NCBI RefSeq assembly: GCF_003254295.1
Contig: NZ_QKZO01000005.1
Location: 62,001-126,000, forward strand
Source: Rhodobacter capsulatus
GTDB lineage: Bacteria > Pseudomonadota > Alphaproteobacteria > Rhodobacterales > Rhodobacteraceae
Direction: 5' to 3'
Length of the DNA: 64,000 nt
This document shows positions 1 through 64,000 of this stretch, in pieces. Position numbers and translations under genes: made by a program. The number at the start of each line of letters is the position of its first letter. Position 1 is the stretch's first letter. A model generated the notes under the pieces. The model was not told the DNA's origin and did not search any database. It saw nothing but the letters and a program-made list of their open reading frames with translations.

Positions 1-1272
1 GCGGTGACGCTCGATCGTGCGGGTGGCCATGACCGCGGGCACGTTGCAGCCAAAGCCGACGATCAGCGGCACGAAGGCCTTGCCGGGCAGGCCGATCGCC
101 CGCATCGCGCGGTCCATCACAAAGGCCGCCCGGGCCATGTAGCCTGAATCCTCTAGCACCGAGAGGAAGAGGAACAGGAAGACGACGATCGGAATGAAGG
201 TCGCCACCGTCTGCACGCCGCCGCCAAGGCCGGTGGCGACGATCTCGCGCAGCCAGTCGGGGGTGCCGATGGCGCTCATCGCATTGCCCAGCCAGTCGAC
301 AAAGATCGCCCCCGCCGCGATGTCGAAGAAATCGATGAAGGCGCCGCCGATGTCGATGGTGAAGAGGAACATCAGATACATCAGCGCAAGGAAGATCGGC
401 ACCCCGAAGATGCGGTTCAGCACCACCCGGTCGATCCGGTCGGAGGTGGTTTCCGACACCCGGCGCTGATCGCGGATCGTGGCCGCCATCACCGTGCCGA
501 TGAAGCCGTAACGGGCATCGGCGAGAGCGATGTCGATGTCCTCGCCCAGTTTTTCCGTCAGATCCTTGCGGGCCTGCGTCAGCGCCGTGACCAGCGCCGG
601 ATCGGGCGTGTCGCCCAAAAGGCTGTCGCTTTCCAGCAGCGAGAGCGCGGCCCAGTCAGGCTCCACCCCGCGCGCGGTGGCCAGCGGCTCGATCCGCGGA
701 CGCAGCGCGGCGACCGCCGCCTGCACCGGCGCGGCGTGGAAACTGGCCCGGCGCGGCAGGACGATTTCATGGCCCATCGCCGCCAGACCGGCCTTGAGCG
801 CGGCAACGCCCCGGCCCTCGGCCGCGACGACGCCGTAAACCGGGCAGCCGAGGCTGGCGGACAGCGCCGCAAGATCAAGCTTGAGCCCGCGCGCCTCGGC
901 GATGTCGAGCATGTTGACCGCCAGCACCACCGGAACCTTCATTTCCAGCAGTTGCGCGGTCAGGTAAAGGTTGCGTTCCAGGTTCGAGGCATCGACGATA
1001 TTGAGCACCACATCGGCTTCCCGCGCGGCGACGAAATCGCGGGCGATCTGTTCGTCCAGCGACAGATCCCCTTCGGAGGCATCAAGCGAATAGGTGCCCG
1101 GCAGGTCGATCAGCTCGACCTCGGTCGTGGCTTCGCGGAACCTGCCCGACTTGCGTTCCACGGTGACGCCGGGCCAGTTGCCGACCTGTTGCCGGGCGCC
1201 GGTCAGCGCGTTGAACAAGGTGGTCTTGCCGCAGTTCGGGTTGCCGACGGTGCCGACGATCAGTTTCTTCAT
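1..1272 (-). CDS. feoB: Ferrous iron transporter FeoB (partial, C-terminus beyond window)
   Basis: Inner-membrane Fe(II) uptake GTPase. Only the first 424 codons are inside the window; the reading frame runs off the left edge. The start is the ATG at 1272, giving [18 protein letters not shown]. The GTPase G1 loop GNPNCGKT lies at residues 10-17, the G3 motif DLPG at 56-59 and the G4 motif NMLD at about 120-123. Hydrophobic segments of the channel begin near residue 300, and the family signature [15 protein letters not shown] is visible just before the edge. The start codon overlaps the stop of the upstream feoA by ATGA, so the genes are translationally coupled. Confidence 0.95.
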
Positions 1273-1517
1273 TGTGCGTCCTCCGACAGCATTTCGACCT
1301 GCAACGCATCGGCCTCGGCCTTGCGCAGGGTCAGACGGAAGCCGCGGAGCGCGATTTCCACGGGATCGCCCATCGGCGCCACCCGCTGCACGGTGAATTC
1401 GGCCCCGGGCGTCAGGCCCATCGACAGAAGTTTCGCGCGGTAGCCCCCCGCGCCGCCCGCCAGACGCAGCACCCGGCCCCGGGTGCCGACCTTCATGTCC
1501 TTGAGGTGCAGGGTCAT
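1269..1517 (-). CDS. feoA: FeoA-domain protein (second of two tandem copies)
   Basis: An 82-residue SH3-like FeoA-domain protein, the usual small cytoplasmic partner of FeoB. The family pattern is visible as a basic [21 protein letters not shown] segment followed by [22 protein letters not shown]. It overlaps feoB downstream and the other feoA upstream by ATGA, making a feoA-feoA-feoB operon. This copy resembles the classical FeoA. Its exact role in transport is not settled for the family. Confidence 0.9.
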
Positions 1518-1783
1518 TTCAGATCCCCCGTGCGGGACTCGATGACCAGGATCTTTTGCGCCACGCCGCGGCCGATGCCGAAGCGGCTGTCGCCGACGGC
1601 CAGCACCACATGACAGCCCTCGCGCTGCATCAGCCGGATCACCCGACCCGGGCCGATGCCCATCGCCAGCATCCGCGCCGAAAAATCGGCGCAGCCGGAC
1701 AGGCTCTGCACGGTCAGCGCCACCCCAAGGGGCGCCATCGCCAAAGGCAACGCCTTCAGATCGGGGTGAAAAGCCATGGTCAT
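1514..1783 (-). CDS. FeoA-domain protein (first of two tandem copies)
   Basis: An 89-residue FeoA-domain protein when read from the ATG at 1783, which has a GAGG ribosome-binding site about 8 bases upstream; a second ATG at 1777 is possible and an upstream in-frame ATG at 1915 has no support. It shows the FeoA pattern ([43 protein letters not shown]). It is the promoter-proximal gene of the feo operon. It is divergent in sequence from the second copy, so it is not a recent duplication. Confidence 0.85.
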
Positions 1784-1924
1784 CCGACTGCCTCGCTTAA
1801 TCTGACTGGATAAGTCAAGAACTGCGCCATTCCTGACTGAAATAGTATGGGTCAAAAGCGCGCAGCCGTCAAAGCCCGGCTGCCGAGGGGCTGCGAGAAG
1901 CGTGCCAAGCGGCAAGGGGGCAGA

Positions 1925-2881
1925 TCAGCGGGCCGGGTTCACCTCGATGGTGACATGGGCAAGCTCGCGCAGATGCGCCAGCCTTGCGCGATAGGCGGCG
2001 GGGGGCTGCGGGGCGTCGGCCGTCAGCGCGACGATGGCGCCGTGTTGCCCCGGCCCAAGCTGCCACAGATGCAGGTCGGTGATCCGGGCCACCGGGTCGA
2101 GCGCCGCGCGGATCTCGGCGGGCAGCGTTTCGTCTTGCGGGATGTGATCGACGAGCACGCCGCCCGTCTGTTTCATCAGCCCGAAGGCCCAGCGCCCGAT
2201 CACCAGCGCCCCCAGCAGACCGATGGCCGGATCCAGCCAGACCCAGCCCCAGATCCGCCCGCCGATCAGCGCCACGATCGCCAGAACCGAGGTCAGCGCA
2301 TCGGCCAGAACATGCAGATAGGCGGCGCGCAGGTTGCTGTCATGACCGTTATGATGATGATCGTGGCCGTGATGGTGGTCATGATGGGGATGATGACCCT
2401 CGTGCAGCAGCGCTGCCGAGCCGAGGTTCACGACGAGCCCGATCACCGCGACGGCAATCGCCTGGGCGAAGTCGATGCCGACCGGATTGGCCAGCCGCCA
2501 GAGGCTTTCCGCGGCAATCAGCACCGCCACCACGGCCAGCACCACCGCGCTGGCAAAGCCCGCCAGATCGCCGATCTTGCCGGTGCCGAAGCTGAAGGCC
2601 GGGTTGCGGGCCTGCCGTCGCGCATAGGCATAGGCGGCCGCAGTGATCGTCAGCGCCGCCGCATGGGTCGCCATGTGCCAGCCATCGGCCAGCAGCGCCA
2701 TCGAGCCGAAGACGGTGCCCGCGACGATCTCGGCGAGCATCATCGCCGCGGTGATGCCGATCACCAGCCGGGTGCGGCGGGCATTGCGGTCGTGCGCCGC
2801 GCCCAGAAAGACATGCTCGTGCGGCGCCGCCATCCCGGCAAGACGGGACGCGGCGGCGGGATGTTCGGCGTGATCGTGCAT
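1925..2881 (-). CDS. dmeF: Cation diffusion facilitator, DmeF-type Ni/Co efflux transporter
   Basis: A 318-residue cation diffusion facilitator that would export divalent metal from the cytoplasm in exchange for protons. Six hydrophobic segments can be traced. Candidate transport-site residues are H69-x3-H73 in the second segment (ADGWHMATH) and H190-x3-D194 in the fifth (HVLADALTS). A histidine-rich cytoplasmic loop (residues about 160-181) separates segments four and five, and the N-terminus is also His-rich. The DmeF subgroup is favoured because an RcnR/CsoR-type repressor gene lies 8 bases upstream, the dmeRF arrangement known in rhizobia. Metal specificity is inference. Confidence 0.85.
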   Translation of the reverse strand: MHDHAEHPAAASRLAGMAAPHEHVFLGAAHDRNARRTRLVIGITAAMMLAEIVAGTVFGSMALLADGWHMATHAAALTITAAAYAYARRQARNPAFSFGTGKIGDLAGFASAVVLAVVAVLIAAESLWRLANPVGIDFAQAIAVAVIGLVVNLGSAALLHEGHHPHHDHHHGHDHHHNGHDSNLRAAYLHVLADALTSVLAIVALIGGRIWGWVWLDPAIGLLGALVIGRWAFGLMKQTGGVLVDHIPQDETLPAEIRAALDPVARITDLHLWQLGPGQHGAIVALTADAPQPPAAYRARLAHLRELAHVTIEVNPAR

Positions 2882-2889
2882 GGGAGCCT

Positions 2890-3168
2890 CTATTTCAGAT
2901 AGATCCGCAACGCCTTGGACAATTCCTCTGCGCCGCGCTTGCGGGCCTCGGGGTCGTCGACCTCGCGGATGTGATGCGCCAGATGCGATTCGATCAGTTC
3001 AGCGGTCAGGCCGCTGACCGCGCCGCGCACCGAGGCGACCAGATGCAGGATGCCGCCGCAGTCGCGATCGGCCTCGACGGCGCGTTCGATCGCCTCGATC
3101 TGCCCCTTGAGGCGACGGATGCGCGACAAAAGGGCGGTCTTGTCTTCGGGATGGGTCAGGTGGGACAT
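2890..3168 (-). CDS. dmeR: RcnR/CsoR-family metal-sensing repressor (DmeR-like)
   Basis: A 92-residue all-helical metal-responsive repressor. The start at 3168 (MSHLTHPED) gives the normal family length; upstream in-frame sequence is not protein-like. The RcnR-type ligand set is present: His3, Cys37 (DRDCGG), His62 and His65/66 (SHLAHH). The cysteine in helix one together with the N-terminal histidine points to nickel/cobalt-type sensing rather than copper sensing. It directly precedes dmeF, and a G-tract-containing candidate operator lies 12-43 bases upstream of the start. Confidence 0.88.
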   Translation of the reverse strand: MSHLTHPEDKTALLSRIRRLKGQIEAIERAVEADRDCGGILHLVASVRGAVSGLTAELIESHLAHHIREVDDPEARKRGAEELSKALRIYLK

Positions 3169-3179
3169 GCTGGCTTTCG

Positions 3180-3211
3180 GTATAGCTATAGGGGTATGGG
3201 TATCATATCCC
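3180..3211 (-). promoter_or_regulatory. Candidate RcnR/CsoR-type operator of dmeRF
   Basis: The segment contains two short G-tracts embedded in alternating AT steps (TATAGCTATAGGGGTATGGG). RcnR/CsoR-family repressors bind G/C-tracts flanked by AT-rich inverted repeats, so the position just ahead of the repressor gene suggests autoregulation. The assignment rests on base pattern and position only. Confidence 0.45.
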
Positions 3212-3319
3212 GGGCCTTGCGGCAAGGCGCAGACTTGACGTGACCAAGTAAAACAGTCAACTATTCCCCACCCAGCCTTGCGCACGGCAGCCCCCCCTTC
3301 CCTTTCGAAAGGTTCGCCG

Positions 3320-3781
3320 ATGTCGCATTCCGGTTGTTCGTCTCGCACCGCCTTTGGCCCCGCGCCCGCGCCGGGATCACAGCCCTGGGCGCTGCTGCAG
3401 ATCCTGCGGCTGCAGATTCAAAGCCAGATCGCCCCGGAACGGCACAGCTGGCAGCGCGGTCTGGCGCTGGCTTCGTCGGTCTGGGGAGAGATCGAGGGGC
3501 CGCAGGTCTTTGCCGCGCTGGCCGGGATGCTGGAGCAGATGGGGCGGTCGCGGCGCTCGATGTTCCGGTTCTCGAACCCGGATTGCAGCGGCTGTGCGGC
3601 CATGATGACCGCGCATGAATCGCTTTTCCTTCAGATCGTTACCTTGATCTGGCAGGGTCAGGTCGAGAAGGCGGAACGGGCGGCCTTCCTGCTGTGCGAG
3701 GCGAATGATGTCTCGGGCCTTGTGCAGGCGGCGACGCGTCTGGCGCTGGTGCTGCCAAGCGAGGCCACCGCGCGGCCTTGA
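3320..3781 (+). CDS. Hypothetical protein, mostly helical, with a CxxC motif
   Basis: A 153-residue protein I do not recognise. The start at 3320 follows an AAGG ribosome-binding site by seven bases. The N-terminus is short and Ser/Gly/Pro-rich, followed by amphipathic helices. Cys residues occur near the start (SGC) and as DCSGC at about residues 88-92, and a single Cys in FLLCEAND, which could bind metal or form a disulfide. It is divergently arranged with dmeR. A TTGAC/GTCAA inverted repeat (3234-3260) lies in its upstream region. No function is proposed. Confidence 0.75.
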   Translation: MSHSGCSSRTAFGPAPAPGSQPWALLQILRLQIQSQIAPERHSWQRGLALASSVWGEIEGPQVFAALAGMLEQMGRSRRSMFRFSNPDCSGCAAMMTAHESLFLQIVTLIWQGQVEKAERAAFLLCEANDVSGLVQAATRLALVLPSEATARP

Positions 3782-3828
3782 CCTCCCATAGGGGCGGCAA
3801 TTCGAAAGCGATTTCAGGGGGATTTACA

Positions 3829-3905
3829 TGGTCGGAGCGAGAGGATTCGAACCTCCGACCCCCTGCTCCCGAAGCAGGTGCGCTACCAGGCTGCGCTACG
3901 CTCCG
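3829..3905 (-). tRNA. tRNA-Pro (anticodon CGG)
   Basis: A 77-nt cloverleaf on the minus strand. The acceptor stem CGGAGCG pairs with CGCTCCG, the anticodon arm reads CCTGC-TTCGGGA-GCAGG (anticodon CGG), and the T-arm contains GGTTCGAATCC. The discriminator base is A and the CCA end is encoded. Any protein reading across this segment is spurious. Confidence 0.97.
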
Positions 3906-3963
3906 ACCGTGTGGGGCGGGAGTTACCGAACCCCGAAGGTATTTGCAAGGGGGATTCGTGCGG

Positions 3964-4932
3964 CTATCTGCGCGTTCCCGCATTCAGCGCCCGTTGCAGG
4001 ATCGAAGGCCGCGGCGTGGTCACCGTTTCGGTGCGGCCGCGGGTCCGCAGCACCGGGGTGTTTTGCGACACGTCGGCGGTGCTTTCGCGCCAGACGATGT
4101 AAAGCCCGGACAGAATCACCACCCCCGCGCCGACCAGCGTCCGGGCATCCACCGGCTCGTGAAACAGCACCCAGCCGAAGAAGACCGCCCAAAGGATCTG
4201 CGAATATTGCATCGGCGCAACGATCACCGCCTCGCCCAGCCGATAGGCCAGAATGCTGAGGAAAGCCGCGACAAGGCCGAAGAGCGCAACGATCGCCATC
4301 AGACCAAGGTCGGGCAGTTGCAGGGGCACCCAGACGAAGGGCAGCGCCACCCCCATCGCCAGAAAGTTGCCCAGAAGCGGCGAGAGCAGCAGCACGACCG
4401 AGCGTTCCTCATGGCCGATCTTGCGCACGATCACCGAGGCGAGCGCGCCGCAGAAGGCGGCGCAGACTGCGGCCAGATGCCCGAGGCCCAGTTCGGCCTG
4501 ACCGGGGCGCACGACGATGATCACCCCGATCAGCCCGACGATGACCGCGGCCCAGCGATGCCAGCCGACGCGCTCGCCCAGGATCGGAATCGCCATGATC
4601 GTCAGGAGCAGCGGCATGGCAAACAAGAGCGGATAGACCTGCGCCAGCGGCAGATGCGCAAAGGCGTAAAAGGCGCTGACCGAGGTGGCGACGGTGGCGA
4701 CAGCGCGCAGGATCACCCAGAACGGCCGCACCGGGCGCAGGCTGCCCGCGCGCGGATCACGCAGCAAGATGACGGTGAGAAGCGGAAAGGACAGCAGCGC
4801 GGCGAAGAAGATGATCTGCACCGCGGAATAGCTGTAGCCCAGCTGCTTCACCACCGCGTCATGCGTCGCATAGATCGCCATCGACAGAAGCCCCAGACCG
4901 GCCCCTTTCGCGTTCTGCTTGCCCGAATGCAT
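3964..4932 (-). CDS. EamA/DMT-superfamily transporter
   Basis: A 322-residue inner-membrane protein with about ten hydrophobic segments arranged as two EamA repeats (roughly residues 10-145 and 150-285). Family features include the conserved GER segment after segment four (IPILGERVGWHRW) and the corresponding second-half motif FFGWVLFHEPVDARTLVGAGVVILSG. The C-terminal 35 residues are polar. DMT transporters export metabolites or amino acids; the substrate cannot be deduced. The gene stands alone between tRNA-Pro and leuB. Confidence 0.85.
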   Translation of the reverse strand: MHSGKQNAKGAGLGLLSMAIYATHDAVVKQLGYSYSAVQIIFFAALLSFPLLTVILLRDPRAGSLRPVRPFWVILRAVATVATSVSAFYAFAHLPLAQVYPLLFAMPLLLTIMAIPILGERVGWHRWAAVIVGLIGVIIVVRPGQAELGLGHLAAVCAAFCGALASVIVRKIGHEERSVVLLLSPLLGNFLAMGVALPFVWVPLQLPDLGLMAIVALFGLVAAFLSILAYRLGEAVIVAPMQYSQILWAVFFGWVLFHEPVDARTLVGAGVVILSGLYIVWRESTADVSQNTPVLRTRGRTETVTTPRPSILQRALNAGTRR

Positions 4933-4991
4933 GGATGTCCTCCGTTACCGCTGACAATCGCGCCGAAGCGGCCCGGATGCAAGCGGCGCCA

Positions 4992-5024
4992 ATGAAAACG
5001 GCGCGGGGGATTACCCTCGCGCCG
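4992..5024 (-). terminator. Rho-independent terminator of leuB
   Basis: On the minus strand a GC-rich stem (ACGGCGCG with CGCGCCGT plus a GGG/CCC extension around a TAAT loop) is followed by GTTTTCATT. It starts 22 bases after the leuB stop codon. Confidence 0.7.
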
Positions 5025-5045
5025 TCCTGTCGTCTGGTCGGAAGA

Positions 5046-6155
5046 TCAGAGGCTGGCGTTCAGCGCCTCGATGATCTTGTCGCCCATTTCGGTGGTCGAA
5101 ACCGGCTTGCCGCCCTCGGGGCCCATCAGATCGGCGGTGCGGACGCCATCGGCCAGCACTTTCTCGATCGCCTTTTCAAGGCGCGTCGCCTCGTCGCCCT
5201 GATCGAAGCTGTAGCGCAGCGCCATCGCGAAGGAGAGGATGCAGGCGATCGGGTTCGCCTTGCCCTGTCCCGCGATATCGGGCGCCGAGCCATGCACGGG
5301 CTCATACATCGCCTTCGGACGGCCATTCGCCATCGGCGCGCCAAGGCTGGCCGAGGGCAGCATGCCCAGCGAGCCGGTCAGCATCGCGGCGCAGTCCGAG
5401 AGCACGTCGCCAAACAGGTTGTCGGTGACGATCACGTCGAATTGCTTCGGCCGCCGCACCAGCTGCATGGCGCCGTTGTCGGCATACATGTGGCTGAGCT
5501 CGACATCCGGATATTCGTTGTCATGCACCCATTGCACTTCCTCGCGCCACAGGATGCCCGATTCCATCACATTGGCCTTCTCCATCGAGCAGACCTTGTT
5601 GCCGCGACGACGCGCCAGCTCAAAGGCCGAACGGGCGACGCGGCGGATTTCCTCGGTCGTGTAGACCTGGGTGTTGATGCCCACGCGCGAGCCGTCGGGC
5701 TGCGTGGTGATGCCGCGCGGCGTGCCGAAATAGACGCCCGAGGTCAGTTCGCGCACGATCATGATATCCAGACCGGCGACGACATCCTTTTTCAGCGAGG
5801 AAAAATCGGCCAGCGCGTCGAAGCACTGCGCGGGGCGCAGGTTGGCGTAAAGGTCCATTTCCTTGCGCAGCCGCAAAAGGCCGCGTTCCGGTTTCACCGA
5901 GAAATCGAGCACGTCATATTTCGGCCCGCCGACGGCGCCCAGCAGCACGGCATCGACCTCTTGCGCCCTGGCCATCGTCGCATCGGCCAGCGGCACGCCG
6001 TGGACATCATAGGCGGCCCCGCCGACCAGATCCTCGCTAACGTCGAAGGCCAGCCCGCGCTTGTCGCCATACCAGGAAATGATCTTCTTCACTTCGGCCA
6101 TGACCTCGGGGCCGATGCCGTCACCGGCAAGGATGAGAAGGGAAGGGTTGGCCAT
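5046..6155 (-). CDS. leuB: 3-isopropylmalate dehydrogenase
   Basis: Oxidises and decarboxylates 3-isopropylmalate to 2-oxoisocaproate with NAD+, the third step of leucine synthesis in the cytoplasm. From the ATG at 6155 ([19 protein letters not shown]) it has 369 residues, the normal family length; an adjacent ATG at 6158 is possible. Recognisable segments are the N-terminal GDGIGPEV, the DLYANLRPA substrate region, the [29 protein letters not shown] metal/substrate segment and [18 protein letters not shown] near the coenzyme site. The other leucine genes lie about 2 kb upstream on the same strand. Confidence 0.96.
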
Positions 6156-6224
6156 CATTTTCTCCAACGGAACAAGGGTTGCAAGCGGCCTAGCCGAGGG
6201 CCGGTGCCGGGTCAAGCGCGGGTC

Positions 6225-7217
6225 TTACGGCAGGGCCAGATCGACCCACACAAGACGGTGTCTGCCCGCCTGCGGATCGCCGATCGTGCCCGCGGCCAGA
6301 ACCGTCAGCCCGGCGGCGGGCAGGATGTAATCCAGCCGCAGCGGGCCGACGCCGCCGCCGAAATCGGCGGTGGCAAGCGGGTGGGTCGGTGGCGCATCGG
6401 GGGCGGTCGGGCGCGGATCCTGCAGCCGCGGATCGGCAAGAAGGCGTTGCATGACATTTCGCTGCCCCTCGCCGCGGTCGGGGTCAAGGTTGGCAAGGCC
6501 CAGGATCACGAAGGGGGCAGCGGGGGCCTGCGGCAAGTCGCCGTTCAGATAGTGCCGCCAGAACGCGGTTTCATCGCCGTTGCGACGGCCGTTGCGATCC
6601 TCGGGCCCGTCAAAGACCGGGGTCGTCGCGGCATAGGCCCACAGATGCAGGACCCCTGCCCCGGTCTGCACTGGCACATCCCAGAACGCGGTCGAGGCAA
6701 GCCGCTGCACCGTCTCGGCGCCCTCTGGCAGGTTCGCCTGCGGGAGTTGCGATCCGGGCAGATCCGCCCACAGAAACCCCGAAAAATCCCGCGCCTGATC
6801 CGCCAGGATCGGCCGTTTCGTGAGCAGCGCCAGACCGTGCTGGCCGGTGAATTGCCCGTAGCCCTGCGCATCGCGCGGCTCGGAGAGCCTGCCGTTGCCG
6901 TCGATGTCGAAGCCGGTGTCGATCCCGGTATTGGGCTGCGGCGCATGGGCAAAGGGGTAGTCAAGCCCCTGCCCCGCCAGCCGCTTTTGCAAGGCGCCCA
7001 GCGCCTCGGACCGATAGTCCCAGTCCAGATCGGTGAGCAGCAGAACATCGGGCTGCGCCGCGACGATCACGGCCACGGCCGCCGCAATCTGCGGATCATC
7101 ACCCTTTTGCAGCGCCGCCAGCACCAGCCCCGGACCGGGGCGCGACAGGCCTGCGGAAAAGGTCGCCAGCCGCAGCGTTTCGGCCGCGGCGGGAAGGCCG
7201 AGGAGCACCGCGATCAG
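6225..7217 (-). CDS. Exported endonuclease/exonuclease/phosphatase-fold protein with altered active site
   Basis: A protein of about 330 residues with a short hydrophobic leader ending PAAAE and then a metal-dependent endonuclease/phosphatase-type fold (DVLLLTDLDWDYR; RNGDETAFW; the C-terminal LRLDYILPAAGL and HRLVWVDL). The start is uncertain: no ATG sits at a suitable place, and CTG at 7217 (overlapping the stop of the upstream gene) or GTG at 7208 are the best options. The catalytic Asp expected in the G-D-x-N motif is Leu here (LGLANLDP), and the SDH triad reads GRH, so activity may be lost or changed. Confidence 0.7.
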   Translation of the reverse strand: MIAVLLGLPAAAETLRLATFSAGLSRPGPGLVLAALQKGDDPQIAAAVAVIVAAQPDVLLLTDLDWDYRSEALGALQKRLAGQGLDYPFAHAPQPNTGIDTGFDIDGNGRLSEPRDAQGYGQFTGQHGLALLTKRPILADQARDFSGFLWADLPGSQLPQANLPEGAETVQRLASTAFWDVPVQTGAGVLHLWAYAATTPVFDGPEDRNGRRNGDETAFWRHYLNGDLPQAPAAPFVILGLANLDPDRGEGQRNVMQRLLADPRLQDPRPTAPDAPPTHPLATADFGGGVGPLRLDYILPAAGLTVLAAGTIGDPQAGRHRLVWVDLALP

Positions 7218-8134
7218 GCCGGATGCAACTCCGCAAGGCCCGAGACGCGGCGTTTTTCCTCGATCATGCTGGCCACCCGGCCCATCGCGATGCCGCGCAT
7301 GAGCAGGCTGGCGGGAAGGAAAGCCCATGCCGTCACCGTCCAGATCATCGTATGCGGCGCGTCCAGCGTCACCGGGGAAAAGCCCGCCGAAACCGCCTTG
7401 ATCACCGCCGGGATAAGGAAGGGCAAAAGGAAGCCCAGCGCAATGTTGAACCAGGCGTCGCGGCGCAGACGTTCGACGACATCGCCGCCCGCCGTGGGGT
7501 CGAAGGTCGGCAGGTTGACCCAGACGTTGAACCCCTGCCCCGAGGTCGGCCAGCCCGTCGCGCGGATCATCACCACGAAAGACCCCATCGTGATCAGCGA
7601 GGTCATGTAGGCGATGCCGCCCGCGGTGCGGAGGATCCCGATCTGCTCGGCCGAGGCGTCTGCGGGCAGCATCAGCACCAGAAGCCGCACCGGCGAATAA
7701 GGCAGATCGATCGACCGCGCCATCGCCGAGCCCAGCACATCGACGAAAAGCGTCAGCGTCGAGGGTTCGGTCCGGGCCAGAACCACCATCGACAGCAGGC
7801 CCACCGTCACCACCAGCAAGGCATAGCGGATGCGGTTGAAAGGCGGCGCGTCGCGGAATTCGATCAGCCCCGGATAGACCGAGGCATATTCGAAAAAGGT
7901 CAGCGCGGCGGCAAAGATCCCCACAAGGGCGACGATCTGGCCGGTGTCGTCGCTGATCGACGGAAGCAGAAGCGACGGCAGGGCGATGGCCGCAAGGACC
8001 AGAATTGCCCGCACCAATGCGCCAAGATAACGTGCCACCACGATCCTGCCCTTTGCCCTTGCCAGTTCCGATGCTTTGCCGGAACCGTGCCAGTCGTTGC
8101 CGCCAATTGTGGCGAGATGCCTCATTCTTGCCAT
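7214..8134 (-). CDS. Multispanning inner-membrane protein of unknown function
   Basis: A 306-residue protein from the ATG at 8134, preceded by AGGG at a seven-base spacing; an in-frame ATG at 8188 lacks a ribosome-binding site. Six to seven hydrophobic segments are visible (ALVRAILVLAAIALPSLLL; IVALVGIFAAALTFFEYA; YALLVVTVGLLSMVVLA; SLITMGSFVVMI; IALGFLLPFLIPAVI; WTVTAWAFLPASLLMRG). No catalytic or transport signature is recognised. The downstream secreted protein begins within its stop codon, suggesting coexpression. Confidence 0.75.
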   Translation of the reverse strand: MARMRHLATIGGNDWHGSGKASELARAKGRIVVARYLGALVRAILVLAAIALPSLLLPSISDDTGQIVALVGIFAAALTFFEYASVYPGLIEFRDAPPFNRIRYALLVVTVGLLSMVVLARTEPSTLTLFVDVLGSAMARSIDLPYSPVRLLVLMLPADASAEQIGILRTAGGIAYMTSLITMGSFVVMIRATGWPTSGQGFNVWVNLPTFDPTAGGDVVERLRRDAWFNIALGFLLPFLIPAVIKAVSAGFSPVTLDAPHTMIWTVTAWAFLPASLLMRGIAMGRVASMIEEKRRVSGLAELHPA

Positions 8135-8240
8135 GGAATTGCCCTGTTTCGCCGGGGGTGGCAACCAATGCTTAACGTCTCGGACCATAATCAGACGTTT
8201 TCTGGGAAGAACTAGTGCGCGAATGCATCAATTTTGGTGC

Positions 8241-8267
8241 AAAAATAAGGCCGCCCAGTGGGCGGCC
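8241..8267 (-). terminator. Rho-independent terminator of leuCD
   Basis: An 8-bp stem GGCCGCCC/GGGCGGCC with a three-base loop is followed on the minus strand by TTATTTTT. It lies 40 bases past the leuD stop. Confidence 0.85.
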
Positions 8268-8307
8268 CTTCATCTTGTGTTTCAAGGTCTTGGCGCCACT
8301 AAAGGGC

Positions 8308-8913
8308 TCAGACCCAAGGGCGGCTTTGCGCCGATTGCGACTCGAAGCTGTCGATCGCCGCAGCCTTTTCCAGCGTCAGCCCGATGTCATCGAGCCCGTT
8401 GAGCAGGCAGTGCTTCTTGAAGGCATCGACCTCGAATTTGATCACCTGACCGTCCGAGGTGGTGATCTCCTGCGCTTCCAGATCCACCGTCATCCGGGCA
8501 TTCTCGCCGCGGTCGGCATCCTTCATCAGCAGCTCCACCTGTTCGGCGGGCAGCACGATCGGCAGCATCCCGTTCTTGAAGGAGTTGTTGAAGAAGATAT
8601 CCGCGAACGAGGTCGAGACGATCACCTTGATGCCGAAATCCGCGAGCGCCCAGGGCGCATGTTCGCGCGAGGAGCCGCAGCCGAAATTGTCGCCCGCGAT
8701 CAGGATTTCCGTCTTGCGGTATTGCGGCTTGTTGAGCACGAAATCGGCGATCTCGTTGCCCGCACGGTCATAGCGCATCTCGTCGAAGGCATGCACGCCA
8801 AGGCCGGTGCGCTTGATCGTCTTCAGGAACCCTTTCGGGATGATCATGTCGGTGTCGATGTTGACAAGCGGCATGGGGGCGGCGATTCCGGTGAATTTTT
8901 CGAACTTCTTCAT
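8308..8913 (-). CDS. leuD: 3-isopropylmalate dehydratase small subunit
   Basis: Small subunit (201 residues) of the enzyme that isomerises 2-isopropylmalate to 3-isopropylmalate. The N-terminal segment [19 protein letters not shown] and the swivelling-domain motif [14 protein letters not shown] (about residues 75-88) are characteristic. It follows leuC by 12 bases and ends before a strong terminator, so leuC-leuD form an operon. Confidence 0.96.
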
Positions 8914-8925
8914 GGCTTTGCCCCC

Positions 8926-10332
8926 TCAGATCAGTTCACGGACATCGGTCAGGTGACCGGTCAGCGCCGCGGCGGCGGCCATTTCCGGGCTGACCAGATG
9001 GGTGCGGCCCTTGTAACCCTGACGGCCCTCGAAATTGCGGTTCGAGGTCGAGGCGCAGCGCTCATATTCGCCCAGCTGGTCGGGGTTCATCGCAAGGCAC
9101 ATCGAGCAGCCCGCCAGACGCCATTCGAACCCGGCGTCGATGAAGATCTGCGCGATGCCCTCTTCTTCCGCCTGATGCCGGACCAGACCCGAGCCCGGAA
9201 CCACCATCGCCCGCATGCCGGGCTTGATCTTCTTGCCTTCGACGATCTTCGCCGCGGCGCGCAGGTCTTCGATGCGGCCGTTGGTGCACGACCCGATGAA
9301 GACCGTGTCGATGGCGATGTCGGTCAGCTTCTGACCCGGGGTCAGGCCCATGTAATCCAGCGAGCGTTTCACCGCCTCGACCTTGCCGCCGGTGAAATCC
9401 TCGGGCGCGGGGACCACGGCCGAAATCGGCAGCACGTCCTCGGGCGAGGTGCCCCAGGTGACGACGGGCTCGATATCCTCGCCGCGGATCGTCACGACCT
9501 TGTCGAAATGCGCGCCTTCGTCGGTGAAAAGCGTCTTCCACCAAGCCAGCGCGGCTTCGAACTGCGCGCCTTTCGGCGCATGGGCACGACCGCGGACGTA
9601 GTTGAAGGTGGTCTCATCCGGCGCGATCAGACCGGCGCGCGCCCCGCCCTCGATCGCCATGTTGCAGACCGTCATCCGGCCTTCCATGGAAAGCGCGCGG
9701 ATCGCCTCGCCGCAATATTCGATCACATGGCCGGTGCCGCCCGCGGTGCCGGTCAGGCCGATCACCGCCAGCGTGATATCCTTGGCGGTGACGCCCGGCT
9801 TCAATTGGCCGGTGATTTCCACCTTCATGTTCTTCGATTTCTTCTGGATCAGCGTCTGCGTCGCCAGAACGTGCTCGACTTCCGAGGTGCCGATGCCATG
9901 CGCCAGCGCGCCAAAGGCGCCATGCGTCGCGGTGTGGCTGTCGCCGCAAACGACGGTCATGCCGGGCAGCGTCCAGCCCTGTTCCGGGCCGACGATATGC
10001 ACGATGCCCTGACGGATGTCGGTCACCGGATAGTAATGGATGCCGAAGTCGCGGGCGTTCTTGTCAAGCGCCTCGACCTGGATCCGGCTTTCCTCGTTTT
10101 CGATATGTTTTTCACGGCCCTCGGTGGTGGGGACGTTGTGATCCGGCACGGCGATGGTCTTTTCCGGGCAGCGGACCTTGCGACCGGCCAGGCGCAGGCC
10201 CTCGAAGGCCTGCGGGCTGGTCACTTCATGGACCAGATGGCGGTCGATATAGAGCAGGCAGGTGCCATCGGCGTCTTCACTGACGACATGGGCATCCCAG
10301 ATCTTGTCATAAAGGGTCTTCGGAGCGGACAT
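8926..10332 (-). CDS. leuC: 3-isopropylmalate dehydratase large subunit
   Basis: Large subunit (468 residues) carrying the [4Fe-4S] cluster. Visible family features are [64 protein letters not shown], the first cluster cysteine in FIGSCTNGR (about residue 349) and the pair in [13 protein letters not shown]. The ATG at 10332 has a purine-rich AGAGAGAG upstream. The 78 bases before it carry no conventional leucine-rich leader peptide. Confidence 0.96.
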
Positions 10333-10410
10333 GGCTCTCTCTTTGGATAGCTGAGGAAGATCGGTGGCCGAAACGGCCGGACAGACAGGGCGAAGCCCCC
10401 GCGGCCAACG

Positions 10411-10497
10411 TCAAAGTCGGGCGAGGATGGAACGGCTTTCGCCGTAAAAGCGTTCCCGAAGCCGGGCGCGATCGTCCATGTCGAAGATGCGGATCAT
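10411..10497 (-). CDS. Possible small protein upstream of leuC (28 residues)
   Basis: A 28-codon ORF (MIRIFDMDDRARLRERFYG then ESRSILARL) on the leuC strand, ending 78 bases before leuC. The open frame continues protein-like upstream of the ATG (LAYIAA), where only TTG could start. It is acidic-basic and not leucine-rich, so it is not an obvious attenuation leader. The rest of 10333-10728 holds the promoters of leuC and rsfS; I see no other gene there. Confidence 0.3.
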   Translation of the reverse strand: MIRIFDMDDRARLRERFYGESRSILARL

Positions 10498-10728
10498 GGC
10501 GGCGATATAGGCCAAGGCGGGTCTTGACGCAAGGAAATTGGCCGCGATGTGACACCCTTTGCCACGGCTTCAGCAATTCTGTCGCCCATCGGTTGAGATT
10601 TCGCCCCCGCGATGTTAAGTTTGGCTTCGACCTGGCGCCCGGGGTTAGTGGCGTGTGGAGTTTCGGAGGACAATGTCCTGTCTCATCTCAATGCCGCGCC
10701 CGTCGCTTCGGGTGCACCGGTGGCATCC

Positions 10729-11088
10729 ATGACCATGAATGTCACGGATGCCGAAACGAGCGATCAAGTGCTGGCGCTCGTGCTGTCTTCCCTTGATGAC
10801 GACAAGGCGGAAGACATCGTTTCGATCGACCTGCGCGGTCGGTCCTCGATCGCCGATCACATGGTGATCTGTTCGGGCCGGTCGTCGCGTCAGGTCGGCG
10901 CCATTGCCGAAAAGCTGACCGAACGTCTGAAGGAAGCCTTTGGCCGCAGCTGCAAGATCGAGGGCAAGGATCAGGGCGACTGGGTTCTGATCGACGCCAC
11001 CGATGTGATCGTGCATGTCTTCCGCCCGGAAGTGCGCGAATTCTATCAGCTTGAAAAGATGTGGATGCCGACCGGCGCCAAGGTCTGA
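10729..11088 (+). CDS. rsfS: Ribosome silencing factor RsfS (Iojap)
   Basis: Binds ribosomal protein L14 and blocks subunit joining when nutrients are short. From the ATG at 10729 the protein has 119 residues, a normal length; an in-frame ATG at 10612 would add 39 residues that are not family-like. The core pattern is clear: DDKAEDIVSIDLRGRSSIADHMVICSGRSSRQVGAIAEKL, then GDWVLIDATDVIVHVFRPEVREFYQLEKMW. It is the first gene of the plus-strand run and is followed seven bases later by rlmH, the usual pairing. Confidence 0.93.
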   Translation: MTMNVTDAETSDQVLALVLSSLDDDKAEDIVSIDLRGRSSIADHMVICSGRSSRQVGAIAEKLTERLKEAFGRSCKIEGKDQGDWVLIDATDVIVHVFRPEVREFYQLEKMWMPTGAKV

Positions 11089-11095
11089 TCGGCGC

Positions 11096-11563
11096 ATGAA
11101 GGTGACCATCTGCGCGGTGGGCAAGCTGCGCAAGGGCCCCGAGCTTGATCTGATCCATGAGTATCTGGACCGCTTCGGCAAGGCCGGGCGGTCCTTTGGT
11201 CTTGGGCCGGCCGCGATCCTTGAGGTCGAGGACAAGCGCAATCTGGGCATGGAGGCCGAGGCGGTTCTGCTGGACCGTGCGGTTCCCGCGGGATCGGTGC
11301 TGGTGACGCTGGACGAGCGGGGGGATCTGGTCTCCTCGCCCGAATTTGCCACGCGGCTGGGCGGCTGGCGCGATGCGGCGCGGGATGTGACTTTCGTCAT
11401 CGGCGGCGCCGACGGGATCGCGCCTGCGCTGCGGGCGAAGGCGGACTGGTCGCTGTCCTTTGGCAAGATGGTCTGGCCGCATATGCTGGTGCGGGTGATG
11501 CTGGCCGAGCAGCTCTACCGCGCCGGGCAGATTCTGGCGGGCACGCCCTATCACCGCGTCTGA
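11096..11563 (+). CDS. rlmH: 23S rRNA pseudouridine-1915 N3-methyltransferase
   Basis: A 155-residue SPOUT-family methyltransferase that modifies helix 69 of 23S rRNA. The start at 11096 (MKVTICAVGKLRKGPE) matches the family exactly. The C-terminal knot motifs are present: VTFVIGGADGIAP, LSFGKMVWPHMLVRVMLAEQLYRAGQILAGTPYHRV. It follows rsfS by seven bases, so the two are co-transcribed. Confidence 0.96.
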   Translation: MKVTICAVGKLRKGPELDLIHEYLDRFGKAGRSFGLGPAAILEVEDKRNLGMEAEAVLLDRAVPAGSVLVTLDERGDLVSSPEFATRLGGWRDAARDVTFVIGGADGIAPALRAKADWSLSFGKMVWPHMLVRVMLAEQLYRAGQILAGTPYHRV

Positions 11564-11628
11564 CCCCGCCGAACTTGCCGTTTCGGCCGGGGCAGCGTAG
11601 GAAGGGGCAAATTCGTCAGGAGGCGCCG

Positions 11629-13149
11629 ATGACCCGTCCGAAACCCGTTGTTCTGTGCATTCTCGATGGCTGGGGCGAGCGCGCCGAGACCGAGGGCAAT
11701 GCGCCGAAACTGGCGCAGACGCCGAACCTGGACCGGGTTTTCGCCAGCTGCCCGAAAGCGACGCTGATCACGCACGGCAATGATGTCGGCCTGCCCAGCG
11801 GGCAGATGGGGAATTCGGAAGTCGGGCATACCAATATCGGCGCCGGGCGCGTCGTGGCGATGGATCTGGGCCAGATCGATCTGGCGATCGAGGATGGCAG
11901 CTTTTTCCAGAACGCGCCGATCCTTGACTTCATTGAAAAAGTGAAGACCGCCGGGGGCCGGGCGCATCTGATGGGCGTGGTGTCCGATGGCGGCGTGCAT
12001 GGCCATATCGAACATGTTCTGGCGGCTTGCAGGATGATTGCCGGGGCAGGGGTTCCGGTCGTGCTGCATGCGATCACCGATGGCCGCGACGTCGCCCCGG
12101 ATTCCGCGGCGCGCTTTGTCGATGACCTGTGTGCGCGTCTGCCCGCGGGCTGCTCTGTCGCCACCGTCATCGGCCGCTACTGGGCGATGGACCGCGACAA
12201 CCGCTGGGAACGCGTCGGCACCGCCTTTGACGCGATGGTGAAAGGGCAGGGGTTCAACGCCGCCACCCCCGCCGAGGCCGTCGCGCAAAGCTACGCGAAA
12301 GGCGAGATGGACGAGTTCATCAAGCCGACGGTGATCGGCGGCTATACCGGCGCGGCGGACAACGACGGTTTCTTCTGCCTCAACTTCCGCGCCGACCGGG
12401 CGCGCGAGATCCTGCGCACTTTGGGCGAGCCCGGCTTTGCGGAATTCGACGTCTCGGCGCGGCCGCAATGGTCGGCGATGCTGGGGATGGTGGAATATTC
12501 GGTCACGCATAACGCCTACATGACGGCGGCTTATCCGAAGCGCGACATCGTCAACACCTTGGGCGAATGGGTTTCGAAACAGGGGCTTACCCAGTTCCAT
12601 CTGGCCGAGACCGAGAAATATCCGCATGTGACCTTCTTCCTGAACGGCGGCAAGGAAGCGCCCTGGGCGGGCGAAGATCGCTTCATGCCGAAATCGCCGA
12701 AAGTGGCGACCTATGATCTGCAGCCCGAGATGTCGGCGCCCGAGGTCACCGATCATTTCGTCGCCGCGATCGAGAAGGGTTACGATCTGATCATCGTCAA
12801 CTATGCCAACCCGGACATGGTCGGCCATACCGGCAGCCTGCCTGCCGCGATCAAGGCCTGCGAAGAGATCGACCGCGATCTGGGCCGGGTGCTGGCGGCG
12901 CTCGAACAGGCCGGGGGGGCGATGATCATCACCGCCGATCACGGCAACTGCGAGACGATGATCGACCCGGTGACGGGCGGGCCCCATACGGCGCATACGA
13001 CGAACCTGGTGCCGGTGGCGCTGGTCGGTGGTCCCGCCGGGGTCAGTCTGCATCCGGGGCGGCTTTCCGACCTTGCGCCGACGCTGCTCGATCTGATGCA
13101 GCTGCCCGTGCCGCCGGAAATGACCGGCAAGACGCTGATCGACAGATGA
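11629..13149 (+). CDS. gpmI: 2,3-bisphosphoglycerate-independent phosphoglycerate mutase
   Basis: Interconverts 3- and 2-phosphoglycerate using two manganese ions. The ATG at 11629 has AGGAGG just upstream and gives 506 residues. Visible motifs are the metal Asp in LDGWG (residue 13), the phosphoserine in GQMGNSEVGHTNIGAGR (Ser63), VSDGGVHGH, DGRDVAP, NFRADRARE, VNYANPDMVGHTG and TADHGNCE. The stop codon overlaps the start of the EnvC-like gene by four bases. Confidence 0.96.
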   Translation: MTRPKPVVLCILDGWGERAETEGNAPKLAQTPNLDRVFASCPKATLITHGNDVGLPSGQMGNSEVGHTNIGAGRVVAMDLGQIDLAIEDGSFFQNAPILDFIEKVKTAGGRAHLMGVVSDGGVHGHIEHVLAACRMIAGAGVPVVLHAITDGRDVAPDSAARFVDDLCARLPAGCSVATVIGRYWAMDRDNRWERVGTAFDAMVKGQGFNAATPAEAVAQSYAKGEMDEFIKPTVIGGYTGAADNDGFFCLNFRADRAREILRTLGEPGFAEFDVSARPQWSAMLGMVEYSVTHNAYMTAAYPKRDIVNTLGEWVSKQGLTQFHLAETEKYPHVTFFLNGGKEAPWAGEDRFMPKSPKVATYDLQPEMSAPEVTDHFVAAIEKGYDLIIVNYANPDMVGHTGSLPAAIKACEEIDRDLGRVLAALEQAGGAMIITADHGNCETMIDPVTGGPHTAHTTNLVPVALVGGPAGVSLHPGRLSDLAPTLLDLMQLPVPPEMTGKTLIDR

Positions 13150-14291
13150 TCCGTCAGGCGGTCCTTGCCTTCCTTTTTTCGGCGGGGGCGGCCTTGGCCA
13201 GCCCTGCCGGTGACGTTGCGCAAAAGGCCGCCGAGGATCTGCGCGCCTCGATCGAGGCTTTGGACGCGGCGCGGACCAAGGCCGACCGGGTGGCGGCGCT
13301 GACGCGGACGATCTCGGCCTATGAAAAGGGTCTTGGCGCGCTGCGCGACGGGCTGCGCCGCGCCGCCGTGCGCGAGGCCGAGATCCGCGCGAAATTCGAG
13401 GCGAAACGCGAAGATATCGGCCGGTTGCTCGGCGTGATGAGCACGATGAGCGGCACCGAGGGGCCGCTTTTGTTGCTGCATCCCTCGGGGCCTTTGGGCA
13501 CGGCGCGTTCGGGGATGATGCTGGGCGCGGTGACGCCCGCGCTGCAGGCCGAGGCGGAAAAGATGCGCGCCGATCTGATCGAGATCGAGGATCTGCGCGC
13601 GGTGCAGGGCAATGCGCAGAAGGTGCTGGAAACCGGGCTCGGTTCGGTGCAGGCGGCGCGGACGGCGCTGTCGAAGGCGGTCGCCGATCGGTCGAAGCTG
13701 CCGCGGCGCTATCTCGAAGAGCCCGAAGAGCTGCGCGAACTGGTCGAAAGCGTCGATACGCTGGAGGGCTTCGCCTCGGGTCTGGCCGATCTTGAAGGCG
13801 ATATCGGCGCGCCGATGGAGGATTTCGCGGGCGCCAAGGGCAGCCTGCCGATGCCGGTTCTGGGCACGGTGCTGCGCAAGTTCGACGAGGCCGATGCGGC
13901 GGGCATCCGCCGTCCGGGGCTGGTTGTGGCGACGGCGCCCGCGGCGCTGGTGACGACGCCCTGGCCCGCGACGATCCGCTATCGCGGCCCGCTTCTGGAC
14001 TACGGAAATGTGATGATCCTCGAACCGGCGGAAGGCTATCTTCTTGTTCTGGCGGGGCTTGGCAGTGTCTATGGTGAGACCGGCGACGTGCTGGCCGCGG
14101 GGGCTCCGGTCGGGCTGATGGGCGGGCGCGAACCCGGAGCACAGGAATTCGGCGAGGATTTCCTGAAGAACGCGCAGATGGGGAGTGGCGCCACGCGCTC
14201 GGAGACGCTTTATATCGAGTTGAGGAAGGGCAAGAAGCCCGTGGACCCCGCGCCATGGTTCACCCCGACGAAAGACCAGAACAAGGGCTGA
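13146..14291 (+). CDS. EnvC-like murein hydrolase activator (degenerate LytM/M23 domain)
   Basis: A 381-residue exported protein with a Sec signal peptide (cleavage near ALAS-PAG), a long coiled-coil region (about residues 25-230) and a C-terminal LytM/M23-like domain. All zinc ligands of active M23 peptidases are missing: the HxGxD region reads RRPGLVVAT, the tyrosine-alanine-histidine region reads VLAGLGS, and the final HLHFE reads TLYIE. That pattern matches EnvC-type activators of amidases in cell separation rather than peptidases. It overlaps gpmI and is followed two bases later by ctpA. Confidence 0.85.
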   Translation: MIRQAVLAFLFSAGAALASPAGDVAQKAAEDLRASIEALDAARTKADRVAALTRTISAYEKGLGALRDGLRRAAVREAEIRAKFEAKREDIGRLLGVMSTMSGTEGPLLLLHPSGPLGTARSGMMLGAVTPALQAEAEKMRADLIEIEDLRAVQGNAQKVLETGLGSVQAARTALSKAVADRSKLPRRYLEEPEELRELVESVDTLEGFASGLADLEGDIGAPMEDFAGAKGSLPMPVLGTVLRKFDEADAAGIRRPGLVVATAPAALVTTPWPATIRYRGPLLDYGNVMILEPAEGYLLVLAGLGSVYGETGDVLAAGAPVGLMGGREPGAQEFGEDFLKNAQMGSGATRSETLYIELRKGKKPVDPAPWFTPTKDQNKG

Positions 14292-14293
14292 AA

Positions 14294-15658
14294 ATGAAGA
14301 AATTCGTCATTGCCGCACTGGGCGGAACGATCGCCGGGACGCTGCTCTCGGTGCAGGTGGCGCCGCTTCTGGCGGAGGAGGCGTCGAAACCGGCCTCGGT
14401 CTATCAGGAGCTGGACCTGTTTGGCGACGTGTTCCGCCGCATCCGCGCCGATTACGTCGAACAGGTCGACGACAAGAAGCTGATCGAGGCGGCGATCAAC
14501 GGCATGCTGTCCTCGCTCGATCCGCATTCGAGCTACATGCCGGCCGAAGAATATGACGACATGAAGGTGCAGACGCGCGGCTCTTTCGGCGGTCTCGGCA
14601 TCGAAGTGACGATGGAGAACGGCGCGGTCAAGGTGGTCTCGCCGATGGATGGCACCCCGGCCTCGGCGGCGGGGATCCAGTCGGGCGATTTCATCACCCA
14701 TGTGAACGGCGAAAGCCTGATGGGGCTGACGCTGGATGATGCGGTGGACAAGATGCGCGGCCCGGTCGGCAGCGAAGTGACGCTGAAGATCGTGCGCGAA
14801 GGCAAGACCGAGCCCTTTGACGTGACGCTGACCCGCGACACGATCAAGCTGACCGCGGTCAAGGGGCGGCTGGAAGCGAATACCGCGATCCTGCGCATCA
14901 CCACCTTCAACGACCAGACCTTCCCGAACCTGCAGGAAAGCCTGAAGAAGCTGGCCGGGGAAGCGGGCGGCATCGACAAGCTGAACGGGGTGATCCTGGA
15001 TCTGCGCAACAACCCGGGCGGGCTGCTGACGCAGGCGATCGCGGTCTCGGATGCCTTCCTCGACAAGGGCGAGATCGTCTCGACACGCGGCCGCAAGCCC
15101 GAGGAAAGCGAACGCTTCAACGCCACGCCGGGCGATCTGGCCGCGGGCAAGCCGATCGTCGTGCTGATCAACGGCGGCTCGGCCTCGGCGTCGGAGATCG
15201 TCACCGGGGCGCTGCAGGATCATCACCGCGCCATCGTGGTGGGCACGAAAAGCTTCGGCAAGGGCTCGGTGCAGACGGTCATTCCGGTGCAGAGCGACGG
15301 CGCGATGCGGCTGACCACCTCGCGCTATTACACGCCCTCGGGGCGGTCGATCCAGGCCCTGGGGATTGCGCCCGACATCGTCGTGCCGCAACCGCCCGCC
15401 ACGCCCGAGACCGACAAGGCCGAGGACACTGCGGACACCCGGTCCGAAGCCGATCTGCGCGGCGTGCTGTCGAACGACTCGATGACCGAAGACGAGAAGA
15501 AACAGGCCGAGGAAGAACGCGCCAAGGCCGAAGATGCCGCCAAGCTGCGGCTGGAGGATTTCCAGCTGGCCTACGGGATCGACATCATCAAGGGGCTGGC
15601 GGTCGCCGGTCAGACGCTGGTGCCGGTCGATGAGCCGAAAGCCGCCGCAAAACCGTAA
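14294..15658 (+). CDS. ctpA: C-terminal processing peptidase, S41 family
   Basis: A 454-residue periplasmic serine protease with an N-terminal signal/anchor (MKKFVIAALGGTIAGTLLSV). A PDZ domain occupies about residues 95-175 (GSFGGLGIEVTMENGAVKVV; GDFITHVNGE). The catalytic Ser is in GGSASASEI (about 296-300) and the Lys in GTKSFGKGS (about 323). The C-terminal part has an acidic Lys/Glu-rich helix. EnvC-like and CtpA genes are typically adjacent in this class, consistent with linked envelope remodelling. Confidence 0.93.
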   Translation: MKKFVIAALGGTIAGTLLSVQVAPLLAEEASKPASVYQELDLFGDVFRRIRADYVEQVDDKKLIEAAINGMLSSLDPHSSYMPAEEYDDMKVQTRGSFGGLGIEVTMENGAVKVVSPMDGTPASAAGIQSGDFITHVNGESLMGLTLDDAVDKMRGPVGSEVTLKIVREGKTEPFDVTLTRDTIKLTAVKGRLEANTAILRITTFNDQTFPNLQESLKKLAGEAGGIDKLNGVILDLRNNPGGLLTQAIAVSDAFLDKGEIVSTRGRKPEESERFNATPGDLAAGKPIVVLINGGSASASEIVTGALQDHHRAIVVGTKSFGKGSVQTVIPVQSDGAMRLTTSRYYTPSGRSIQALGIAPDIVVPQPPATPETDKAEDTADTRSEADLRGVLSNDSMTEDEKKQAEEERAKAEDAAKLRLEDFQLAYGIDIIKGLAVAGQTLVPVDEPKAAAKP

Positions 15659-15667
15659 TCCTGGACT

Positions 15668-15687
15668 GGGGGCCGAAAGGCCCCCTT
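15668..15687 (+). terminator. Stem-loop between ctpA and rppH
   Basis: A 7-bp GGGGGCC/GGCCCCC stem with a GAAA tetraloop directly follows ctpA. Only two T residues follow, so it may be a weak terminator or an mRNA-stabilising hairpin. Confidence 0.45.
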
Positions 15688-15703
15688 ACCACATGAGGAC
15701 AAG

Positions 15704-16192
15704 ATGACCCCCGAAGAGCTTGCCGCGCTGCCCTATCGCAAGAACGTCGGCCTTGTGCTGATCAACGCAAAGGGGCTGATCTTTGCCGGTCAGCGCCTCG
15801 ACAATCCGGGCGATGCCTGGCAGATGCCGCAGGGCGGCATCGACGCGGGCGAACGGCCGAAGGAAGCCGCGCTGCGCGAATTGCAGGAGGAAACCGGGGT
15901 CCGGCCGGAGCTGGTCGAGAAGCTTGCCAAGACCGAGGATTGGCTGGTCTATGACCTGCCCGAAGAGCTGATCGGCAACATCTGGGGCGGGAAATATCGC
16001 GGCCAGAAGCAGAAATGGTTCCTGTTCCGCTTTCTGGGGCAGGACAGCGATGTGAACATCGCCACCGAGCACCCGGAATTTTCGGTCTGGCGCTGGATGG
16101 AACCGGCGGAACTGGTGGAAAAGATCGTGCCCTTCAAGCGCGCCGTCTATGAGCAGGTGTTCGACAGTTTCGCCGAACACCTGAAGAAATAG
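15704..16192 (+). CDS. rppH: RNA 5'-pyrophosphohydrolase
   Basis: A 162-residue Nudix hydrolase that removes pyrophosphate from 5'-triphosphate RNA and so starts mRNA decay. The Nudix box runs from about residue 44 to 66 ([23 protein letters not shown]). RppH-type features include [11 protein letters not shown] at the N-terminus, [10 protein letters not shown], and the [11 protein letters not shown] strand. GAGGAC precedes the ATG. It is the last gene of this plus-strand block and converges on nadC. Confidence 0.95.
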
Positions 16193-16218
16193 GCTCTGTT
16201 CCGGCAGAAATCGAGGCC

Positions 16219-17061
16219 TCAGAAGTCGAGACCGAGGTCGAAGGTGCGCGCCGAATGCGTCAGCGCGCCCGAGGAGATGTAATCAACCCCGGTCGCGGCC
16301 ACTTCGGCGATGCGCTCCAGCCGCATGTTGCCCGAGGCTTCCAGAACGACCCGTCCCTTGGTCAACGCCACCGCGTCGCGCAGGGTGGGCGTGTCCATGT
16401 TGTCGAGCAAGATCACGTCGGCGCCACCGATCGACAGCGCCTGATCGAGCTGATCGAGGCTGTCCACCTCCAGCTCGACGCGCATCATGTGGCTGCGGGC
16501 GGCTTTCGCGGCCTCGAGCACGGCGCGGATGCCCCCCGCGGCGGCGATGTGATTATCCTTGATCAGGATCGCATCGGAGAGGCCAAAGCGATGGTTCGAG
16601 CCGCCCCCATGCGCGACCGCGGTTTTCTCGATCAGGCGCAGGCCGGGGGTGGTCTTGCGGGTGCAAGTGATCCGGGTTTTCGTGCCCCGGGTTTGCGCCA
16701 CGAAACTGGCGGTCAGGCTGGCGATGCCGGTCATCCGGCCCGCGAAGTTCAGCGCAACGCGCTCGCCCATCAGGATCGAGGCCGCGGCGCCCGAAACCGT
16801 CATCAGGCATTGGCCCTTGGTGCAGGGGTGGCCGTCGGCGACATGGGTCGTGATCGCAAGCGCCGGATCGACCAGGCGGAAGGCGAGGGCGGCGACCTGC
16901 ATGCCGGAAACCACACCGTCTTCGCGGGCGTTGACGCGCGCCTCATACCGCGTGCTGGCAGGCACGACGGCGCGGGTGGTGACATCGCCCATCGGCGACA
17001 GATCTTCCATCAGCGCGGCACGGATCACGGGTTCGAGCAGGAAATCGGGCAGTTGGGTCAT
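16219..17061 (-). CDS. nadC: Nicotinate-nucleotide pyrophosphorylase (carboxylating)
   Basis: Converts quinolinate and PRPP to nicotinate mononucleotide, the third step of de novo NAD synthesis. The 280-residue protein shows ALMEDLSPMGDVTTRA, the RKTTPGLRLIEKTAVAHGGGSNHRFGLSDAILIKDNHI segment, ELEVDSLDQ, DVILLDNM and VDYISSGALTHS. Its start overlaps the nadB stop by ATGA. Confidence 0.96.
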   Translation of the reverse strand: MTQLPDFLLEPVIRAALMEDLSPMGDVTTRAVVPASTRYEARVNAREDGVVSGMQVAALAFRLVDPALAITTHVADGHPCTKGQCLMTVSGAAASILMGERVALNFAGRMTGIASLTASFVAQTRGTKTRITCTRKTTPGLRLIEKTAVAHGGGSNHRFGLSDAILIKDNHIAAAGGIRAVLEAAKAARSHMMRVELEVDSLDQLDQALSIGGADVILLDNMDTPTLRDAVALTKGRVVLEASGNMRLERIAEVAATGVDYISSGALTHSARTFDLGLDF

Positions 17062-18620
17062 TCTTCCTCCAGCGCGCGGGCACGGATGGCGAGCGCTTCG
17101 GTCAGGGTCAGAAAGCTGCGTTTGGCTTGAACAGGGTCTGTTTTCGGGAAGTCCGACCGGTAATGGCCGCCCCGGCTTTCGGTGCGGATCAGCGCCGCGG
17201 CGGCAATCAGCGTGGCGGTGGCGGTCATGTTGCGCAGCGCCTCGCGGTCGGCATTGGCCTCGATTTCCGCAAGCGTGCGCAGCGCGGCTTTCAGCCCCGC
17301 AGCGTCGCGCACGACGCCGACGCCATCGGTCATCGCCTGCCGCAGCCGGGCCACGGCGGCCTCGTCCACCGGGGAACCGCCCGCCGGGAAGGAGAGGGCA
17401 ACGGTATCGGCCCCTGACAGGGGAACGGTGTCGGCAATGCCCTCGGCGCAGATGCGGGCGAAGACGAGCGCTTCCAGAAGCCCGTTCGAGGCCAGCCGAT
17501 TGGCCCCATGCAACCCGGTCGAAGAGGCCTCGCCGCAGACCCAGAGCCGGTTCAGCGAGGAGTGGCCGCGGTCATCCACCGCGATCCCGCCCATGTGATA
17601 ATGCGCGGCGGCGGCGACCGGGATCGGTTGCAAAACAGGGTCTATTCCGGCTGAAAGGCAGGCTTCGGCCACGGCGGGAAAGCGCTTCGGCAGATCGGCC
17701 CCCAGCACCTGCCGGGTGTCCAGAACCGGGTTTCGCCCCGCCTGCCGTTCCAGATAGACGGCGCGGGCGACGATATCGCGCGGCGCCAGTTCGGCATCGG
17801 GATGGATCGGCAACATGAAGCGCTCGCCCCGGTCATTGCGCAGAACGGCGCCTTCACCGCGAAGCGCCTCGGTCGCCAAGGGGGCAGGGTCTTCGCCCGT
17901 GGCAATCGCCGTCGGGTGGAATTGCACGAATTCCGCATCGGCAATCAGCGCGCCCGCCCGGGCGGCCATGCCGATGACCTGACCGCGGATGCGTGGCGGA
18001 TTGGTGGTGACGGCGTAAAGCCCGCCCGAGCCGCCCCCCGCCAGCAACACCGCAGGGGTGCGGATCAGCACGCGGCCGGTGGACGAGGCCGCGGATTCAA
18101 CCCAAAGCCCGGTGACGGTGCCGGTTTCGACCTCAAGCCGTGTCGCGATCACGCCTTCGATCACCTGCACCGACGGGCAAGCCCGCACGGCGGCAATCAG
18201 CGTCTGCATGATCTCGTAGCCCGCCTGATCGCCCTTGACCCGCACGACACGGGGGCGGGAATGGGCGGCCTCGCGCGACATCACGTAATCGCCCCGCGCA
18301 TCGCGGTCGAAGGGGGCGCCCAAGGCGGTCAGATCGAGGATGCGGTCGCGCGCCTCCTGCGTCACCAACCGGGCGATGGCGGCATCGACCGTGCCTGCGC
18401 CCGCGGTTTCGGTGTCTTTCGCGTGATCCTCGGCGCTGTCGGGGGGGGCCATCGCAGCAGCCACACCCCCCTGCGCCCAGGCCGAGGAAGCGCCCTCGCC
18501 CAAACTCTCGGGCGAGATCACCAGAACCGGATGCGGTGCCAGTTTCAGCGCCGCATAAAGCGCCCCCAGCCCCGCACCGACGATGACGACGCGCGGGGTC
18601 TCGATCACCTGATCGCTCAC
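17058..18620 (-). CDS. nadB: L-aspartate oxidase
   Basis: FAD enzyme that oxidises aspartate to iminoaspartate for quinolinate synthesis. The GTG at 18620 overlaps the nadA stop (GTGA) and gives 520 residues beginning VSDQVIETPRVVIVGAGLGALYAALKLA with the dinucleotide-binding GxGxxG. Other family segments are SSAWAQGGVAAA, EAAHSRPRVVRVKGDQ, QFHPTAI, LRGEGAVLRN, HYHMGGIAVDDRG, GEASSTGLHGANRLASNGLLEALVF. It sits centrally in a nadABC operon. Two copies of the recurrent ACAGGGTC motif (17127-17150 and 17632-17650) lie inside the gene. Confidence 0.96.
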   Translation of the reverse strand: MSDQVIETPRVVIVGAGLGALYAALKLAPHPVLVISPESLGEGASSAWAQGGVAAAMAPPDSAEDHAKDTETAGAGTVDAAIARLVTQEARDRILDLTALGAPFDRDARGDYVMSREAAHSRPRVVRVKGDQAGYEIMQTLIAAVRACPSVQVIEGVIATRLEVETGTVTGLWVESAASSTGRVLIRTPAVLLAGGGSGGLYAVTTNPPRIRGQVIGMAARAGALIADAEFVQFHPTAIATGEDPAPLATEALRGEGAVLRNDRGERFMLPIHPDAELAPRDIVARAVYLERQAGRNPVLDTRQVLGADLPKRFPAVAEACLSAGIDPVLQPIPVAAAAHYHMGGIAVDDRGHSSLNRLWVCGEASSTGLHGANRLASNGLLEALVFARICAEGIADTVPLSGADTVALSFPAGGSPVDEAAVARLRQAMTDGVGVVRDAAGLKAALRTLAEIEANADREALRNMTATATLIAAAALIRTESRGGHYRSDFPKTDPVQAKRSFLTLTEALAIRARALEEE

Positions 18621-19669
18621 CGGGCCGGTTTCCGCGACAGGTCGATCATGCGTTCGACCGCGGCCCGCGCCTTGTCGATCAGGGCGGGATCGACCATGAC
18701 CTCTTCGGTGCCCGCATGCAGCGACCACAGGATCTTTTCCAGCGTGATCATCTTCATGTAGGGGCACATGTTGCAGGGCCCCAGAAACTCGACCGAGGGC
18801 AGGGCGTCGGCGATGTTCGAGGCCATCGAACATTCGGTGACCAGCATCACCTGCGCCGGTTTTTCGCGCGTCACGAAATCGATCATCCCGGCGGTCGAGC
18901 CGGAGAAATCCGCCTCGGCCACCACATCGGGCGGGCATTCGGGGTGCGCGATGATCTTCGTGCCGGGGTGGTAGCTGCGGAAATCGCGCAGGTCTTGCGG
19001 CGTATATTGTTCATGCACGATGCAGGAGCCCGCCCACCAGACGACGTTTTTCTGCGGCACGGCTTTCGCCACGTTCTGCGCCAGATATTGATCGGGCGTC
19101 ATGATGATCGTCTGTTCGGGCAGGGCCGCCACGATCTGCGCCGCATTGGCCGAGGTGCAGCAGATGTCGGACGCGGCTTTGACCGCCGCCGTCGTGTTGA
19201 CATAGCTGACCACCGGCGCGCCGGGATATTGCGCCCGCATCTGCGCGATGCCCTCGGGCGTGATGCTTTCGGCCAGCGAACAGCCCGCCTGCACATCGGG
19301 GATCAGCACGCGCTTGGCCGGGTTCAGGATCTTCGAGGTCTCGGCCATGAAATGCACACCGCATTGCACGATCGTTTCGGCCTCGACCTTGGTCGCCTCG
19401 ATCGCCAGCTGCAGGCTGTCGCCCACGACATCGGCGACACCGTGATAAATCTCGGGCGTCATGTAGTTATGCGCCAGGATCACGGCGTTCTTTTCGCGCT
19501 TGAGCCGGTTGATCGCGCGGATATAGGGCGCGTGGCGGGCGAAATCGGGCAGCGGGATCACGCGACCCATGCGGGCGTGAATATCGGCCATCTCTTGCGC
19601 CAGCGTCAGCGAGGGCGCCAGATCATAGGCCTCGGCCAGAGAAGCGCGCATCGTAGCGAAGTCCAGCAT
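18617..19669 (-). CDS. nadA: Quinolinate synthase
   Basis: [4Fe-4S] enzyme condensing iminoaspartate with dihydroxyacetone phosphate to quinolinate. The start at 19669 (MLDFATMRASLAEAYD) has GGGAGGGAG upstream and gives 350 residues. Seen: NAVILAHNYMTPEIYHGVADVVGDSLQLA, VQCGVHFMAET, the cluster-region cysteines in SDICCTSANA, HPECPPDV and GPCNMCPYMKM. First gene of nadABC. A 13-bp direct repeat lies immediately upstream. Confidence 0.96.
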   Translation of the reverse strand: MLDFATMRASLAEAYDLAPSLTLAQEMADIHARMGRVIPLPDFARHAPYIRAINRLKREKNAVILAHNYMTPEIYHGVADVVGDSLQLAIEATKVEAETIVQCGVHFMAETSKILNPAKRVLIPDVQAGCSLAESITPEGIAQMRAQYPGAPVVSYVNTTAAVKAASDICCTSANAAQIVAALPEQTIIMTPDQYLAQNVAKAVPQKNVVWWAGSCIVHEQYTPQDLRDFRSYHPGTKIIAHPECPPDVVAEADFSGSTAGMIDFVTREKPAQVMLVTECSMASNIADALPSVEFLGPCNMCPYMKMITLEKILWSLHAGTEEVMVDPALIDKARAAVERMIDLSRKPAR

Positions 19670-19683
19670 GGGCTCCCTCCCCA

Positions 19684-19712
19684 AAACTGCGAACGCCCTA
19701 AACTGCGAACGC
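19684..19712 (-). promoter_or_regulatory. Tandem 13-bp direct repeat upstream of nadA, candidate operator
   Basis: AAACTGCGAACGC occurs at 19684-19696 and again at 19700-19712, a 16-bp period. The repeats end 15 bases from the nadA start and overlap where the transcript leader or promoter would be. A NAD-responsive regulator is a natural guess but the protein is not identifiable here. Confidence 0.45.
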
Positions 19713-19787
19713 GATGCATCTAATGGCTGCAAGGCGGGGATGGAATGGGAAAATTGCCGCAAGGCTGCGTTTTGTGAAATTTATGTG

Positions 19788-20483
19788 TCAGCCGCGCCGC
19801 TTCCAGATCGCGCCGTCGCCCAGTTTTCCGACAAAGGCGGCATGGGCTTCGGCCTCGGCCTCGGTGAGGCGCGGGGGCAGGGGAACCGGACGGGGACGGG
19901 GCCGCCATTCGGTGCCGGAAGTGGCATTTTTGGCTGGAACAGGGTCTATATTCAGACCGAAACCGGGCTGGCGACCGCCGATCAGTTCCAGATAGACCTC
20001 GGCCAGAATTTCCGAGTCGAGAAGCGCCCCGTGCAAGGTCCGCGCCGAATTGTCGATGCTGAAGCGGCGGCAGAGCGCATCGAGCGTCGCGGGCGAGCCG
20101 GGAAATTTTCGCCGCGCCATTGCCAAAGTGTCGAGCGCCCGATCCGCCGGGATCAACGGCTTTTGCACCCAGCCCAGTTCGGCATTCAGAAACTTCATGT
20201 CAAAGGCGGCGTTGTGGATCACCAGCTTCGAGTCATCGCCGATGAAATCGAGGAAATCCTGGGCGATGGCACCGAATTTCGGCTTGTCGCGCAGGAAATC
20301 ATCGCCCAAGCCATGCACGGCAAAGGCTTCCTGCGGCATCGCGCGGTCCGGGTTGATGTATTGGTGATAGGTCCGCCCGGTGGGCACGTGGTTCATCAGC
20401 TCGACCGCGCCGATTTCGACGATGCGATGCCCTTCGGAGGGTTCGAATCCGGTGGTTTCGGTATCAAGGACGATCTCACGCAT
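19788..20483 (-). CDS. dnaQ: DNA polymerase III epsilon subunit (proofreading exonuclease)
   Basis: A 231-residue 3'-5' exonuclease of the DEDDh class. Exo I is DTETTGFEP (Asp7, Glu9), Exo II is [13 protein letters not shown], and Exo III is the [11 protein letters not shown] segment carrying the general-base His and metal Asp. The C-terminal 60 residues are Pro/Arg-rich and probably hold the polymerase contact. Its ATG lies within the coaE coding end; the genes dnaQ-coaE-aroE-maf are in the order found beside the origin in other alphaproteobacteria. Confidence 0.95.
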
Positions 20484-21072
20484 GGCGGCTCCGCAAGGTT
20501 GCGATCAGCTTTCGCACTTCGGCGCGGGTCTGTTCAAGGGTGAAGGTCTCGATCACGAAATCGGCGCGGCGGCGTTTTTCGGCGTCGGGCAGCTGGCGGG
20601 CGAGGATCATGTCAAGCTGCGCCGCAGTCATCTGGCCGCGCGCCAGAACCCGGGCGCGTTGCACATCGGGCGCGGCGGTGACGACCAGAACGGCATCGCA
20701 GTTCTTCTCGGCGCCGGTTTCATAAAGCAGCGGGATATCCAGAAGGATCAGATCGGCGGTTTGATGGGCCAGCAGGAATGCCTGTCGTGCGGCCTGAACC
20801 AGCGGGTGAACCACCGATTCCAGCCGGGACAGAGCCTGTTTGTCGGCTTGTAGCAGGATCTTCAGCCGGTCGCGATCCACTGCGCCATCGCGGATCGCAG
20901 CGGGGAAAATCGCGGACAGGGGCGCAACCGCGGCGCCGCCTTTGGCGTAAAGCGCATGCACGCTGGCGTCGGCATCCCAGACCGGGATGCCCGCTTCGGC
21001 GAAAAGCCGCGCCGTCGTCGATTTCCCCATGCCGATCGAGCCGGTGAGACCGAGACAGAACGGGCGCTTCAT
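20476..21072 (-). CDS. coaE: Dephospho-CoA kinase
   Basis: Last step of coenzyme A synthesis. The 198-residue protein has the P-loop [12 protein letters not shown] at residues 8-19, [12 protein letters not shown], the [11 protein letters not shown] lid region and ARGQMTAAQ. It overlaps aroE upstream by ATGA and dnaQ downstream by eight bases. Confidence 0.95.
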
Positions 21073-21899
21073 GCCGCAAGCACCACGGCGCGCAATTCCG
21101 CGGTGACCTCGGGGCGGCGGCCGAACCAGCGTTCAAAACCGGGGACGGCCTGATGCAAGAGCATGCCGAGGCCGTCGACGGTGGTGCAGCCCCGGGCGGC
21201 GGCGGCATTGAGGAAATCGGTGCGCAGCGGGGTGTAGACACAGTCGGTGACCACCGCCGCGGCAGAGAGCGCGTCCAGCGGCAGATCAAAAGCGGCCTTG
21301 CCCGCCATGCCGAGGGAAGAGGTGTTCACCACTGTCGTGGCGCCGTCAAAGATGGTGCCGACATGCTCCCAGTCCTGAACCACGACACGGGGGCCGAATT
21401 CGGTGCAAAGCGCCTCGGCCCGGGCGCGGGTGCGGTTGGATATGCGGATTTCCGGGCAACCGGCGTCAAGCAGGGCCACGACGATGGCGCGGGCGGCGCC
21501 GCCTGCGCCTATGACGGCGGCGGGGCCGGAACCGGCCTGCCAGCCCGGGGCGCCCTCGAGCAGATTGGCCAGAAAGCCGATGCCGTCGGTGTTGTCGGCG
21601 TGAATGCGGCCGCTGTCATCGAACACCAGCGTGTTCGCCGCGCCGATCCGAAGCGCGCGGTCGGAAACCACATCGGCCAGGGCCAGCGCGGTTTCCTTGT
21701 GCGGGATGGTGATGTTGCACCCGACGAATCCGGCTTTGGGAAGCACCCGCAGCACGGCTTCCAGATCGCCCTCGGCCACATCCATCGGGATGTAATGGCC
21801 GCGGAGGCCATAAGTTTTCAGCCAATGCCCATGCAGCGCGGGCGAGCGGGAGTGCTGGATCGGATGGCCGATCACCCCAGCCAGGGGAATGCAGGTCAT
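21069..21899 (-). CDS. aroE: Shikimate dehydrogenase
   Basis: NADP-dependent reduction of 3-dehydroshikimate. The 276-residue sequence shows the shikimate-binding Ser pair in [16 protein letters not shown], the catalytic Lys in [11 protein letters not shown], the Asn/Asp pair in ANTLV and NTDGIGF, and the Rossmann motif [12 protein letters not shown]. Its start overlaps the maf stop (ATGA). Confidence 0.95.
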
Positions 21900-22495
21900 G
21901 TCGTCAGATCTCCTCGCACGCGCAGCCAGTTCAGCACTTCGATCAGGGGCAGGCCCAGAACGGCAAAGTAATCGCCCTCGACGGCGGAAAACAACCGCAC
22001 GCCTTCCTCTTCGAGCTTGTAGCAGCCGACGGCGTGGCGGATCGAGTCCCAGTTGCGGGCGGTATAGTCGGTGATGAAAGCCTCGGAGAGCGGATGCATG
22101 GTCAGCCGCACTTCGGCCAGATGGCGCCAGAGCGGGCGGCCGTCCTGCACCACCACCAGCGCCGAAAGCAACCGATGCGTCCGCCCCGAGAGCGCGCGCA
22201 GCTGCGCCATCGCCTGATCCGGGCTTTCGGGTTTCGCGAAGATCTCGCCTTGCAAGTCAAGCACCTGATCGGCGCCGAAGACCAGCGCGCCGGGATGACG
22301 GGCGGATTGTTTCAGCGCCTTCGCCGCGGCCAGTTGATCGGCGACATCGCGGGGCGTTGCGCCTTCGAGATCAAGCGCGTGGCGGATCGCCTCTTCATCG
22401 ATGCGGGCGGGGGAAATCGTCACCGAAAGCCCGGCTGAGCGCAAAAGCTGCGCGCGGATCTCGGAGGAAGAGGCCAGAACGAGGGGGGCAAGCAT
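21896..22495 (-). CDS. maf: Maf-family nucleoside triphosphate pyrophosphatase
   Basis: A 199-residue Maf protein that hydrolyses non-canonical or modified nucleoside triphosphates. The ATG at 22495 starts [22 protein letters not shown], the family N-terminus; the longer upstream frame is not protein-like and would cross the candidate origin. Later motifs are [42 protein letters not shown] and [13 protein letters not shown]. It is the last gene left of the putative origin and is transcribed away from it. Confidence 0.93.
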
Positions 22496-22890
22496 GTGGA
22501 CAACCGTTGGGAAAACCGGAGGGGGACGCCTGGGGACAAAGGGGGGCACAAGATTTCCTCCCCGGGAAGGGGCGCGTTTGTCAAGGAACGAAAGGAGACT
22601 CTCCGCATGTGGGAAGCCCGACAGGGCAGATGTGAGGAAGTGCCGCAACCCACAGGAACAAAACGGAACGCCCCCAATCCGTCCCCTTCAGTATCAACCA
22701 CGCAAGTTATTGATTTTCAATGCCATCGAAAGCTTATCAACAGGGTTTTGCAATCTTGCCCACGAAGCTTTCAAGGCTTGGGAAAAGGTCTGGAAAACCG
22801 GGCTATCCACACTGTCCACAGCCCCTACAAAATCAACATCTTTTCTTTTCAAGAATTATTCTTAAGAAGAAGCCGACACAGGAGGCACAG
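22490..22890. other. oriC: Candidate chromosomal replication origin (oriC)
   Basis: A non-coding segment of about 395 bases between maf and hemJ. DnaA-box-like nonamers: TTGTCCACA on the minus strand at 22495-22503, TTATCAACA at 22734-22742, and a contiguous tandem CTATCCACA-CTGTCCACA at 22803-22820 (8/9, 8/9, 8/9 and 7/9 to TTATCCACA). An AT-rich stretch follows at 22828-22869, including the palindrome AAGAATTATTCTT (22851-22863), as a possible unwinding element. Flanking genes diverge, and the neighbours (dnaQ-coaE-aroE-maf to the left; hemJ, rho, mnmEG, rsmG, parAB to the right) are those surrounding oriC in Caulobacter and Sinorhizobium. Function is inference from this context. Confidence 0.7.
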
Positions 22891-23367
22891 ATGATCGAGC
22901 TCGTCACGGATTTCCTTTCAGATTGGTATTTCTGGACGAAATCGCTGCATGTGATGTCGGTCCTGGCCTGGATGGCGGGGCTGTTCTACCTGCCGCGGCT
23001 TTACGTCTACCACGTCGAGGGGCTGAAAAAGCGGGGCGTGGTGCGCGGCAGCGAGATGGATCAGCTGTTCCAGCATCAGGAACGGATGCTGCTCAAGGCG
23101 ATCATGAATCCGGCGGCGATCTCGACCTGGTTCTTCGGCCTTTGCCTGGTGTTCACGCCGGGGATCATCGACTGGAGCATGCAATGGCCCTGGATCAAGG
23201 GCGCCTGCGTGATCGCGATGACGGTGTTTCACATGTTCCTGGCGCGGGCGCGGCACAAATTCGTCGATGGCACGAATGATCTGGCCGGCCGGCAATGGCG
23301 GATGATGAACGAAGTGCCGACGCTGCTGATGTTCCTGATCGTGATCGCGGTGATCGTGAAGTTCTGA
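22891..23367 (+). CDS. hemJ: Protoporphyrinogen IX oxidase HemJ
   Basis: A 158-residue inner-membrane protein with four hydrophobic segments that oxidises protoporphyrinogen IX in haem and bacteriochlorophyll synthesis. AGGAGG lies seven bases before the ATG at 22891. Family features are the N-terminal [29 protein letters not shown] with its conserved His and Arg, [14 protein letters not shown], and the C-terminal [19 protein letters not shown]. It is the first gene right of the candidate origin. Confidence 0.92.
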
Positions 23368-23372
23368 TTTCG

Positions 23373-23402
23373 TTGACTCGCCGCGGGCTTTGCGCGTAGA
23401 AG
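23373..23402 (+). promoter_or_regulatory. Candidate sigma-70 promoter of rho
   Basis: TTGACT (23373-23378) and TAGAAG (23397-23402) are separated by 18 bases, leaving a leader of roughly 90 bases before rho. The match is reasonable but unproven. Confidence 0.4.
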
Positions 23403-23500
23403 CGCGACAGCCCCGGCCGTCCGGCCGCAGGTTCTGCCGAGCCCTGACCCATGCTGCGCCGCCCCCGAGGGGTCTGGCGCCTTTCGCGGATGGATGCGAG

Positions 23501-24769
23501 ATGACCGAACGTTTGAACCTTTCCGATCTCAAGGCGAAAAGCCCCAAGGACCTGCTGGCGATGGCCGAGGACTGGGAGATCGAGAACGCCTCGACGATGC
23601 GCAAGGGCGAGATGATGTTCTCGATCCTGAAAGAGCATGCCGAGGAAGGGGTCGAGATCGGCGGCGATGGCGTGCTGGAAGTGCTGCAGGACGGGTTCGG
23701 CTTTCTGCGCTCGCCCGAAGCGAACTATCTGCCCGGCCCGGATGATATTTATGTGTCGCCCGAGATGATCCGGCAATACAGCCTGCGCACCGGTGATACC
23801 GTCTGGGGAATCATCCGCGCGCCGGGCGAGAATGAACGCTATTTCGCCCTGACCGCGGTCGAGAAGATCAATTTCGAAGACCCCGAGAAGGCGCGTCACA
23901 AGGTCAGCTTCGACAACCTGACGCCGCTTTACCCCGACGAGCGGCTGAAGATGGAGATCGAGGATCCGACGATCAAGGATCGCTCGGCGCGGATCATCGA
24001 TCTGGTGGCGCCGATCGGGAAGGGGCAGCGCTCGCTGATCGTGGCACCGCCGCGGACCGGGAAAACGGTGCTGCTGCAGAACATCGCGCATTCGATCGAG
24101 GTGAACCACCCCGAATGCTACCTGATCGTGCTGCTGATCGACGAACGTCCCGAGGAAGTCACCGACATGCAGCGCTCGGTGAAGGGCGAGGTGATTTCCT
24201 CGACCTTCGACGAACCGGCGACGCGGCACGTGGCGGTGGCCGAAATGGTGATCGAAAAGGCAAAGCGTCTGGTCGAACACAAGCGAGATGTTGTGATCTT
24301 GCTTGATTCGATCACAAGACTTGGTCGTGCTTTCAACACGGTCGTGCCGAGCTCGGGCAAGGTGCTGACCGGCGGCGTCGATGCGAACGCGCTGCAGCGG
24401 CCGAAGCGCTTCTTTGGCGCGGCGCGGAACATCGAAGAGGGCGGCTCGCTGACGATCATTGCGACGGCGCTGATCGACACCGGCTCGCGGATGGACGAGG
24501 TGATCTTCGAGGAATTCAAGGGCACCGGCAACAGCGAGATCGTGCTGGATCGGAAGGTCGCCGACAAGCGCGTCTTCCCGGCGATGGACATTCTCAAATC
24601 GGGGACGCGGAAGGAAGATCTGCTGGTCGATCAGAAAGACCTGCAGAAGACCTATCTGCTGCGCCGCATCCTGAACCCGATGGGGACGACGGATGCGATC
24701 GAATTCCTGATTTCGAAGCTGAAGCAGACGAAAACCAACGGCGAGTTCTTCGATTCGATGAACGGCTGA
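23501..24769 (+). CDS. rho: Transcription termination factor Rho
   Basis: Hexameric RNA-dependent ATPase/helicase ending transcription. From the ATG at 23501 it has 422 residues. The N-terminal helical domain ([30 protein letters not shown]) is followed by the RNA-binding cold-shock fold ([21 protein letters not shown]) and the ATPase core with Walker [13 protein letters not shown] at about 182-193, Walker [13 protein letters not shown] and the Q-loop. No large insertion domain is present. Confidence 0.97.
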
Positions 24770-24796
24770 GGTATCGTTGCCCCGAGAGGGATTTCG

Positions 24797-26080
24797 ATGG
24801 ACACGATCTATGCGCAGGCATCCGGCCGCGGCAAGGCCGGGGTTGCGGTCATTCGCCTGTCCGGGCCGCGCGCCTGGGAGGCGGTTTCGGCCCTGTGCGG
24901 CCGTTTGCCCGCGCCGCGGCAAGCCGCCGTCCGGCTGTTGCGGATCGGTGAGGATGCGCTCGATGAGGCTTTGGTGCTGTGTTTTGAGGCGGGGCGCAGC
25001 TTCACCGGCGAAGAATCGGCGGAACTGCATTTGCATGGCGCCATTGCCACGGTTGCGGCGGTTCTGAAAGCGCTTGGGTCGCTTGGGTTTCTGCGCTTGG
25101 CCGAGCCGGGGGAATTCACCCGGCGGGCGATGGAAAGCGGTCGGCTGGATCTGTCGCAGGTCGAGGGGCTTGCGGATCTGATCGAGGCCGAGACCGAGGC
25201 GCAGCGGAAACAGGCCTTGGCGGTGCTGTCCGGGTCGGTCGGTCGGATGGTCGAGACCTGGCGCAGCAAGCTGATCCGGGCGGCGGCGCTGATGGAAGCC
25301 TGCATCGATTTTGCGGATGAAGACCTTCCCGTGGATGTGACGCCGGAGGCTTTTGCGCTGCTCTCGGAGGTTTCGGCGCAATTGTCGGCGGAAATTGGCC
25401 GGATTTCGGTGACCGAGCGGGTGCGGGAAGGCTTTGAAGTCGCGATCGTCGGGCGGCCCAATGCCGGGAAGTCGACGCTTCTGAACGCGCTTGCCGGGCG
25501 AGAGGCGGCCATCACCTCGGAAGTGGCGGGGACGACGCGCGATGTGATCGAGGTTCGGATGGATCTGTCGGGTCTGGCGGTGACCTTGCTGGATACGGCG
25601 GGTCTGCGCGATACCGAGGACCAGGTCGAAGCGATCGGCGTTGCGCGGGCGGTTGAGCGGGCGAAACGGGCAGATTTGCGCGTGTTTCTGCTGGATGATG
25701 GCGATATTCCGCTGTTGGAGCCGATCGCGGATGACGTGATCGTGCAGGGGAAAGCTGATCTGGGCGGGTCAGGTGATCTGCGGGTTTCAGGGAAAACCGG
25801 CGAGGGCGTCGATGCTCTGGTTGCATCGATCACCGAACGGCTGTCGGAACGAGCGGCCGGGGCAGGGGTTATGACGCGGGAACGCCATCGCGATTGTCTT
25901 GGGCGCGCATCCAGTGCATTGCGGTCTGCCCTTGAAGAGTTGGATCATGGGCTTGAACGACTGGATCTTGCGGCAGAACACTGCAGGACTGGCATTAGGG
26001 CGCTGGAATCGCTGCTGGGGCGGGTTGATGTCGAGAACCTGCTTGACGAGATCTTTTCCAGTTTCTGTATCGGCAAGTGA
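24797..26080 (+). CDS. mnmE: tRNA modification GTPase MnmE
   Basis: With MnmG installs the carboxymethylaminomethyl group on U34 of certain tRNAs. The 427-residue protein has the N-terminal formyl-THF-binding domain ([48 protein letters not shown]), the G domain with GRPNAGKST at about 217-225, DTAGLRDT, and the catalytic C-terminal FCIGK. The stop is three bases before the mnmG GTG. Confidence 0.96.
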
Positions 26081-26083
26081 GGA

Positions 26084-27955
26084 GTGTTTCACGTGAAACA
26101 TTTTGACGTCATCGTTGTCGGAGGCGGTCATGCCGGGACGGAGGCCGCCCATGCTTCGGCTCGGCTTGGGGCCCGAACCGCGCTTGTGACGATGCGGCGC
26201 GCGGCGCTTGGCGTGATGTCTTGCAACCCGGCCATTGGCGGCTTGGGGAAGGGGCATCTTGTCCGGGAAGTCGATGCGATGGATGGCGTGATGGGCAAGG
26301 CCGCCGATCGTGCCGGGATTCAGTTTCGGCTTCTGAACCGCCGCAAGGGTCCGGCGGTTCAGGGGCCGCGAACACAGGCGGATCGGAAGCTGTATCGCCT
26401 GGCGGTCGCCGAACTTTGTGCAACCCAGCCGCTTCTTGAGGTGGTTGAGGGCGAAGTGACCGATCTGCTGCTGACCGGAACGACCATAACCGGTGTTCGG
26501 TTGATGGACGGGTCCGAGATCTGTGCGTCGGCCGTCGTGCTGACGACCGGGACGTTTCTGAACGGTGTGATCCACATCGGGGATCAGCAATCTCCGGGGG
26601 GACGGGTCGGGGATCGCCCCTCGGTTAGCCTCTCGCAAAGGCTGCGCGAGATTGCGCCTGCCGTCGGGCGGCTGAAAACCGGAACACCCCCACGGCTTGA
26701 TGGTCGAAGCATCGATTGGGATAGTCTGGAAAAGCAGCCGGGCGACGAAGATCCAGTGATGCTGAGTTTTCTCAGCACCGGTCCCTTCGTGCGGCAGATC
26801 GCCTGCGGCATCACCCATACGAACGAAACGACGCATGAGGTGATTCGGGAAAATCTGCAACGATCCGCGATGTATGGTGGCCATATCGAGGGCGTCGGTC
26901 CGCGCTATTGCCCGTCGATCGAGGACAAGGTGGTGCGGTTTTCCGATAAAACTTCGCATCAGGTCTTTCTCGAGCCGGAAGGGCTGGACGATGATACTGT
27001 TTATCCGAACGGCATCTCGACCTCTTTGCCCGCGGATGTGCAGGAGAGATATGTTCGATCGATCCGTGGTCTGGAAGGGGCCCGGATTTTGCAGCCGGGA
27101 TATGCGATCGAGTACGATTATGTCGACCCCAGGGCGCTGACGTTGACGCTTGAATTGCGTGCCCAGGAAGGTCTGTTCCTTGCCGGTCAGATCAACGGCA
27201 CGACTGGTTACGAGGAAGCCGCGGCTCAGGGGCTGGTCGCGGGATTGAACGCGGCAAGCAAGGCTTTGAGCCGCGATCCCGTAACTTTCAGCCGAACCGA
27301 TTCCTATATCGGTGTGATGATTGACGATCTGGTGAGCAGGGGGGTCAGTGAACCTTATCGCATGTTCACATCGCGCGCCGAATTCCGGCTGTTCCTGCGC
27401 GCGGACAATGCGGACCAGCGTCTTACCCCGCGCGGTATCGATATCGGCTGTGTGGGAGAGGCCCGTCGGCGCAGCTTTGATGAAAAGATGGCGCAAATGG
27501 CGGCCGGGAAGAGCGTTCTCGACGGTATCGTGCTGACCCCGGGGCAGGCGATCTCGCTTGGTCTGGCGTTGAATCAGGATGGGGTGAAGCGCTCGGCGTT
27601 TCAGTTGCTGGCGTTTCCGGACGTCACTTTCGAGCAGCTCCGGGGCTCTTTCCCAGATTTGAACGGGATTCCGCCCGATATTGCAAAGCAACTCTCGAAC
27701 GAAGCTCTTTACGCCAACTACATCTTGCGGCAGCAGAGGGACGTTGACGCAATGCGTCGTGACGAGAATTGGGAGATCCCGGCAGACTTCGATTACCGCG
27801 CCTTGTCCGGTCTGTCGAATGAGCTGAAAACGAAGTTCAATGCTGCAACGCCCCGGACATTGCATCAGGCAAGCCAGGTCGATGGCGCGACGCCGGCGGC
27901 TTTGTCGCTGATTCTTGCTCGGCTTCGGCAGGACAAAAGGGCTGAACGGAAATGA
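26084..27955 (+). CDS. mnmG: tRNA uridine-5-carboxymethylaminomethyl modification enzyme MnmG
   Basis: FAD-dependent partner of MnmE. Reading from GTG at 26084 gives 623 residues beginning [22 protein letters not shown] with the FAD-binding GxGxxG. A GTG at 26093 (MKHFDV) has GAGGAG at better spacing and is a serious alternative. Signature segments are [69 protein letters not shown] and [16 protein letters not shown] perfect parS site covers the start region. The stop overlaps rsmG by ATGA. Confidence 0.96.
26085..26100. other. parS site 1 (ParB-binding centromere)
   Basis: TGTTTCACGTGAAACA, an exact 16-bp palindromic parS, lies across the start of mnmG and encodes its FHVKH residues. It is about 3.3 kb right of the candidate origin and 3.3 kb before parB. 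Confidence 0.93.
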
Positions 27956-28575
27956 CCGGGCCGGAAGCGTTTGTAAATCAGGTTGATGTTTCACGTGAAA
28001 CAATTCGCCTTCTGGAGCGCCTGGAAGCGTTGCTGAAAAAATGGAACTCAGCCATCAATCTGGTTTCCCCGAATACGCTTGCGGAAATCTGGACGCGCCA
28101 TTTCCTGGATTCAGCGCAGATTTTGCAATCTGTTGCGCAGGCTCCGCAGCACTGGGGCGATCTGGGAAGTGGCGGGGGCTTTCCCGGGCTTGTGGTTGGC
28201 GTTCTGGCAAAAGAACAATTTCCGGATATGCGGCTCACCCTGGTTGAAAGTGACAAGCGCAAGGCGGCGTTTCTGCTCAATTCCGTCCGCGATCTGGGCC
28301 TCTCCGCGGTGGTGGCTGATCAACGGATAGAATCGCTTGAGCCGCTCAAGGCGGATGTCCTGTCCGCACGTGCCTTGGCGCCCCTCGAAACCTTGTTGAG
28401 CTACGCGGAGCGTCACCTGTCACCGGCGGGCATCGCTCTATTTCCGAAAGGAAATCGCTGGCGGGAAGAGGTTGCGCAGGCGCAGCAGAAATGGTCCTTT
28501 GAGGTCGAACCGAAACCCAGCGCCACGGACCCGGAGTCCGTCGTTCTGAACATCAAGGGGTTGCACCGTGCCTGA
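27952..28575 (+). CDS. rsmG: 16S rRNA (guanine-527-N7)-methyltransferase
   Basis: A 207-residue Rossmann methyltransferase. The N-terminal motif [29 protein letters not shown] and the SAM-binding [16 protein letters not shown] (about 67-82) identify it, with [10 protein letters not shown] and [11 protein letters not shown] downstream. The DVSRET codons contain the second parS. It overlaps mnmG by ATGA and parA by eight bases. Confidence 0.96.
27987..28002. other. parS site 2 (ParB-binding centromere)
   Basis: A second exact TGTTTCACGTGAAACA inside rsmG, encoding the conserved DVSRET peptide. It is 1.9 kb from parS 1 and 0.6 kb upstream of parA. Confidence 0.93.
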
Positions 28576-29389
28576 TCCCACTCGCCCGACACAGCCAAGA
28601 ATCATTGCCATCGCAAACCAAAAAGGCGGCGTTGGCAAGACGACGACTGCGATCAACCTGGCGGCGGCGATGGCCGAGCGCGGCTGTCGCGTGCTGTTGG
28701 TTGACCTCGATCCGCAGGGGAACGCCTCGACGGGTCTTGGTGTCGAAGCGGCGGATCGCAAGTACAGCACCTATGACCTGCTGTTCGGAGAGGCCCCGCT
28801 GTCTGACGTCGTTCAGAAAACCGCCTTCGACGGGCTTTTGATCTCTCCGGCGACGACCGACCTGTCTTCTGCGGATATGGAACTCGTATCGTCCGAAAAG
28901 CGCACCTTCCTTCTGCATGATGCGCTGCGCCAAACCGATATCGACCTCTTTCAGCTTGATTATGTCCTGATCGATTGCCCGCCCTCGCTCAATCTGCTGA
29001 CCGTCAATGCGATGGTTGCGGCGCAGTCGGTCCTGGTCCCGCTGCAGGCGGAGTTCTTTGCGCTCGAGGGGTTGTCGCAGTTGATGCTGACGATCCGCGA
29101 AGTTCGGCAGACCGCGAATCGCGATCTGCGCATCGAAGGCGTGGTGCTGACGATGTATGATGTGCGCAACAACCTGTCGCAGCAGGTGGAAGCCGATGCG
29201 CGGGCGACCTTGGGCGAGCTGGTGTTCCGGACGATGATTCCGCGCAACGTGCGAATTTCCGAAGCGCCATCCTATGCCTTGCCTGTCTTGAGCTATGACG
29301 CCGGGTCGAAAGGCGCGGAAGCCTATCGGTCCCTTGCGGCGGAATTGCTTGACCTCCATACGATACAAGAACGAAAGGCCAGGGCATGA
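28568..29389 (+). CDS. parA: Chromosome partitioning ATPase ParA
   Basis: A 273-residue deviant Walker ATPase that binds nucleoid DNA and moves ParB-parS complexes. The GTG at 28568 has AAGGGG upstream. Motifs: KGGVGKTT at residues 19-26, [13 protein letters not shown], the Walker B region [18 protein letters not shown], and the [19 protein letters not shown] segment. It overlaps rsmG upstream and parB downstream. Confidence 0.96.
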
Positions 29390-30288
29390 GCGAGAGAAAA
29401 CCGGAGCGTCGGGGCCTGGGCCGTGGCTTGTCGGCGCTGATGGCGGATGTTCAGATCCCGGTCGCCGAAGCCGAAGTCGCCCCGCGGCGCAAGGACATGC
29501 TTGTGCCGATCGAAAAGATCGTCCCGAATCCGGATCAACCCCGGCGCAGTTTCGCGCCCGAGGCGCTGGAAGAACTGCGCGCCTCGATTGCTGAAAAGGG
29601 CATCATTCAGCCGCTGATCGTGCGCAAGCATCCCAGGGGCGAGGACAGTTTCGAAATCGTCGCCGGCGAACGGCGGTGGCGTGCAGCGCAGCTGGCAAAG
29701 CTGCATGAACTGCCGGTCATCGTGCGCGATTTCACCGATACCGAGGTTCTGGAAGTCGCGATCATCGAGAATATCCAGCGCGCAGATTTGAATCCGCTGG
29801 AAGAGGCGATGGGCTATCGCCAGCTGATGGATCGTTTCGGCCATACCCAGGAAAAGCTTGCCGAGGCGCTGTCCAAAAGTCGCAGCCATATTGCCAACTT
29901 GTTGCGGCTGCTCAATCTTCCCGACGAAGTGCAGGATTTCCTGCGCGACGGCAAGCTCACCGCCGGTCATGCGCGCGCTCTGGTGACGGCAACCGATCCG
30001 GTTCGCTTGGCGAAGGAAACGATCGCCAGGGGTCTGTCGGTACGAGATGTCGAACGGCTGGCGAAAGACGAGACATCGGCAGCGTCAGGCACGCCCTCGA
30101 AGCCCTCGTCCAGAGCGCCGCGAGAGAAAGACGCCGACACCCGCGCGCTGGAGGCGGATCTTTCGGCGACGATCGGGATGAGCGTCAGCATCGATCATGA
30201 CGGGATCGAGGGGGGACGCTTGTCGATCCGCTATCGGACGCTTGATGATCTCGATCAGCTCTGTCAGGCGCTCAGCCAGATCGGCTGA
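29386..30288 (+). CDS. parB: Chromosome partitioning protein ParB
   Basis: A 300-residue parS-binding CTP-dependent clamp. The N-terminus [13 protein letters not shown] is the usual ParA-stimulating Arg-finger region. [12 protein letters not shown] (the CTP-binding GERR motif, about residues 89-100) and [14 protein letters not shown] are present. A helix-turn-helix follows ([26 protein letters not shown]), and a C-terminal dimerisation domain. It matches the two parS sites just upstream. Confidence 0.96.
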
Positions 30289-30307
30289 AGGCACGCGCGC
30301 GAAGCAT

Positions 30308-30333
30308 TGACCTGGCCGAAGCAGGCCGGGTCA
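30308..30333. terminator. Bidirectional hairpin between parB and the flagellar operon
   Basis: A 10-bp stem TGACCTGGCC/GGCCGGGTCA with a GAAGCA loop lies between the converging genes. Its right arm includes the stop codon of the minus-strand gene. A CTTTTCCC run follows on the plus strand seven bases later. Confidence 0.55.
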
Positions 30334-30702
30334 TAGCCGCTTTTCCCTTGCAACCTGTTGCTCTGTCAGCATTTTTTTCGCAATTTCGCCAAGGTTGCGA
30401 TGTCGGCCGGTGGCCGCGGCCGTGCGCTGCCTTTGCGCCTCGATCAGCGGTTGCAGCTGCGCAAGGCTCTCGGCGATCTGCCGTAACCGCATCTGCGCCC
30501 ATTTCTCATAGTTTTCAGCCGCTTTCGCCAACATCAGATTGTCGCATCCCTCGCGCCAGGCAGTCTGCATGTCTTGCGCGATCTGCGTCCGCTCCGTTTC
30601 CAGATCAAGTCTTTGCCGGTTCAACCGCGCCAGATCCGCCATGGCGCGATCCCGGATCATCGAGGCGATGTCGTTCAGCGATTCCAGATCCTTCCGCTTC
30701 AT
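30331..30702 (-). CDS. Small coiled-coil protein at the end of the flagellar export operon
   Basis: A 123-residue protein, highly charged and predicted to be almost entirely helical (DRAMADLARLNRQRLDLETERTQIAQDM; ESLAQLQPLIEAQRQRTAAATGR). No signal peptide or membrane segment. Its start overlaps the flhB stop by ATGA, so it is co-expressed with flhA-fliR-flhB. Length and coiled-coil character resemble FliJ-like export chaperones, but I cannot assign it to that family by sequence. Confidence 0.75.
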   Translation of the reverse strand: MKRKDLESLNDIASMIRDRAMADLARLNRQRLDLETERTQIAQDMQTAWREGCDNLMLAKAAENYEKWAQMRLRQIAESLAQLQPLIEAQRQRTAAATGRHRNLGEIAKKMLTEQQVAREKRL

Positions 30703-31787
30703 TTCCGGGCCCCACGTTCACGCGACCGACGGCGCATCTTCTCGGCGAAACGAATCGCCGCGGCGACCGGGCGATAATGGTCCGGATGAATTTCCTGCCC
30801 GATGTCGACCGAGGCATGAAGGGCCCGGGCCGTCGGCGGATCGGAATGGATCGGTACCCCGGCTTCGGCGGCAACTTCCCTTATCCGCGCCGCGACTTCA
30901 TCGACACCCTTGGCAACGCAAACGGGGGCACGTTTCGCACCGCGTTCCCATTTCAACGCCACGGCATAGTGCGTCGGGTTCACGATCACCACATCGGCCT
31001 TGGCGACATCTGCGATCATCTGCTTGGTCGCGATCTCGATCGCTTTCTGCCGCCGTTGCGCCTTGATATGGGGGTCGCCTTCCGACTGCTTCATCTCGTC
31101 GGTGAGTTCCTTGCGCGTCATCTTGTTGCGCCGCAGGAAGTCGAACCTCTGCCACAGATAGTCGATCGCCGCGATCACACCTGCAAGAAGCAGCATCAGC
31201 AACAGAAATTCGACGATCATCTGGGGAAAGCTGACCGCAACCACCGTCGCTTCGAATTTCTGGCTGAGCAGAATTGTGGGCAGTTCCCGCAGCATGAAAT
31301 TTCCGAGGATGATCGAGATCACCACCAGCTTGACGAAGCTTTTCGCGAATTCAAAAAGGCCGGTGCTCCCGAATTTCTGCTTGAAATTCGCGATCGGATC
31401 GATGCGGTTGAGCTTCGGCATCAGCTTATCCGGGGCAAAGACGATGGCGCGCTGCGCCGCAAGTGCCGCCAGAACCAGCACGCCGGGCAACAGCAACCAG
31501 GGCGCAACCGTCAGTGCCATGCGCCCCAGAATGCTGCTCGCGACCACTGTTCCGCCGCCCAGAAGCTGCACCGAAATCGAATCGGCCTGATCGATCAGCA
31601 CGCTGGCCCAGGACCCGAAGCTTTCAAGCGAGCTCTTGCCGAAAGCAAGGGCGGTGACCACGAAGGCGGCATAGACCGCGGCGACGGTCACTTCCGAGGA
31701 TTTGACCAGATCGCCCTTTTGGCGCGCCTGCTCGATTTTCTGCGGAGTAGGGTCGAATTCCTTCGAGCTGTCGTCTTCCTCGCTCAT
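30699..31787 (-). CDS. flhB: Flagellar export switch protein FlhB
   Basis: A 362-residue component of the flagellar type III export apparatus that switches substrate class. Four transmembrane segments lie in the first 220 residues, then a cytoplasmic domain with the self-cleavage motif NPTH (VIVNPTHYAVALKWERG, Asn near residue 271). The N-terminus EFDPTPQKIEQARQKGDLVKSSEV is typical. The stop overlaps the downstream coiled-coil gene and the start overlaps fliR. Confidence 0.95.
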   Translation of the reverse strand: MSEEDDSSKEFDPTPQKIEQARQKGDLVKSSEVTVAAVYAAFVVTALAFGKSSLESFGSWASVLIDQADSISVQLLGGGTVVASSILGRMALTVAPWLLLPGVLVLAALAAQRAIVFAPDKLMPKLNRIDPIANFKQKFGSTGLFEFAKSFVKLVVISIILGNFMLRELPTILLSQKFEATVVAVSFPQMIVEFLLLMLLLAGVIAAIDYLWQRFDFLRRNKMTRKELTDEMKQSEGDPHIKAQRRQKAIEIATKQMIADVAKADVVIVNPTHYAVALKWERGAKRAPVCVAKGVDEVAARIREVAAEAGVPIHSDPPTARALHASVDIGQEIHPDHYRPVAAAIRFAEKMRRRSRERGARK

Positions 31788-32560
31788 CGCAGCACCTCGA
31801 ACGGGTTGGACAGAAAGGCGTCGAAGGCATCATTCCAGACCATGAGACCGGTCGGCAGCGCGATCATCAGCAGCGCGAGGCCACCAAGCGTCTGCGCCGG
31901 GGCGCCGATCATCGACACCATCAACTGCGGCATCGCGCGGTTGATCGCGCCAAGCGCGACGTTGTAGATCAGACCGGCAATCACGAAGGGCGCGGCAATC
32001 GAGAAGCCAAGCGCAAAGGCCCGGGAAATGCCGCCAAGGCCCCATTGCCGGAACAGATCGGCATCGGGAAAGGCGCCGGGCGGCAATGCCTGATAGGAGC
32101 CGAGGAAGATCTCGGTCACCTTCACATGCAGACCCAGATGCACCGAAATCGCCAGACCGGCGAGAACAAGCAATTCGCCGACCGCGGGCTGCGGCTCGCC
32201 CGTCGTGCCGCCAAACAGCTGCGACAGCGAGGTGGATTGCGCCGCAATCGTGCCCGCGATCTGCAGGCACAGAACGAAAAGCCGCAGCATCAGACCGATG
32301 AACAGCCCGATCACGATTTCCGCGAACATCCAGACCGCCACCGGCAGGCTGGTGTCGGGCGCCTTCACGAAGGGCAGGGCGCCCGGCATCACGATCAGGG
32401 TGAAGGCGAAGGTCAGCCCCAGCTTGACCCGTGTCGGCACCATCATTTCGCCGAAAGCGGGCATCACCGCCATCGTGCCGCCGACGCGGAGGAAGACGAT
32501 GAAACCGACCCAGAGCAGATCCCGGGTCGATTGCATCAGGGTTGCGAGATCCTCGATCAT
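31784..32560 (-). CDS. fliR: Flagellar export membrane protein FliR
   Basis: A 258-residue integral membrane protein that assembles with FliP and FliQ into the export gate. The ATG at 32560 (MIEDLATLMQSTRDLLWVGFIVFLRVGG) overlaps the flhA stop by ATGA. Family segments include ALPFVKAPD, EIVIGLFIGLMLRLFVLCLQIAGTIAAQS and FVIAGLIYNVALGAINRAMPQLMV. Confidence 0.94.
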   Translation of the reverse strand: MIEDLATLMQSTRDLLWVGFIVFLRVGGTMAVMPAFGEMMVPTRVKLGLTFAFTLIVMPGALPFVKAPDTSLPVAVWMFAEIVIGLFIGLMLRLFVLCLQIAGTIAAQSTSLSQLFGGTTGEPQPAVGELLVLAGLAISVHLGLHVKVTEIFLGSYQALPPGAFPDADLFRQWGLGGISRAFALGFSIAAPFVIAGLIYNVALGAINRAMPQLMVSMIGAPAQTLGGLALLMIALPTGLMVWNDAFDAFLSNPFEVLR

Positions 32561-34644
32561 GCCTGCACCACGCCGACCATCGAGGGCCGCGCATCCAGGC
32601 CGATTTCCTCGAAACTGAGCACGGGGGCAAGGATCCCCTTGGCGCCGAGCACCGTCTTGAGGAAGCGCCGCCGCCGGGTCGAGGTGACGATGGCCGGGAA
32701 AATCCCCGCTTCGCCGGCTTTTGCGATCCGTTCGGCGACATTGTTTGCCAGACGGTTGAACTTGTCGGGCGGCAGCGCGACATCGGTCTGACCGCGATCC
32801 CCCGCGACCTGGAAGGTCGAGAACGTGTCTTCCCATTCCGGCGCCAGTTGCAGCAACGGCAACGTGCCATCCTCGCGACGATATTCCGCGACCAGTTGGA
32901 AGCCGAGCCGTTGGCGGACATGTTCGCAGATCGCCTCGGGCGACTGCATCCCGCGCACTTCCGCGATCGATTCGACGATCACCAGCAGGTTACGGATCGA
33001 CACCCGTTCCTCCAGCAGCAGACGCAGCACGGCCAAGAGCAGATCGACCGGAACCTTGTCGGGGATCAACTCGTCCAGCAGACGGCGGTTCGATTCAGCG
33101 CGGGCGGGATCGGAAAGGTTGCACACTTCCTCCAGCAAGCGGCGCAGCGCCCGCAGCGTCATCAGGCGACCGAAGTTGCGGCGGATCACTTCCAGCAGAT
33201 GCGTCGCCAGAACTTCGGTCGGGCCGACCACGGTGGACCCGGCCAGCGCGGCATCTTCCTGTTTTCCGGGCGGAAGCCAGCGCGCCGGGGCACCATAGAC
33301 AGGCTCGCGCACGTCCTCGCCATCGGGCAGGAAATCGCGGTTGTCGGTGATCAGCGCCAGAACCCGGTCGGCGAAGAGCCGGTCTTTCGCCTGCTCGACA
33401 CCCTGAATGCGGATGCGATAGCAGCCGGGATCGAGCGTCGCATCGTCGGTCAGGCGGATTTCCGGCAGGATCAGGCCGTAACTGGCCGCCACATGGTTGC
33501 GCATGTTGGTGATCCGCGCATCCAGCCCGGTCGCCGGGTCAAGCGCCATCGCCACCAGATCCGGCGAGAATTCGACATGGATGTCATCGACATCGAGCAC
33601 ATCGCCGATCGACTTGCGCTTCTTCGGTTCGGTGCTTTCAGGGATCTTCATCGCCTCCAGCTCGGCCTTTTTCTGCGCCTTCCGGGTCACCAGGAAGGCG
33701 GTGCCGCCCAGAACGATGGCGCCGATCATGAAGGGCACGAAGGGCAGGCCGGGGACGATGGCGAAGCCCGCCATCAGCGCCGCCACCGTGGCCAGCGCCG
33801 AGGGGTAGCGCGACAGCTGCTCGAACACGGCGGAATCGGCCGAGCCCTTGGTGCCGCCGCGCGACAGCAGGATGGCCGAGCCGATCGAGATGATCACGGC
33901 CGGGATCTGGCTGGTCAGGCCGTCGCCGACGGTGAGGATCGCATAGGTTTCCAGCGCGCGGCCCAGCGGCATATCATGCACGATCGTGCCGATGGCCAGA
34001 CCCACCACAAGGTTCAGAAGCGTGATCAAGAGACCGGCGACGGCATCGCCCTTGACGAATTTCGACGCACCGTCCAGCGAGCCGAAGAAGGTCGTTTCCG
34101 CCTGTTCCTTTTCGCGCCGCGCCCGCGCCTCGGCATGGTCGATGGCACCGGCGTTCATGTCGCTGTCGATGGCCAGCTGCTTGCCGGGCATCGCATCCAG
34201 CGCGAAGCGGGCGCCCACCTCGGCCATCCGGCCCGCGCCCTTGGTGATGACGATGAAGTTGACGATCAGGATCACGCCAAAGACGACAAGCCCGATCATC
34301 ACAGAGCCGCCCATGATGAAATTGGCAAAACCTTCGATCACATGACCGGCGGCGCCGGGGCCGGTGTGACCATTGCCGATGATCAGCTTGGTCGAGGAGA
34401 CGTTCAGCGACAGCCGCAGCATCAGCGACGCCAGCAGGATCGTCGGAAAGGCCGAGAAATCCAGCGGACGTTCGATGAACAGCGTGACGGTGAAGATCAG
34501 GATGGCCAGCGCGAAGGACACCGCCAGCCCGAGGTCGAGAACCCAGGCCGGAACCGGCAGGATCATCATAACGATCACGGTCATCAGCGCGATGGCCAGC
34601 AGAATGGTCGGCTGGAAGATCGCCGCAAGGGTCAGCTTCGGCAT
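32557..34644 (-). CDS. flhA: Flagellar export gate protein FlhA
   Basis: A 695-residue export-gate protein. The N-terminal half has about eight transmembrane segments and the conserved FHIPEP-type signature (RLSLNVSSTKLIIGNGH; NFIVITKGAGRMAEVGARFALDAMPGKQLAIDSDMNAG). The C-terminal cytoplasmic ring domain includes RNFGRLMTLRALRRLLEE and RVSIRNLLVIVESIAEV. It is followed directly by fliR-flhB and preceded by the lytic transglycosylase, whose stop abuts its start. Confidence 0.96.
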   Translation of the reverse strand: MPKLTLAAIFQPTILLAIALMTVIVMMILPVPAWVLDLGLAVSFALAILIFTVTLFIERPLDFSAFPTILLASLMLRLSLNVSSTKLIIGNGHTGPGAAGHVIEGFANFIMGGSVMIGLVVFGVILIVNFIVITKGAGRMAEVGARFALDAMPGKQLAIDSDMNAGAIDHAEARARREKEQAETTFFGSLDGASKFVKGDAVAGLLITLLNLVVGLAIGTIVHDMPLGRALETYAILTVGDGLTSQIPAVIISIGSAILLSRGGTKGSADSAVFEQLSRYPSALATVAALMAGFAIVPGLPFVPFMIGAIVLGGTAFLVTRKAQKKAELEAMKIPESTEPKKRKSIGDVLDVDDIHVEFSPDLVAMALDPATGLDARITNMRNHVAASYGLILPEIRLTDDATLDPGCYRIRIQGVEQAKDRLFADRVLALITDNRDFLPDGEDVREPVYGAPARWLPPGKQEDAALAGSTVVGPTEVLATHLLEVIRRNFGRLMTLRALRRLLEEVCNLSDPARAESNRRLLDELIPDKVPVDLLLAVLRLLLEERVSIRNLLVIVESIAEVRGMQSPEAICEHVRQRLGFQLVAEYRREDGTLPLLQLAPEWEDTFSTFQVAGDRGQTDVALPPDKFNRLANNVAERIAKAGEAGIFPAIVTSTRRRRFLKTVLGAKGILAPVLSFEEIGLDARPSMVGVVQA

Positions 34645-35432
34645 CAGTTCACCTGGGTCTTGTCGAGAGAAATGGCGAAGAGGCTGGCGCCGGGCGCGCC
34701 CCCCAGCGGCGGCGACACGGTTCCGGTGCGCCGCAGCAGCGGATAGGAATTGACCCGCGGCGGTTTCGGCGGCGTCAACGGCGCGTTCATCGCGGCGACG
34801 ATATCGGGGATATCGGGGATCTCGCCATAAGGCATCTGGTCAGGCGCGGCATTCATCGCCAGAACCTCCGCTTCGCCATCGGCACCCATGAAACGCTCGC
34901 GCAGCTCGGCGAAGCGGGCAGAATAGCGATCGGCACGTTCCTTGGTGCGGGAATGATAAGCCCCGGCCGCGGCGTTCCACGAGCCGGTCTCGGCGTAAAG
35001 ATCCGAAAGGAAGCGGGCAGCGTAAAGCGCATTCGCCTTCGGATCGAACATCTCGTCGATCGAGGAGAAATGTTCATTGTGCCATTTGTAATTGATCTGG
35101 AAGCAGCCGATGTCGAAGCTGCGGGCGCCGCGCTTGAATTCCTGAAACACATAGGCGCGCGCTTCATCGAGCGTGTCGAACCAATGCCCCGCGCCTTCCA
35201 TGTTCACGGTCCAGGGCCAGGGACGCAGCTTGCCGTCGATCTTCTTGCCGGTTTCGGTCAGCGAAATCGCTTTCAGAACCGAAACGGGAACACCGCTTTG
35301 TTGCGACGCGTATTCCGCAACCCGCTCACAGGTCGCCGAGATGCCCTGTGCCGTCTCCGAAGCCTGCGCGGACCGCAGCGGAACAGCCATGCCAAGCATG
35401 AAAAACAGGACGATTCGCCAAAGACTTGGCAT
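34644..35432 (-). CDS. Exported lytic transglycosylase, SltF-like, linked to flagella
   Basis: A 262-residue SLT-domain enzyme with an N-terminal signal peptide (VLFFMLGMAVPLRSAQA). The catalytic Glu lies in ISLTETGKKIDG (about residue 60), and the substrate motif FDIGCFQINYKWH is clear. The C-terminal 80 residues are Pro-rich and unlike the enzyme core. SltF of Rhodobacter sphaeroides opens peptidoglycan for rod assembly; the same position beside flhA suggests the same job here. Confidence 0.82.
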   Translation of the reverse strand: MPSLWRIVLFFMLGMAVPLRSAQASETAQGISATCERVAEYASQQSGVPVSVLKAISLTETGKKIDGKLRPWPWTVNMEGAGHWFDTLDEARAYVFQEFKRGARSFDIGCFQINYKWHNEHFSSIDEMFDPKANALYAARFLSDLYAETGSWNAAAGAYHSRTKERADRYSARFAELRERFMGADGEAEVLAMNAAPDQMPYGEIPDIPDIVAAMNAPLTPPKPPRVNSYPLLRRTGTVSPPLGGAPGASLFAISLDKTQVN

Positions 35433-35500
35433 GGGGTTCCCCCTTGTTCAGCAATTCTTGCCAAAGCTGAACCTAGGGAGAGAAGGTTTATATCCGGTAA

Positions 35501-36310
35501 TCAGCGCCCGGATTCTTCGGCCTGCGGCCGCAACTGCGCGAGGTATTGCGCGTGCAATCCCGGGGCGCCGACCAGGAGCCCCTCGATCTGCGCGCTGGGG
35601 GTGTTGAAGCGGATCGGCGCCCCGGCACGGTCGGTCACCAGCGCGCCCGCGCGGGTGGCGATCAGGCTGGCGGCGGCGACGTCCCATTCCCAGGTCGGCC
35701 GCACCGTCAGGCTGGCGTCAAAGCGGCTTTCAGCGACCAGACACAGCCGCCAGGCCAGCGAGGGGCGGAAAAACCGTCGATAGCCGGGCTTTTCCCTGCG
35801 CCAGTTCGTGGCGATATCGCAGACCTTCGAGGCCAGCAGGCTGGAGCCCTCGATCGCCCCCGGGTCGGTGTTGCGGATCGGTTGTCCGTTGAGCAGCGCC
35901 GGGCCGCCGCGCACCGCGGCATAGGTTTCCTCGAACACCGGCAGATGCACGACGCCCGCCAGAACCTCGCCGTCTTCGACGACGGCGATCGCATGGGAAA
36001 AGCCCGGTTCGTTCGACAGAAAGGCGCGGGTGCCGTCGATCGGATCGACGACGAACAGGCGACGGCAGGACAGACGGGCCGCGTCGTCCTGGCTTTCCTC
36101 GGAGAGCCAGCCGTAATCGGGTCGCGCCTTGCGCAAAAGATGCGCGAGCAGGTCGTTCACCGCCAGATCGGCTTCGGAAACCGGACCGGCGTCGCCTTCC
36201 TTGTCCCATTGCTTCGGCGCATGTTTCCAATATTGCAGCGCCAATTCGCCCGCGGCCTCGGCGGCGCGGATCAGCAGATCAAGATCGGTGGCGGCATCAG
36301 GACCCGGCAA
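35501..36310 (-). CDS. cysQ: 3'(2'),5'-bisphosphate nucleotidase / inositol monophosphatase family
   Basis: A 269-residue magnesium-dependent phosphatase. The metal-binding motif DPIDGTRAF (about residues 89-97), upstream WLSEES and the C-terminal WEWDVAAASLIATRAGA are present. The CysQ subgroup, which recycles 3'-phosphoadenosine 5'-phosphate from sulfate assimilation, is the usual assignment for this form; inositol monophosphatase activity cannot be excluded. The start overlaps the stop of pmbA by 14 bases. Confidence 0.85.
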   Translation of the reverse strand: MPGPDAATDLDLLIRAAEAAGELALQYWKHAPKQWDKEGDAGPVSEADLAVNDLLAHLLRKARPDYGWLSEESQDDAARLSCRRLFVVDPIDGTRAFLSNEPGFSHAIAVVEDGEVLAGVVHLPVFEETYAAVRGGPALLNGQPIRNTDPGAIEGSSLLASKVCDIATNWRREKPGYRRFFRPSLAWRLCLVAESRFDASLTVRPTWEWDVAAASLIATRAGALVTDRAGAPIRFNTPSAQIEGLLVGAPGLHAQYLAQLRPQAEESGR

Positions 36311-37643
36311 TCGTCAGCCCCTCAAGCAGAAGCGACGGCACGACATGGCTCAGATGGCCGCGCGCATCATTGGCGGGGATGATCCGGCGCAGCATCTCGC
36401 GCAGGTTTCCGGCCACGGTGCATTCGTTCACCACATGCGAAATCTGGCCCTTTTCAACCCAATAGCCCGCAGCCCCGCGCGAATAATCGCCCGTGGTCGG
36501 GTTGATCGTCGCGCCGATGAACGAGGTCACCAGAAGCCCGGTGCCCATGTCGCGGATCAGCTCCTCGCGCGATTTCGCCCCCTGCGTCAGCGCCACATTG
36601 CCCGCGGCGGGCGAGGGCGGCGTCGATGTTCCACGGGACGCATTGCCGGTGCTGTTCTGTCCGAGTTTCCGCGCCGTGGCCAGATCCAGCACCCAGCCGG
36701 TCAGCACGCCGTCGTCCACGATGGCGCGGCGGGCAGGGGGCAGACCCTCGGCGTCAAACGGACGCGAGCCGGAAATGCGACGGCGGAACGGGTCTTCGAT
36801 CAGGCTGAGGCCCTTGGGCAGCACCTCGGTGTTCAACCCGTCGCGCAGCCAGGAGGCCCCGCGCGCAATCGCGGTGCCGTTGATTGCCGAAAGCAGATGG
36901 CCGATCAGGCTGGCGGCGACGCGCTCATCCAGCAGCACCGGAAAGGCTCCGGTTTTCGGCTGCACCGCGCCAAGCCGGGCTACGGCGCGTTCGCCCGCCT
37001 GCTGGCCGATGGATCTGGCCGAGGGCAGATCGGCGCCGAAAATCCGCGCCTCGGAGGCCCAGTCGCGTTCCATCGCCGCGCCTTCGCCCGCAATCGCCAC
37101 CGCCGAGATCGAGCGCGAGGTCCGGGCGTAACCGCCGGAAAATCCGTTCGTGCCCGCCATGTGCAAGAGCCGCTTCGACCACGAGGCCGAGGCCGATTGC
37201 ACCTGCGAGATACCTTGCACCGCCATTGCTGCCGCTTCCGCCTCGCGGGCGTCGGTTTCCAGCGCCGCGGCCGAGGGTTCTGCGCCCGGATCGGCCAGTT
37301 CCAGCGCCTCGGCATCCCAGCCTCGCGCCAGCTGCGCCGGATCGGCCAGACCGGCATGCGGGTCTTCGGGGGCCTCGCGGGCCATCGCCACGGCGCGTTC
37401 GGCCATGTCGGCAATGGTGCGGGCGGAAATGTCCGAGGCCGAGACACAGGCCTGACACCCGCCGATCAGCACGCGCAGGCCGATTTCCAGCCCCTCGGAG
37501 CGTTCCGCCTGTTCCAGGGTTCCGCCGCGCACATCGATCGACACGGCGCGGCCATCGACGGCGATCGCATCGGCCGCCTCGGCCCCGGCCTTGCGGGCGG
37601 CGGACAACAGCGCATCGGTCAGATCTGAAAGAACGGGGGGCAT
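36297..37643 (-). CDS. pmbA: TldD/PmbA-family protein PmbA
   Basis: A 448-residue member of the TldD/PmbA family, whose heterodimer is a metalloprotease that cleaves unfolded peptides. PmbA-type features are GTLEQAERSEGLEIGLRVLIGG, the central KTGAFPVLLDERVAASLIGHLLSAINGTAIARGASWL, and the C-terminal GTSTPPSPAAGNVAL with GDYSRGAAGYWVEKGQISHVVNECTVAGNL. The TldD-type HExxH is absent, as expected for PmbA. tldD itself is not in this window. Confidence 0.92.
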   Translation of the reverse strand: MPPVLSDLTDALLSAARKAGAEAADAIAVDGRAVSIDVRGGTLEQAERSEGLEIGLRVLIGGCQACVSASDISARTIADMAERAVAMAREAPEDPHAGLADPAQLARGWDAEALELADPGAEPSAAALETDAREAEAAAMAVQGISQVQSASASWSKRLLHMAGTNGFSGGYARTSRSISAVAIAGEGAAMERDWASEARIFGADLPSARSIGQQAGERAVARLGAVQPKTGAFPVLLDERVAASLIGHLLSAINGTAIARGASWLRDGLNTEVLPKGLSLIEDPFRRRISGSRPFDAEGLPPARRAIVDDGVLTGWVLDLATARKLGQNSTGNASRGTSTPPSPAAGNVALTQGAKSREELIRDMGTGLLVTSFIGATINPTTGDYSRGAAGYWVEKGQISHVVNECTVAGNLREMLRRIIPANDARGHLSHVVPSLLLEGLTIAGS

Positions 37644-37656
37644 CGGCTCTCCTTGT

Positions 37657-37682
37657 GGAAAACCGCCCGGAAGGCCGGGCGG
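37657..37682 (-). terminator. Rho-independent terminator after the DUF2125 gene
   Basis: Stem CCGCCCGG/CCGGGCGG with a four-base loop, followed on the minus strand by TTTTCC and on the plus strand by TTTC. It lies 24 bases past the stop at 37707. Confidence 0.8.
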
Positions 37683-37706
37683 TTTCGCTGGTTCGGCAGG
37701 ACTGTC

Positions 37707-39215
37707 TTACTTGATCGGCTGGCCATTGGCCAGAATCTGGCCGCCTTCCTTGAACTCGATCTTCGAGGTGAACTGATCCTCGCCCGCGGGCACGGCATAC
37801 ATGCCCATCATCATCTTGGCGAACATCACCTGATCTTGCGGCATCACGCCCATGGCGACAAGCCCGTCCATCAGCTTGTTCGCGCCCGAAAGCTTCAGAT
37901 CGATCGACCCCAGCGGCATCGGCGTGGCCGTCGCATTGTCGAAGGTCAGCGCGCCCGCGCCGGTCAGCTCGGCGCCCGCGGCGGTCAGCTGCAGCTGGTT
38001 GACGTTCAGGCTGTCGATCTGCACCGGCGGCACCGGCGAGGCGGCCGCGGCGGGCGAGAACAGATCGACCAGCGGCTTGCCGGTGCCGGTCAGATCGACG
38101 ATCAGCGTCGCCGGGCCATGCGCAAGCTTCTCCGTCGGGTCGATCATCTTCCAGACCTGATCCGAGACGGCCAGCCCGACCAGCGCGACCTTGCTGGTGA
38201 AGGGCTGCGGTTCGGCCCTGGCACTGAGCGGCATGGCAAAGTCGATCTCGCCCTGATCGATGGTCGCCGACATCGGCTGCGGGAAATCGGTGGTCTGGAT
38301 ATCGATCCTGGTCTTGCTGCCGGTGGCCGAATACCGCACCGCCTCGCGCGAGAAGGCGATGATCGCCTGACCGCTTTCGGCGGACCCGGACAGGCTGACC
38401 GGCCCGGTCTTGGTCTTCGAGGACATGGTGTAGCTCAGCGCGCCATAGCTCAGTGCGCTGTTGGTCCGCATCCCCCTGGCGATCGCATCGCCCAGCTCTG
38501 CGGCATCGGCGCCTTCGGGCATCAGGCTGTCGCCCTTGATCGCCAGATCCTGCATCTCGATCGTCGCATCGATCGTCGTCGCATCCTCGGGATCGCTGCC
38601 GGTCATGGTCAGTTCCATCGCCTCGGCCGTCAGATCGGCCTTGGTGCCCTGACCGCCGGTCGTGGTCATCACCTGCGTCCCGGCAAGCCCGGTCAGCGTC
38701 ATTCCCAAAAGCGCCGGCTGCGCGCCCGGGGTCGAGGGCTGGGCCTCGATGCTGGCGGAAATCTCGGGCGCATCGACCAGATAGGACATTTCCTCCGGCG
38801 TGCCGGAGATCACCACGCTGGCATCGGTCTTGTCGATCGTGATCTTCGCCGTCTCGGTCTTGCCGGTGGCATCGGTGGTGTCGTTCTTGCCGGTGATCTC
38901 GCCCTCGACCGTGCCCTCGACGGTGCCGTCGCCCAGATCTTCAAGCAGGATCGCGGGCACGGTCAGCACGGTTTTCGACACCTGCCTGTCGGTACCGATG
39001 GTGGTGGTGCTTTCGTTCGTCAGCACAAGATCGGAGATCGTCAGCACGTCGCCATCGCGCGCGACCGCGCCGGGGGTGATGGTGAAGCCATAGGCGGAAT
39101 ATTGCTTTTGCCAGCTGTCCCAGACCTGTTCCGGCGTCACATCGGCCATGACGGCGGTCGAACTCATGAGAAGGGCGATGAACGTGGTTGTGCCAGCGGA
39201 TGTGAGCCGTGCCAT
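37707..39215 (-). CDS. Exported DUF2125-like protein
   Basis: A 502-residue secreted protein. The ATG at 39215 gives a signal peptide (TTTFIALLMSSTAVMADV). The mature part is rich in beta-strand and Thr/Ser, with many short aspartate-containing repeats (GDVLTISDLVLTN; PLGSIDLKLSGANKLMDGLVAMGVMPQDQVMFAKMMMG). This resembles the DUF2125 proteins common in Rhodobacteraceae, which recall AsmA-like envelope proteins. Function unknown; it is a single-gene unit with its own terminator. Confidence 0.75.
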   Translation of the reverse strand: MARLTSAGTTTFIALLMSSTAVMADVTPEQVWDSWQKQYSAYGFTITPGAVARDGDVLTISDLVLTNESTTTIGTDRQVSKTVLTVPAILLEDLGDGTVEGTVEGEITGKNDTTDATGKTETAKITIDKTDASVVISGTPEEMSYLVDAPEISASIEAQPSTPGAQPALLGMTLTGLAGTQVMTTTGGQGTKADLTAEAMELTMTGSDPEDATTIDATIEMQDLAIKGDSLMPEGADAAELGDAIARGMRTNSALSYGALSYTMSSKTKTGPVSLSGSAESGQAIIAFSREAVRYSATGSKTRIDIQTTDFPQPMSATIDQGEIDFAMPLSARAEPQPFTSKVALVGLAVSDQVWKMIDPTEKLAHGPATLIVDLTGTGKPLVDLFSPAAAASPVPPVQIDSLNVNQLQLTAAGAELTGAGALTFDNATATPMPLGSIDLKLSGANKLMDGLVAMGVMPQDQVMFAKMMMGMYAVPAGEDQFTSKIEFKEGGQILANGQPIK

Positions 39216-39323
39216 CGGGGGCCTCTTGGATAAGGAATGCCCCCACCTTCGGCTGCACATCGGTAATGGTCAAGGGGCAATGGGGTTGTTAACAAAGGCG
39301 CAAAGCGGCAGGCGGAGGGCAAG

Positions 39324-39935
39324 ATGATCGAGGTGAAATCGACGGACGGCATCTGGACGGTGACGATCAACCGGCCGGAGAAGGCGAATTCGCTGACCCG
39401 GGGGATGCTCTCCGACATCGCGGATGCGGCCGAGGCGGCCGGGCGGGCCGAGGCGCATGCGCTTGTGTTGCGCGGCACCGGCAAGGTGTTCTCGGCGGGC
39501 GCCGATCTGGACGAGGCGCGGGCAGGGCTGGCCACCGATTCGGTCTGGGAACGGCTGTCGGGCGCGGTTGCGGCGCTGCCCTGTCTGACCGTCGCGGCGC
39601 TGAACGGCACCCTGGCCGGGGGCGCGATGGGGATGGCGCTGGCTTGCGATCTGCGGATTTCCGTGCCGCAGGCGAAGATCTTTTATCCGGTGATGAAGCT
39701 GGGCTTCCTGCCGCAGCCCTCGGACCCGAAGCGGCTTGCGGCGCTGATCGGCCCGTCGCGGGCGAAGATGATCCTGATGGCCGGACAGAAGATCGAGGCC
39801 GAGGAGGCGCTTGCCTGGGGGCTGATCGACCGGATCGTCGCCCCCGAGGCGATGGACGAGACCCTGGCCGCGCTGCTTGCCGATGCGACCGCCGCGAGAC
39901 CCGCCCTTGTGGCCTCTATCAAGGCCTTGATCTGA
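39324..39935 (+). CDS. Enoyl-CoA hydratase/isomerase family protein
   Basis: A 203-residue crotonase-fold protein, shorter than the usual 255-260 because the C-terminal trimerisation helices are reduced. The oxyanion-hole segments are GKVFSAGADLDEA and LNGTLAGGAMGMALACDLRIS. The Glu residues used in hydration are not obvious: the second position reads YPVMKLGFLPQPSD. It may be an isomerase, thioesterase or hydrolase. It is isolated, converging tail-to-tail on the next gene. Confidence 0.85.
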   Translation: MIEVKSTDGIWTVTINRPEKANSLTRGMLSDIADAAEAAGRAEAHALVLRGTGKVFSAGADLDEARAGLATDSVWERLSGAVAALPCLTVAALNGTLAGGAMGMALACDLRISVPQAKIFYPVMKLGFLPQPSDPKRLAALIGPSRAKMILMAGQKIEAEEALAWGLIDRIVAPEAMDETLAALLADATAARPALVASIKALI

Positions 39936-39936
39936 C

Positions 39937-40278
39937 TTACAGGTACAAGCTTTCCTTGCGGAAATGCCGGACCAGCATGTAATAGATCACCGCGCGATAT
40001 TTGCGCGGTTCCGAGCGGCCATAGGTCTCGATCGCGGCATCGATCGCATCCTCCAGATCGGGGCCCTCGGGCAGGCCCAGCTTCCGGATCAGGAAATTGC
40101 GCCGGATCTGATCGATCTCGGATTTCTGCGTCGCGGCAACGATCTCGGCATCGGGGTCATAGATCGCTGGTCCGCAACCGATGGTGACTTTCTCCAGCAG
40201 CGCCATGTCGGGCGTGATCCCGCATTTGCCCTGCAGATCCTCGGCGTATTTCGCGATCAAGGTGTCCCGTTTGCCCAT
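39937..40278 (-). CDS. DUF2853-family protein
   Basis: A 113-residue helical protein matching the DUF2853 family pattern (MGKRDTLIAKYAEDLQGKCGITPDMALLEKVTIGCGPAIYDPDAEIVA then NFLIRKLGL and YRAVIYYMLVRHF). The start at 40278 has GGAG eight bases upstream. The function of the family is unknown. It ends one base from the converging enoyl-CoA hydratase-like gene. Confidence 0.85.
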   Translation of the reverse strand: MGKRDTLIAKYAEDLQGKCGITPDMALLEKVTIGCGPAIYDPDAEIVAATQKSEIDQIRRNFLIRKLGLPEGPDLEDAIDAAIETYGRSEPRKYRAVIYYMLVRHFRKESLYL

Positions 40279-40403
40279 CTTTGCGTCTCCCGTGTCGGCG
40301 CGCTGCGTTCCGGGCTGCAGCCTAGGCGCGCGCGCGCCTTGAAACAAAGGGAATCCCCGCAACCGGACGGGCGGCGGCGCGTCTTTGCCGATGCGGCAGG
40401 GTG

Positions 40404-40432
40404 CAAACGAAAGCGGGGCCCGAAGGCCCCGC
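40404..40432 (-). terminator. Rho-independent terminator of ahcY
   Basis: Stem GCGGGGCC/GGCCCCGC closed by a TTCG tetraloop on the minus strand and followed by TTTCGTTT, 22 bases past the ahcY stop. Confidence 0.88.
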
Positions 40433-40453
40433 AATCTGCCGGGAAAGGCAGGA

Positions 40454-41845
<1,392 letters not shown>

Positions 41846-41920
41846 CGGGCGCTCCTCGAATTTCAGTCGGGGGTTGCATAGCATCTTGAGCCCCGTGGCG
41901 CAACGAAGCGCACCTGCGAC

Positions 41921-41959
41921 GTTTACAGTCCCTTTCGCTTTGGCTAGCAGGGGGTAAAC
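41921..41959. promoter_or_regulatory. Inverted repeat in the ahcY / HD-gene divergent promoter region
   Basis: GTTTAC (41921-41926) and GTAAAC (41954-41959) form a perfect inverted repeat across the 125-base divergent intergenic region. The position suits a regulator acting on both genes; HvrB is known to control ahcY and a neighbouring orf. No binding data are visible in sequence. Confidence 0.35.
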
Positions 41960-41970
41960 GGGAGACTTCG

Positions 41971-42561
41971 ATGAAACGGGCGTGGCAGAGGATGCTTTCG
42001 GGGCGCAGGCTGGACCTGCTCGACCCGACGCCGATGGACATCGAGATCGAGGATATCGCCCACGGCCTCGCCTTTGTCGCGCGCTGGAACGGTCAGACGA
42101 CGGGGGATTACGCCTATTCGGTGGCGGAACATTCGCTGCTGGTCGAGGAACTTTTTGCCCGTGCCAATCCCGGCATCGGCGAGCGTTGGCGGCTGGCGGC
42201 CTTGTTGCATGATGCGCCCGAATATGTGCTGGGCGACATGATCACCCCGGTCAAGGCGGCGATCGGCAAGGGCTATGGCGAGCTGGATGACCGGCTGACG
42301 GCCGCGGTGCATCTGCGCTTCGGCCTGCCAGGCGTTCTGCCCGCCCCGATCAAACGCGCGATCAAGGCGGCGGACAAGGTTTCGGCGCGGCTCGAGGCCG
42401 AACAAATCGCGGGATTTTCAACGGCCGAGGCGGACAGGATCTTCGGAAAGCCCGATCCTGTCCTTGTGCGGGGTCTGGCGATCCGCCTGCGTCCCCCGCC
42501 CGAGGTGCGCGCAGCATTTACCGCGCGTCACCATGCCCTGCTGAGCGCTCTCAGCGGTTGA
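41971..42561 (+). CDS. HD-domain phosphohydrolase (YfbR-like)
   Basis: A 196-residue HD-domain protein. Metal ligands are visible in [12 protein letters not shown], the HD pair of [21 protein letters not shown] (about residues 89-90) and the later [12 protein letters not shown]. The arrangement resembles 5'-deoxynucleotidase YfbR. It is divergent from ahcY, so it may be the light-regulated neighbour of ahcY described as orf5 in R. capsulatus, which is inference. It ends 11 bases into the opposing small gene. Confidence 0.85.
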
Positions 42562-42643
42562 ACTTGTATTCGCCAGCGTTGCGGGCGCGGGGGGCATAGC
42601 CACCCATGGCAAGGGCCATCACTTCTCCAAGAATCCGGAACAT
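42551..42643 (-). CDS. Small protein (30 residues) divergent from hvrB
   Basis: A 30-codon ORF starting MFRILGEVMALAMGGYAPR and ending [17 protein letters not shown] stands eight bases before the ATG, a strong ribosome-binding site. A short hydrophobic stretch is followed by a basic tail. It is divergently transcribed from the LysR-type gene with 96 bases between, the classic position of a LysR target. Too short for most automatic gene calls. Confidence 0.6.
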   Translation of the reverse strand: MFRILGEVMALAMGGYAPRARNAGEYKFNR

Positions 42644-42739
42644 CGCGGATCTCCTTTTCTCTCTGTCCCTCTTCAATGCCTTGACGCGGGCAGCAAGGCG
42701 AGTCAGGAATTTTTCCACAGGTGATAGGTGAGCTAACAG

Positions 42740-43618
42740 ATGAGCGAAATCGACTGGCGCAAGATGCCGCCGCTGACAGCCCTGCGCGCCTTTGCCGCAA
42801 CGGCAAGCGAGGGGGGCTTCAGTGCTGCGGCTCGCAAGCTGAATGTGACCCACGCTGCGATTGCGCAACAAGTCCGCGCGCTGGAGACCGATCTTGACGT
42901 GCCGCTGGTCTGGCGGGACGGCAAGCATCTGCACCTGACCCCCGAGGGCGAGCGCTTTGCCAAGGCGCTGGCGGACGGGTTTTCGATGATACAATCGGCG
43001 GCGGAAATGCTGCGCGCCGACACCAGCGAAAAGGCGCTTTCGGTGACGGTGCCGCCGGTCTTCGCCTCGGAATGGCTGATGCCGCGGCTGGCGCGGTTCT
43101 GGAAGCGGCACCCCGATATTCCGCTGTCGCTTTTGCCCGATGCGCGGCTGGTCGATCTGAAGGAAATCGGCGCGAATATCGGCATTCGGTTTGGCGTCGG
43201 CAAATGGCCCGGGGTGATTTCCGAGTTTCTGACCGCTGCCCCTCAGGTTGTGGTGGCGGCGCCGGAATTGCTGGGCGGGCGAAAAAAACTGTCCTTGCGG
43301 GAAATGGCGATGCTGCCCTGGGTGCGCGAGGGCGATTGGCCGGAACAGATGCAATTGCTGGAATCGATGGGGCTGGTTCCGGCGGCGCTGAAATTCGTCG
43401 ATTTTCCGAACGAGGAATTGGCACTGGCCGCCGCCCGTGAAGGGATCGGTCTGCATCTGGAAACCGAGGCGCTGATCGTCGAGGATCTGAAACTCGGCTG
43501 GCTGGTGAAAATCCACGAGCTGACCGAGGAAAGCCTGGGTTATTACATTGTCAGGCCGCCGGGTCGGTTGAACCCGGCGGCCAAGATTTTCATCGACTGG
43601 TTGAAGGCCGAGGCCTGA
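42740..43618 (+). CDS. hvrB: LysR-type transcriptional regulator HvrB
   Basis: A 292-residue LysR-type regulator of the GcvA-like subgroup. The winged helix-turn-helix is at residues 10-70 (PPLTALRAFAATASEGGFSAAARKLNVTHAAIAQQVRALE), followed by a periplasmic-binding-protein-like effector domain. Position between hvrA and ahcY identifies it as HvrB, which in R. capsulatus acts on ahcY and an adjacent orf in response to light. It converges on hvrA with no intergenic base. Confidence 0.9.
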   Translation: MSEIDWRKMPPLTALRAFAATASEGGFSAAARKLNVTHAAIAQQVRALETDLDVPLVWRDGKHLHLTPEGERFAKALADGFSMIQSAAEMLRADTSEKALSVTVPPVFASEWLMPRLARFWKRHPDIPLSLLPDARLVDLKEIGANIGIRFGVGKWPGVISEFLTAAPQVVVAAPELLGGRKKLSLREMAMLPWVREGDWPEQMQLLESMGLVPAALKFVDFPNEELALAAAREGIGLHLETEALIVEDLKLGWLVKIHELTEESLGYYIVRPPGRLNPAAKIFIDWLKAEA

Positions 43619-43927
43619 TCAGATCGTCAGATCTTCCAGCGACTTGCCCGAAGCCAGCGCGGCTTCGACCCATTTCGGCTTGCGGCCGCGACCGGTCCAG
43701 GTTTCGACCGGATTTGCGGGGTTGGCATATTTCGCGGCAACGGTCTTGCGCGGTTTCGCCTCGACCATGGTCAGGATTTCAGTCAGCGGATAGCCCATCT
43801 TGCGCGCGATCTCGTCGAGTTCGGCGTAGGCTTCCTTTTTCTTGCGTTCTTCGTAGGTGACGATCGCACGGTCGACCTTGGACCGCAGCGCCTTGAGTTC
43901 GTTGAGAGAAAGCGCGTCGATATCCAT
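43619..43927 (-). CDS. hvrA: H-NS-like trans-acting regulator HvrA
   Basis: A 102-residue H-NS-family protein that in R. capsulatus raises photosynthesis gene expression at low light. The N-terminal half is a charged coiled coil (LNELKALRSKVDRAIVTYEERKKKEAYAELDEIARKMG) and the C-terminus has the H-NS DNA-binding motif TWTGRGRKPKWVEAAL. GGAGG precedes the ATG by five bases. It follows regA by 65 bases on the same strand. Confidence 0.95.
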   Translation of the reverse strand: MDIDALSLNELKALRSKVDRAIVTYEERKKKEAYAELDEIARKMGYPLTEILTMVEAKPRKTVAAKYANPANPVETWTGRGRKPKWVEAALASGKSLEDLTI

Positions 43928-43992
43928 GAAAACCTCCAGTGAGTGGTTTTATGGATATCGAATATTACGGTCGCGCAATCAAGATTTATTTT

Positions 43993-44547
43993 TTAGCGCG
44001 GACTGCGTTTCGCCAAAATCCGCTGCAGCGTGCGACGGTGCATATTCAGACGCCGTGCCGTTTCCGAAACATTGCGGTCACAAAGCTCGTAAACGCGCTG
44101 GATATGTTCCCACCGCACGCGGTCGGCGCTCATCGGATTTTCCGGCGGCGGCGGCAGGGCTTCACCTTTGGCCAGAAGCGCATTGGTGATGTCATTCGCA
44201 TCGGCCGGTTTCGACAGATAATCCGTCGCGCCCATTTTCACCGCCGCAACGGCGGTGGCAATGGCGCCATAACCGGTCAGCACGACGATCCGTGCCTCGG
44301 GGCGGCGTTCGCGCAGGGCTTCCACCACTTCCAGACCGTTGCCGTCTTCCAGACGCAGGTCGATCACCGCATAGGCCGGTGCCCGGTTCTGCACGATCGC
44401 CTTGCCGGCCGAGACCGTTTCGGCAATTTCCGTCTGAAACCCGCGCTTTTCCATCGCGCGCGCAAGGCGGGTCAGGAACGCATTATCGTCATCGACCAGA
44501 AGCAGCGACCTGTCGCTTCCGAGTTCGGCGAATTCTTCTTCGGCCAT
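43993..44547 (-). CDS. regA: Redox response regulator RegA
   Basis: A 184-residue response regulator, partner of RegB, controlling photosynthesis, carbon fixation, nitrogen fixation and respiration genes. The receiver domain has the acidic pair in LLLVDDDNAF, the phosphoacceptor Asp63 (AVIDLRLEDGNG), Thr in VLTGYGA and Lys in DYLSKPAD. A four-proline linker precedes the Fis-type helix-turn-helix (NVSETARRLNMHRRTLQRILAKR). It lies downstream of senC. Confidence 0.97.
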   Translation of the reverse strand: MAEEEFAELGSDRSLLLVDDDNAFLTRLARAMEKRGFQTEIAETVSAGKAIVQNRAPAYAVIDLRLEDGNGLEVVEALRERRPEARIVVLTGYGAIATAVAAVKMGATDYLSKPADANDITNALLAKGEALPPPPENPMSADRVRWEHIQRVYELCDRNVSETARRLNMHRRTLQRILAKRSPR

Positions 44548-44599
44548 GGCTCCCCCCTTTCACCCTCTTTTTCGGTTCTAAAGCTATATTTTGCGCTGG

Positions 44600-45265
44600 T
44601 CAATTTCCGTTGCCCGCCGCGGGGTTTTCCCCGGGGGTCTGCAGCGCGTCAAGGAAGCATCCGACACTTTCGGCCACCATTTCCGGTGTGGCATCGCGAT
44701 CATAGAAATCGAGAAAGCCAAGCTTCGGATCCATCAGATAGGTCTGGGTCGAATGATCGACCAGCGTCGCCGGATCGCCGGGATTGCGGATCAGGTAATA
44801 GGCCCGATAGGCCCGCACCGCCGCGTCGATCTGTTCCGGCGTGCCGGTCAGGCCGATCATCTTCGGGCTCATCAGATCGGTGAATTCCGTCAGCACGGGC
44901 GGCGTATCCCGCGCGGCATCGACCGAAATGAACACCGGCGTCACCTCATGACCGCGTTCGGCCAGAAGATCGACGGCGGCGGCATTGCGGGTGCTGTCGA
45001 TCGGGCAGACATCCGGGCAATAGGTGTAGCCGAAGTAGACAAGGCTGGGCCGGGCGATCACGTCGCGGTCGGTCACGGGGACGCCGGTTTCCGAAACCAG
45101 CGTGAACGGGCCGCCGATCTGCGCCGAGGCGCTGCCGGTGCCCTTGCGGCACTGCGCGAAGCGGTCCGTCTGCGCGGGGAGGAAGGACACGGCGGCAGAG
45201 ATGCCAACCACGACGACGACGGCTGCCGTGGCAGCCAGCGCGGCGGTCTTGCTCGAAACGTTCAT
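44600..45265 (-). CDS. senC: SCO1/SenC copper chaperone
   Basis: A 221-residue membrane-anchored, periplasm-facing protein that delivers copper to cytochrome oxidase. The start at 45265 has GGAGAGG upstream and gives an N-terminal anchor (LAATAAVVVVVGISAAVSFLP). The copper-binding motif YTYCPDVCP and the distal His in LVDHSTQTYLMD are present in a thioredoxin fold. First gene of senC-regA-hvrA, divergent from regB across 97 bases that must hold both promoters. Confidence 0.95.
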   Translation of the reverse strand: MNVSSKTAALAATAAVVVVVGISAAVSFLPAQTDRFAQCRKGTGSASAQIGGPFTLVSETGVPVTDRDVIARPSLVYFGYTYCPDVCPIDSTRNAAAVDLLAERGHEVTPVFISVDAARDTPPVLTEFTDLMSPKMIGLTGTPEQIDAAVRAYRAYYLIRNPGDPATLVDHSTQTYLMDPKLGFLDFYDRDATPEMVAESVGCFLDALQTPGENPAAGNGN

Positions 45266-45362
45266 CGCCTCTCCTTCACGTGCTGGAGATTGATTGCGCA
45301 GCGCAACGGGAATATCAAGGGGTTGCGGTAAGGGTGAGGCGGTGGGGACGACGATGGCAGAT

Positions 45363-46748
45363 ATGATGAGGGCTGTCGACCGGCCGGAATTCGACATGTC
45401 GGCAAGTTTGAGCCATCAGGAATGGGTCCGGCTGCGGACGCTGATCCTGTTGCGCTGGGCCGCGGTGGTCGGTCAGCTGGCGGCGCTGATTGCGGCTTAT
45501 GGCTATTACGACATCGCGTTGAACCTGCCGATGTGCATCGGCACGATCGGTTTCGCGGTCGCCGCCAACATCGCGGCGATCTATCTTTACCCGGAATCCC
45601 GGCGGCTGTCGCAGGCCGAGGTGACGGCGACGCTGCTGTTCGACACCGCACAGCTGGCGCTGTTGCTGTCACTGACCGGCGGGCTGAACAACCCCTTCGC
45701 GCTGTTGATCCTGGTGCCGGTGACGATTGCCGCGACGGCGCTGAAGCTGCGGCCGACGCTGCTGCTGGGCGGCGCGACGATCGCGATGATCACCTTTGTC
45801 GCCGTTTTCAACGAGCCGCTGCAGACCCGCGACGGCGGCTATATCGGCGTGCCGCCGATGATCGAATTCGGCTCCTGGGTGGCGATCGTGATCGGGGTGA
45901 TCTTCCTTGGCGCCTATGCGCACCGGATCGCGCAGGAGATCCATTCGATGTCTGATGCGCTGTTTGCCACGCAAATGGCGCTCTCGCGCGAGCAGAAACT
46001 GACCGATCTGGGCGGGGTTGTGGCGGCGGCGGCGCATGAGCTGGGCACGCCGCTTGCGACGATCAAGCTGGTCTCGACCGAACTGGCCGAGGAGCTGATC
46101 GACGATCCCGAATTGCATGACGATGCGGTGCTGATCCGTGAACAGGCCGAACGCTGCCGCGACATCCTGCGCTCGATGGGGCGGGCGGGCAAGGATGATG
46201 TGCATCTGCGCACGGCGCCGCTGCTCGCCGTGCTGCGCGAGGCCGCCGAGCCGCATCTGGACCGTGGCAAGATGATCTATTTCGACGTCGTCCCGGGCGA
46301 GGGCGGCTCGGATCGGCAACCGACGATCTATCGCTATCCCGAGCTTGTGCATGCGCTGCGCAACCTGATCCAGAACGCCGTCGATTTCGCGCAGACCACG
46401 GTCTGGGTCGATGCGGAATGGACCGACCGCAGTATCATCGTGCGCGTCACCGACGACGGCCGCGGCTATTCGCCCAATGTTCTCAACCGCATCGGCGATC
46501 CCTTCATCTCGACCCGCTCGGCCGAGCGCAAGGAATACGAGGGCATGGGGTTGGGGCTGTTCATCGCCAAGACGCTGCTGGAGCGCACCGGGGCGAAGCT
46601 GCGATTCGCCAACGGTTCCGAGCCCTATCAGAAGAATGCCCCGGTGCCGCGGCGCTCTGGCGCGGTGGTGGAGCTACGCTGGCACATCGGCCGTCTGATC
46701 GCCCCCGAAACCGGGCCTCTGGGCGAGAATGTTCCGATCACCGCCTGA
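45363..46748 (+). CDS. regB: Redox sensor histidine kinase RegB
   Basis: A 461-residue membrane kinase. The ATG at 45363 is preferred over in-frame ATGs because it puts the phosphorylated His (AAAHELGTPLATIKL) at 225 and the redox-active Cys (EQAERCRDIL) at 265, the established R. capsulatus numbering. Six transmembrane segments span about residues 25-185 and include the ubiquinone-sensing GGLNNPF loop. The ATPase domain has N (LIQNAVDFAQ), DDGRGYSPN and GMGLGLFIAK boxes. It represses or activates targets through RegA. Confidence 0.97.
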   Translation: MMRAVDRPEFDMSASLSHQEWVRLRTLILLRWAAVVGQLAALIAAYGYYDIALNLPMCIGTIGFAVAANIAAIYLYPESRRLSQAEVTATLLFDTAQLALLLSLTGGLNNPFALLILVPVTIAATALKLRPTLLLGGATIAMITFVAVFNEPLQTRDGGYIGVPPMIEFGSWVAIVIGVIFLGAYAHRIAQEIHSMSDALFATQMALSREQKLTDLGGVVAAAAHELGTPLATIKLVSTELAEELIDDPELHDDAVLIREQAERCRDILRSMGRAGKDDVHLRTAPLLAVLREAAEPHLDRGKMIYFDVVPGEGGSDRQPTIYRYPELVHALRNLIQNAVDFAQTTVWVDAEWTDRSIIVRVTDDGRGYSPNVLNRIGDPFISTRSAERKEYEGMGLGLFIAKTLLERTGAKLRFANGSEPYQKNAPVPRRSGAVVELRWHIGRLIAPETGPLGENVPITA

Positions 46749-46769
46749 TGATCACAATCGTTCGTTAAC

Positions 46770-46785
46770 TTAACGGCACATTAAC
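46770..46785 (+). promoter_or_regulatory. CtrA-binding box upstream of the DivL-like gene
   Basis: TTAA-CGGCACA-TTAAC fits the full CtrA consensus TTAA-N7-TTAAC. An additional TTAAC at 46765-46769 lies directly before it. It is 47 bases upstream of the next start codon, in an AT-rich promoter region. Confidence 0.6.
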
Positions 46786-46832
46786 CTTTATTCATCAATC
46801 ATGACTGCGGGACAGGCGAGAGGGCTGCAGTC

Positions 46833-48440
46833 ATGCAGATTGAGATTTTCCAGGCGATACTGATCGTCGCGACCTCGGTCGGATCGGCGCTTCTGGCTTT
46901 GCTGTTGCTGAGCGTGCTTTCGACGCGCAAGACCGGGCCGGATGCAAGGGTGGCGACACATCCGGTTCTGGAACAGACGGTGTTCCTGTTTGACGATCAG
47001 GATCTGGTCGATGCGACCGGCCCGGCGCGGGCGCTGCTGGAGGCCTCGCCGATGGCTCTGTCGGATTGGGCGCGGTTCCTTGCCTTTGTCGCGCCGCGGT
47101 TCGACGGCTTCGAGGCCGCGATGCTGACCCTGGCCGAACGCGGCCGGATCGAGCTGGTGTCGAAACCCGAAGAAGGGCGGCGGACGCAGATCAAGCTGAT
47201 CGCCGAAGAGGTGAATGGCCTGGCGCGACTCACCCTCATCGATCCCGAGGCCGAGGGCCGCGGCGTTCTGGTCGACGGGTTGTCGCAACGCGCGCTGGAA
47301 GACGAGCTGGACCTGATGCGGCTGACGCTGGACCGGGCGCCGACGCTGGTCTGGCGCGAGGACGAGACCGGCACGATCACCTGGGCGAACCGCGCCTATG
47401 TGCTGCGCTCGGGTGCCTTTTCCGAAACCGAGGAGGCGATGCTCTGGCCCTTGCCGCGGTTGTTCCAGATCGATGAAAACGCCCGTCACACCGGACCGCG
47501 GCGGCTGCGCCTCGATGATGGCGATCAACGGGCGGCCTGGTTCGATTGCCATTCCTTCCCGATGGACAAGGGCGCGCTGCATTTCGCCTTGCCGGCCGAT
47601 TCGACCGTGCGGGCGGAAAAGGCGCTGCGCGATTTCGTGCAGACGCTGACCAAGACCTTTGCCGATCTGCCGATCGGTCTGGCGATCTTTGACCGGTCGC
47701 GGCAGTTGCAGCTGTTCAACCCGGCGCTGATCGATCTGACCCAGCTTGGCACGGATTTCCTGTCGAACCGGCCGACGCTTTACGCCTTTCTCGACCGTCT
47801 GCGCGAGGCGCGGATGATGCCCGAGCCGAAGGATTATCGCAGCTGGCGGCTGAAGATGACCGAACTGGAACAGGCCGCCGCCGCGGGCTTCCATTCCGAA
47901 ACCTGGATGCTGCCCTCGGGTCAGACCTACCGCGTCACCGGCCGTCCGCATCCCGATGGCGCCGTGGCCTTTCTGTTCGAGGATATCTCCTCGGAAGTGT
48001 CGTTGACCCGCCGCTTCCGGGCGGAACTGGAGCAGGGCCAGGAAATCCTCGACATGATGAGCGAGGCGGTGGCGGTGTTCCAACCTTCGGGCGAGTTGAC
48101 AGCCTCGAACGCGGCCTATGACCGGCTTTGGGGCGTGGAAACCGATACCTCGCTGCGTCGCACCACCATTCTGGATGCGGTCCGGCTGTGGCAGGGCAAA
48201 TGCGATGCCTCCGACATCTGGGCCACGGCGCGGGGGTTCAACAACCGCATCGGCCAGCGATCGCTGATCGAGGGAACGGTGCGGCGTCGCGAAGACGGCA
48301 TGATGATCGGCTGCCGCTTCGCGCCGATGACCGGCGGGGCGATGATGGCCAGTTTCCTGCCCAGAGGCGTCGTGACCCTGGATCCGCCCAGCCGGGCGAA
48401 CTTCGACGAGGAGCGTCCGGTGAAGGTTCTGGCCAGTTAA
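46833..48440 (+). CDS. DivL-like PAS-domain signalling protein lacking a kinase domain
   Basis: A 535-residue protein with an N-terminal transmembrane anchor (residues about 8-30) and at least three PAS-like units (about 150-255, 270-400 and 405-510). The segment DLPIGLAIFDRSRQLQLFNPALIDL followed by SNRPTLYAFLDRLREARMMPEP and FLFEDISSEVSLTRRFRAELEQGQ is the pattern of Rhodobacterales DivL proteins in the CtrA phosphorelay. The sequence ends shortly after the last PAS, with no H-box or ATPase domain. A CtrA box lies upstream. The DivL assignment is from recall of the family and not certain. Confidence 0.7.
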   Translation: MQIEIFQAILIVATSVGSALLALLLLSVLSTRKTGPDARVATHPVLEQTVFLFDDQDLVDATGPARALLEASPMALSDWARFLAFVAPRFDGFEAAMLTLAERGRIELVSKPEEGRRTQIKLIAEEVNGLARLTLIDPEAEGRGVLVDGLSQRALEDELDLMRLTLDRAPTLVWREDETGTITWANRAYVLRSGAFSETEEAMLWPLPRLFQIDENARHTGPRRLRLDDGDQRAAWFDCHSFPMDKGALHFALPADSTVRAEKALRDFVQTLTKTFADLPIGLAIFDRSRQLQLFNPALIDLTQLGTDFLSNRPTLYAFLDRLREARMMPEPKDYRSWRLKMTELEQAAAAGFHSETWMLPSGQTYRVTGRPHPDGAVAFLFEDISSEVSLTRRFRAELEQGQEILDMMSEAVAVFQPSGELTASNAAYDRLWGVETDTSLRRTTILDAVRLWQGKCDASDIWATARGFNNRIGQRSLIEGTVRRREDGMMIGCRFAPMTGGAMMASFLPRGVVTLDPPSRANFDEERPVKVLAS

Positions 48441-48479
48441 GGGGCTTGCCGCGGGGGGCAGGGCCGCTAGAGTGCGGCC

Positions 48480-48956
48480 ATGCAAAACGCCCCCGTTCTT
48501 CTGTCTCTCGATCTGCCCGATGCCGATGCCACCGAAAGTTTCGGGATCGCGATGGCCCGGCTTTTACGGGCCGGGGACGTGCTGTTGCTCGACGGTCCGA
48601 TCGGCGCGGGCAAGACCCATTTCGCCCGCGCGCTGATCCGCGCCCGGCTGGGGAGGGCCGAAGACGTGCCCTCGCCCACCTTTACCCTGGTGCAGGTCTA
48701 TGACGCCGATCCCGAGATCTGGCATGCCGATCTTTACCGCCTGACCCATCCAGATGAGGCTATCGAACTCGGTCTGGAGGAGGCCTTTGACGCCGCGATC
48801 TGCCTGATCGAATGGCCCGAACGTCTGGGCGATCTGGCGCCCGAAAAGGCTCTGTTGCTGCAGTTTTCGCTGCTTGACGCCGGTGCATCGCGGCGGGTTC
48901 TGTTGCGCGGCGCGGCCGAATGGGCGCCGCGTCTGACGGCTTTCGGGCAGGTCTGA
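48480..48956 (+). CDS. tsaE: tRNA threonylcarbamoyladenosine biosynthesis ATPase TsaE
   Basis: A 158-residue P-loop protein required for t6A37 synthesis on tRNA. Walker A GPIGAGKTHFARALI is at about residues 39-53, then SPTFTLVQVY, WHADLYRL and the EWPERLG motif. The next gene starts two bases after its stop. Confidence 0.95.
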   Translation: MQNAPVLLSLDLPDADATESFGIAMARLLRAGDVLLLDGPIGAGKTHFARALIRARLGRAEDVPSPTFTLVQVYDADPEIWHADLYRLTHPDEAIELGLEEAFDAAICLIEWPERLGDLAPEKALLLQFSLLDAGASRRVLLRGAAEWAPRLTAFGQV

Positions 48957-48957
48957 C

Positions 48958-49959
48958 ATGGCCGCGACCGAGCCCGAAATCTCCGCCTTCCTGACCCGTT
49001 TCGGCTGGGCCGAGGCCGCGCGCCGCCCCCTCGCCGGGGATGCTTCGGCCCGCCGGTATGAGCGGCTGCATCGCAGCGACACCACCGCCGTTCTGATGAT
49101 CGCCCCGCCGGGCGAGGAAATGCGGCGGTTTCAACGCATCGACGCCTGGCTGCTGGCGCAGGGCTATTCCGCACCGCGGATTTTCGGTCTCGACACTGAT
49201 ACCGGGCTGATGCTGCTTGAAGATTTCGGCGACGATCAGCTTGCCCGGCTGTTGCGGCAAGATCCCCAAGCCGAGCCCGGGCACTACGCCGCGATCACCG
49301 ATTTCCTGCTCGATCTGCACCGCCTGCCGCCGCCAGACTTCGTTCCCCGCCTTGATGCGACGGGTCTTGGCGCGCTCGTGTCGCTGGCCCGTGACTGGTA
49401 TCCGCTTGGCGACGCCGCCGCGGCCGAGGCGATCACGCCCCTTGTCACCCGCCTGTGCGAGGACCTTGCGCCGCTGCCGCCGGTTCTGTCGCTGCGCGAT
49501 TTCCACGCCGAAAACGTGATCTGGTTGCCCGAACGCCGTGGCGCCGCGCGTCTGGGCCTGCTCGACTTTCAGGATGCCGTTGCCACCCATCCGGCTTACG
49601 ACCTCGTCTCCGCGCTGCAAGACGCCCGCCGCGACGTCTCGCCCGCCATCATTGCCGCCGAACTGCACCGTTACGCCGCCGGGCGCGGGCTGGATGCGGC
49701 GGACCTCGGGCAGGCCTTCGCCGTGGTCGGGGCGCAACGGGCGCTGCGCATCCTTGGCATCTTCGCGCGGCTCTGTCTCGCGGGGGGCAAGCCCGGTTAC
49801 GTCGATCTGATCCCGCGGGTCTGGGGCCAGTTGCAGCGCAATCTGGCCCACGACACCCTTGCGCCGCTGCGCGCGGTGGTGACACAAGCGCTGCTGCCGC
49901 CCGATGCGGCGCTTCTGGAAAGGATGAGACGGCAATGCGGTCAACACCCGATGCGTTGA
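48958..49959 (+). CDS. amgK: Anomeric N-acetylmuramate/N-acetylglucosamine kinase (AmgK-like)
   Basis: A 333-residue aminoglycoside-phosphotransferase-fold kinase that phosphorylates recycled MurNAc at C1. Motifs are GDASARRYERL (nucleotide loop), VLMIAPP, LLEDFGDDQLARLL, the catalytic loop LRDFHAENVIWL (about residues 180-191) and LLDFQDAVATHPAYDLVSAL. Together with the overlapping murU it supplies UDP-MurNAc by the recycling route. Confidence 0.9.
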   Translation: MAATEPEISAFLTRFGWAEAARRPLAGDASARRYERLHRSDTTAVLMIAPPGEEMRRFQRIDAWLLAQGYSAPRIFGLDTDTGLMLLEDFGDDQLARLLRQDPQAEPGHYAAITDFLLDLHRLPPPDFVPRLDATGLGALVSLARDWYPLGDAAAAEAITPLVTRLCEDLAPLPPVLSLRDFHAENVIWLPERRGAARLGLLDFQDAVATHPAYDLVSALQDARRDVSPAIIAAELHRYAAGRGLDAADLGQAFAVVGAQRALRILGIFARLCLAGGKPGYVDLIPRVWGQLQRNLAHDTLAPLRAVVTQALLPPDAALLERMRRQCGQHPMR

Positions 49960-50627
49960 TGCTTTTCGCGGCCGGTCTTGGCACGCGGATGCGCGAATTG
50001 ACCCTGCACCGGCCGAAACCGCTGCTGGAGGTGGCCGGCAGGCCGCTCCTGGACCATGCGCTCGATCTGGCGCGGGCGGCGGGGGTCGGACGCATCGTTG
50101 CCAATGCGCATTACCGCGCCGATCAGATCCTTGCGCATCTGGCCGGAACCGGGGTCCGTGTTTCGGACGAAACCGATCTTCTGCTGGAAACGGGCGGCGG
50201 GCTGCGCAAGGCCCTGCCGCTTCTTGGTCCCGGGCCGGTTTTCACCCTCAACACCGATGCGGTCTGGACCGGACCGAATGTGCTCGGCGCGCTGTCCCGG
50301 GCCTGGGACGGCGATCGGATGTCCGCCCTTCTGGCGCTTGTCCCGCGCGAGGCGGCGTTGGGATACACCGGCGCCGGGGATTTCGCGCTGGCGCCCGATG
50401 GCCGGATCAGCCGCGGCACGGGCTATGTCTATACCGGGGCGCAAATCATCGATCCGGCCGGAATAGAGACGATTCCGGACCCGGTCTTTTCGCTCAATCT
50501 GCTCTGGAACCGGATCCTGTCCGAGGGGCGCGCTTATGGCGTGGTGCATCCCGGCGGCTGGTGTGACGTCGGCCGCCCCGAGTGCATTTCGCTGGCCGAG
50601 GGGCTTTTGTCAGATGCCGCTCGCTGA
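49935..50627 (+). CDS. murU: N-acetylmuramate-1-phosphate uridylyltransferase
   Basis: A 230-residue nucleotidyltransferase producing UDP-MurNAc from MurNAc-1-phosphate. The signature LFAAGLGTRMRELTLHRPKPLLEVAGRPLLDHAL is at residues 10-43, with ETGGGLRKAL and the metal Asp in FTLNTDAVW. The start lies 25 bases inside amgK and the end 14 bases inside addB. The motif CCGGAAT-N7-ATTCCGG sits within the gene at 50458-50478. Confidence 0.92.
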   Translation: MRSTPDALMLFAAGLGTRMRELTLHRPKPLLEVAGRPLLDHALDLARAAGVGRIVANAHYRADQILAHLAGTGVRVSDETDLLLETGGGLRKALPLLGPGPVFTLNTDAVWTGPNVLGALSRAWDGDRMSALLALVPREAALGYTGAGDFALAPDGRISRGTGYVYTGAQIIDPAGIETIPDPVFSLNLLWNRILSEGRAYGVVHPGGWCDVGRPECISLAEGLLSDAAR

Positions 50628-53547
50628 ACCGCATGTCTTCGCCCTGCCGCCCGGCGTCGATTTCGCGCGCGACCTGGTGCGGGGCCTTGTCCATCGGATG
50701 CGGGATGAACCGCCCGAGGCGATGGCCCGGGTGCGGCTGATCCTCAACGCCGGGCGGATGAGCCGACGTGTCCGCGAGGAATTCGACAGCCTTGGCACCC
50801 GCTTTCTGCCCCGGATCGAGCTGATTTCGGATCTGGCCCGGCTGCCGATGCCCGGGCTGCCCGCGCCGGTGCCCGCGCTGCGCCGCAAGCTGGAACTGGC
50901 CTGTCTGGTGGATCGGCTCGCCCGGGGGCTGCCCGGCTTCGAGACCGGATCCGGCGTCTTCAGCCTGACCGACAGCCTGCTGGCCCTGCTGGCCGAGATG
51001 CAAAGCGAAGGCGTGCATCCCGAGGTTTTCGAACGGCTCGACATTCAGGCCTCGCATGCGGAACATTGGCGGCAAAGCCTCGCCTTCATCCGTATCGTGG
51101 CACGCTATTTCGAGACCGAACTTGACACCGAGGGGCGGCAACGGCGTGTCGTCGAGACGATGGCGCGGATCTGGGCCGAAAATCCGACCGAGGACCGCGT
51201 CATCCTGGCCGGTTCCACCGGTTCACGCGGGGCGACGCGGCTTCTGATGCAGGCGGTCGCCGCTTTGCCGCGGGGCGTTCTCGTCTTGCCCGGCTTCGAT
51301 TTCGACATGCCCGAGATGGCATGGAACAGTCTCTGTTCCGGCCCAATTCCGAGCGAGGATCACCCGCAATTTCGTTTTCGCGCCTTGCTGGACGGGCTTT
51401 CGCTTGCGCCCGCTCAGGTGGCCCGCTGGACCGAAACGCCGCCGGAGGCGCCCGGGCGCAATGCGCTGGTCTCGCTGGCGCTGCGGCCCGCGCCGGTCAC
51501 CGATCAATGGATGCGCGAGGGGCAGGCCTTCTCGGATCTGCCCGCCGCCTGCGCACAGATGACGCTGATCGAGGCCGCCGATCCGCGGCAGGAGTCGCTG
51601 GCGATTGCGCTGGTTCTGCGTGAGGCGGTGTTCCGGGGGAAAAAGGCGGCTCTGATCAGCCCGGACCGCATGTTGACCCGTCGCGTCGCGGCCGCATTGG
51701 ACCGCTGGTCGATTGTTCCCGACGATTCCGCCGGTCAACCGCTGCAGCTGACTGCGCCCGGCCGTCTGATCCGGCATCTTGCGCGGCTGCTCGGGCGCAA
51801 GATCTCTATGGAAAGCCTGCTTGTCATCCTCAAGCATCCTTTGGTGGCGACAGGGTCGGCGCTGCGCGGGGCGCATTTGCGGCTGACGCGGGAATTCGAA
51901 CTGTCTTTGCGTCGCAAGGGCCCCGCCTTTCCGGATGCCGAAGCTGTGCGGAGCTGGGGCGGAACCGCAGATCCCGAGCGCCAGCAATGGTGCCACTGGC
52001 TGGCGGCCCTGATCGACGCGGTTCCTGGCGGTGGAAATCAACCGATTTCAGCATGGTCAGAGACGCTTTTTGGCCTTCTCGACGGCTTTGCCGCGGGGCC
52101 GGGCGGCACCGTCGCGGCAAGCGAACTCTGGTTGGGCGAGGCCGGTCAGGCGGCGTTTCGAACTCTCGCGGATCTTGCCGCACAAGACGAAACCGGCCTT
52201 TGCGTGAGTTCCGCGAATTTCGCCGATCTGATCGACACGCTTTTGCAAGAGGGTCAGGTGCGCTCGACCCTTGCGGCGCATCCGCTTGTGACTTTTCTGG
52301 GCACGCTCGAGGCGCGGGCGCATGGGGCCGAGGTGGTCATTCTTGCCGGTCTGAATGAAAAAAGCTGGCCCGAGGCGCCGTCGCCCGATCCCTGGCTCAG
52401 CCGGAAAATGCGGCTTGACGCGGGTCTTTTGTTGCCGGAACGTCAGATCGGCCTGTCCGCGCATGACTTCCAGCAGGCGATTGCGGCGCCCGAAGTCGTG
52501 CTGTCGCGCGCGCGTCGTGACAGCGAGGCGGAAACCGTGCCGTCGCGCTGGTTGAACCGGTTGCTCAATCTTGCGGGGGGGCTGACCGCGGCGCAAGGCC
52601 CCGAGGCGCTGGCGCAGATGCGGGCGCGGGGGCAGCGGTTTCTTGACCTGGCCTCCCAGCTTGATCTGCCCCTGGAACGCGTGGCGCCCGCAGCCCGGCC
52701 CGCGCCCTGTCCTCCGGCCGAAGCGCGTCCGCGCAAGCTTCCCGTGACCGCGATCAAGACGCTGATCCGCGATCCCTATGCGATCTATGCCGCGCGAATC
52801 CTGCGCCTGCGCCCGCTGGATCCGTTGAAACCCGGTCCGGATCCGCGTCTGCGCGGCGAGGCCCTGCATCGTGTCGTCGAGCTGTTCGTCGAGAGGTTCG
52901 ATCCGGCAATCAGTCTCGAACAAAGCCAAATACACCTCTCCGACCTTGCCGAGACGGTGTTGCAGGAGATGATCCCCTGGCCTTCGACGCAACGGCTTTG
53001 GCTGCACCGGCTGCTGAGGATCGCCCCGCAGCTGGTCGCGCAGGAAGCGCAGCGGCGCGCGGAGGCGACGCCGGCGGTGATCGAGACCTCGGCCTCGATC
53101 GAGCTTGGTCCGCCGGGGTTCACCTTGACGGCGCGGCCGGATCGCATCGATCTGCACGATGACGGCACGGCGCATGTTTACGATTACAAATCCGGCTCCC
53201 CCCCGAAAGAGGCCGAGGTCCGGCATTTCGACAAGCAGCTGTTGCTGGAAGCGGCGATGATCGAACGCGGCGCCTTTGCCCAGATCGGGCCGCGGCAGGT
53301 TGCGGGGATGAGCTATGTGCATCTGGGCGGCAGCGGCGAATGTCGCATGCTGGCCCTTGGTCGCGACGATGTCGAGCAGACCTGGACCCGGCTGCAGGGG
53401 CTCATCGCGCGCTATCTTGAACGGTCGCAGGGCTTCGCCGCCCGGCGGGCGATGCAGATGAGCCGCGACATCGGGGATTATGACCACCTGTCCCGCTTCG
53501 GCGAATGGGATATCACCGATGTGCCGGTTCCGGAGGATGTGGGATGA
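50614..53547 (+). CDS. addB: Double-strand break repair protein AddB
   Basis: A 977-residue nuclease subunit of the AddAB helicase-nuclease that resects broken ends for RecA. The alphaproteobacterial AddB pattern is seen in VRLILNAGRMSRRVREEF, VILAGSTGSRGATRLLMQAVAALPRG, EVVILAGLNEKSWPEAPSPDPWLSRKMR, and the C-terminal nuclease with SATAIK-like PVTAIKTLIRDPYAIYA and VYDYKSG. It overlaps murU and addA. Confidence 0.95.
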   Translation: MPLAEPHVFALPPGVDFARDLVRGLVHRMRDEPPEAMARVRLILNAGRMSRRVREEFDSLGTRFLPRIELISDLARLPMPGLPAPVPALRRKLELACLVDRLARGLPGFETGSGVFSLTDSLLALLAEMQSEGVHPEVFERLDIQASHAEHWRQSLAFIRIVARYFETELDTEGRQRRVVETMARIWAENPTEDRVILAGSTGSRGATRLLMQAVAALPRGVLVLPGFDFDMPEMAWNSLCSGPIPSEDHPQFRFRALLDGLSLAPAQVARWTETPPEAPGRNALVSLALRPAPVTDQWMREGQAFSDLPAACAQMTLIEAADPRQESLAIALVLREAVFRGKKAALISPDRMLTRRVAAALDRWSIVPDDSAGQPLQLTAPGRLIRHLARLLGRKISMESLLVILKHPLVATGSALRGAHLRLTREFELSLRRKGPAFPDAEAVRSWGGTADPERQQWCHWLAALIDAVPGGGNQPISAWSETLFGLLDGFAAGPGGTVAASELWLGEAGQAAFRTLADLAAQDETGLCVSSANFADLIDTLLQEGQVRSTLAAHPLVTFLGTLEARAHGAEVVILAGLNEKSWPEAPSPDPWLSRKMRLDAGLLLPERQIGLSAHDFQQAIAAPEVVLSRARRDSEAETVPSRWLNRLLNLAGGLTAAQGPEALAQMRARGQRFLDLASQLDLPLERVAPAARPAPCPPAEARPRKLPVTAIKTLIRDPYAIYAARILRLRPLDPLKPGPDPRLRGEALHRVVELFVERFDPAISLEQSQIHLSDLAETVLQEMIPWPSTQRLWLHRLLRIAPQLVAQEAQRRAEATPAVIETSASIELGPPGFTLTARPDRIDLHDDGTAHVYDYKSGSPPKEAEVRHFDKQLLLEAAMIERGAFAQIGPRQVAGMSYVHLGGSGECRMLALGRDDVEQTWTRLQGLIARYLERSQGFAARRAMQMSRDIGDYDHLSRFGEWDITDVPVPEDVG

Positions 53548-56500
53548 CCCAGCGTAACCCCGCCAGCGAACGGCAGGTTCAGGCCGCCGATCCTGCGGCT
53601 TCGACCTGGCTGGCCGCCAATGCCGGATCGGGCAAGACCAAGGTGCTGACCGATCGGGTCGCAAGGCTGCTTTTGGCCGGAACAGAGCCGCAAAAAGTTC
53701 TGTGCCTGACCTATACCAAGGCCGCCGCGGCCGAGATGCAGAACCGGCTTTTGAAGCGTCTTGGCGACTGGGCGATGCTGCCCGATGCCGATCTGCGGGC
53801 GCAACTTGCGGCTTTGGGCGAGTGTGGACCGCTGGACGGGGAAAGCCTTGCCCGGGCGCGGCGGCTTTTCGCGCAGGCGATCGAAACGCCGGGCGGGTTG
53901 AAAATCCAGACCATTCACGCCTTTTGCGGCGCCTTGTTGCGGCGGTTTCCGCTTGAAGCCGGGGTCTCGCACGGCTTTGCCGAAATTGATGACCGCACCG
54001 CCGCGCGGATGCGCGAGGAGGTTCTGGAAGAGATCGCCTCTGGCCCCGACAGGCCGGTTTTCGACCGTTTCCTGCAGGCTTTCACCGGCGCCGATCTGAC
54101 CGGGATGGTCGCGGAAATCAGCCATGACAGAGACGCTTTTTCGCCGCGCGTGACCGAGACGGAGCTGCGCAGGGCGCTGGGGCTGGACCCGGATCTGCGC
54201 CTCGAGACCCTGCCCGATGCGGTCTTTCTGCCCGGCACCGATCGGGTGATTGCCGCGGCGATTCCGCTGCTGAAAACGCAATCGGCGACGATGAAAACAC
54301 TGGCGGCGCAGCTGTCGCAGCTTGATCTGCTGGCGCCGGGGCCGCTGGATCTGGCGCGTCTTGCCGATCTCTGTCTCGTCAAGGATGGCAGTCGCGTGTC
54401 GTCCAAGCTTCTGACCAAAGGTGCGATCGAGGCCTTCGGTCCCGATCTTGCTGAGGACTTCCTTGAGATGGCCGAGCGGGTGCGTTGGGCGAAAGAGCAG
54501 CAAAATGCCCTTGCGGCGCTTTCCCGGACGCTGGCGCTGCAGGCCTTCGCCCGGGTTCTGCTGCCCGCATTGGCGCTGAAAAAGGCGCAGGGCGGCTGGC
54601 TCGATTTCGACGACCTGATCGACCGCGCCGGGGCGCTTTTGTCCGATCCCTCCGTGGCGCAATGGGTGCTGTTCCGGCTTGATGGCGGCATCGATCACAT
54701 CCTGGTGGATGAGGCGCAGGACACCTCGCCCGGGCAATGGCGGGTGATCGAGCGGCTGGCCGACGAATTCACCTCGGGCGACGGGGCGCGGGACAGCCGC
54801 CGCACGATCTTTGTGGTGGGCGACCGCAAGCAGTCGATCTATTCCTTTCAGGGCGCCGATCTGACCCATTTCGAGGCGATGAAGAGCCTGTTTTCTGCCA
54901 AATTCGCGGCGATTTCGCGCCCGCTTCAGGATGCGGCGCTGCTGCATTCCTTCCGCTCGTCGCTGGCGATCCTGCGGCTGGTCGACCTGACCTTCCGCGG
55001 CGATCCCGCGCTGGCGCTGGGGGGGGCCCCCGAGCATCTGGCTTTTCGCGACAGCCTTCCTGGCCGGGTCGATCTTTGGCCCGTGGTGCCGAAGCCCGAC
55101 AAGACCGAACCGGAGGAGTGGGACGATCCCGTCGACCGGCCCGGCGCCGATACCGCGCCTGTCGTGCTGGCCCGGGCGATTGCCGCCGAGATCCGCGCGA
55201 TGGTGGATGCCGGGGTGCAGCTTCCGGGGCGCGACGGTCCGCGGCCGGTCACTGCGGGGGATTTCCTGATCCTGGTGCAACGCCGGTCCGGGCTGTTTTA
55301 CGAAATCATCCTCGCCTGCAAGGCGCAGGGGCTGGAGGTTGCGGGGGCGGATCGGCTCAAGCTTGGCGGAGAGCTTGCGGTCAAGGATATCGTCTCTGTT
55401 CTGGCCTTTCTGGCCACGCCCGAGGACGATCTGTCGCTGGCCGAGGCGCTGCGATCGCCGCTGTTTGGCTGGAGCGAGGACCGGCTTTTCCGCCTGGCGC
55501 AGCCGCGCAAGGGCTATCTTTGGGCGGCGCTGCGCGAGGCGGGCGACGAGGCGACGCTGACCGTTCTGCGCGATCTTCTGGATCGGGCCGATTTCCTGCG
55601 GCCCTATGATCTGATCGAGCGGCTTCTGACCCGGCACGAGGGCCGCAAGCGGCTGGTGGCGCGGCTGGGCGCCGAGGCCGAGGAGGGGATCGACGCGCTG
55701 ATCGCGCAGGCTTTGGCCTATGAACAGACCGAAGTGCCCAGCCTGACCGGCTTTCTGGTCTGGCTGGGCGCCGACGAGATCGAGATCAAGCGGCAGTCCG
55801 ACAGTACCGGCACCGCGCTGCGGGTGATGACGGTGCATGGCTCGAAGGGGCTCGAGGCGCCGATCGTGATCCTGCCCGACACCGCGAAGCTGCGCAATTC
55901 GCAGCGCGGCGAGCTGCTGCTGGCCGAGGGCATCCCGTTCTGGAAATCCGCCGCGGCGACGTTGCCGCCCGTGCTGGCGCAGGCGCAGGCCGAGGTTCTG
56001 GAGCGGCAAAGGCATGAACGCTTGCGGCTGCTTTACGTGGCGATGACGCGGGCGGAGAAATGGTTGATCGTCGCCACCGCGGGCGACGAGGAGGACGGCG
56101 CCGAAAGCTGGCATCAGCTGGTGTCCGAAGGCATGAGATCGGCCGGAACAGAGACGGTTTCGGCGCTCTCGGAACCCTTGCAGGCGCTGGGCCCGGTCTT
56201 GCGGTTTGCGCATGGCGACTGGCCGGAAAATGGCACGCCGGTCGGGGCCGCCGAGGTGGTGCGGATCGATCTGCCCGATTGGGCACGGGACCGCGTTTCC
56301 GCCGTGCCGAAAGCGGCCAAGGCGCTCTCGGCGTCGGATCTGGGCGGGCCGAAGGCCTTGCCCGGGGAGACGGCGGAGCTTTCGACCGAAGCGGCGATGC
56401 TGCGCGGGCGGCAGTTGCACCTGCTGTTGGAACATCTGCCGCAAGCGCCGTCGGAAACCTGGCCGGATCTGGCGCAGTCGCTGCTTGGTTTCGGCAGTGA

Positions 56501-56909
56501 CAGAGCCTTTCCCGACGAAATCGACGCGCTTCTGACCCGGGCGCGTCAGGTGCTGACGGCGGTCGAACAGGCCGGGTTCCTTGGCCCCGACACGCTTGCC
56601 GAAGTGGAGCTGACCGCCGAGCTGCCGGAGCTGGGCGGGCAGCGGCTGCACGGGATCATCGACCGGTTGCAGATCGGGCCCGACCGCATCCGGGTGCTGG
56701 ATTACAAGTCGAACGCCGTCGTGCCGAACACCGCGGCCGAGGTGCCGCTGGGGCTGACGCGGCAGATGGCGGCCTATCGCGCGGCGCTGCGGCAGATCTA
56801 TCCGGGGCGGACGGTCGAATGCTTCCTGCTTTGGACCGAGACCGGCGCGGTCATGCCGTTGGGTGACACCCTGTTGGAGGAAGCCCTGCTTTCCGCCACA
56901 GCATCTTGA
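53544..56909 (+). CDS. addA: Double-strand break repair helicase AddA
   Basis: A 1121-residue UvrD-type helicase with a C-terminal nuclease. The start at 53544 overlaps the addB stop. Motif I is LAANAGSGKTKVLTDRV (residues about 25-41), motif II LVDEAQDTSPGQW, motif III VVGDRKQSIYSFQGAD, motif V MTVHGSKGLEAPIVIL and motif VI LLYVAMTRAEKWLIV. The nuclease motif is RIRVLDYKSNAVVP near the end. Several copies of the ACAGAGAC motif fall inside it. Confidence 0.96.
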   Translation: MTQRNPASERQVQAADPAASTWLAANAGSGKTKVLTDRVARLLLAGTEPQKVLCLTYTKAAAAEMQNRLLKRLGDWAMLPDADLRAQLAALGECGPLDGESLARARRLFAQAIETPGGLKIQTIHAFCGALLRRFPLEAGVSHGFAEIDDRTAARMREEVLEEIASGPDRPVFDRFLQAFTGADLTGMVAEISHDRDAFSPRVTETELRRALGLDPDLRLETLPDAVFLPGTDRVIAAAIPLLKTQSATMKTLAAQLSQLDLLAPGPLDLARLADLCLVKDGSRVSSKLLTKGAIEAFGPDLAEDFLEMAERVRWAKEQQNALAALSRTLALQAFARVLLPALALKKAQGGWLDFDDLIDRAGALLSDPSVAQWVLFRLDGGIDHILVDEAQDTSPGQWRVIERLADEFTSGDGARDSRRTIFVVGDRKQSIYSFQGADLTHFEAMKSLFSAKFAAISRPLQDAALLHSFRSSLAILRLVDLTFRGDPALALGGAPEHLAFRDSLPGRVDLWPVVPKPDKTEPEEWDDPVDRPGADTAPVVLARAIAAEIRAMVDAGVQLPGRDGPRPVTAGDFLILVQRRSGLFYEIILACKAQGLEVAGADRLKLGGELAVKDIVSVLAFLATPEDDLSLAEALRSPLFGWSEDRLFRLAQPRKGYLWAALREAGDEATLTVLRDLLDRADFLRPYDLIERLLTRHEGRKRLVARLGAEAEEGIDALIAQALAYEQTEVPSLTGFLVWLGADEIEIKRQSDSTGTALRVMTVHGSKGLEAPIVILPDTAKLRNSQRGELLLAEGIPFWKSAAATLPPVLAQAQAEVLERQRHERLRLLYVAMTRAEKWLIVATAGDEEDGAESWHQLVSEGMRSAGTETVSALSEPLQALGPVLRFAHGDWPENGTPVGAAEVVRIDLPDWARDRVSAVPKAAKALSASDLGGPKALPGETAELSTEAAMLRGRQLHLLLEHLPQAPSETWPDLAQSLLGFGSDRAFPDEIDALLTRARQVLTAVEQAGFLGPDTLAEVELTAELPELGGQRLHGIIDRLQIGPDRIRVLDYKSNAVVPNTAAEVPLGLTRQMAAYRAALRQIYPGRTVECFLLWTETGAVMPLGDTLLEEALLSATAS

Positions 56910-56961
56910 CGCGCGGCCGGGCCAGACCTAGCTTCCCTCAACCCTCAATCTGGAGAATCCC

Positions 56962-57282
56962 ATGGCTACCGTCGCCGTCACCGATGCCACCTTTGACGCC
57001 GAAGTGCGCCAATCCGATCTGCCCGTCGTCGTCGATTTCTGGGCGGAATGGTGTGGCCCCTGCAAGATGATCGGCCCGTCGCTGGAAGACCTGTCGACCG
57101 AGCTGGCCGGCAAGGTGAAGATCGTCAAGGTCAATGTCGACGAAAACCCCGACAGCCCGGCGGCGCTGGGCGTGCGCGGGATCCCGGCGCTGTTCCTGTT
57201 CAAGGACGGTCAGGTCGTGTCGAACAAGGTCGGCGCCGCGCCGAAAGCCGCGCTGCAGGCCTGGATCGAAGCCTCGCTCTGA
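56962..57282 (+). CDS. trxA: Thioredoxin
   Basis: A 106-residue cytoplasmic disulfide reductant. The active site WCGPCKM is at about residues 31-37, preceded by VVVDFWAEW, with the cis-proline in [16 protein letters not shown]-looped terminator follows. The 52 bases after addA could hold a separate promoter. Confidence 0.97.
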
Positions 57283-57301
57283 TCGCTGCACCATCGACTT
57301 C

Positions 57302-57324
57302 GGGGCGCCTTCGGGCGCCCTTTT
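57302..57324 (+). terminator. Rho-independent terminator of trxA
   Basis: Stem GGGCGCC/GGCGCCC with a TTCG loop followed by TTTT, 20 bases after the trxA stop. Confidence 0.88.
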
Positions 57325-57393
57325 GCATGCGCGCATTCGGTCATCTTGCAAGCCGTGCGCTCCCCGCACATATCTGCGCAAACGGAGGGCAAG

Positions 57394-57951
57394 ATGACCG
57401 ACGAGAAATTTCCCGGCTGGCACGGCACGACGATCATCGGCGTGCGCAAGGGCGGGCGTGTGGTTGTGGCGGGCGACGGCCAGGTGAGCCTGGGTCAGAC
57501 GGTGATCAAGGGCACCGCCCGCAAGGTGCGACGGCTTTCCCCCGGCGGGCGCGAGGTGGTGGCGGGCTTTGCCGGATCGACGGCGGATGCCTTTACCCTG
57601 CTGGAGCGGCTGGAGAAAAAGCTGGAAGCCGCGCCGGGGCAATTGGCCCGCGCCTGTGTCGAGCTGGCGAAAGACTGGCGCATGGACAAATACCTGCGCA
57701 ATCTGGAAGCGATGCTGATCGTCACTGATGGCGCCGATCTTTACGTCATCACCGGGGCGGGCGACGTGCTGGAACCCGAACATGACGTGACGGCGATCGG
57801 CTCGGGCGGGAACTATGCCTTGGCGGCCGCGCGGGCGCTGATGGACAGCGACCTTGATGCGGAAGCGATTGCCCGCAAGGCGATGGCGATTGCCGCCGAC
57901 ATCTGCGTTTACACCAACGGCAATCTGACCGTGGAGAGCATCTCGAAATGA
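57394..57951 (+). CDS. hslV: ATP-dependent protease peptidase subunit HslV
   Basis: A 185-residue proteasome-like peptidase. The ATG at 57394 has GGAGGGC upstream. The catalytic N-terminal Thr would be exposed after removal of [11 protein letters not shown], in the [23 protein letters not shown] motif. Conserved [29 protein letters not shown] and [15 protein letters not shown] follow. It overlaps hslU by ATGA. Confidence 0.96.
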
Positions 57952-59249
57952 CCAGCCTGACCCCGCGCGAGATCGTGTCGGAACTCGACCGCTTCATCAT
58001 CGGCCAGGCCGAGGCGAAACGCGCCGTCGCCGTGGCTTTGCGCAACCGCTGGCGGCGGCACCGTCTCTCGCCCGAGATGCGCGAAGAGGTTTACCCGAAG
58101 AACATCCTGATGATCGGGCCGACCGGCGTCGGCAAGACCGAGATCAGCCGACGGCTTGCCAAGCTCGCAAAAGCCCCGTTCCTCAAGGTGGAAGCGACGA
58201 AATTCACCGAAGTCGGCTATGTCGGCCGCGACGTGGAACAGATCATCCGCGATCTTGTGGACGTGGCGATGGTCGAAACCCGCGAACGCATGCGCGAGGA
58301 GGTCAAGGCCCGCGCCCACAAGGCTGCCGAAGATCGGGTGATCGAGGTTCTGGCCGGGACCGATGCGCGCGAACAGACCCGCGAGATGTTCCGCCGCAAG
58401 CTGCGCGATGGCGAGCTGGACGACAAGCAGATCGAGATCGAAGTGGCCGAGACCGCCTCGGCGCCACAGATGATGACGGGCAATCCCGGCATGGAACTGC
58501 AGATGCAAGGTCTGCAGGATCTGTTCAAGGCCTTCGGCGGCGCCCGCAAGACCCGGCGCAAGATGAGCGTCTCGGAAAGCTACGAGGTGCTGATTTCCGA
58601 GGAAGCCGACAAGCTTCTGGATGACGAGGCGGTGAAGACCGCCGCGCTTGAGGCGGTCAGCCAGTCCGGCATCGTGTTTCTGGACGAGATCGACAAGGTC
58701 GCCGCCCGGGCCGAAACCCGCGGCGCCGATGTCAGCCGCGAGGGCGTGCAGCGAGATCTGCTGCCCTTGATCGAAGGCACCACCGTTTCGACGAAATACG
58801 GCCCGGTGAAGACCGATCACATCCTGTTCATCGCCTCGGGGGCGTTTCATATCGCCAAGCCCTCGGATCTTTTGCCGGAATTGCAGGGGCGTCTGCCGAT
58901 CCGGGTCGAATTGCGGCCGCTGACCGAGGAAGATTTCGTCCGCATCCTGACCGAGACCGACAATGCGCTGACGCGCCAATACACCGCGCTGATGGCGACC
59001 GAGGAAGTCACCGTGAATTTCACCCCCGACGGCATCGCGGCCTTGGCCCGGATCGCCGCCGAGGTGAACCGCTCGGTCGAAAACATCGGCGCGCGGCGGC
59101 TTTATACGGTGATGGAGCGGGTGTTCGAGGAATTGTCCTTCACCGCGCCGGATCGTTCGGGCGATCAGGTCACGGTGGATGCGGGCTTTGTCGAACGCCA
59201 TCTGGGCAGTCTGGCGCAATCGGCCGATCTGAGCCGCTACGTGCTCTGA
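57948..59249 (+). CDS. hslU: ATP-dependent protease ATPase subunit HslU
   Basis: A 433-residue AAA+ unfoldase that feeds HslV. Walker A GPTGVGKT is at about residues 57-64; the substrate pore GYVGRDVE, the I-domain (about 110-240), Walker [12 protein letters not shown] and the C-terminal SADLSRYVL that docks into HslV are all visible. Confidence 0.97.
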
Positions 59250-59288
59250 CCTCTGGTGATCGGGGAGGCTTGTGCTATCCTCCCCGAC

Positions 59289-60392
59289 ATGCAGATGCGT
59301 GTTCTTGTCATTGCCGCCCTCGTCGCCCTGGTCAGCTGCGCCCCGCGCGGAGAGCTTGCCTATACGCCGGAGCCAAGCGCCGATGTCCGGCCGGTGTTCG
59401 TCGGCTCGACCCGGGGACTGGATCCCGAAACCGGGGCGGAATTCGGCATCAGCCGCAGCGAGACCCTGCAACGGGCGCGGTTCCTCGTGTCGGTGCCGCC
59501 CGACCGCCGCACCGGCCAGTTGCACTATCCGCTCGAGGGCCGCAGGATCGACCCGCAAAAGGATTTCCTTCTGGCCGGGTCGAAGAACTACCCCGATCCG
59601 GCGGCGTTTCAGGCCGAGCTGCGACAAAGCCTGAAAGCCAGCGGCGGCGAGGCGGTGGTCTTCGTGCACGGGTTCAACAACACCTTTGCCGAGGGGCTGT
59701 ATCGTCTGGCGCAGATGGGCGTCGATTTCGACTTGCCAAGGACGCTCGTCTATTACGCCTGGCCCTCGCGCGGGCATGTGCTGGGTTATGCCTATGACCG
59801 CGATTCCGCGATTTTCGCCCGCGACGGTCTGCGCCAGACCCTGCGCGAGCTGGAACGGGCCGGGGCGAAGCGGATTTTGCTTGTCGGCCATTCGATGGGC
59901 TCTTCGGTGACGATGGAAACCCTGCGCGACATCGCGCTTTCAGGCGAAACAGAGACGTTTTCGCATCTGGCCGGGGTTCTGCTGATCTCGCCCGACATCG
60001 ATGTCGACATGTTCCGCGAACAGGCCCGCACCATCGGGGCTTTGCCGCAGCCCTTCGTCATCTTCACCTCGCGCAAGGACAAGGCGCTGCGGCTGTCCTC
60101 GAAGATCGCGGGGGAACGTGACCGGCTGGGCACGTTGCAAGATATCAGCCGGGTGGCCGATCTGAAGGTGACGATGATCGACACCGGGGCGTTTTCGACG
60201 GCGGACGGCCATTTCAACGTGGCCAACAACCCCGCGCTGATCCGCATGCTGGGCCGCACCGGGCAGCTGGCGCAGATGCTGGAAGGCGAACAGACCGGCA
60301 AGGGCAATCTGGCAACCGGGGTGGTGCTGACGGTGCAGGAGGCGACGCGGATCGTGCTGTCACCGATCACCGCGCTGGGCGGCGGGAATTAA
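59289..60392 (+). CDS. Alpha/beta-hydrolase lipoprotein (DUF900 type)
   Basis: About 367 residues from the ATG at 59289, beginning MQMRVLVIAALVALVSC with a lipobox at LVSC, so a probable lipoprotein. The nucleophile elbow is GHSMGSS (about residue 204), the oxyanion region VVFVHGFNNTFAEGL, and the acidic and His residues are likely in SPDIDVDMF and GHFNV. The family is DUF900 esterase-like, substrate unknown. There is no clear ribosome-binding site; a TATCCT element lies about 12 bases before the ATG, so a nearly leaderless mRNA is possible. Confidence 0.82.
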   Translation: MQMRVLVIAALVALVSCAPRGELAYTPEPSADVRPVFVGSTRGLDPETGAEFGISRSETLQRARFLVSVPPDRRTGQLHYPLEGRRIDPQKDFLLAGSKNYPDPAAFQAELRQSLKASGGEAVVFVHGFNNTFAEGLYRLAQMGVDFDLPRTLVYYAWPSRGHVLGYAYDRDSAIFARDGLRQTLRELERAGAKRILLVGHSMGSSVTMETLRDIALSGETETFSHLAGVLLISPDIDVDMFREQARTIGALPQPFVIFTSRKDKALRLSSKIAGERDRLGTLQDISRVADLKVTMIDTGAFSTADGHFNVANNPALIRMLGRTGQLAQMLEGEQTGKGNLATGVVLTVQEATRIVLSPITALGGGN

Positions 60393-60988
60393 CGCATCCG
60401 CCGCAGATAGACGTAATAGGCGCCGGAGCCGCCGTGCTTCAGATGCGCCTCGGTCACCTGCATCACCACCGCGCCGAGCGGCGGCAGGCGCAGCCATTGC
60501 GGCACCTGATGGCGCAGCACGCCCTGCCGCTGCGGGATCGGCCCGTCATCAAGGCCCCGCTTGCCCTTGCCGGTGATCACCAGCACCAGACGGCAGCCGC
60601 GGTCCTGCGCGGAGAGCAGAAAGTGGCTCAGTTCGGGATGCGCCTGCGACAGGGTCATGCCGTGCAGGTCGATCCGCGCCTCGGGCTCCAGCTTGCCGCG
60701 GCTCATTTCCCGGTGGGTCTTGCGGTCCATCACGATCGTCTGGCGCTGCAGCTGGTCCGAGATCGAGGGCGCCAGATCCAGCCGCCAGGCCAATTCCGGC
60801 GCCTGCTGACCGACGCGGAAATCCTTCATCTCGAAGCGGGGCTTCTTCGGCGGGTGGTGGGGGGCATGCGCCGGATCAGGCTCTGTCCCGGCCGAAATAG
60901 GCGCGTGACGGTGCATCGCCTGCGTCGTTGCGGCAACCTTTTCCCAAAGATCGCGATCTTCCGCCGAAAGCAGCCGCCGCCGTCGCAT
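60389..60988 (-). CDS. Smr/MutS2-type domain protein
   Basis: A 199-residue protein with a Smr domain in the C-terminal half: ARIDLHGMTLSQAHPELSHFLLSA, VLVITGKGKRG, LRHQVPQWL and HGGSGAYYVYLRR. Smr domains are nucleases acting on nucleic acid or stalled ribosome mRNA. The N-terminal 80 residues are His/Pro-rich and variable. It ends four bases inside the stop region of the converging hydrolase gene. Confidence 0.88.
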   Translation of the reverse strand: MRRRRLLSAEDRDLWEKVAATTQAMHRHAPISAGTEPDPAHAPHHPPKKPRFEMKDFRVGQQAPELAWRLDLAPSISDQLQRQTIVMDRKTHREMSRGKLEPEARIDLHGMTLSQAHPELSHFLLSAQDRGCRLVLVITGKGKRGLDDGPIPQRQGVLRHQVPQWLRLPPLGAVVMQVTEAHLKHGGSGAYYVYLRRMR

Positions 60989-60994
60989 CCTGGC

Positions 60995-61654
60995 TCAGCC
61001 GCCCGTGGCGACAAGCTGCCAGTTCGGATCGGAACTGCCCATGACGCGCGCAAAGGTCCAGCTGTCGCGCTGCTTGCGCGGGGTTTTCGGATCGCCCTCG
61101 ACAATCTGGCCGGTCGCATCCCGCGCCACCGAGATCAGCTCGCCGCCGAACCGCACCGTCACTTCCGCCTCGCGCGAGGTTGCGTCGAAGGTCGCTTCGG
61201 TCAGCGTCAGCTCGCGCAGGCCAAGGAAATTCGCCTCGACCGTCAAGCCCTGCCGTTGCCGATCCGCCACCGCGGTCTCGAAGGCCTCCAGCACCTCGGG
61301 CGCGAGGAACCGCCGCACCGGCGAGAGATCGCCGCGTTCAAAGGCCATCAGGATCATCTCATAGGCCATCTTGGAGCCCTGCAGGAAGGCGCCGACATTG
61401 AACGACGGCTCGACCCGCTTCATCTGCGCCAGCGCCACCGCGGCATCCGAGCCCTCGGTCACATGGTCGATGATGTCATTATCCGGACCGCCCTCGATCA
61501 CTTCGAAGCGGTCGGGACCGCGCGGCCCCGGAGCTTCGACGGGCATCGGCTCATCTTCATAGCCGTCGCGGGTGCCCAGAACGCTCTTTAGCTTCAAGAT
61601 CAGGAAGATCGCGATAGCGGCAAGAACGATCAACTGGAACAGTGCTGGGCTCAT
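60995..61654 (-). CDS. Tim44-domain membrane-anchored protein
   Basis: A 219-residue protein from the ATG at 61654, with one N-terminal transmembrane segment (LFQLIVLAAIAIFLILKL), an acidic linker and a C-terminal Tim44-like domain (FNVGAFLQGSKMAYEMILMAFERGDLSPVRRFLAPEVLEAFE). Alphaproteobacterial Tim44-like proteins are bacterial relatives of the mitochondrial import motor protein; the role is poorly defined. It is divergent from fxsA. Confidence 0.85.
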   Translation of the reverse strand: MSPALFQLIVLAAIAIFLILKLKSVLGTRDGYEDEPMPVEAPGPRGPDRFEVIEGGPDNDIIDHVTEGSDAAVALAQMKRVEPSFNVGAFLQGSKMAYEMILMAFERGDLSPVRRFLAPEVLEAFETAVADRQRQGLTVEANFLGLRELTLTEATFDATSREAEVTVRFGGELISVARDATGQIVEGDPKTPRKQRDSWTFARVMGSSDPNWQLVATGG

Positions 61655-61764
61655 GGGCTTTTCCGCGGCGATGTTGACGATTGGAACGTGTGCTTCTCCC
61701 ACTTATGTAAGGGAGCGCTTTGTTCAAGTCCACCGACGCCCTTGTCCCACCTTTGGAGGTAACA

Positions 61765-62256
61765 ATGTGGTTTTTGATCCTGCTGATCGCCTGGCCGCTG
61801 ATCGAAATCGGTCTTTTCGTCGAGATCGGCGGACGGCTGGGGCTGTGGCCGACGCTGGGACTGGTTCTGGGCACGGCGGCGCTGGGCATCGCCGTGCTGC
61901 GTGCGCAGGGCGACCGGGCGCAGGCCGGGCTGCGGCAGGCGATGGCAGGGATCGGCGATCCGGCCGTGCCGCTGGCCGAGGAGGCGCTGATCCTCGTGGC
62001 CGGGGGCCTGCTGATTCTGCCCGGGCTGCTGACCGATGTTTTCGGGCTGCTGCTGCTCGTGCCGCCGGTGCGCAGGCTGCTGATCGCGCGGCTGTCGAAA
62101 CGCGTGGTGGTGCAGGGCTTCGGCCAGGGCTTCGGCACGATGGCGCAACCGCCCCGGCCGGGCGCCGATCCGGGGCAGGTGATCGACGGCGACTTTCAGG
62201 AAGTCGATCCGAAAAACCCGTCGATCAAGGGGAACTCGGGCTGGACACGCCATTGA
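61765..62256 (+). CDS. fxsA: FxsA-family membrane protein
   Basis: A 163-residue cytoplasmic membrane protein with three hydrophobic segments (WFLILLIAWPLIEIGLFVEIGG; LWPTLGLVLGTAALGIAVL; LVAGGLLILPGLLTDVFGLLLLVPPVRRLL). GGAGG stands eight bases before the ATG. E. coli FxsA suppresses phage T7 exclusion by F, but a general role is unknown. It precedes secB. Confidence 0.88.
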   Translation: MWFLILLIAWPLIEIGLFVEIGGRLGLWPTLGLVLGTAALGIAVLRAQGDRAQAGLRQAMAGIGDPAVPLAEEALILVAGGLLILPGLLTDVFGLLLLVPPVRRLLIARLSKRVVVQGFGQGFGTMAQPPRPGADPGQVIDGDFQEVDPKNPSIKGNSGWTRH

Positions 62257-62305
62257 GACAGCGGTCCCGCGATGCTAGAAGATTGCAGATATCCTGGAGT
62301 GACCC

Positions 62306-62800
62306 ATGACCGAAGTCCCGAACGAGGCGGCCCAGCCGCAGATGAAAATGAGCATCCTCGCGCAATTCGTGCGGGACATGTCGTTTGAGAATGCGGTGGC
62401 GCTGAACGGGCTGCAAAGCCCGGAAGTGCAGCCGGAAATGCAGGTGCAGGTCAGCCTCGACGCCCGCAAGCGCCCGGCAGAGCATCAGTATGAGGTGATC
62501 ACCAAGTTCAAGATCACCTCGACCAACAAGGCGACGAATTCGGCGCTTTACCTGCTCGAGCTCGACTACGGCGGCATCTTCCACATCGAGGGCGTGCCCG
62601 AGGATCAGATGCATCCCTTCCTGCTGATCGAATGCCCGCGCCAGCTTTTCCCCTATGTGCGGCGCATTGTCTCGGATGTGACGCGCGATGGCGGCTTCCC
62701 GCCGTTCAACCTCGATCCGGTCGATTTCGTCGCGCTCTATCGGGCCGAGCTTGCCCGCCGCGCCGAGGCGCAAAAGGCAAGTGAAGCGTTGGTGAACTGA
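62306..62800 (+). CDS. secB: Protein-export chaperone SecB
   Basis: A 164-residue tetrameric chaperone keeping preproteins unfolded for SecA. Family segments are MSILAQFVRDMSFENAVAL, VQVSLDARKRP, FKITSTNKA, HPFLLIECPRQLFPYVRRIVSDVTRDGGFPPFNLDPVDFVALYRAELARR. It is followed by a hairpin terminator. Confidence 0.96.
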   Translation: MTEVPNEAAQPQMKMSILAQFVRDMSFENAVALNGLQSPEVQPEMQVQVSLDARKRPAEHQYEVITKFKITSTNKATNSALYLLELDYGGIFHIEGVPEDQMHPFLLIECPRQLFPYVRRIVSDVTRDGGFPPFNLDPVDFVALYRAELARRAEAQKASEALVN

Positions 62801-62870
62801 TCAACCCAAGATTGAAACCGCCAACGCGTCAACCTGCCTCAGGGACAAGGTGACCCGCTGACACCGCAGG

Positions 62871-62902
62871 CCATCGCATTCAAAATGCGATGGCTTTTGC
62901 TT
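62871..62902 (+). terminator. Rho-independent terminator after secB
   Basis: A perfect 10-bp stem CCATCGCATT/AATGCGATGG with a CAA loop, followed by CTTTTGCTTT. It ends only about 14 bases before the idi start codon. Confidence 0.8.
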
Positions 62903-62915
62903 TCGGGTCGGTCAC

Positions 62916-63446
62916 ATGAGTGAGCTTATACCCGCCTGGGTTGGTGACAGACTGACTCCGGTGGACAAGTTGGAGGTGCATTTGAAAGGGCTCCGCCACA
63001 AGGCGGTGTCCGTTTTTGTCATGGATGGCGAAAACGTGCTGATCCAGCGCCGCTCCGAGGAGAAATATCACTCGCCGGGGCTTTGGGCGAACACCTGCTG
63101 CACCCATCCGGGCTGGACGGAACGCCCCGAGGAATGCGCCGTGCGGCGTCTGCGCGAGGAGCTGGGGATCACCGGGCTTTATCCCGCCCATGCCGACCGG
63201 CTGGAATATCGCGCCGATGTCGGCGGCGGCATGATCGAACATGAGGTGGTCGACATCTATCTGGCCTATGCCAAACCGCATATGCGGATCACCCCCGATC
63301 CCCGCGAAGTGGCCGAGGTGCGCTGGATCGGCCTTTACGATCTGGCGGCCGAGGCCGGTCGTCACCCCGAGCGGTTCTCGAAATGGCTGAACATCTATCT
63401 GTCGAGCCATCTTGACCGGATTTTCGGATCGATCCTGCGCGGCTGA
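62916..63446 (+). CDS. idi: Isopentenyl-diphosphate delta-isomerase
   Basis: A 176-residue Nudix-type type I isomerase interconverting isopentenyl and dimethylallyl diphosphate for carotenoids, quinones and the bacteriochlorophyll tail. The catalytic Cys is in WANTCCTHPGW (about 66-68), the Nudix segment is ECAVRRLREELGI, and the Glu is in GGGMIEHEVVDIYL. A GTCGG precedes the ATG. Whether another idi copy exists elsewhere in the genome is not visible here. Confidence 0.94.
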   Translation: MSELIPAWVGDRLTPVDKLEVHLKGLRHKAVSVFVMDGENVLIQRRSEEKYHSPGLWANTCCTHPGWTERPEECAVRRLREELGITGLYPAHADRLEYRADVGGGMIEHEVVDIYLAYAKPHMRITPDPREVAEVRWIGLYDLAAEAGRHPERFSKWLNIYLSSHLDRIFGSILRG

Positions 63447-63547
63447 CGGGTGCGACCGCGGAAAACGGCAAAAACCGACCGCCCGGCAAAGCTGGCTCTG
63501 GCAATCCGCGCGCAAAGCTGCATCATTCACCCCGTATTGACCGGGGG

Positions 63548-64000
63548 GTGGTGGTGTCAGCGCGTCTGTCCGCAAGCGTGATCGTTCTTGTTGCCGCCTG
63601 CGCCGGCATGGCGTCGGCCGAGACGGAATTCCGGCTCGAGCTCTCGGCGCCCGATTCGGCGCTGTCGAAGGCGCTGGCCCAGGTGTCGCTGTCGCGCGAG
63701 GCGGCGGGCAACAAGGAGGCCGACGCGCAGGATCTGTTCGGCGCGGCGCGGGCCGATTACGCCCGGCTGATCGGGGCGCTTTACGACGAGGGCCGCTATG
63801 GCGGCACGGTCTCGATCCTGATCGACGGGCGCGAGGCGGCGAATATCGCGCCGATGGATGCGCCCGCCCGCATCGGCAAGGTCGAAATCCGGGTCGATCC
63901 CGGCCCGGTGTTCCGGTTTTCCCGCGCCGCGATCGGCCCGCTGGCCCCGGAGACGCGGGTGCCGCCCAGCTTTCGCGTGACCGAGGTGGCGCGGTCCTCG
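63548..64000 (+). CDS. TamA-like outer-membrane assembly factor (partial, N-terminus only)
   Basis: The first 151 codons of a protein cut by the right edge. GTG at 63548, 63551 or 63554 can start it. A signal peptide (SVIVLVAACAGMASA) is followed by EFRLELSAPDSALSKALAQVS and the POTRA-like YARLIGALYDEGRYGGTVSILIDGREAANI with KVEIRVDPGPVFRF. This is the start of an Omp85/TamA-family protein of autotransporter assembly. The C-terminal barrel lies outside the window. Confidence 0.8.
   Translation, partial: MVVSARLSASVIVLVAACAGMASAETEFRLELSAPDSALSKALAQVSLSREAAGNKEADAQDLFGAARADYARLIGALYDEGRYGGTVSILIDGREAANIAPMDAPARIGKVEIRVDPGPVFRFSRAAIGPLAPETRVPPSFRVTEVARSS

Follow-up and report, generated by a model that had tools for sequence, protein, structure and literature searches.

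A conserved core between maf and hemJ predicted to be the chromosomal replication origin of Rhodobacter capsulatus

Results

The intergenic region between maf and hemJ of Rhodobacter capsulatus is, judging by its sequence and setting, very probably the chromosomal oriC, and it would share its ancestry with the origin of the Caulobacter type, which hemE and DUF299 flank. A candidate chromosomal origin had been proposed here in the first-pass annotation of the window (the whole 64,000-nucleotide stretch that was analysed, G000:C5:62001-126000), and the proposal gains support from a conserved core, the occurrence of that core at the hemE/DUF299 slot, parS sites, dif geometry, and scores for DnaA boxes and helix instability; we favor the origin assignment since these independent lines converge on the same 400 bp. 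The main result against it is the GC skew, which has no sign change at the gap.

Gene neighborhood of the gap

The maf gene starts at 22495 on the minus strand and hemJ at 22891 on the plus strand, leaving between them the 395 bases that the first-pass annotation had called non-coding; the gene context it described, with transcription diverging away from the gap, is likewise borne out by gene calls and domain matches.

22496..22890, no strand: predicted intergenic oriC region, between maf and hemJ
19788..20483, minus strand: dnaQ-like exonuclease (PF00929)
20476..21072, minus strand: coaE (PF01121)
21069..21899, minus strand: aroE (PF08501)
21896..22495, minus strand: maf (PF02545)
22891..23367, plus strand: hemJ, UPF0093 (PF03653)
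23501..24769, plus strand: rho (PF07497, PF07498)
24797..26080, plus strand: mnmE (PF12631, PF10396)
26084..27955, plus strand: mnmG (PF01134)
27952..28575, plus strand: rsmG (PF02527)
28568..29389, plus strand: parA (PF13614)
29386..30288, plus strand: parB (PF02195, PF17762, PF23552)

The order dnaQ-coaE-aroE-maf / gap / (hemJ)-rho-mnmE-mnmG-rsmG-parA-parB is found in 20 of the 20 family genomes fetched (out of 77 genomes in hand), each with a counterpart gap of 385-561 bp at the equivalent position (ends set by tblastn); this is a conserved origin gene cluster position, as the occurrence of the core at the hemE/DUF299 slot (below) also indicates. In two of the 20 (L120 and L125) hemJ was not found, and rho is next to the gap instead. 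BLAST with the gap sequence returned a match in 11 of 18 same-genus genomes, its own included, and none in the other seven. The first-pass annotation was also right that no dnaA gene is nearby: the single match in the genome is at C5:156849-157055, ~72 kb from the gap on the same contig and beyond the window.

The distance from core to rho in L120, L125, and L154 (genomes G058, G025, and G061) is too short for hemJ, and none was found there. No Rfam family matched the maf-hemJ gap; tRNA-Pro(CGG) at 3829-3905 is the only RNA gene detected in the window. After parB, on the opposite strand at 30699-34644, are genes that, read by eye, we take to be flhB, fliR, and flhA of flagellar export.

DnaA boxes and other motifs

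A cluster of DnaA boxes within one intergenic region is expected of an oriC, and such a cluster is evident in the gap. All four of the DnaA-box-like nonamers claimed in the first-pass annotation are present and two are contiguous, 22803-22811 touching 22812-22820; the motifs of the gap are as follows.

22495-22503, minus strand: predicted DnaA box TTGTCCACA, 1 mismatch versus TTATCCACA, one base in common with the maf start codon
22531..22539, minus strand: weak DnaA-box-like sequence TTGTCCCCA, 2 mismatches
22703..22715, minus strand: weak match WATCAANNNNTTR to what we take to be the IHF consensus, present in 2 of 21 gaps
22734-22742, plus strand: predicted DnaA box TTATCAACA, 1 mismatch versus TTATCCACA
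22789..22797, minus strand: weak DnaA-box-like sequence TTTTCCAGA, 2 mismatches
22803-22811, plus strand: predicted DnaA box CTATCCACA, 1 mismatch versus TTATCCACA, first of the contiguous pair
22812-22820, plus strand: predicted DnaA box CTGTCCACA, 2 mismatches versus TTATCCACA, second of the contiguous pair

At up to two mismatches to TTATCCACA, and leaving out the box that overlaps maf, the 395 bp hold five boxes versus 0.90 expected, a number equalled by one of 300 dinucleotide shuffles. A looser box pattern gave 23 matches over the whole 64 kb versus 24.4 expected, so single boxes are uninformative and the cluster alone is meaningful. As a cluster the gap ranks first among 4,913 overlapping 400-bp windows in 246 kb of the contig, with a score (weighted toward good boxes) of 9 and the next at 6; it is again the top cluster in the close relative G002, among 23,180 windows in the 1.18 Mb sampled. 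The gap contains no perfect DnaA box, the best having one mismatch, and no CtrA site (TTAAN7TTAA) at up to one mismatch.

The number of GANTC sites is 8 and 11 in the ~400-bp gaps of L134 and L136 versus 0-4 in the other 19 gaps, hinting that these two lineages have a form of control linked to methylation.

A conserved core within the family

Alignment of 21 gaps (alignment A1) reveals a core that starts with the box ending in ATCCACA, the conserved part of CTATCCACA, followed at the position of CTGTCCACA by another nonamer, which resembles a box in some family members only; next come a GC-rich spacer containing CCCTAC or a like sequence, then a CATCATC block, and finally a T-rich strand.

22800..22867, plus strand: conserved origin core (model R1), with tandem boxes, GC-rich spacer, CATC block, and T-rich unwinding stretch

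A 71-nt model of this core, built from sequence only, was run on 149 genomes from the order, a few of which were among the 21 training sequences, and has exactly one match in each of 124; the matches listed are all from the same family, and the remaining 25 genomes have no match. When the 30 best of the 124 loci were checked by alignment, all 30 were found to lie between maf and hemJ or rho; since the model itself picked the loci, part of their fit to it follows from the selection.

The unwinding stretch

Beside the boxes is an easily melted AT-rich stretch of the kind expected of an oriC, likely the DNA unwinding element; the first-pass annotation had correctly noted AT-rich sequence following the boxes.

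22826..22870, no strand: probable DNA unwinding element, lowest-stability 45 bp in 246 kb

By nearest-neighbor energies over the same 246 kb of the contig, the lowest-stability 45-bp (22826-22870) and 60-bp stretches are both here, and the least stable 100-bp stretch begins within the core and extends into hemJ. The signal is weaker in G002, where the core is only the seventh least stable 45-bp stretch in the 1.18 Mb sampled, six others equalling or exceeding it in instability; at lengths of 60 and 100 bp the eight lowest-stability stretches do not include it.

The palindrome that the first-pass annotation placed in the AT-rich stretch is there, as the inverted repeat AAGAATTATTCTT at 22851-22863, whose 6-bp arms are separated by a single base. 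One of the 21 gaps compared has it in exact form, as does G002 (L014), and L015 has a one-base variant in which the inverted repeat is preserved; we gave it no weight as origin evidence.

DnaA-trios

The basal unwinding system, as presented in passages of PMC8287927 and PMC6669920, consists of tandem DnaA boxes, a spacer, and DnaA-trios; the search rule given in PMC8287927 calls for a DnaA box and, after a 0-16 nt spacer, three or more middle-A trios, often with a tandem second box, and it is suspected there that deviant trios might exist. The window resembles this system in having a contiguous box pair (the tandem boxes within 3 bp being those at 22803-22820), a GC-rich spacer, and then an AT-rich strand. 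It differs in the trios: the gap has no run of three middle-A trios 0-16 nt from a box, so that the published rule fails, and its near relatives G002, G003, and G016 are likewise without a run of three beside the pair.

A qualifying run is present beside the contiguous pair in all eight of the other same-genus gaps (4-6 consecutive trios) and in L135, from another genus (9 trios). L132 and L133 have no such run beside the pair; in the nine remaining family gaps, which come from other genera, L135 aside, the top two hits of each are elsewhere in the gap or there are none. Of the 30 best loci, 10 have a run inside the core. Single trio hits carry little weight, because 5%-53% of shuffled gaps also gave some hit.

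A CAN trinucleotide array was considered as a class-wide deviant trio and dropped: CAN runs of at least three are present in only 2 of the 59 cores of an Erythrobacter panel (below), near the shuffled rate. Among Rhodobacteraceae, such runs were found in 10 cores of a set of 21 and in 13 of a set of 30, the two sets overlapping.

The core at the hemE/DUF299 slot outside the family

In passages of PMC1914354, the Caulobacter crescentus origin, Cori, lies between hemE and DUF299/COG1806. DUF299 (PF03618) has no match anywhere in the genome of the window, and its hemE is on another contig (G000:C7), so hemE and DUF299 are not the boundary genes in the window; we do not take this boundary as defining, because other lineages have other boundary pairs, according to the same passages.

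A class-level search of 193 genomes gave matches to the core in 33, four in the family and 29 outside it; many are weak, several genomes gave 2-4 hits, and many of the matches are probably due to chance. Twelve newly fetched loci from this search include one in the family; of the other 11, six are by maf or DUF299/hemE and five are not. In two of those six, L188 and L190, the core lies between DUF299 (PF03618) and hemE (PF01208), the classical origin slot, and in L188 hemE is followed by hemJ. A panel of 80 DUF299 loci, mostly from Erythrobacter and its kin, yielded core matches in 59, each located a short way upstream of DUF299, with hemE on the far side of the core in 57 and the other two loci being short; 21 of the 80 have no match, some of these loci being incomplete in length.

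The core is thus found at both slots, which is why we conclude that the window site and the classical hemE/DUF299 site share it. Compared with Caulobacter Cori, the likeness is that the core of the window occurs at the hemE/DUF299 slot in other alphaproteobacteria; the differences are that the window's genome lacks DUF299 and has hemE on another contig, that hemJ is beside the gap, and that no CtrA site was found. We take maf, aroE, coaE, and dnaQ to be at the hemE/DUF299 origin locus of Caulobacter as well. The Sphingopyxis oriC is described in passages of PMC4741004 as being near hemE, with DnaA boxes and a putative unwinding element; the Erythrobacter panel, which belongs to the same taxonomic order as Sphingopyxis, has the core beside hemE, and its core is flanked by hemE and DUF299, unlike that of the window. 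The simplest history would be that DUF299 was lost from one side and hemE departed from the other, leaving maf and hemJ as neighbors.

parS and dif geometry

Two exact parS palindromes lie close to the gap, as expected for an oriC.

26085..26100, no strand: parS site TGTTTCACGTGAAACA, start of mnmG, exact palindrome
27987..28002, no strand: parS site TGTTTCACGTGAAACA, near the start of rsmG, exact palindrome

These are the only exact parS sites in the genome, 3-5 kb from the gap, and all of the 10 genomes searched have one or two, always within ~6.5 kb of maf or the gap. The two sites of the window lie in the first codons of mnmG and rsmG; the centromere site is therefore also coding sequence.

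A dif-like site was found in nine of 10 genomes, G029 being the one without. That of the window's own draft genome is on a contig other than that of the gap; in the eight relatives, each contig being taken as a whole chromosome, the core lies 0.6-3.2% of chromosome length from the point opposite the dif-like site, where an origin is expected. For G002 this point is at 114 kb, within 1% of chromosome length from the gap. G020 has two dif-like sites of equal score, of which the one opposite the core was used; the other, ~340 kb from the core, does not fit. The better of two sites ~9 kb apart was used for G044, and a second site on another contig was left out for G060.

GC skew and alternative explanations

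The first-pass annotation had expected the GC-skew minimum to be at the gap; instead, the minimum is roughly 65-140 kb away, and in G002 it is a flat trough; by the criterion that the annotation itself set, this would tell against the origin. Over 246 kb of the window's contig the cumulative minimum is near 10 kb, ~74 kb from the gap at 84.5 kb, and the cumulative skew climbs from ~10 kb to ~150 kb across the gap with short dips. In G002 the cumulative minima are at 140-220 kb, and the core is at 76.7 kb. The skew is closer to what is expected of an origin in G064, a family member with clear skew and the core at 123 kb, where values of -0.020 at 4.10 Mb, -0.004 at 0-20 kb, +0.031 at 100-120 kb, +0.046 at 130-150 kb, and -0.006 at 200-220 kb indicate a sign change between the 0-20 kb and 100-120 kb samples. 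As a sharp locator of the origin, skew failed in both the window's contig and G002, even with a gene-strand correction (third codon positions) in G002; passages of PMC1914354 likewise state that skew alone cannot place an origin precisely.

The skew of G002:C1 is muddled near the origin as against its sharp terminus flip, between samples at 1.90 and 1.995 Mb, a pattern that may reflect past rearrangement around the origin.

Given a cumulative minimum away from the gap, the boxes could belong to a DnaA-regulated divergent promoter of maf and hemJ, with the origin at some other place, such as next to dnaA, which is on the same contig at a distance of 72 kb. The genes on the two sides of the gap are indeed divergent, and the maf start codon is touched by one of the boxes. 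We nonetheless consider this very improbable: the core is retained in L120, L125, and L154, where rho is too close to leave room for hemJ, and also where the neighbors are DUF299 and hemE; the best 400-bp window near dnaA, among those listed, scores 3 versus 9 for the gap; and the parS and dif geometry fit the gap. The distance between the core and the cumulative minimum in G002 would also accord with replication starting at a distance of roughly 65-140 kb, within the flat trough of the skew, the gap being a relic origin. This we likewise regard as very improbable, as the top box cluster in the 1.18 Mb of G002 sampled, most of the trough included, is the gap, the point opposite the dif-like site falls within 1% of chromosome length of it, and the core is conserved. 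The origin is thus best placed at the maf-hemJ gap.

Discussion

That the gap is active as an origin, that DnaA binds it, and that events follow a given order we infer from the sequence of the gap, the uniqueness and conservation of its core, gene order, and the parS and dif geometry. In the scheme that these suggest, DnaA would most likely load at the contiguous pair at 22803-22820, with the outer boxes helping, and would open the adjoining T-rich stretch at 22826-22870; helicase would enter at the opened stretch and two forks would leave, after which ParB bound to parS 3-5 kb away would segregate the new origins. Canonical trio use is no part of this scheme.

A tentative extension, which we think doubtful though worth stating, is that the alphaproteobacteria inherited from an ancestor an unwinding module consisting of the compact core, with its contiguous box pair, a GC-rich spacer that ends in [AT]AC, the CATC block, and the T-rich strand, and that in the R. 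capsulatus clade DnaA opens the origin through this module without a canonical DnaA-trio array. If true, the basal unwinding system would have a variant form here.

The suggestion in the first-pass annotation that gene-based searches could miss this origin is weak in light of the literature. Passages of PMC6699656 describe origins assigned to 101 Rhodobacteraceae with parAB proximity among the criteria, and those of PMC6473078 describe ori positions taken from DoriC, with R. capsulatus shown; by that account DoriC already lists an R. capsulatus origin. These Ori-Finder/DoriC origins are from the same family, and the one for R. capsulatus very probably has the maf-hemJ gap as its site. The titles, abstract openings, and passages covered do not name the maf-hemJ gap as an origin. 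A specialist would expect the origin at this place, which makes the finding only mildly surprising; the new elements are the core, the connection of this core with the hemE/DUF299 slot, and the lack of a trio array in this clade.

If the assignment is true, it would pin the origin down to ~70 bp in a much-studied group of photosynthetic bacteria and provide a single-copy signature for placing origins in draft genomes with unclear skew. Further, it would mean that the textbook boundary genes of an origin can both leave while the core stays.
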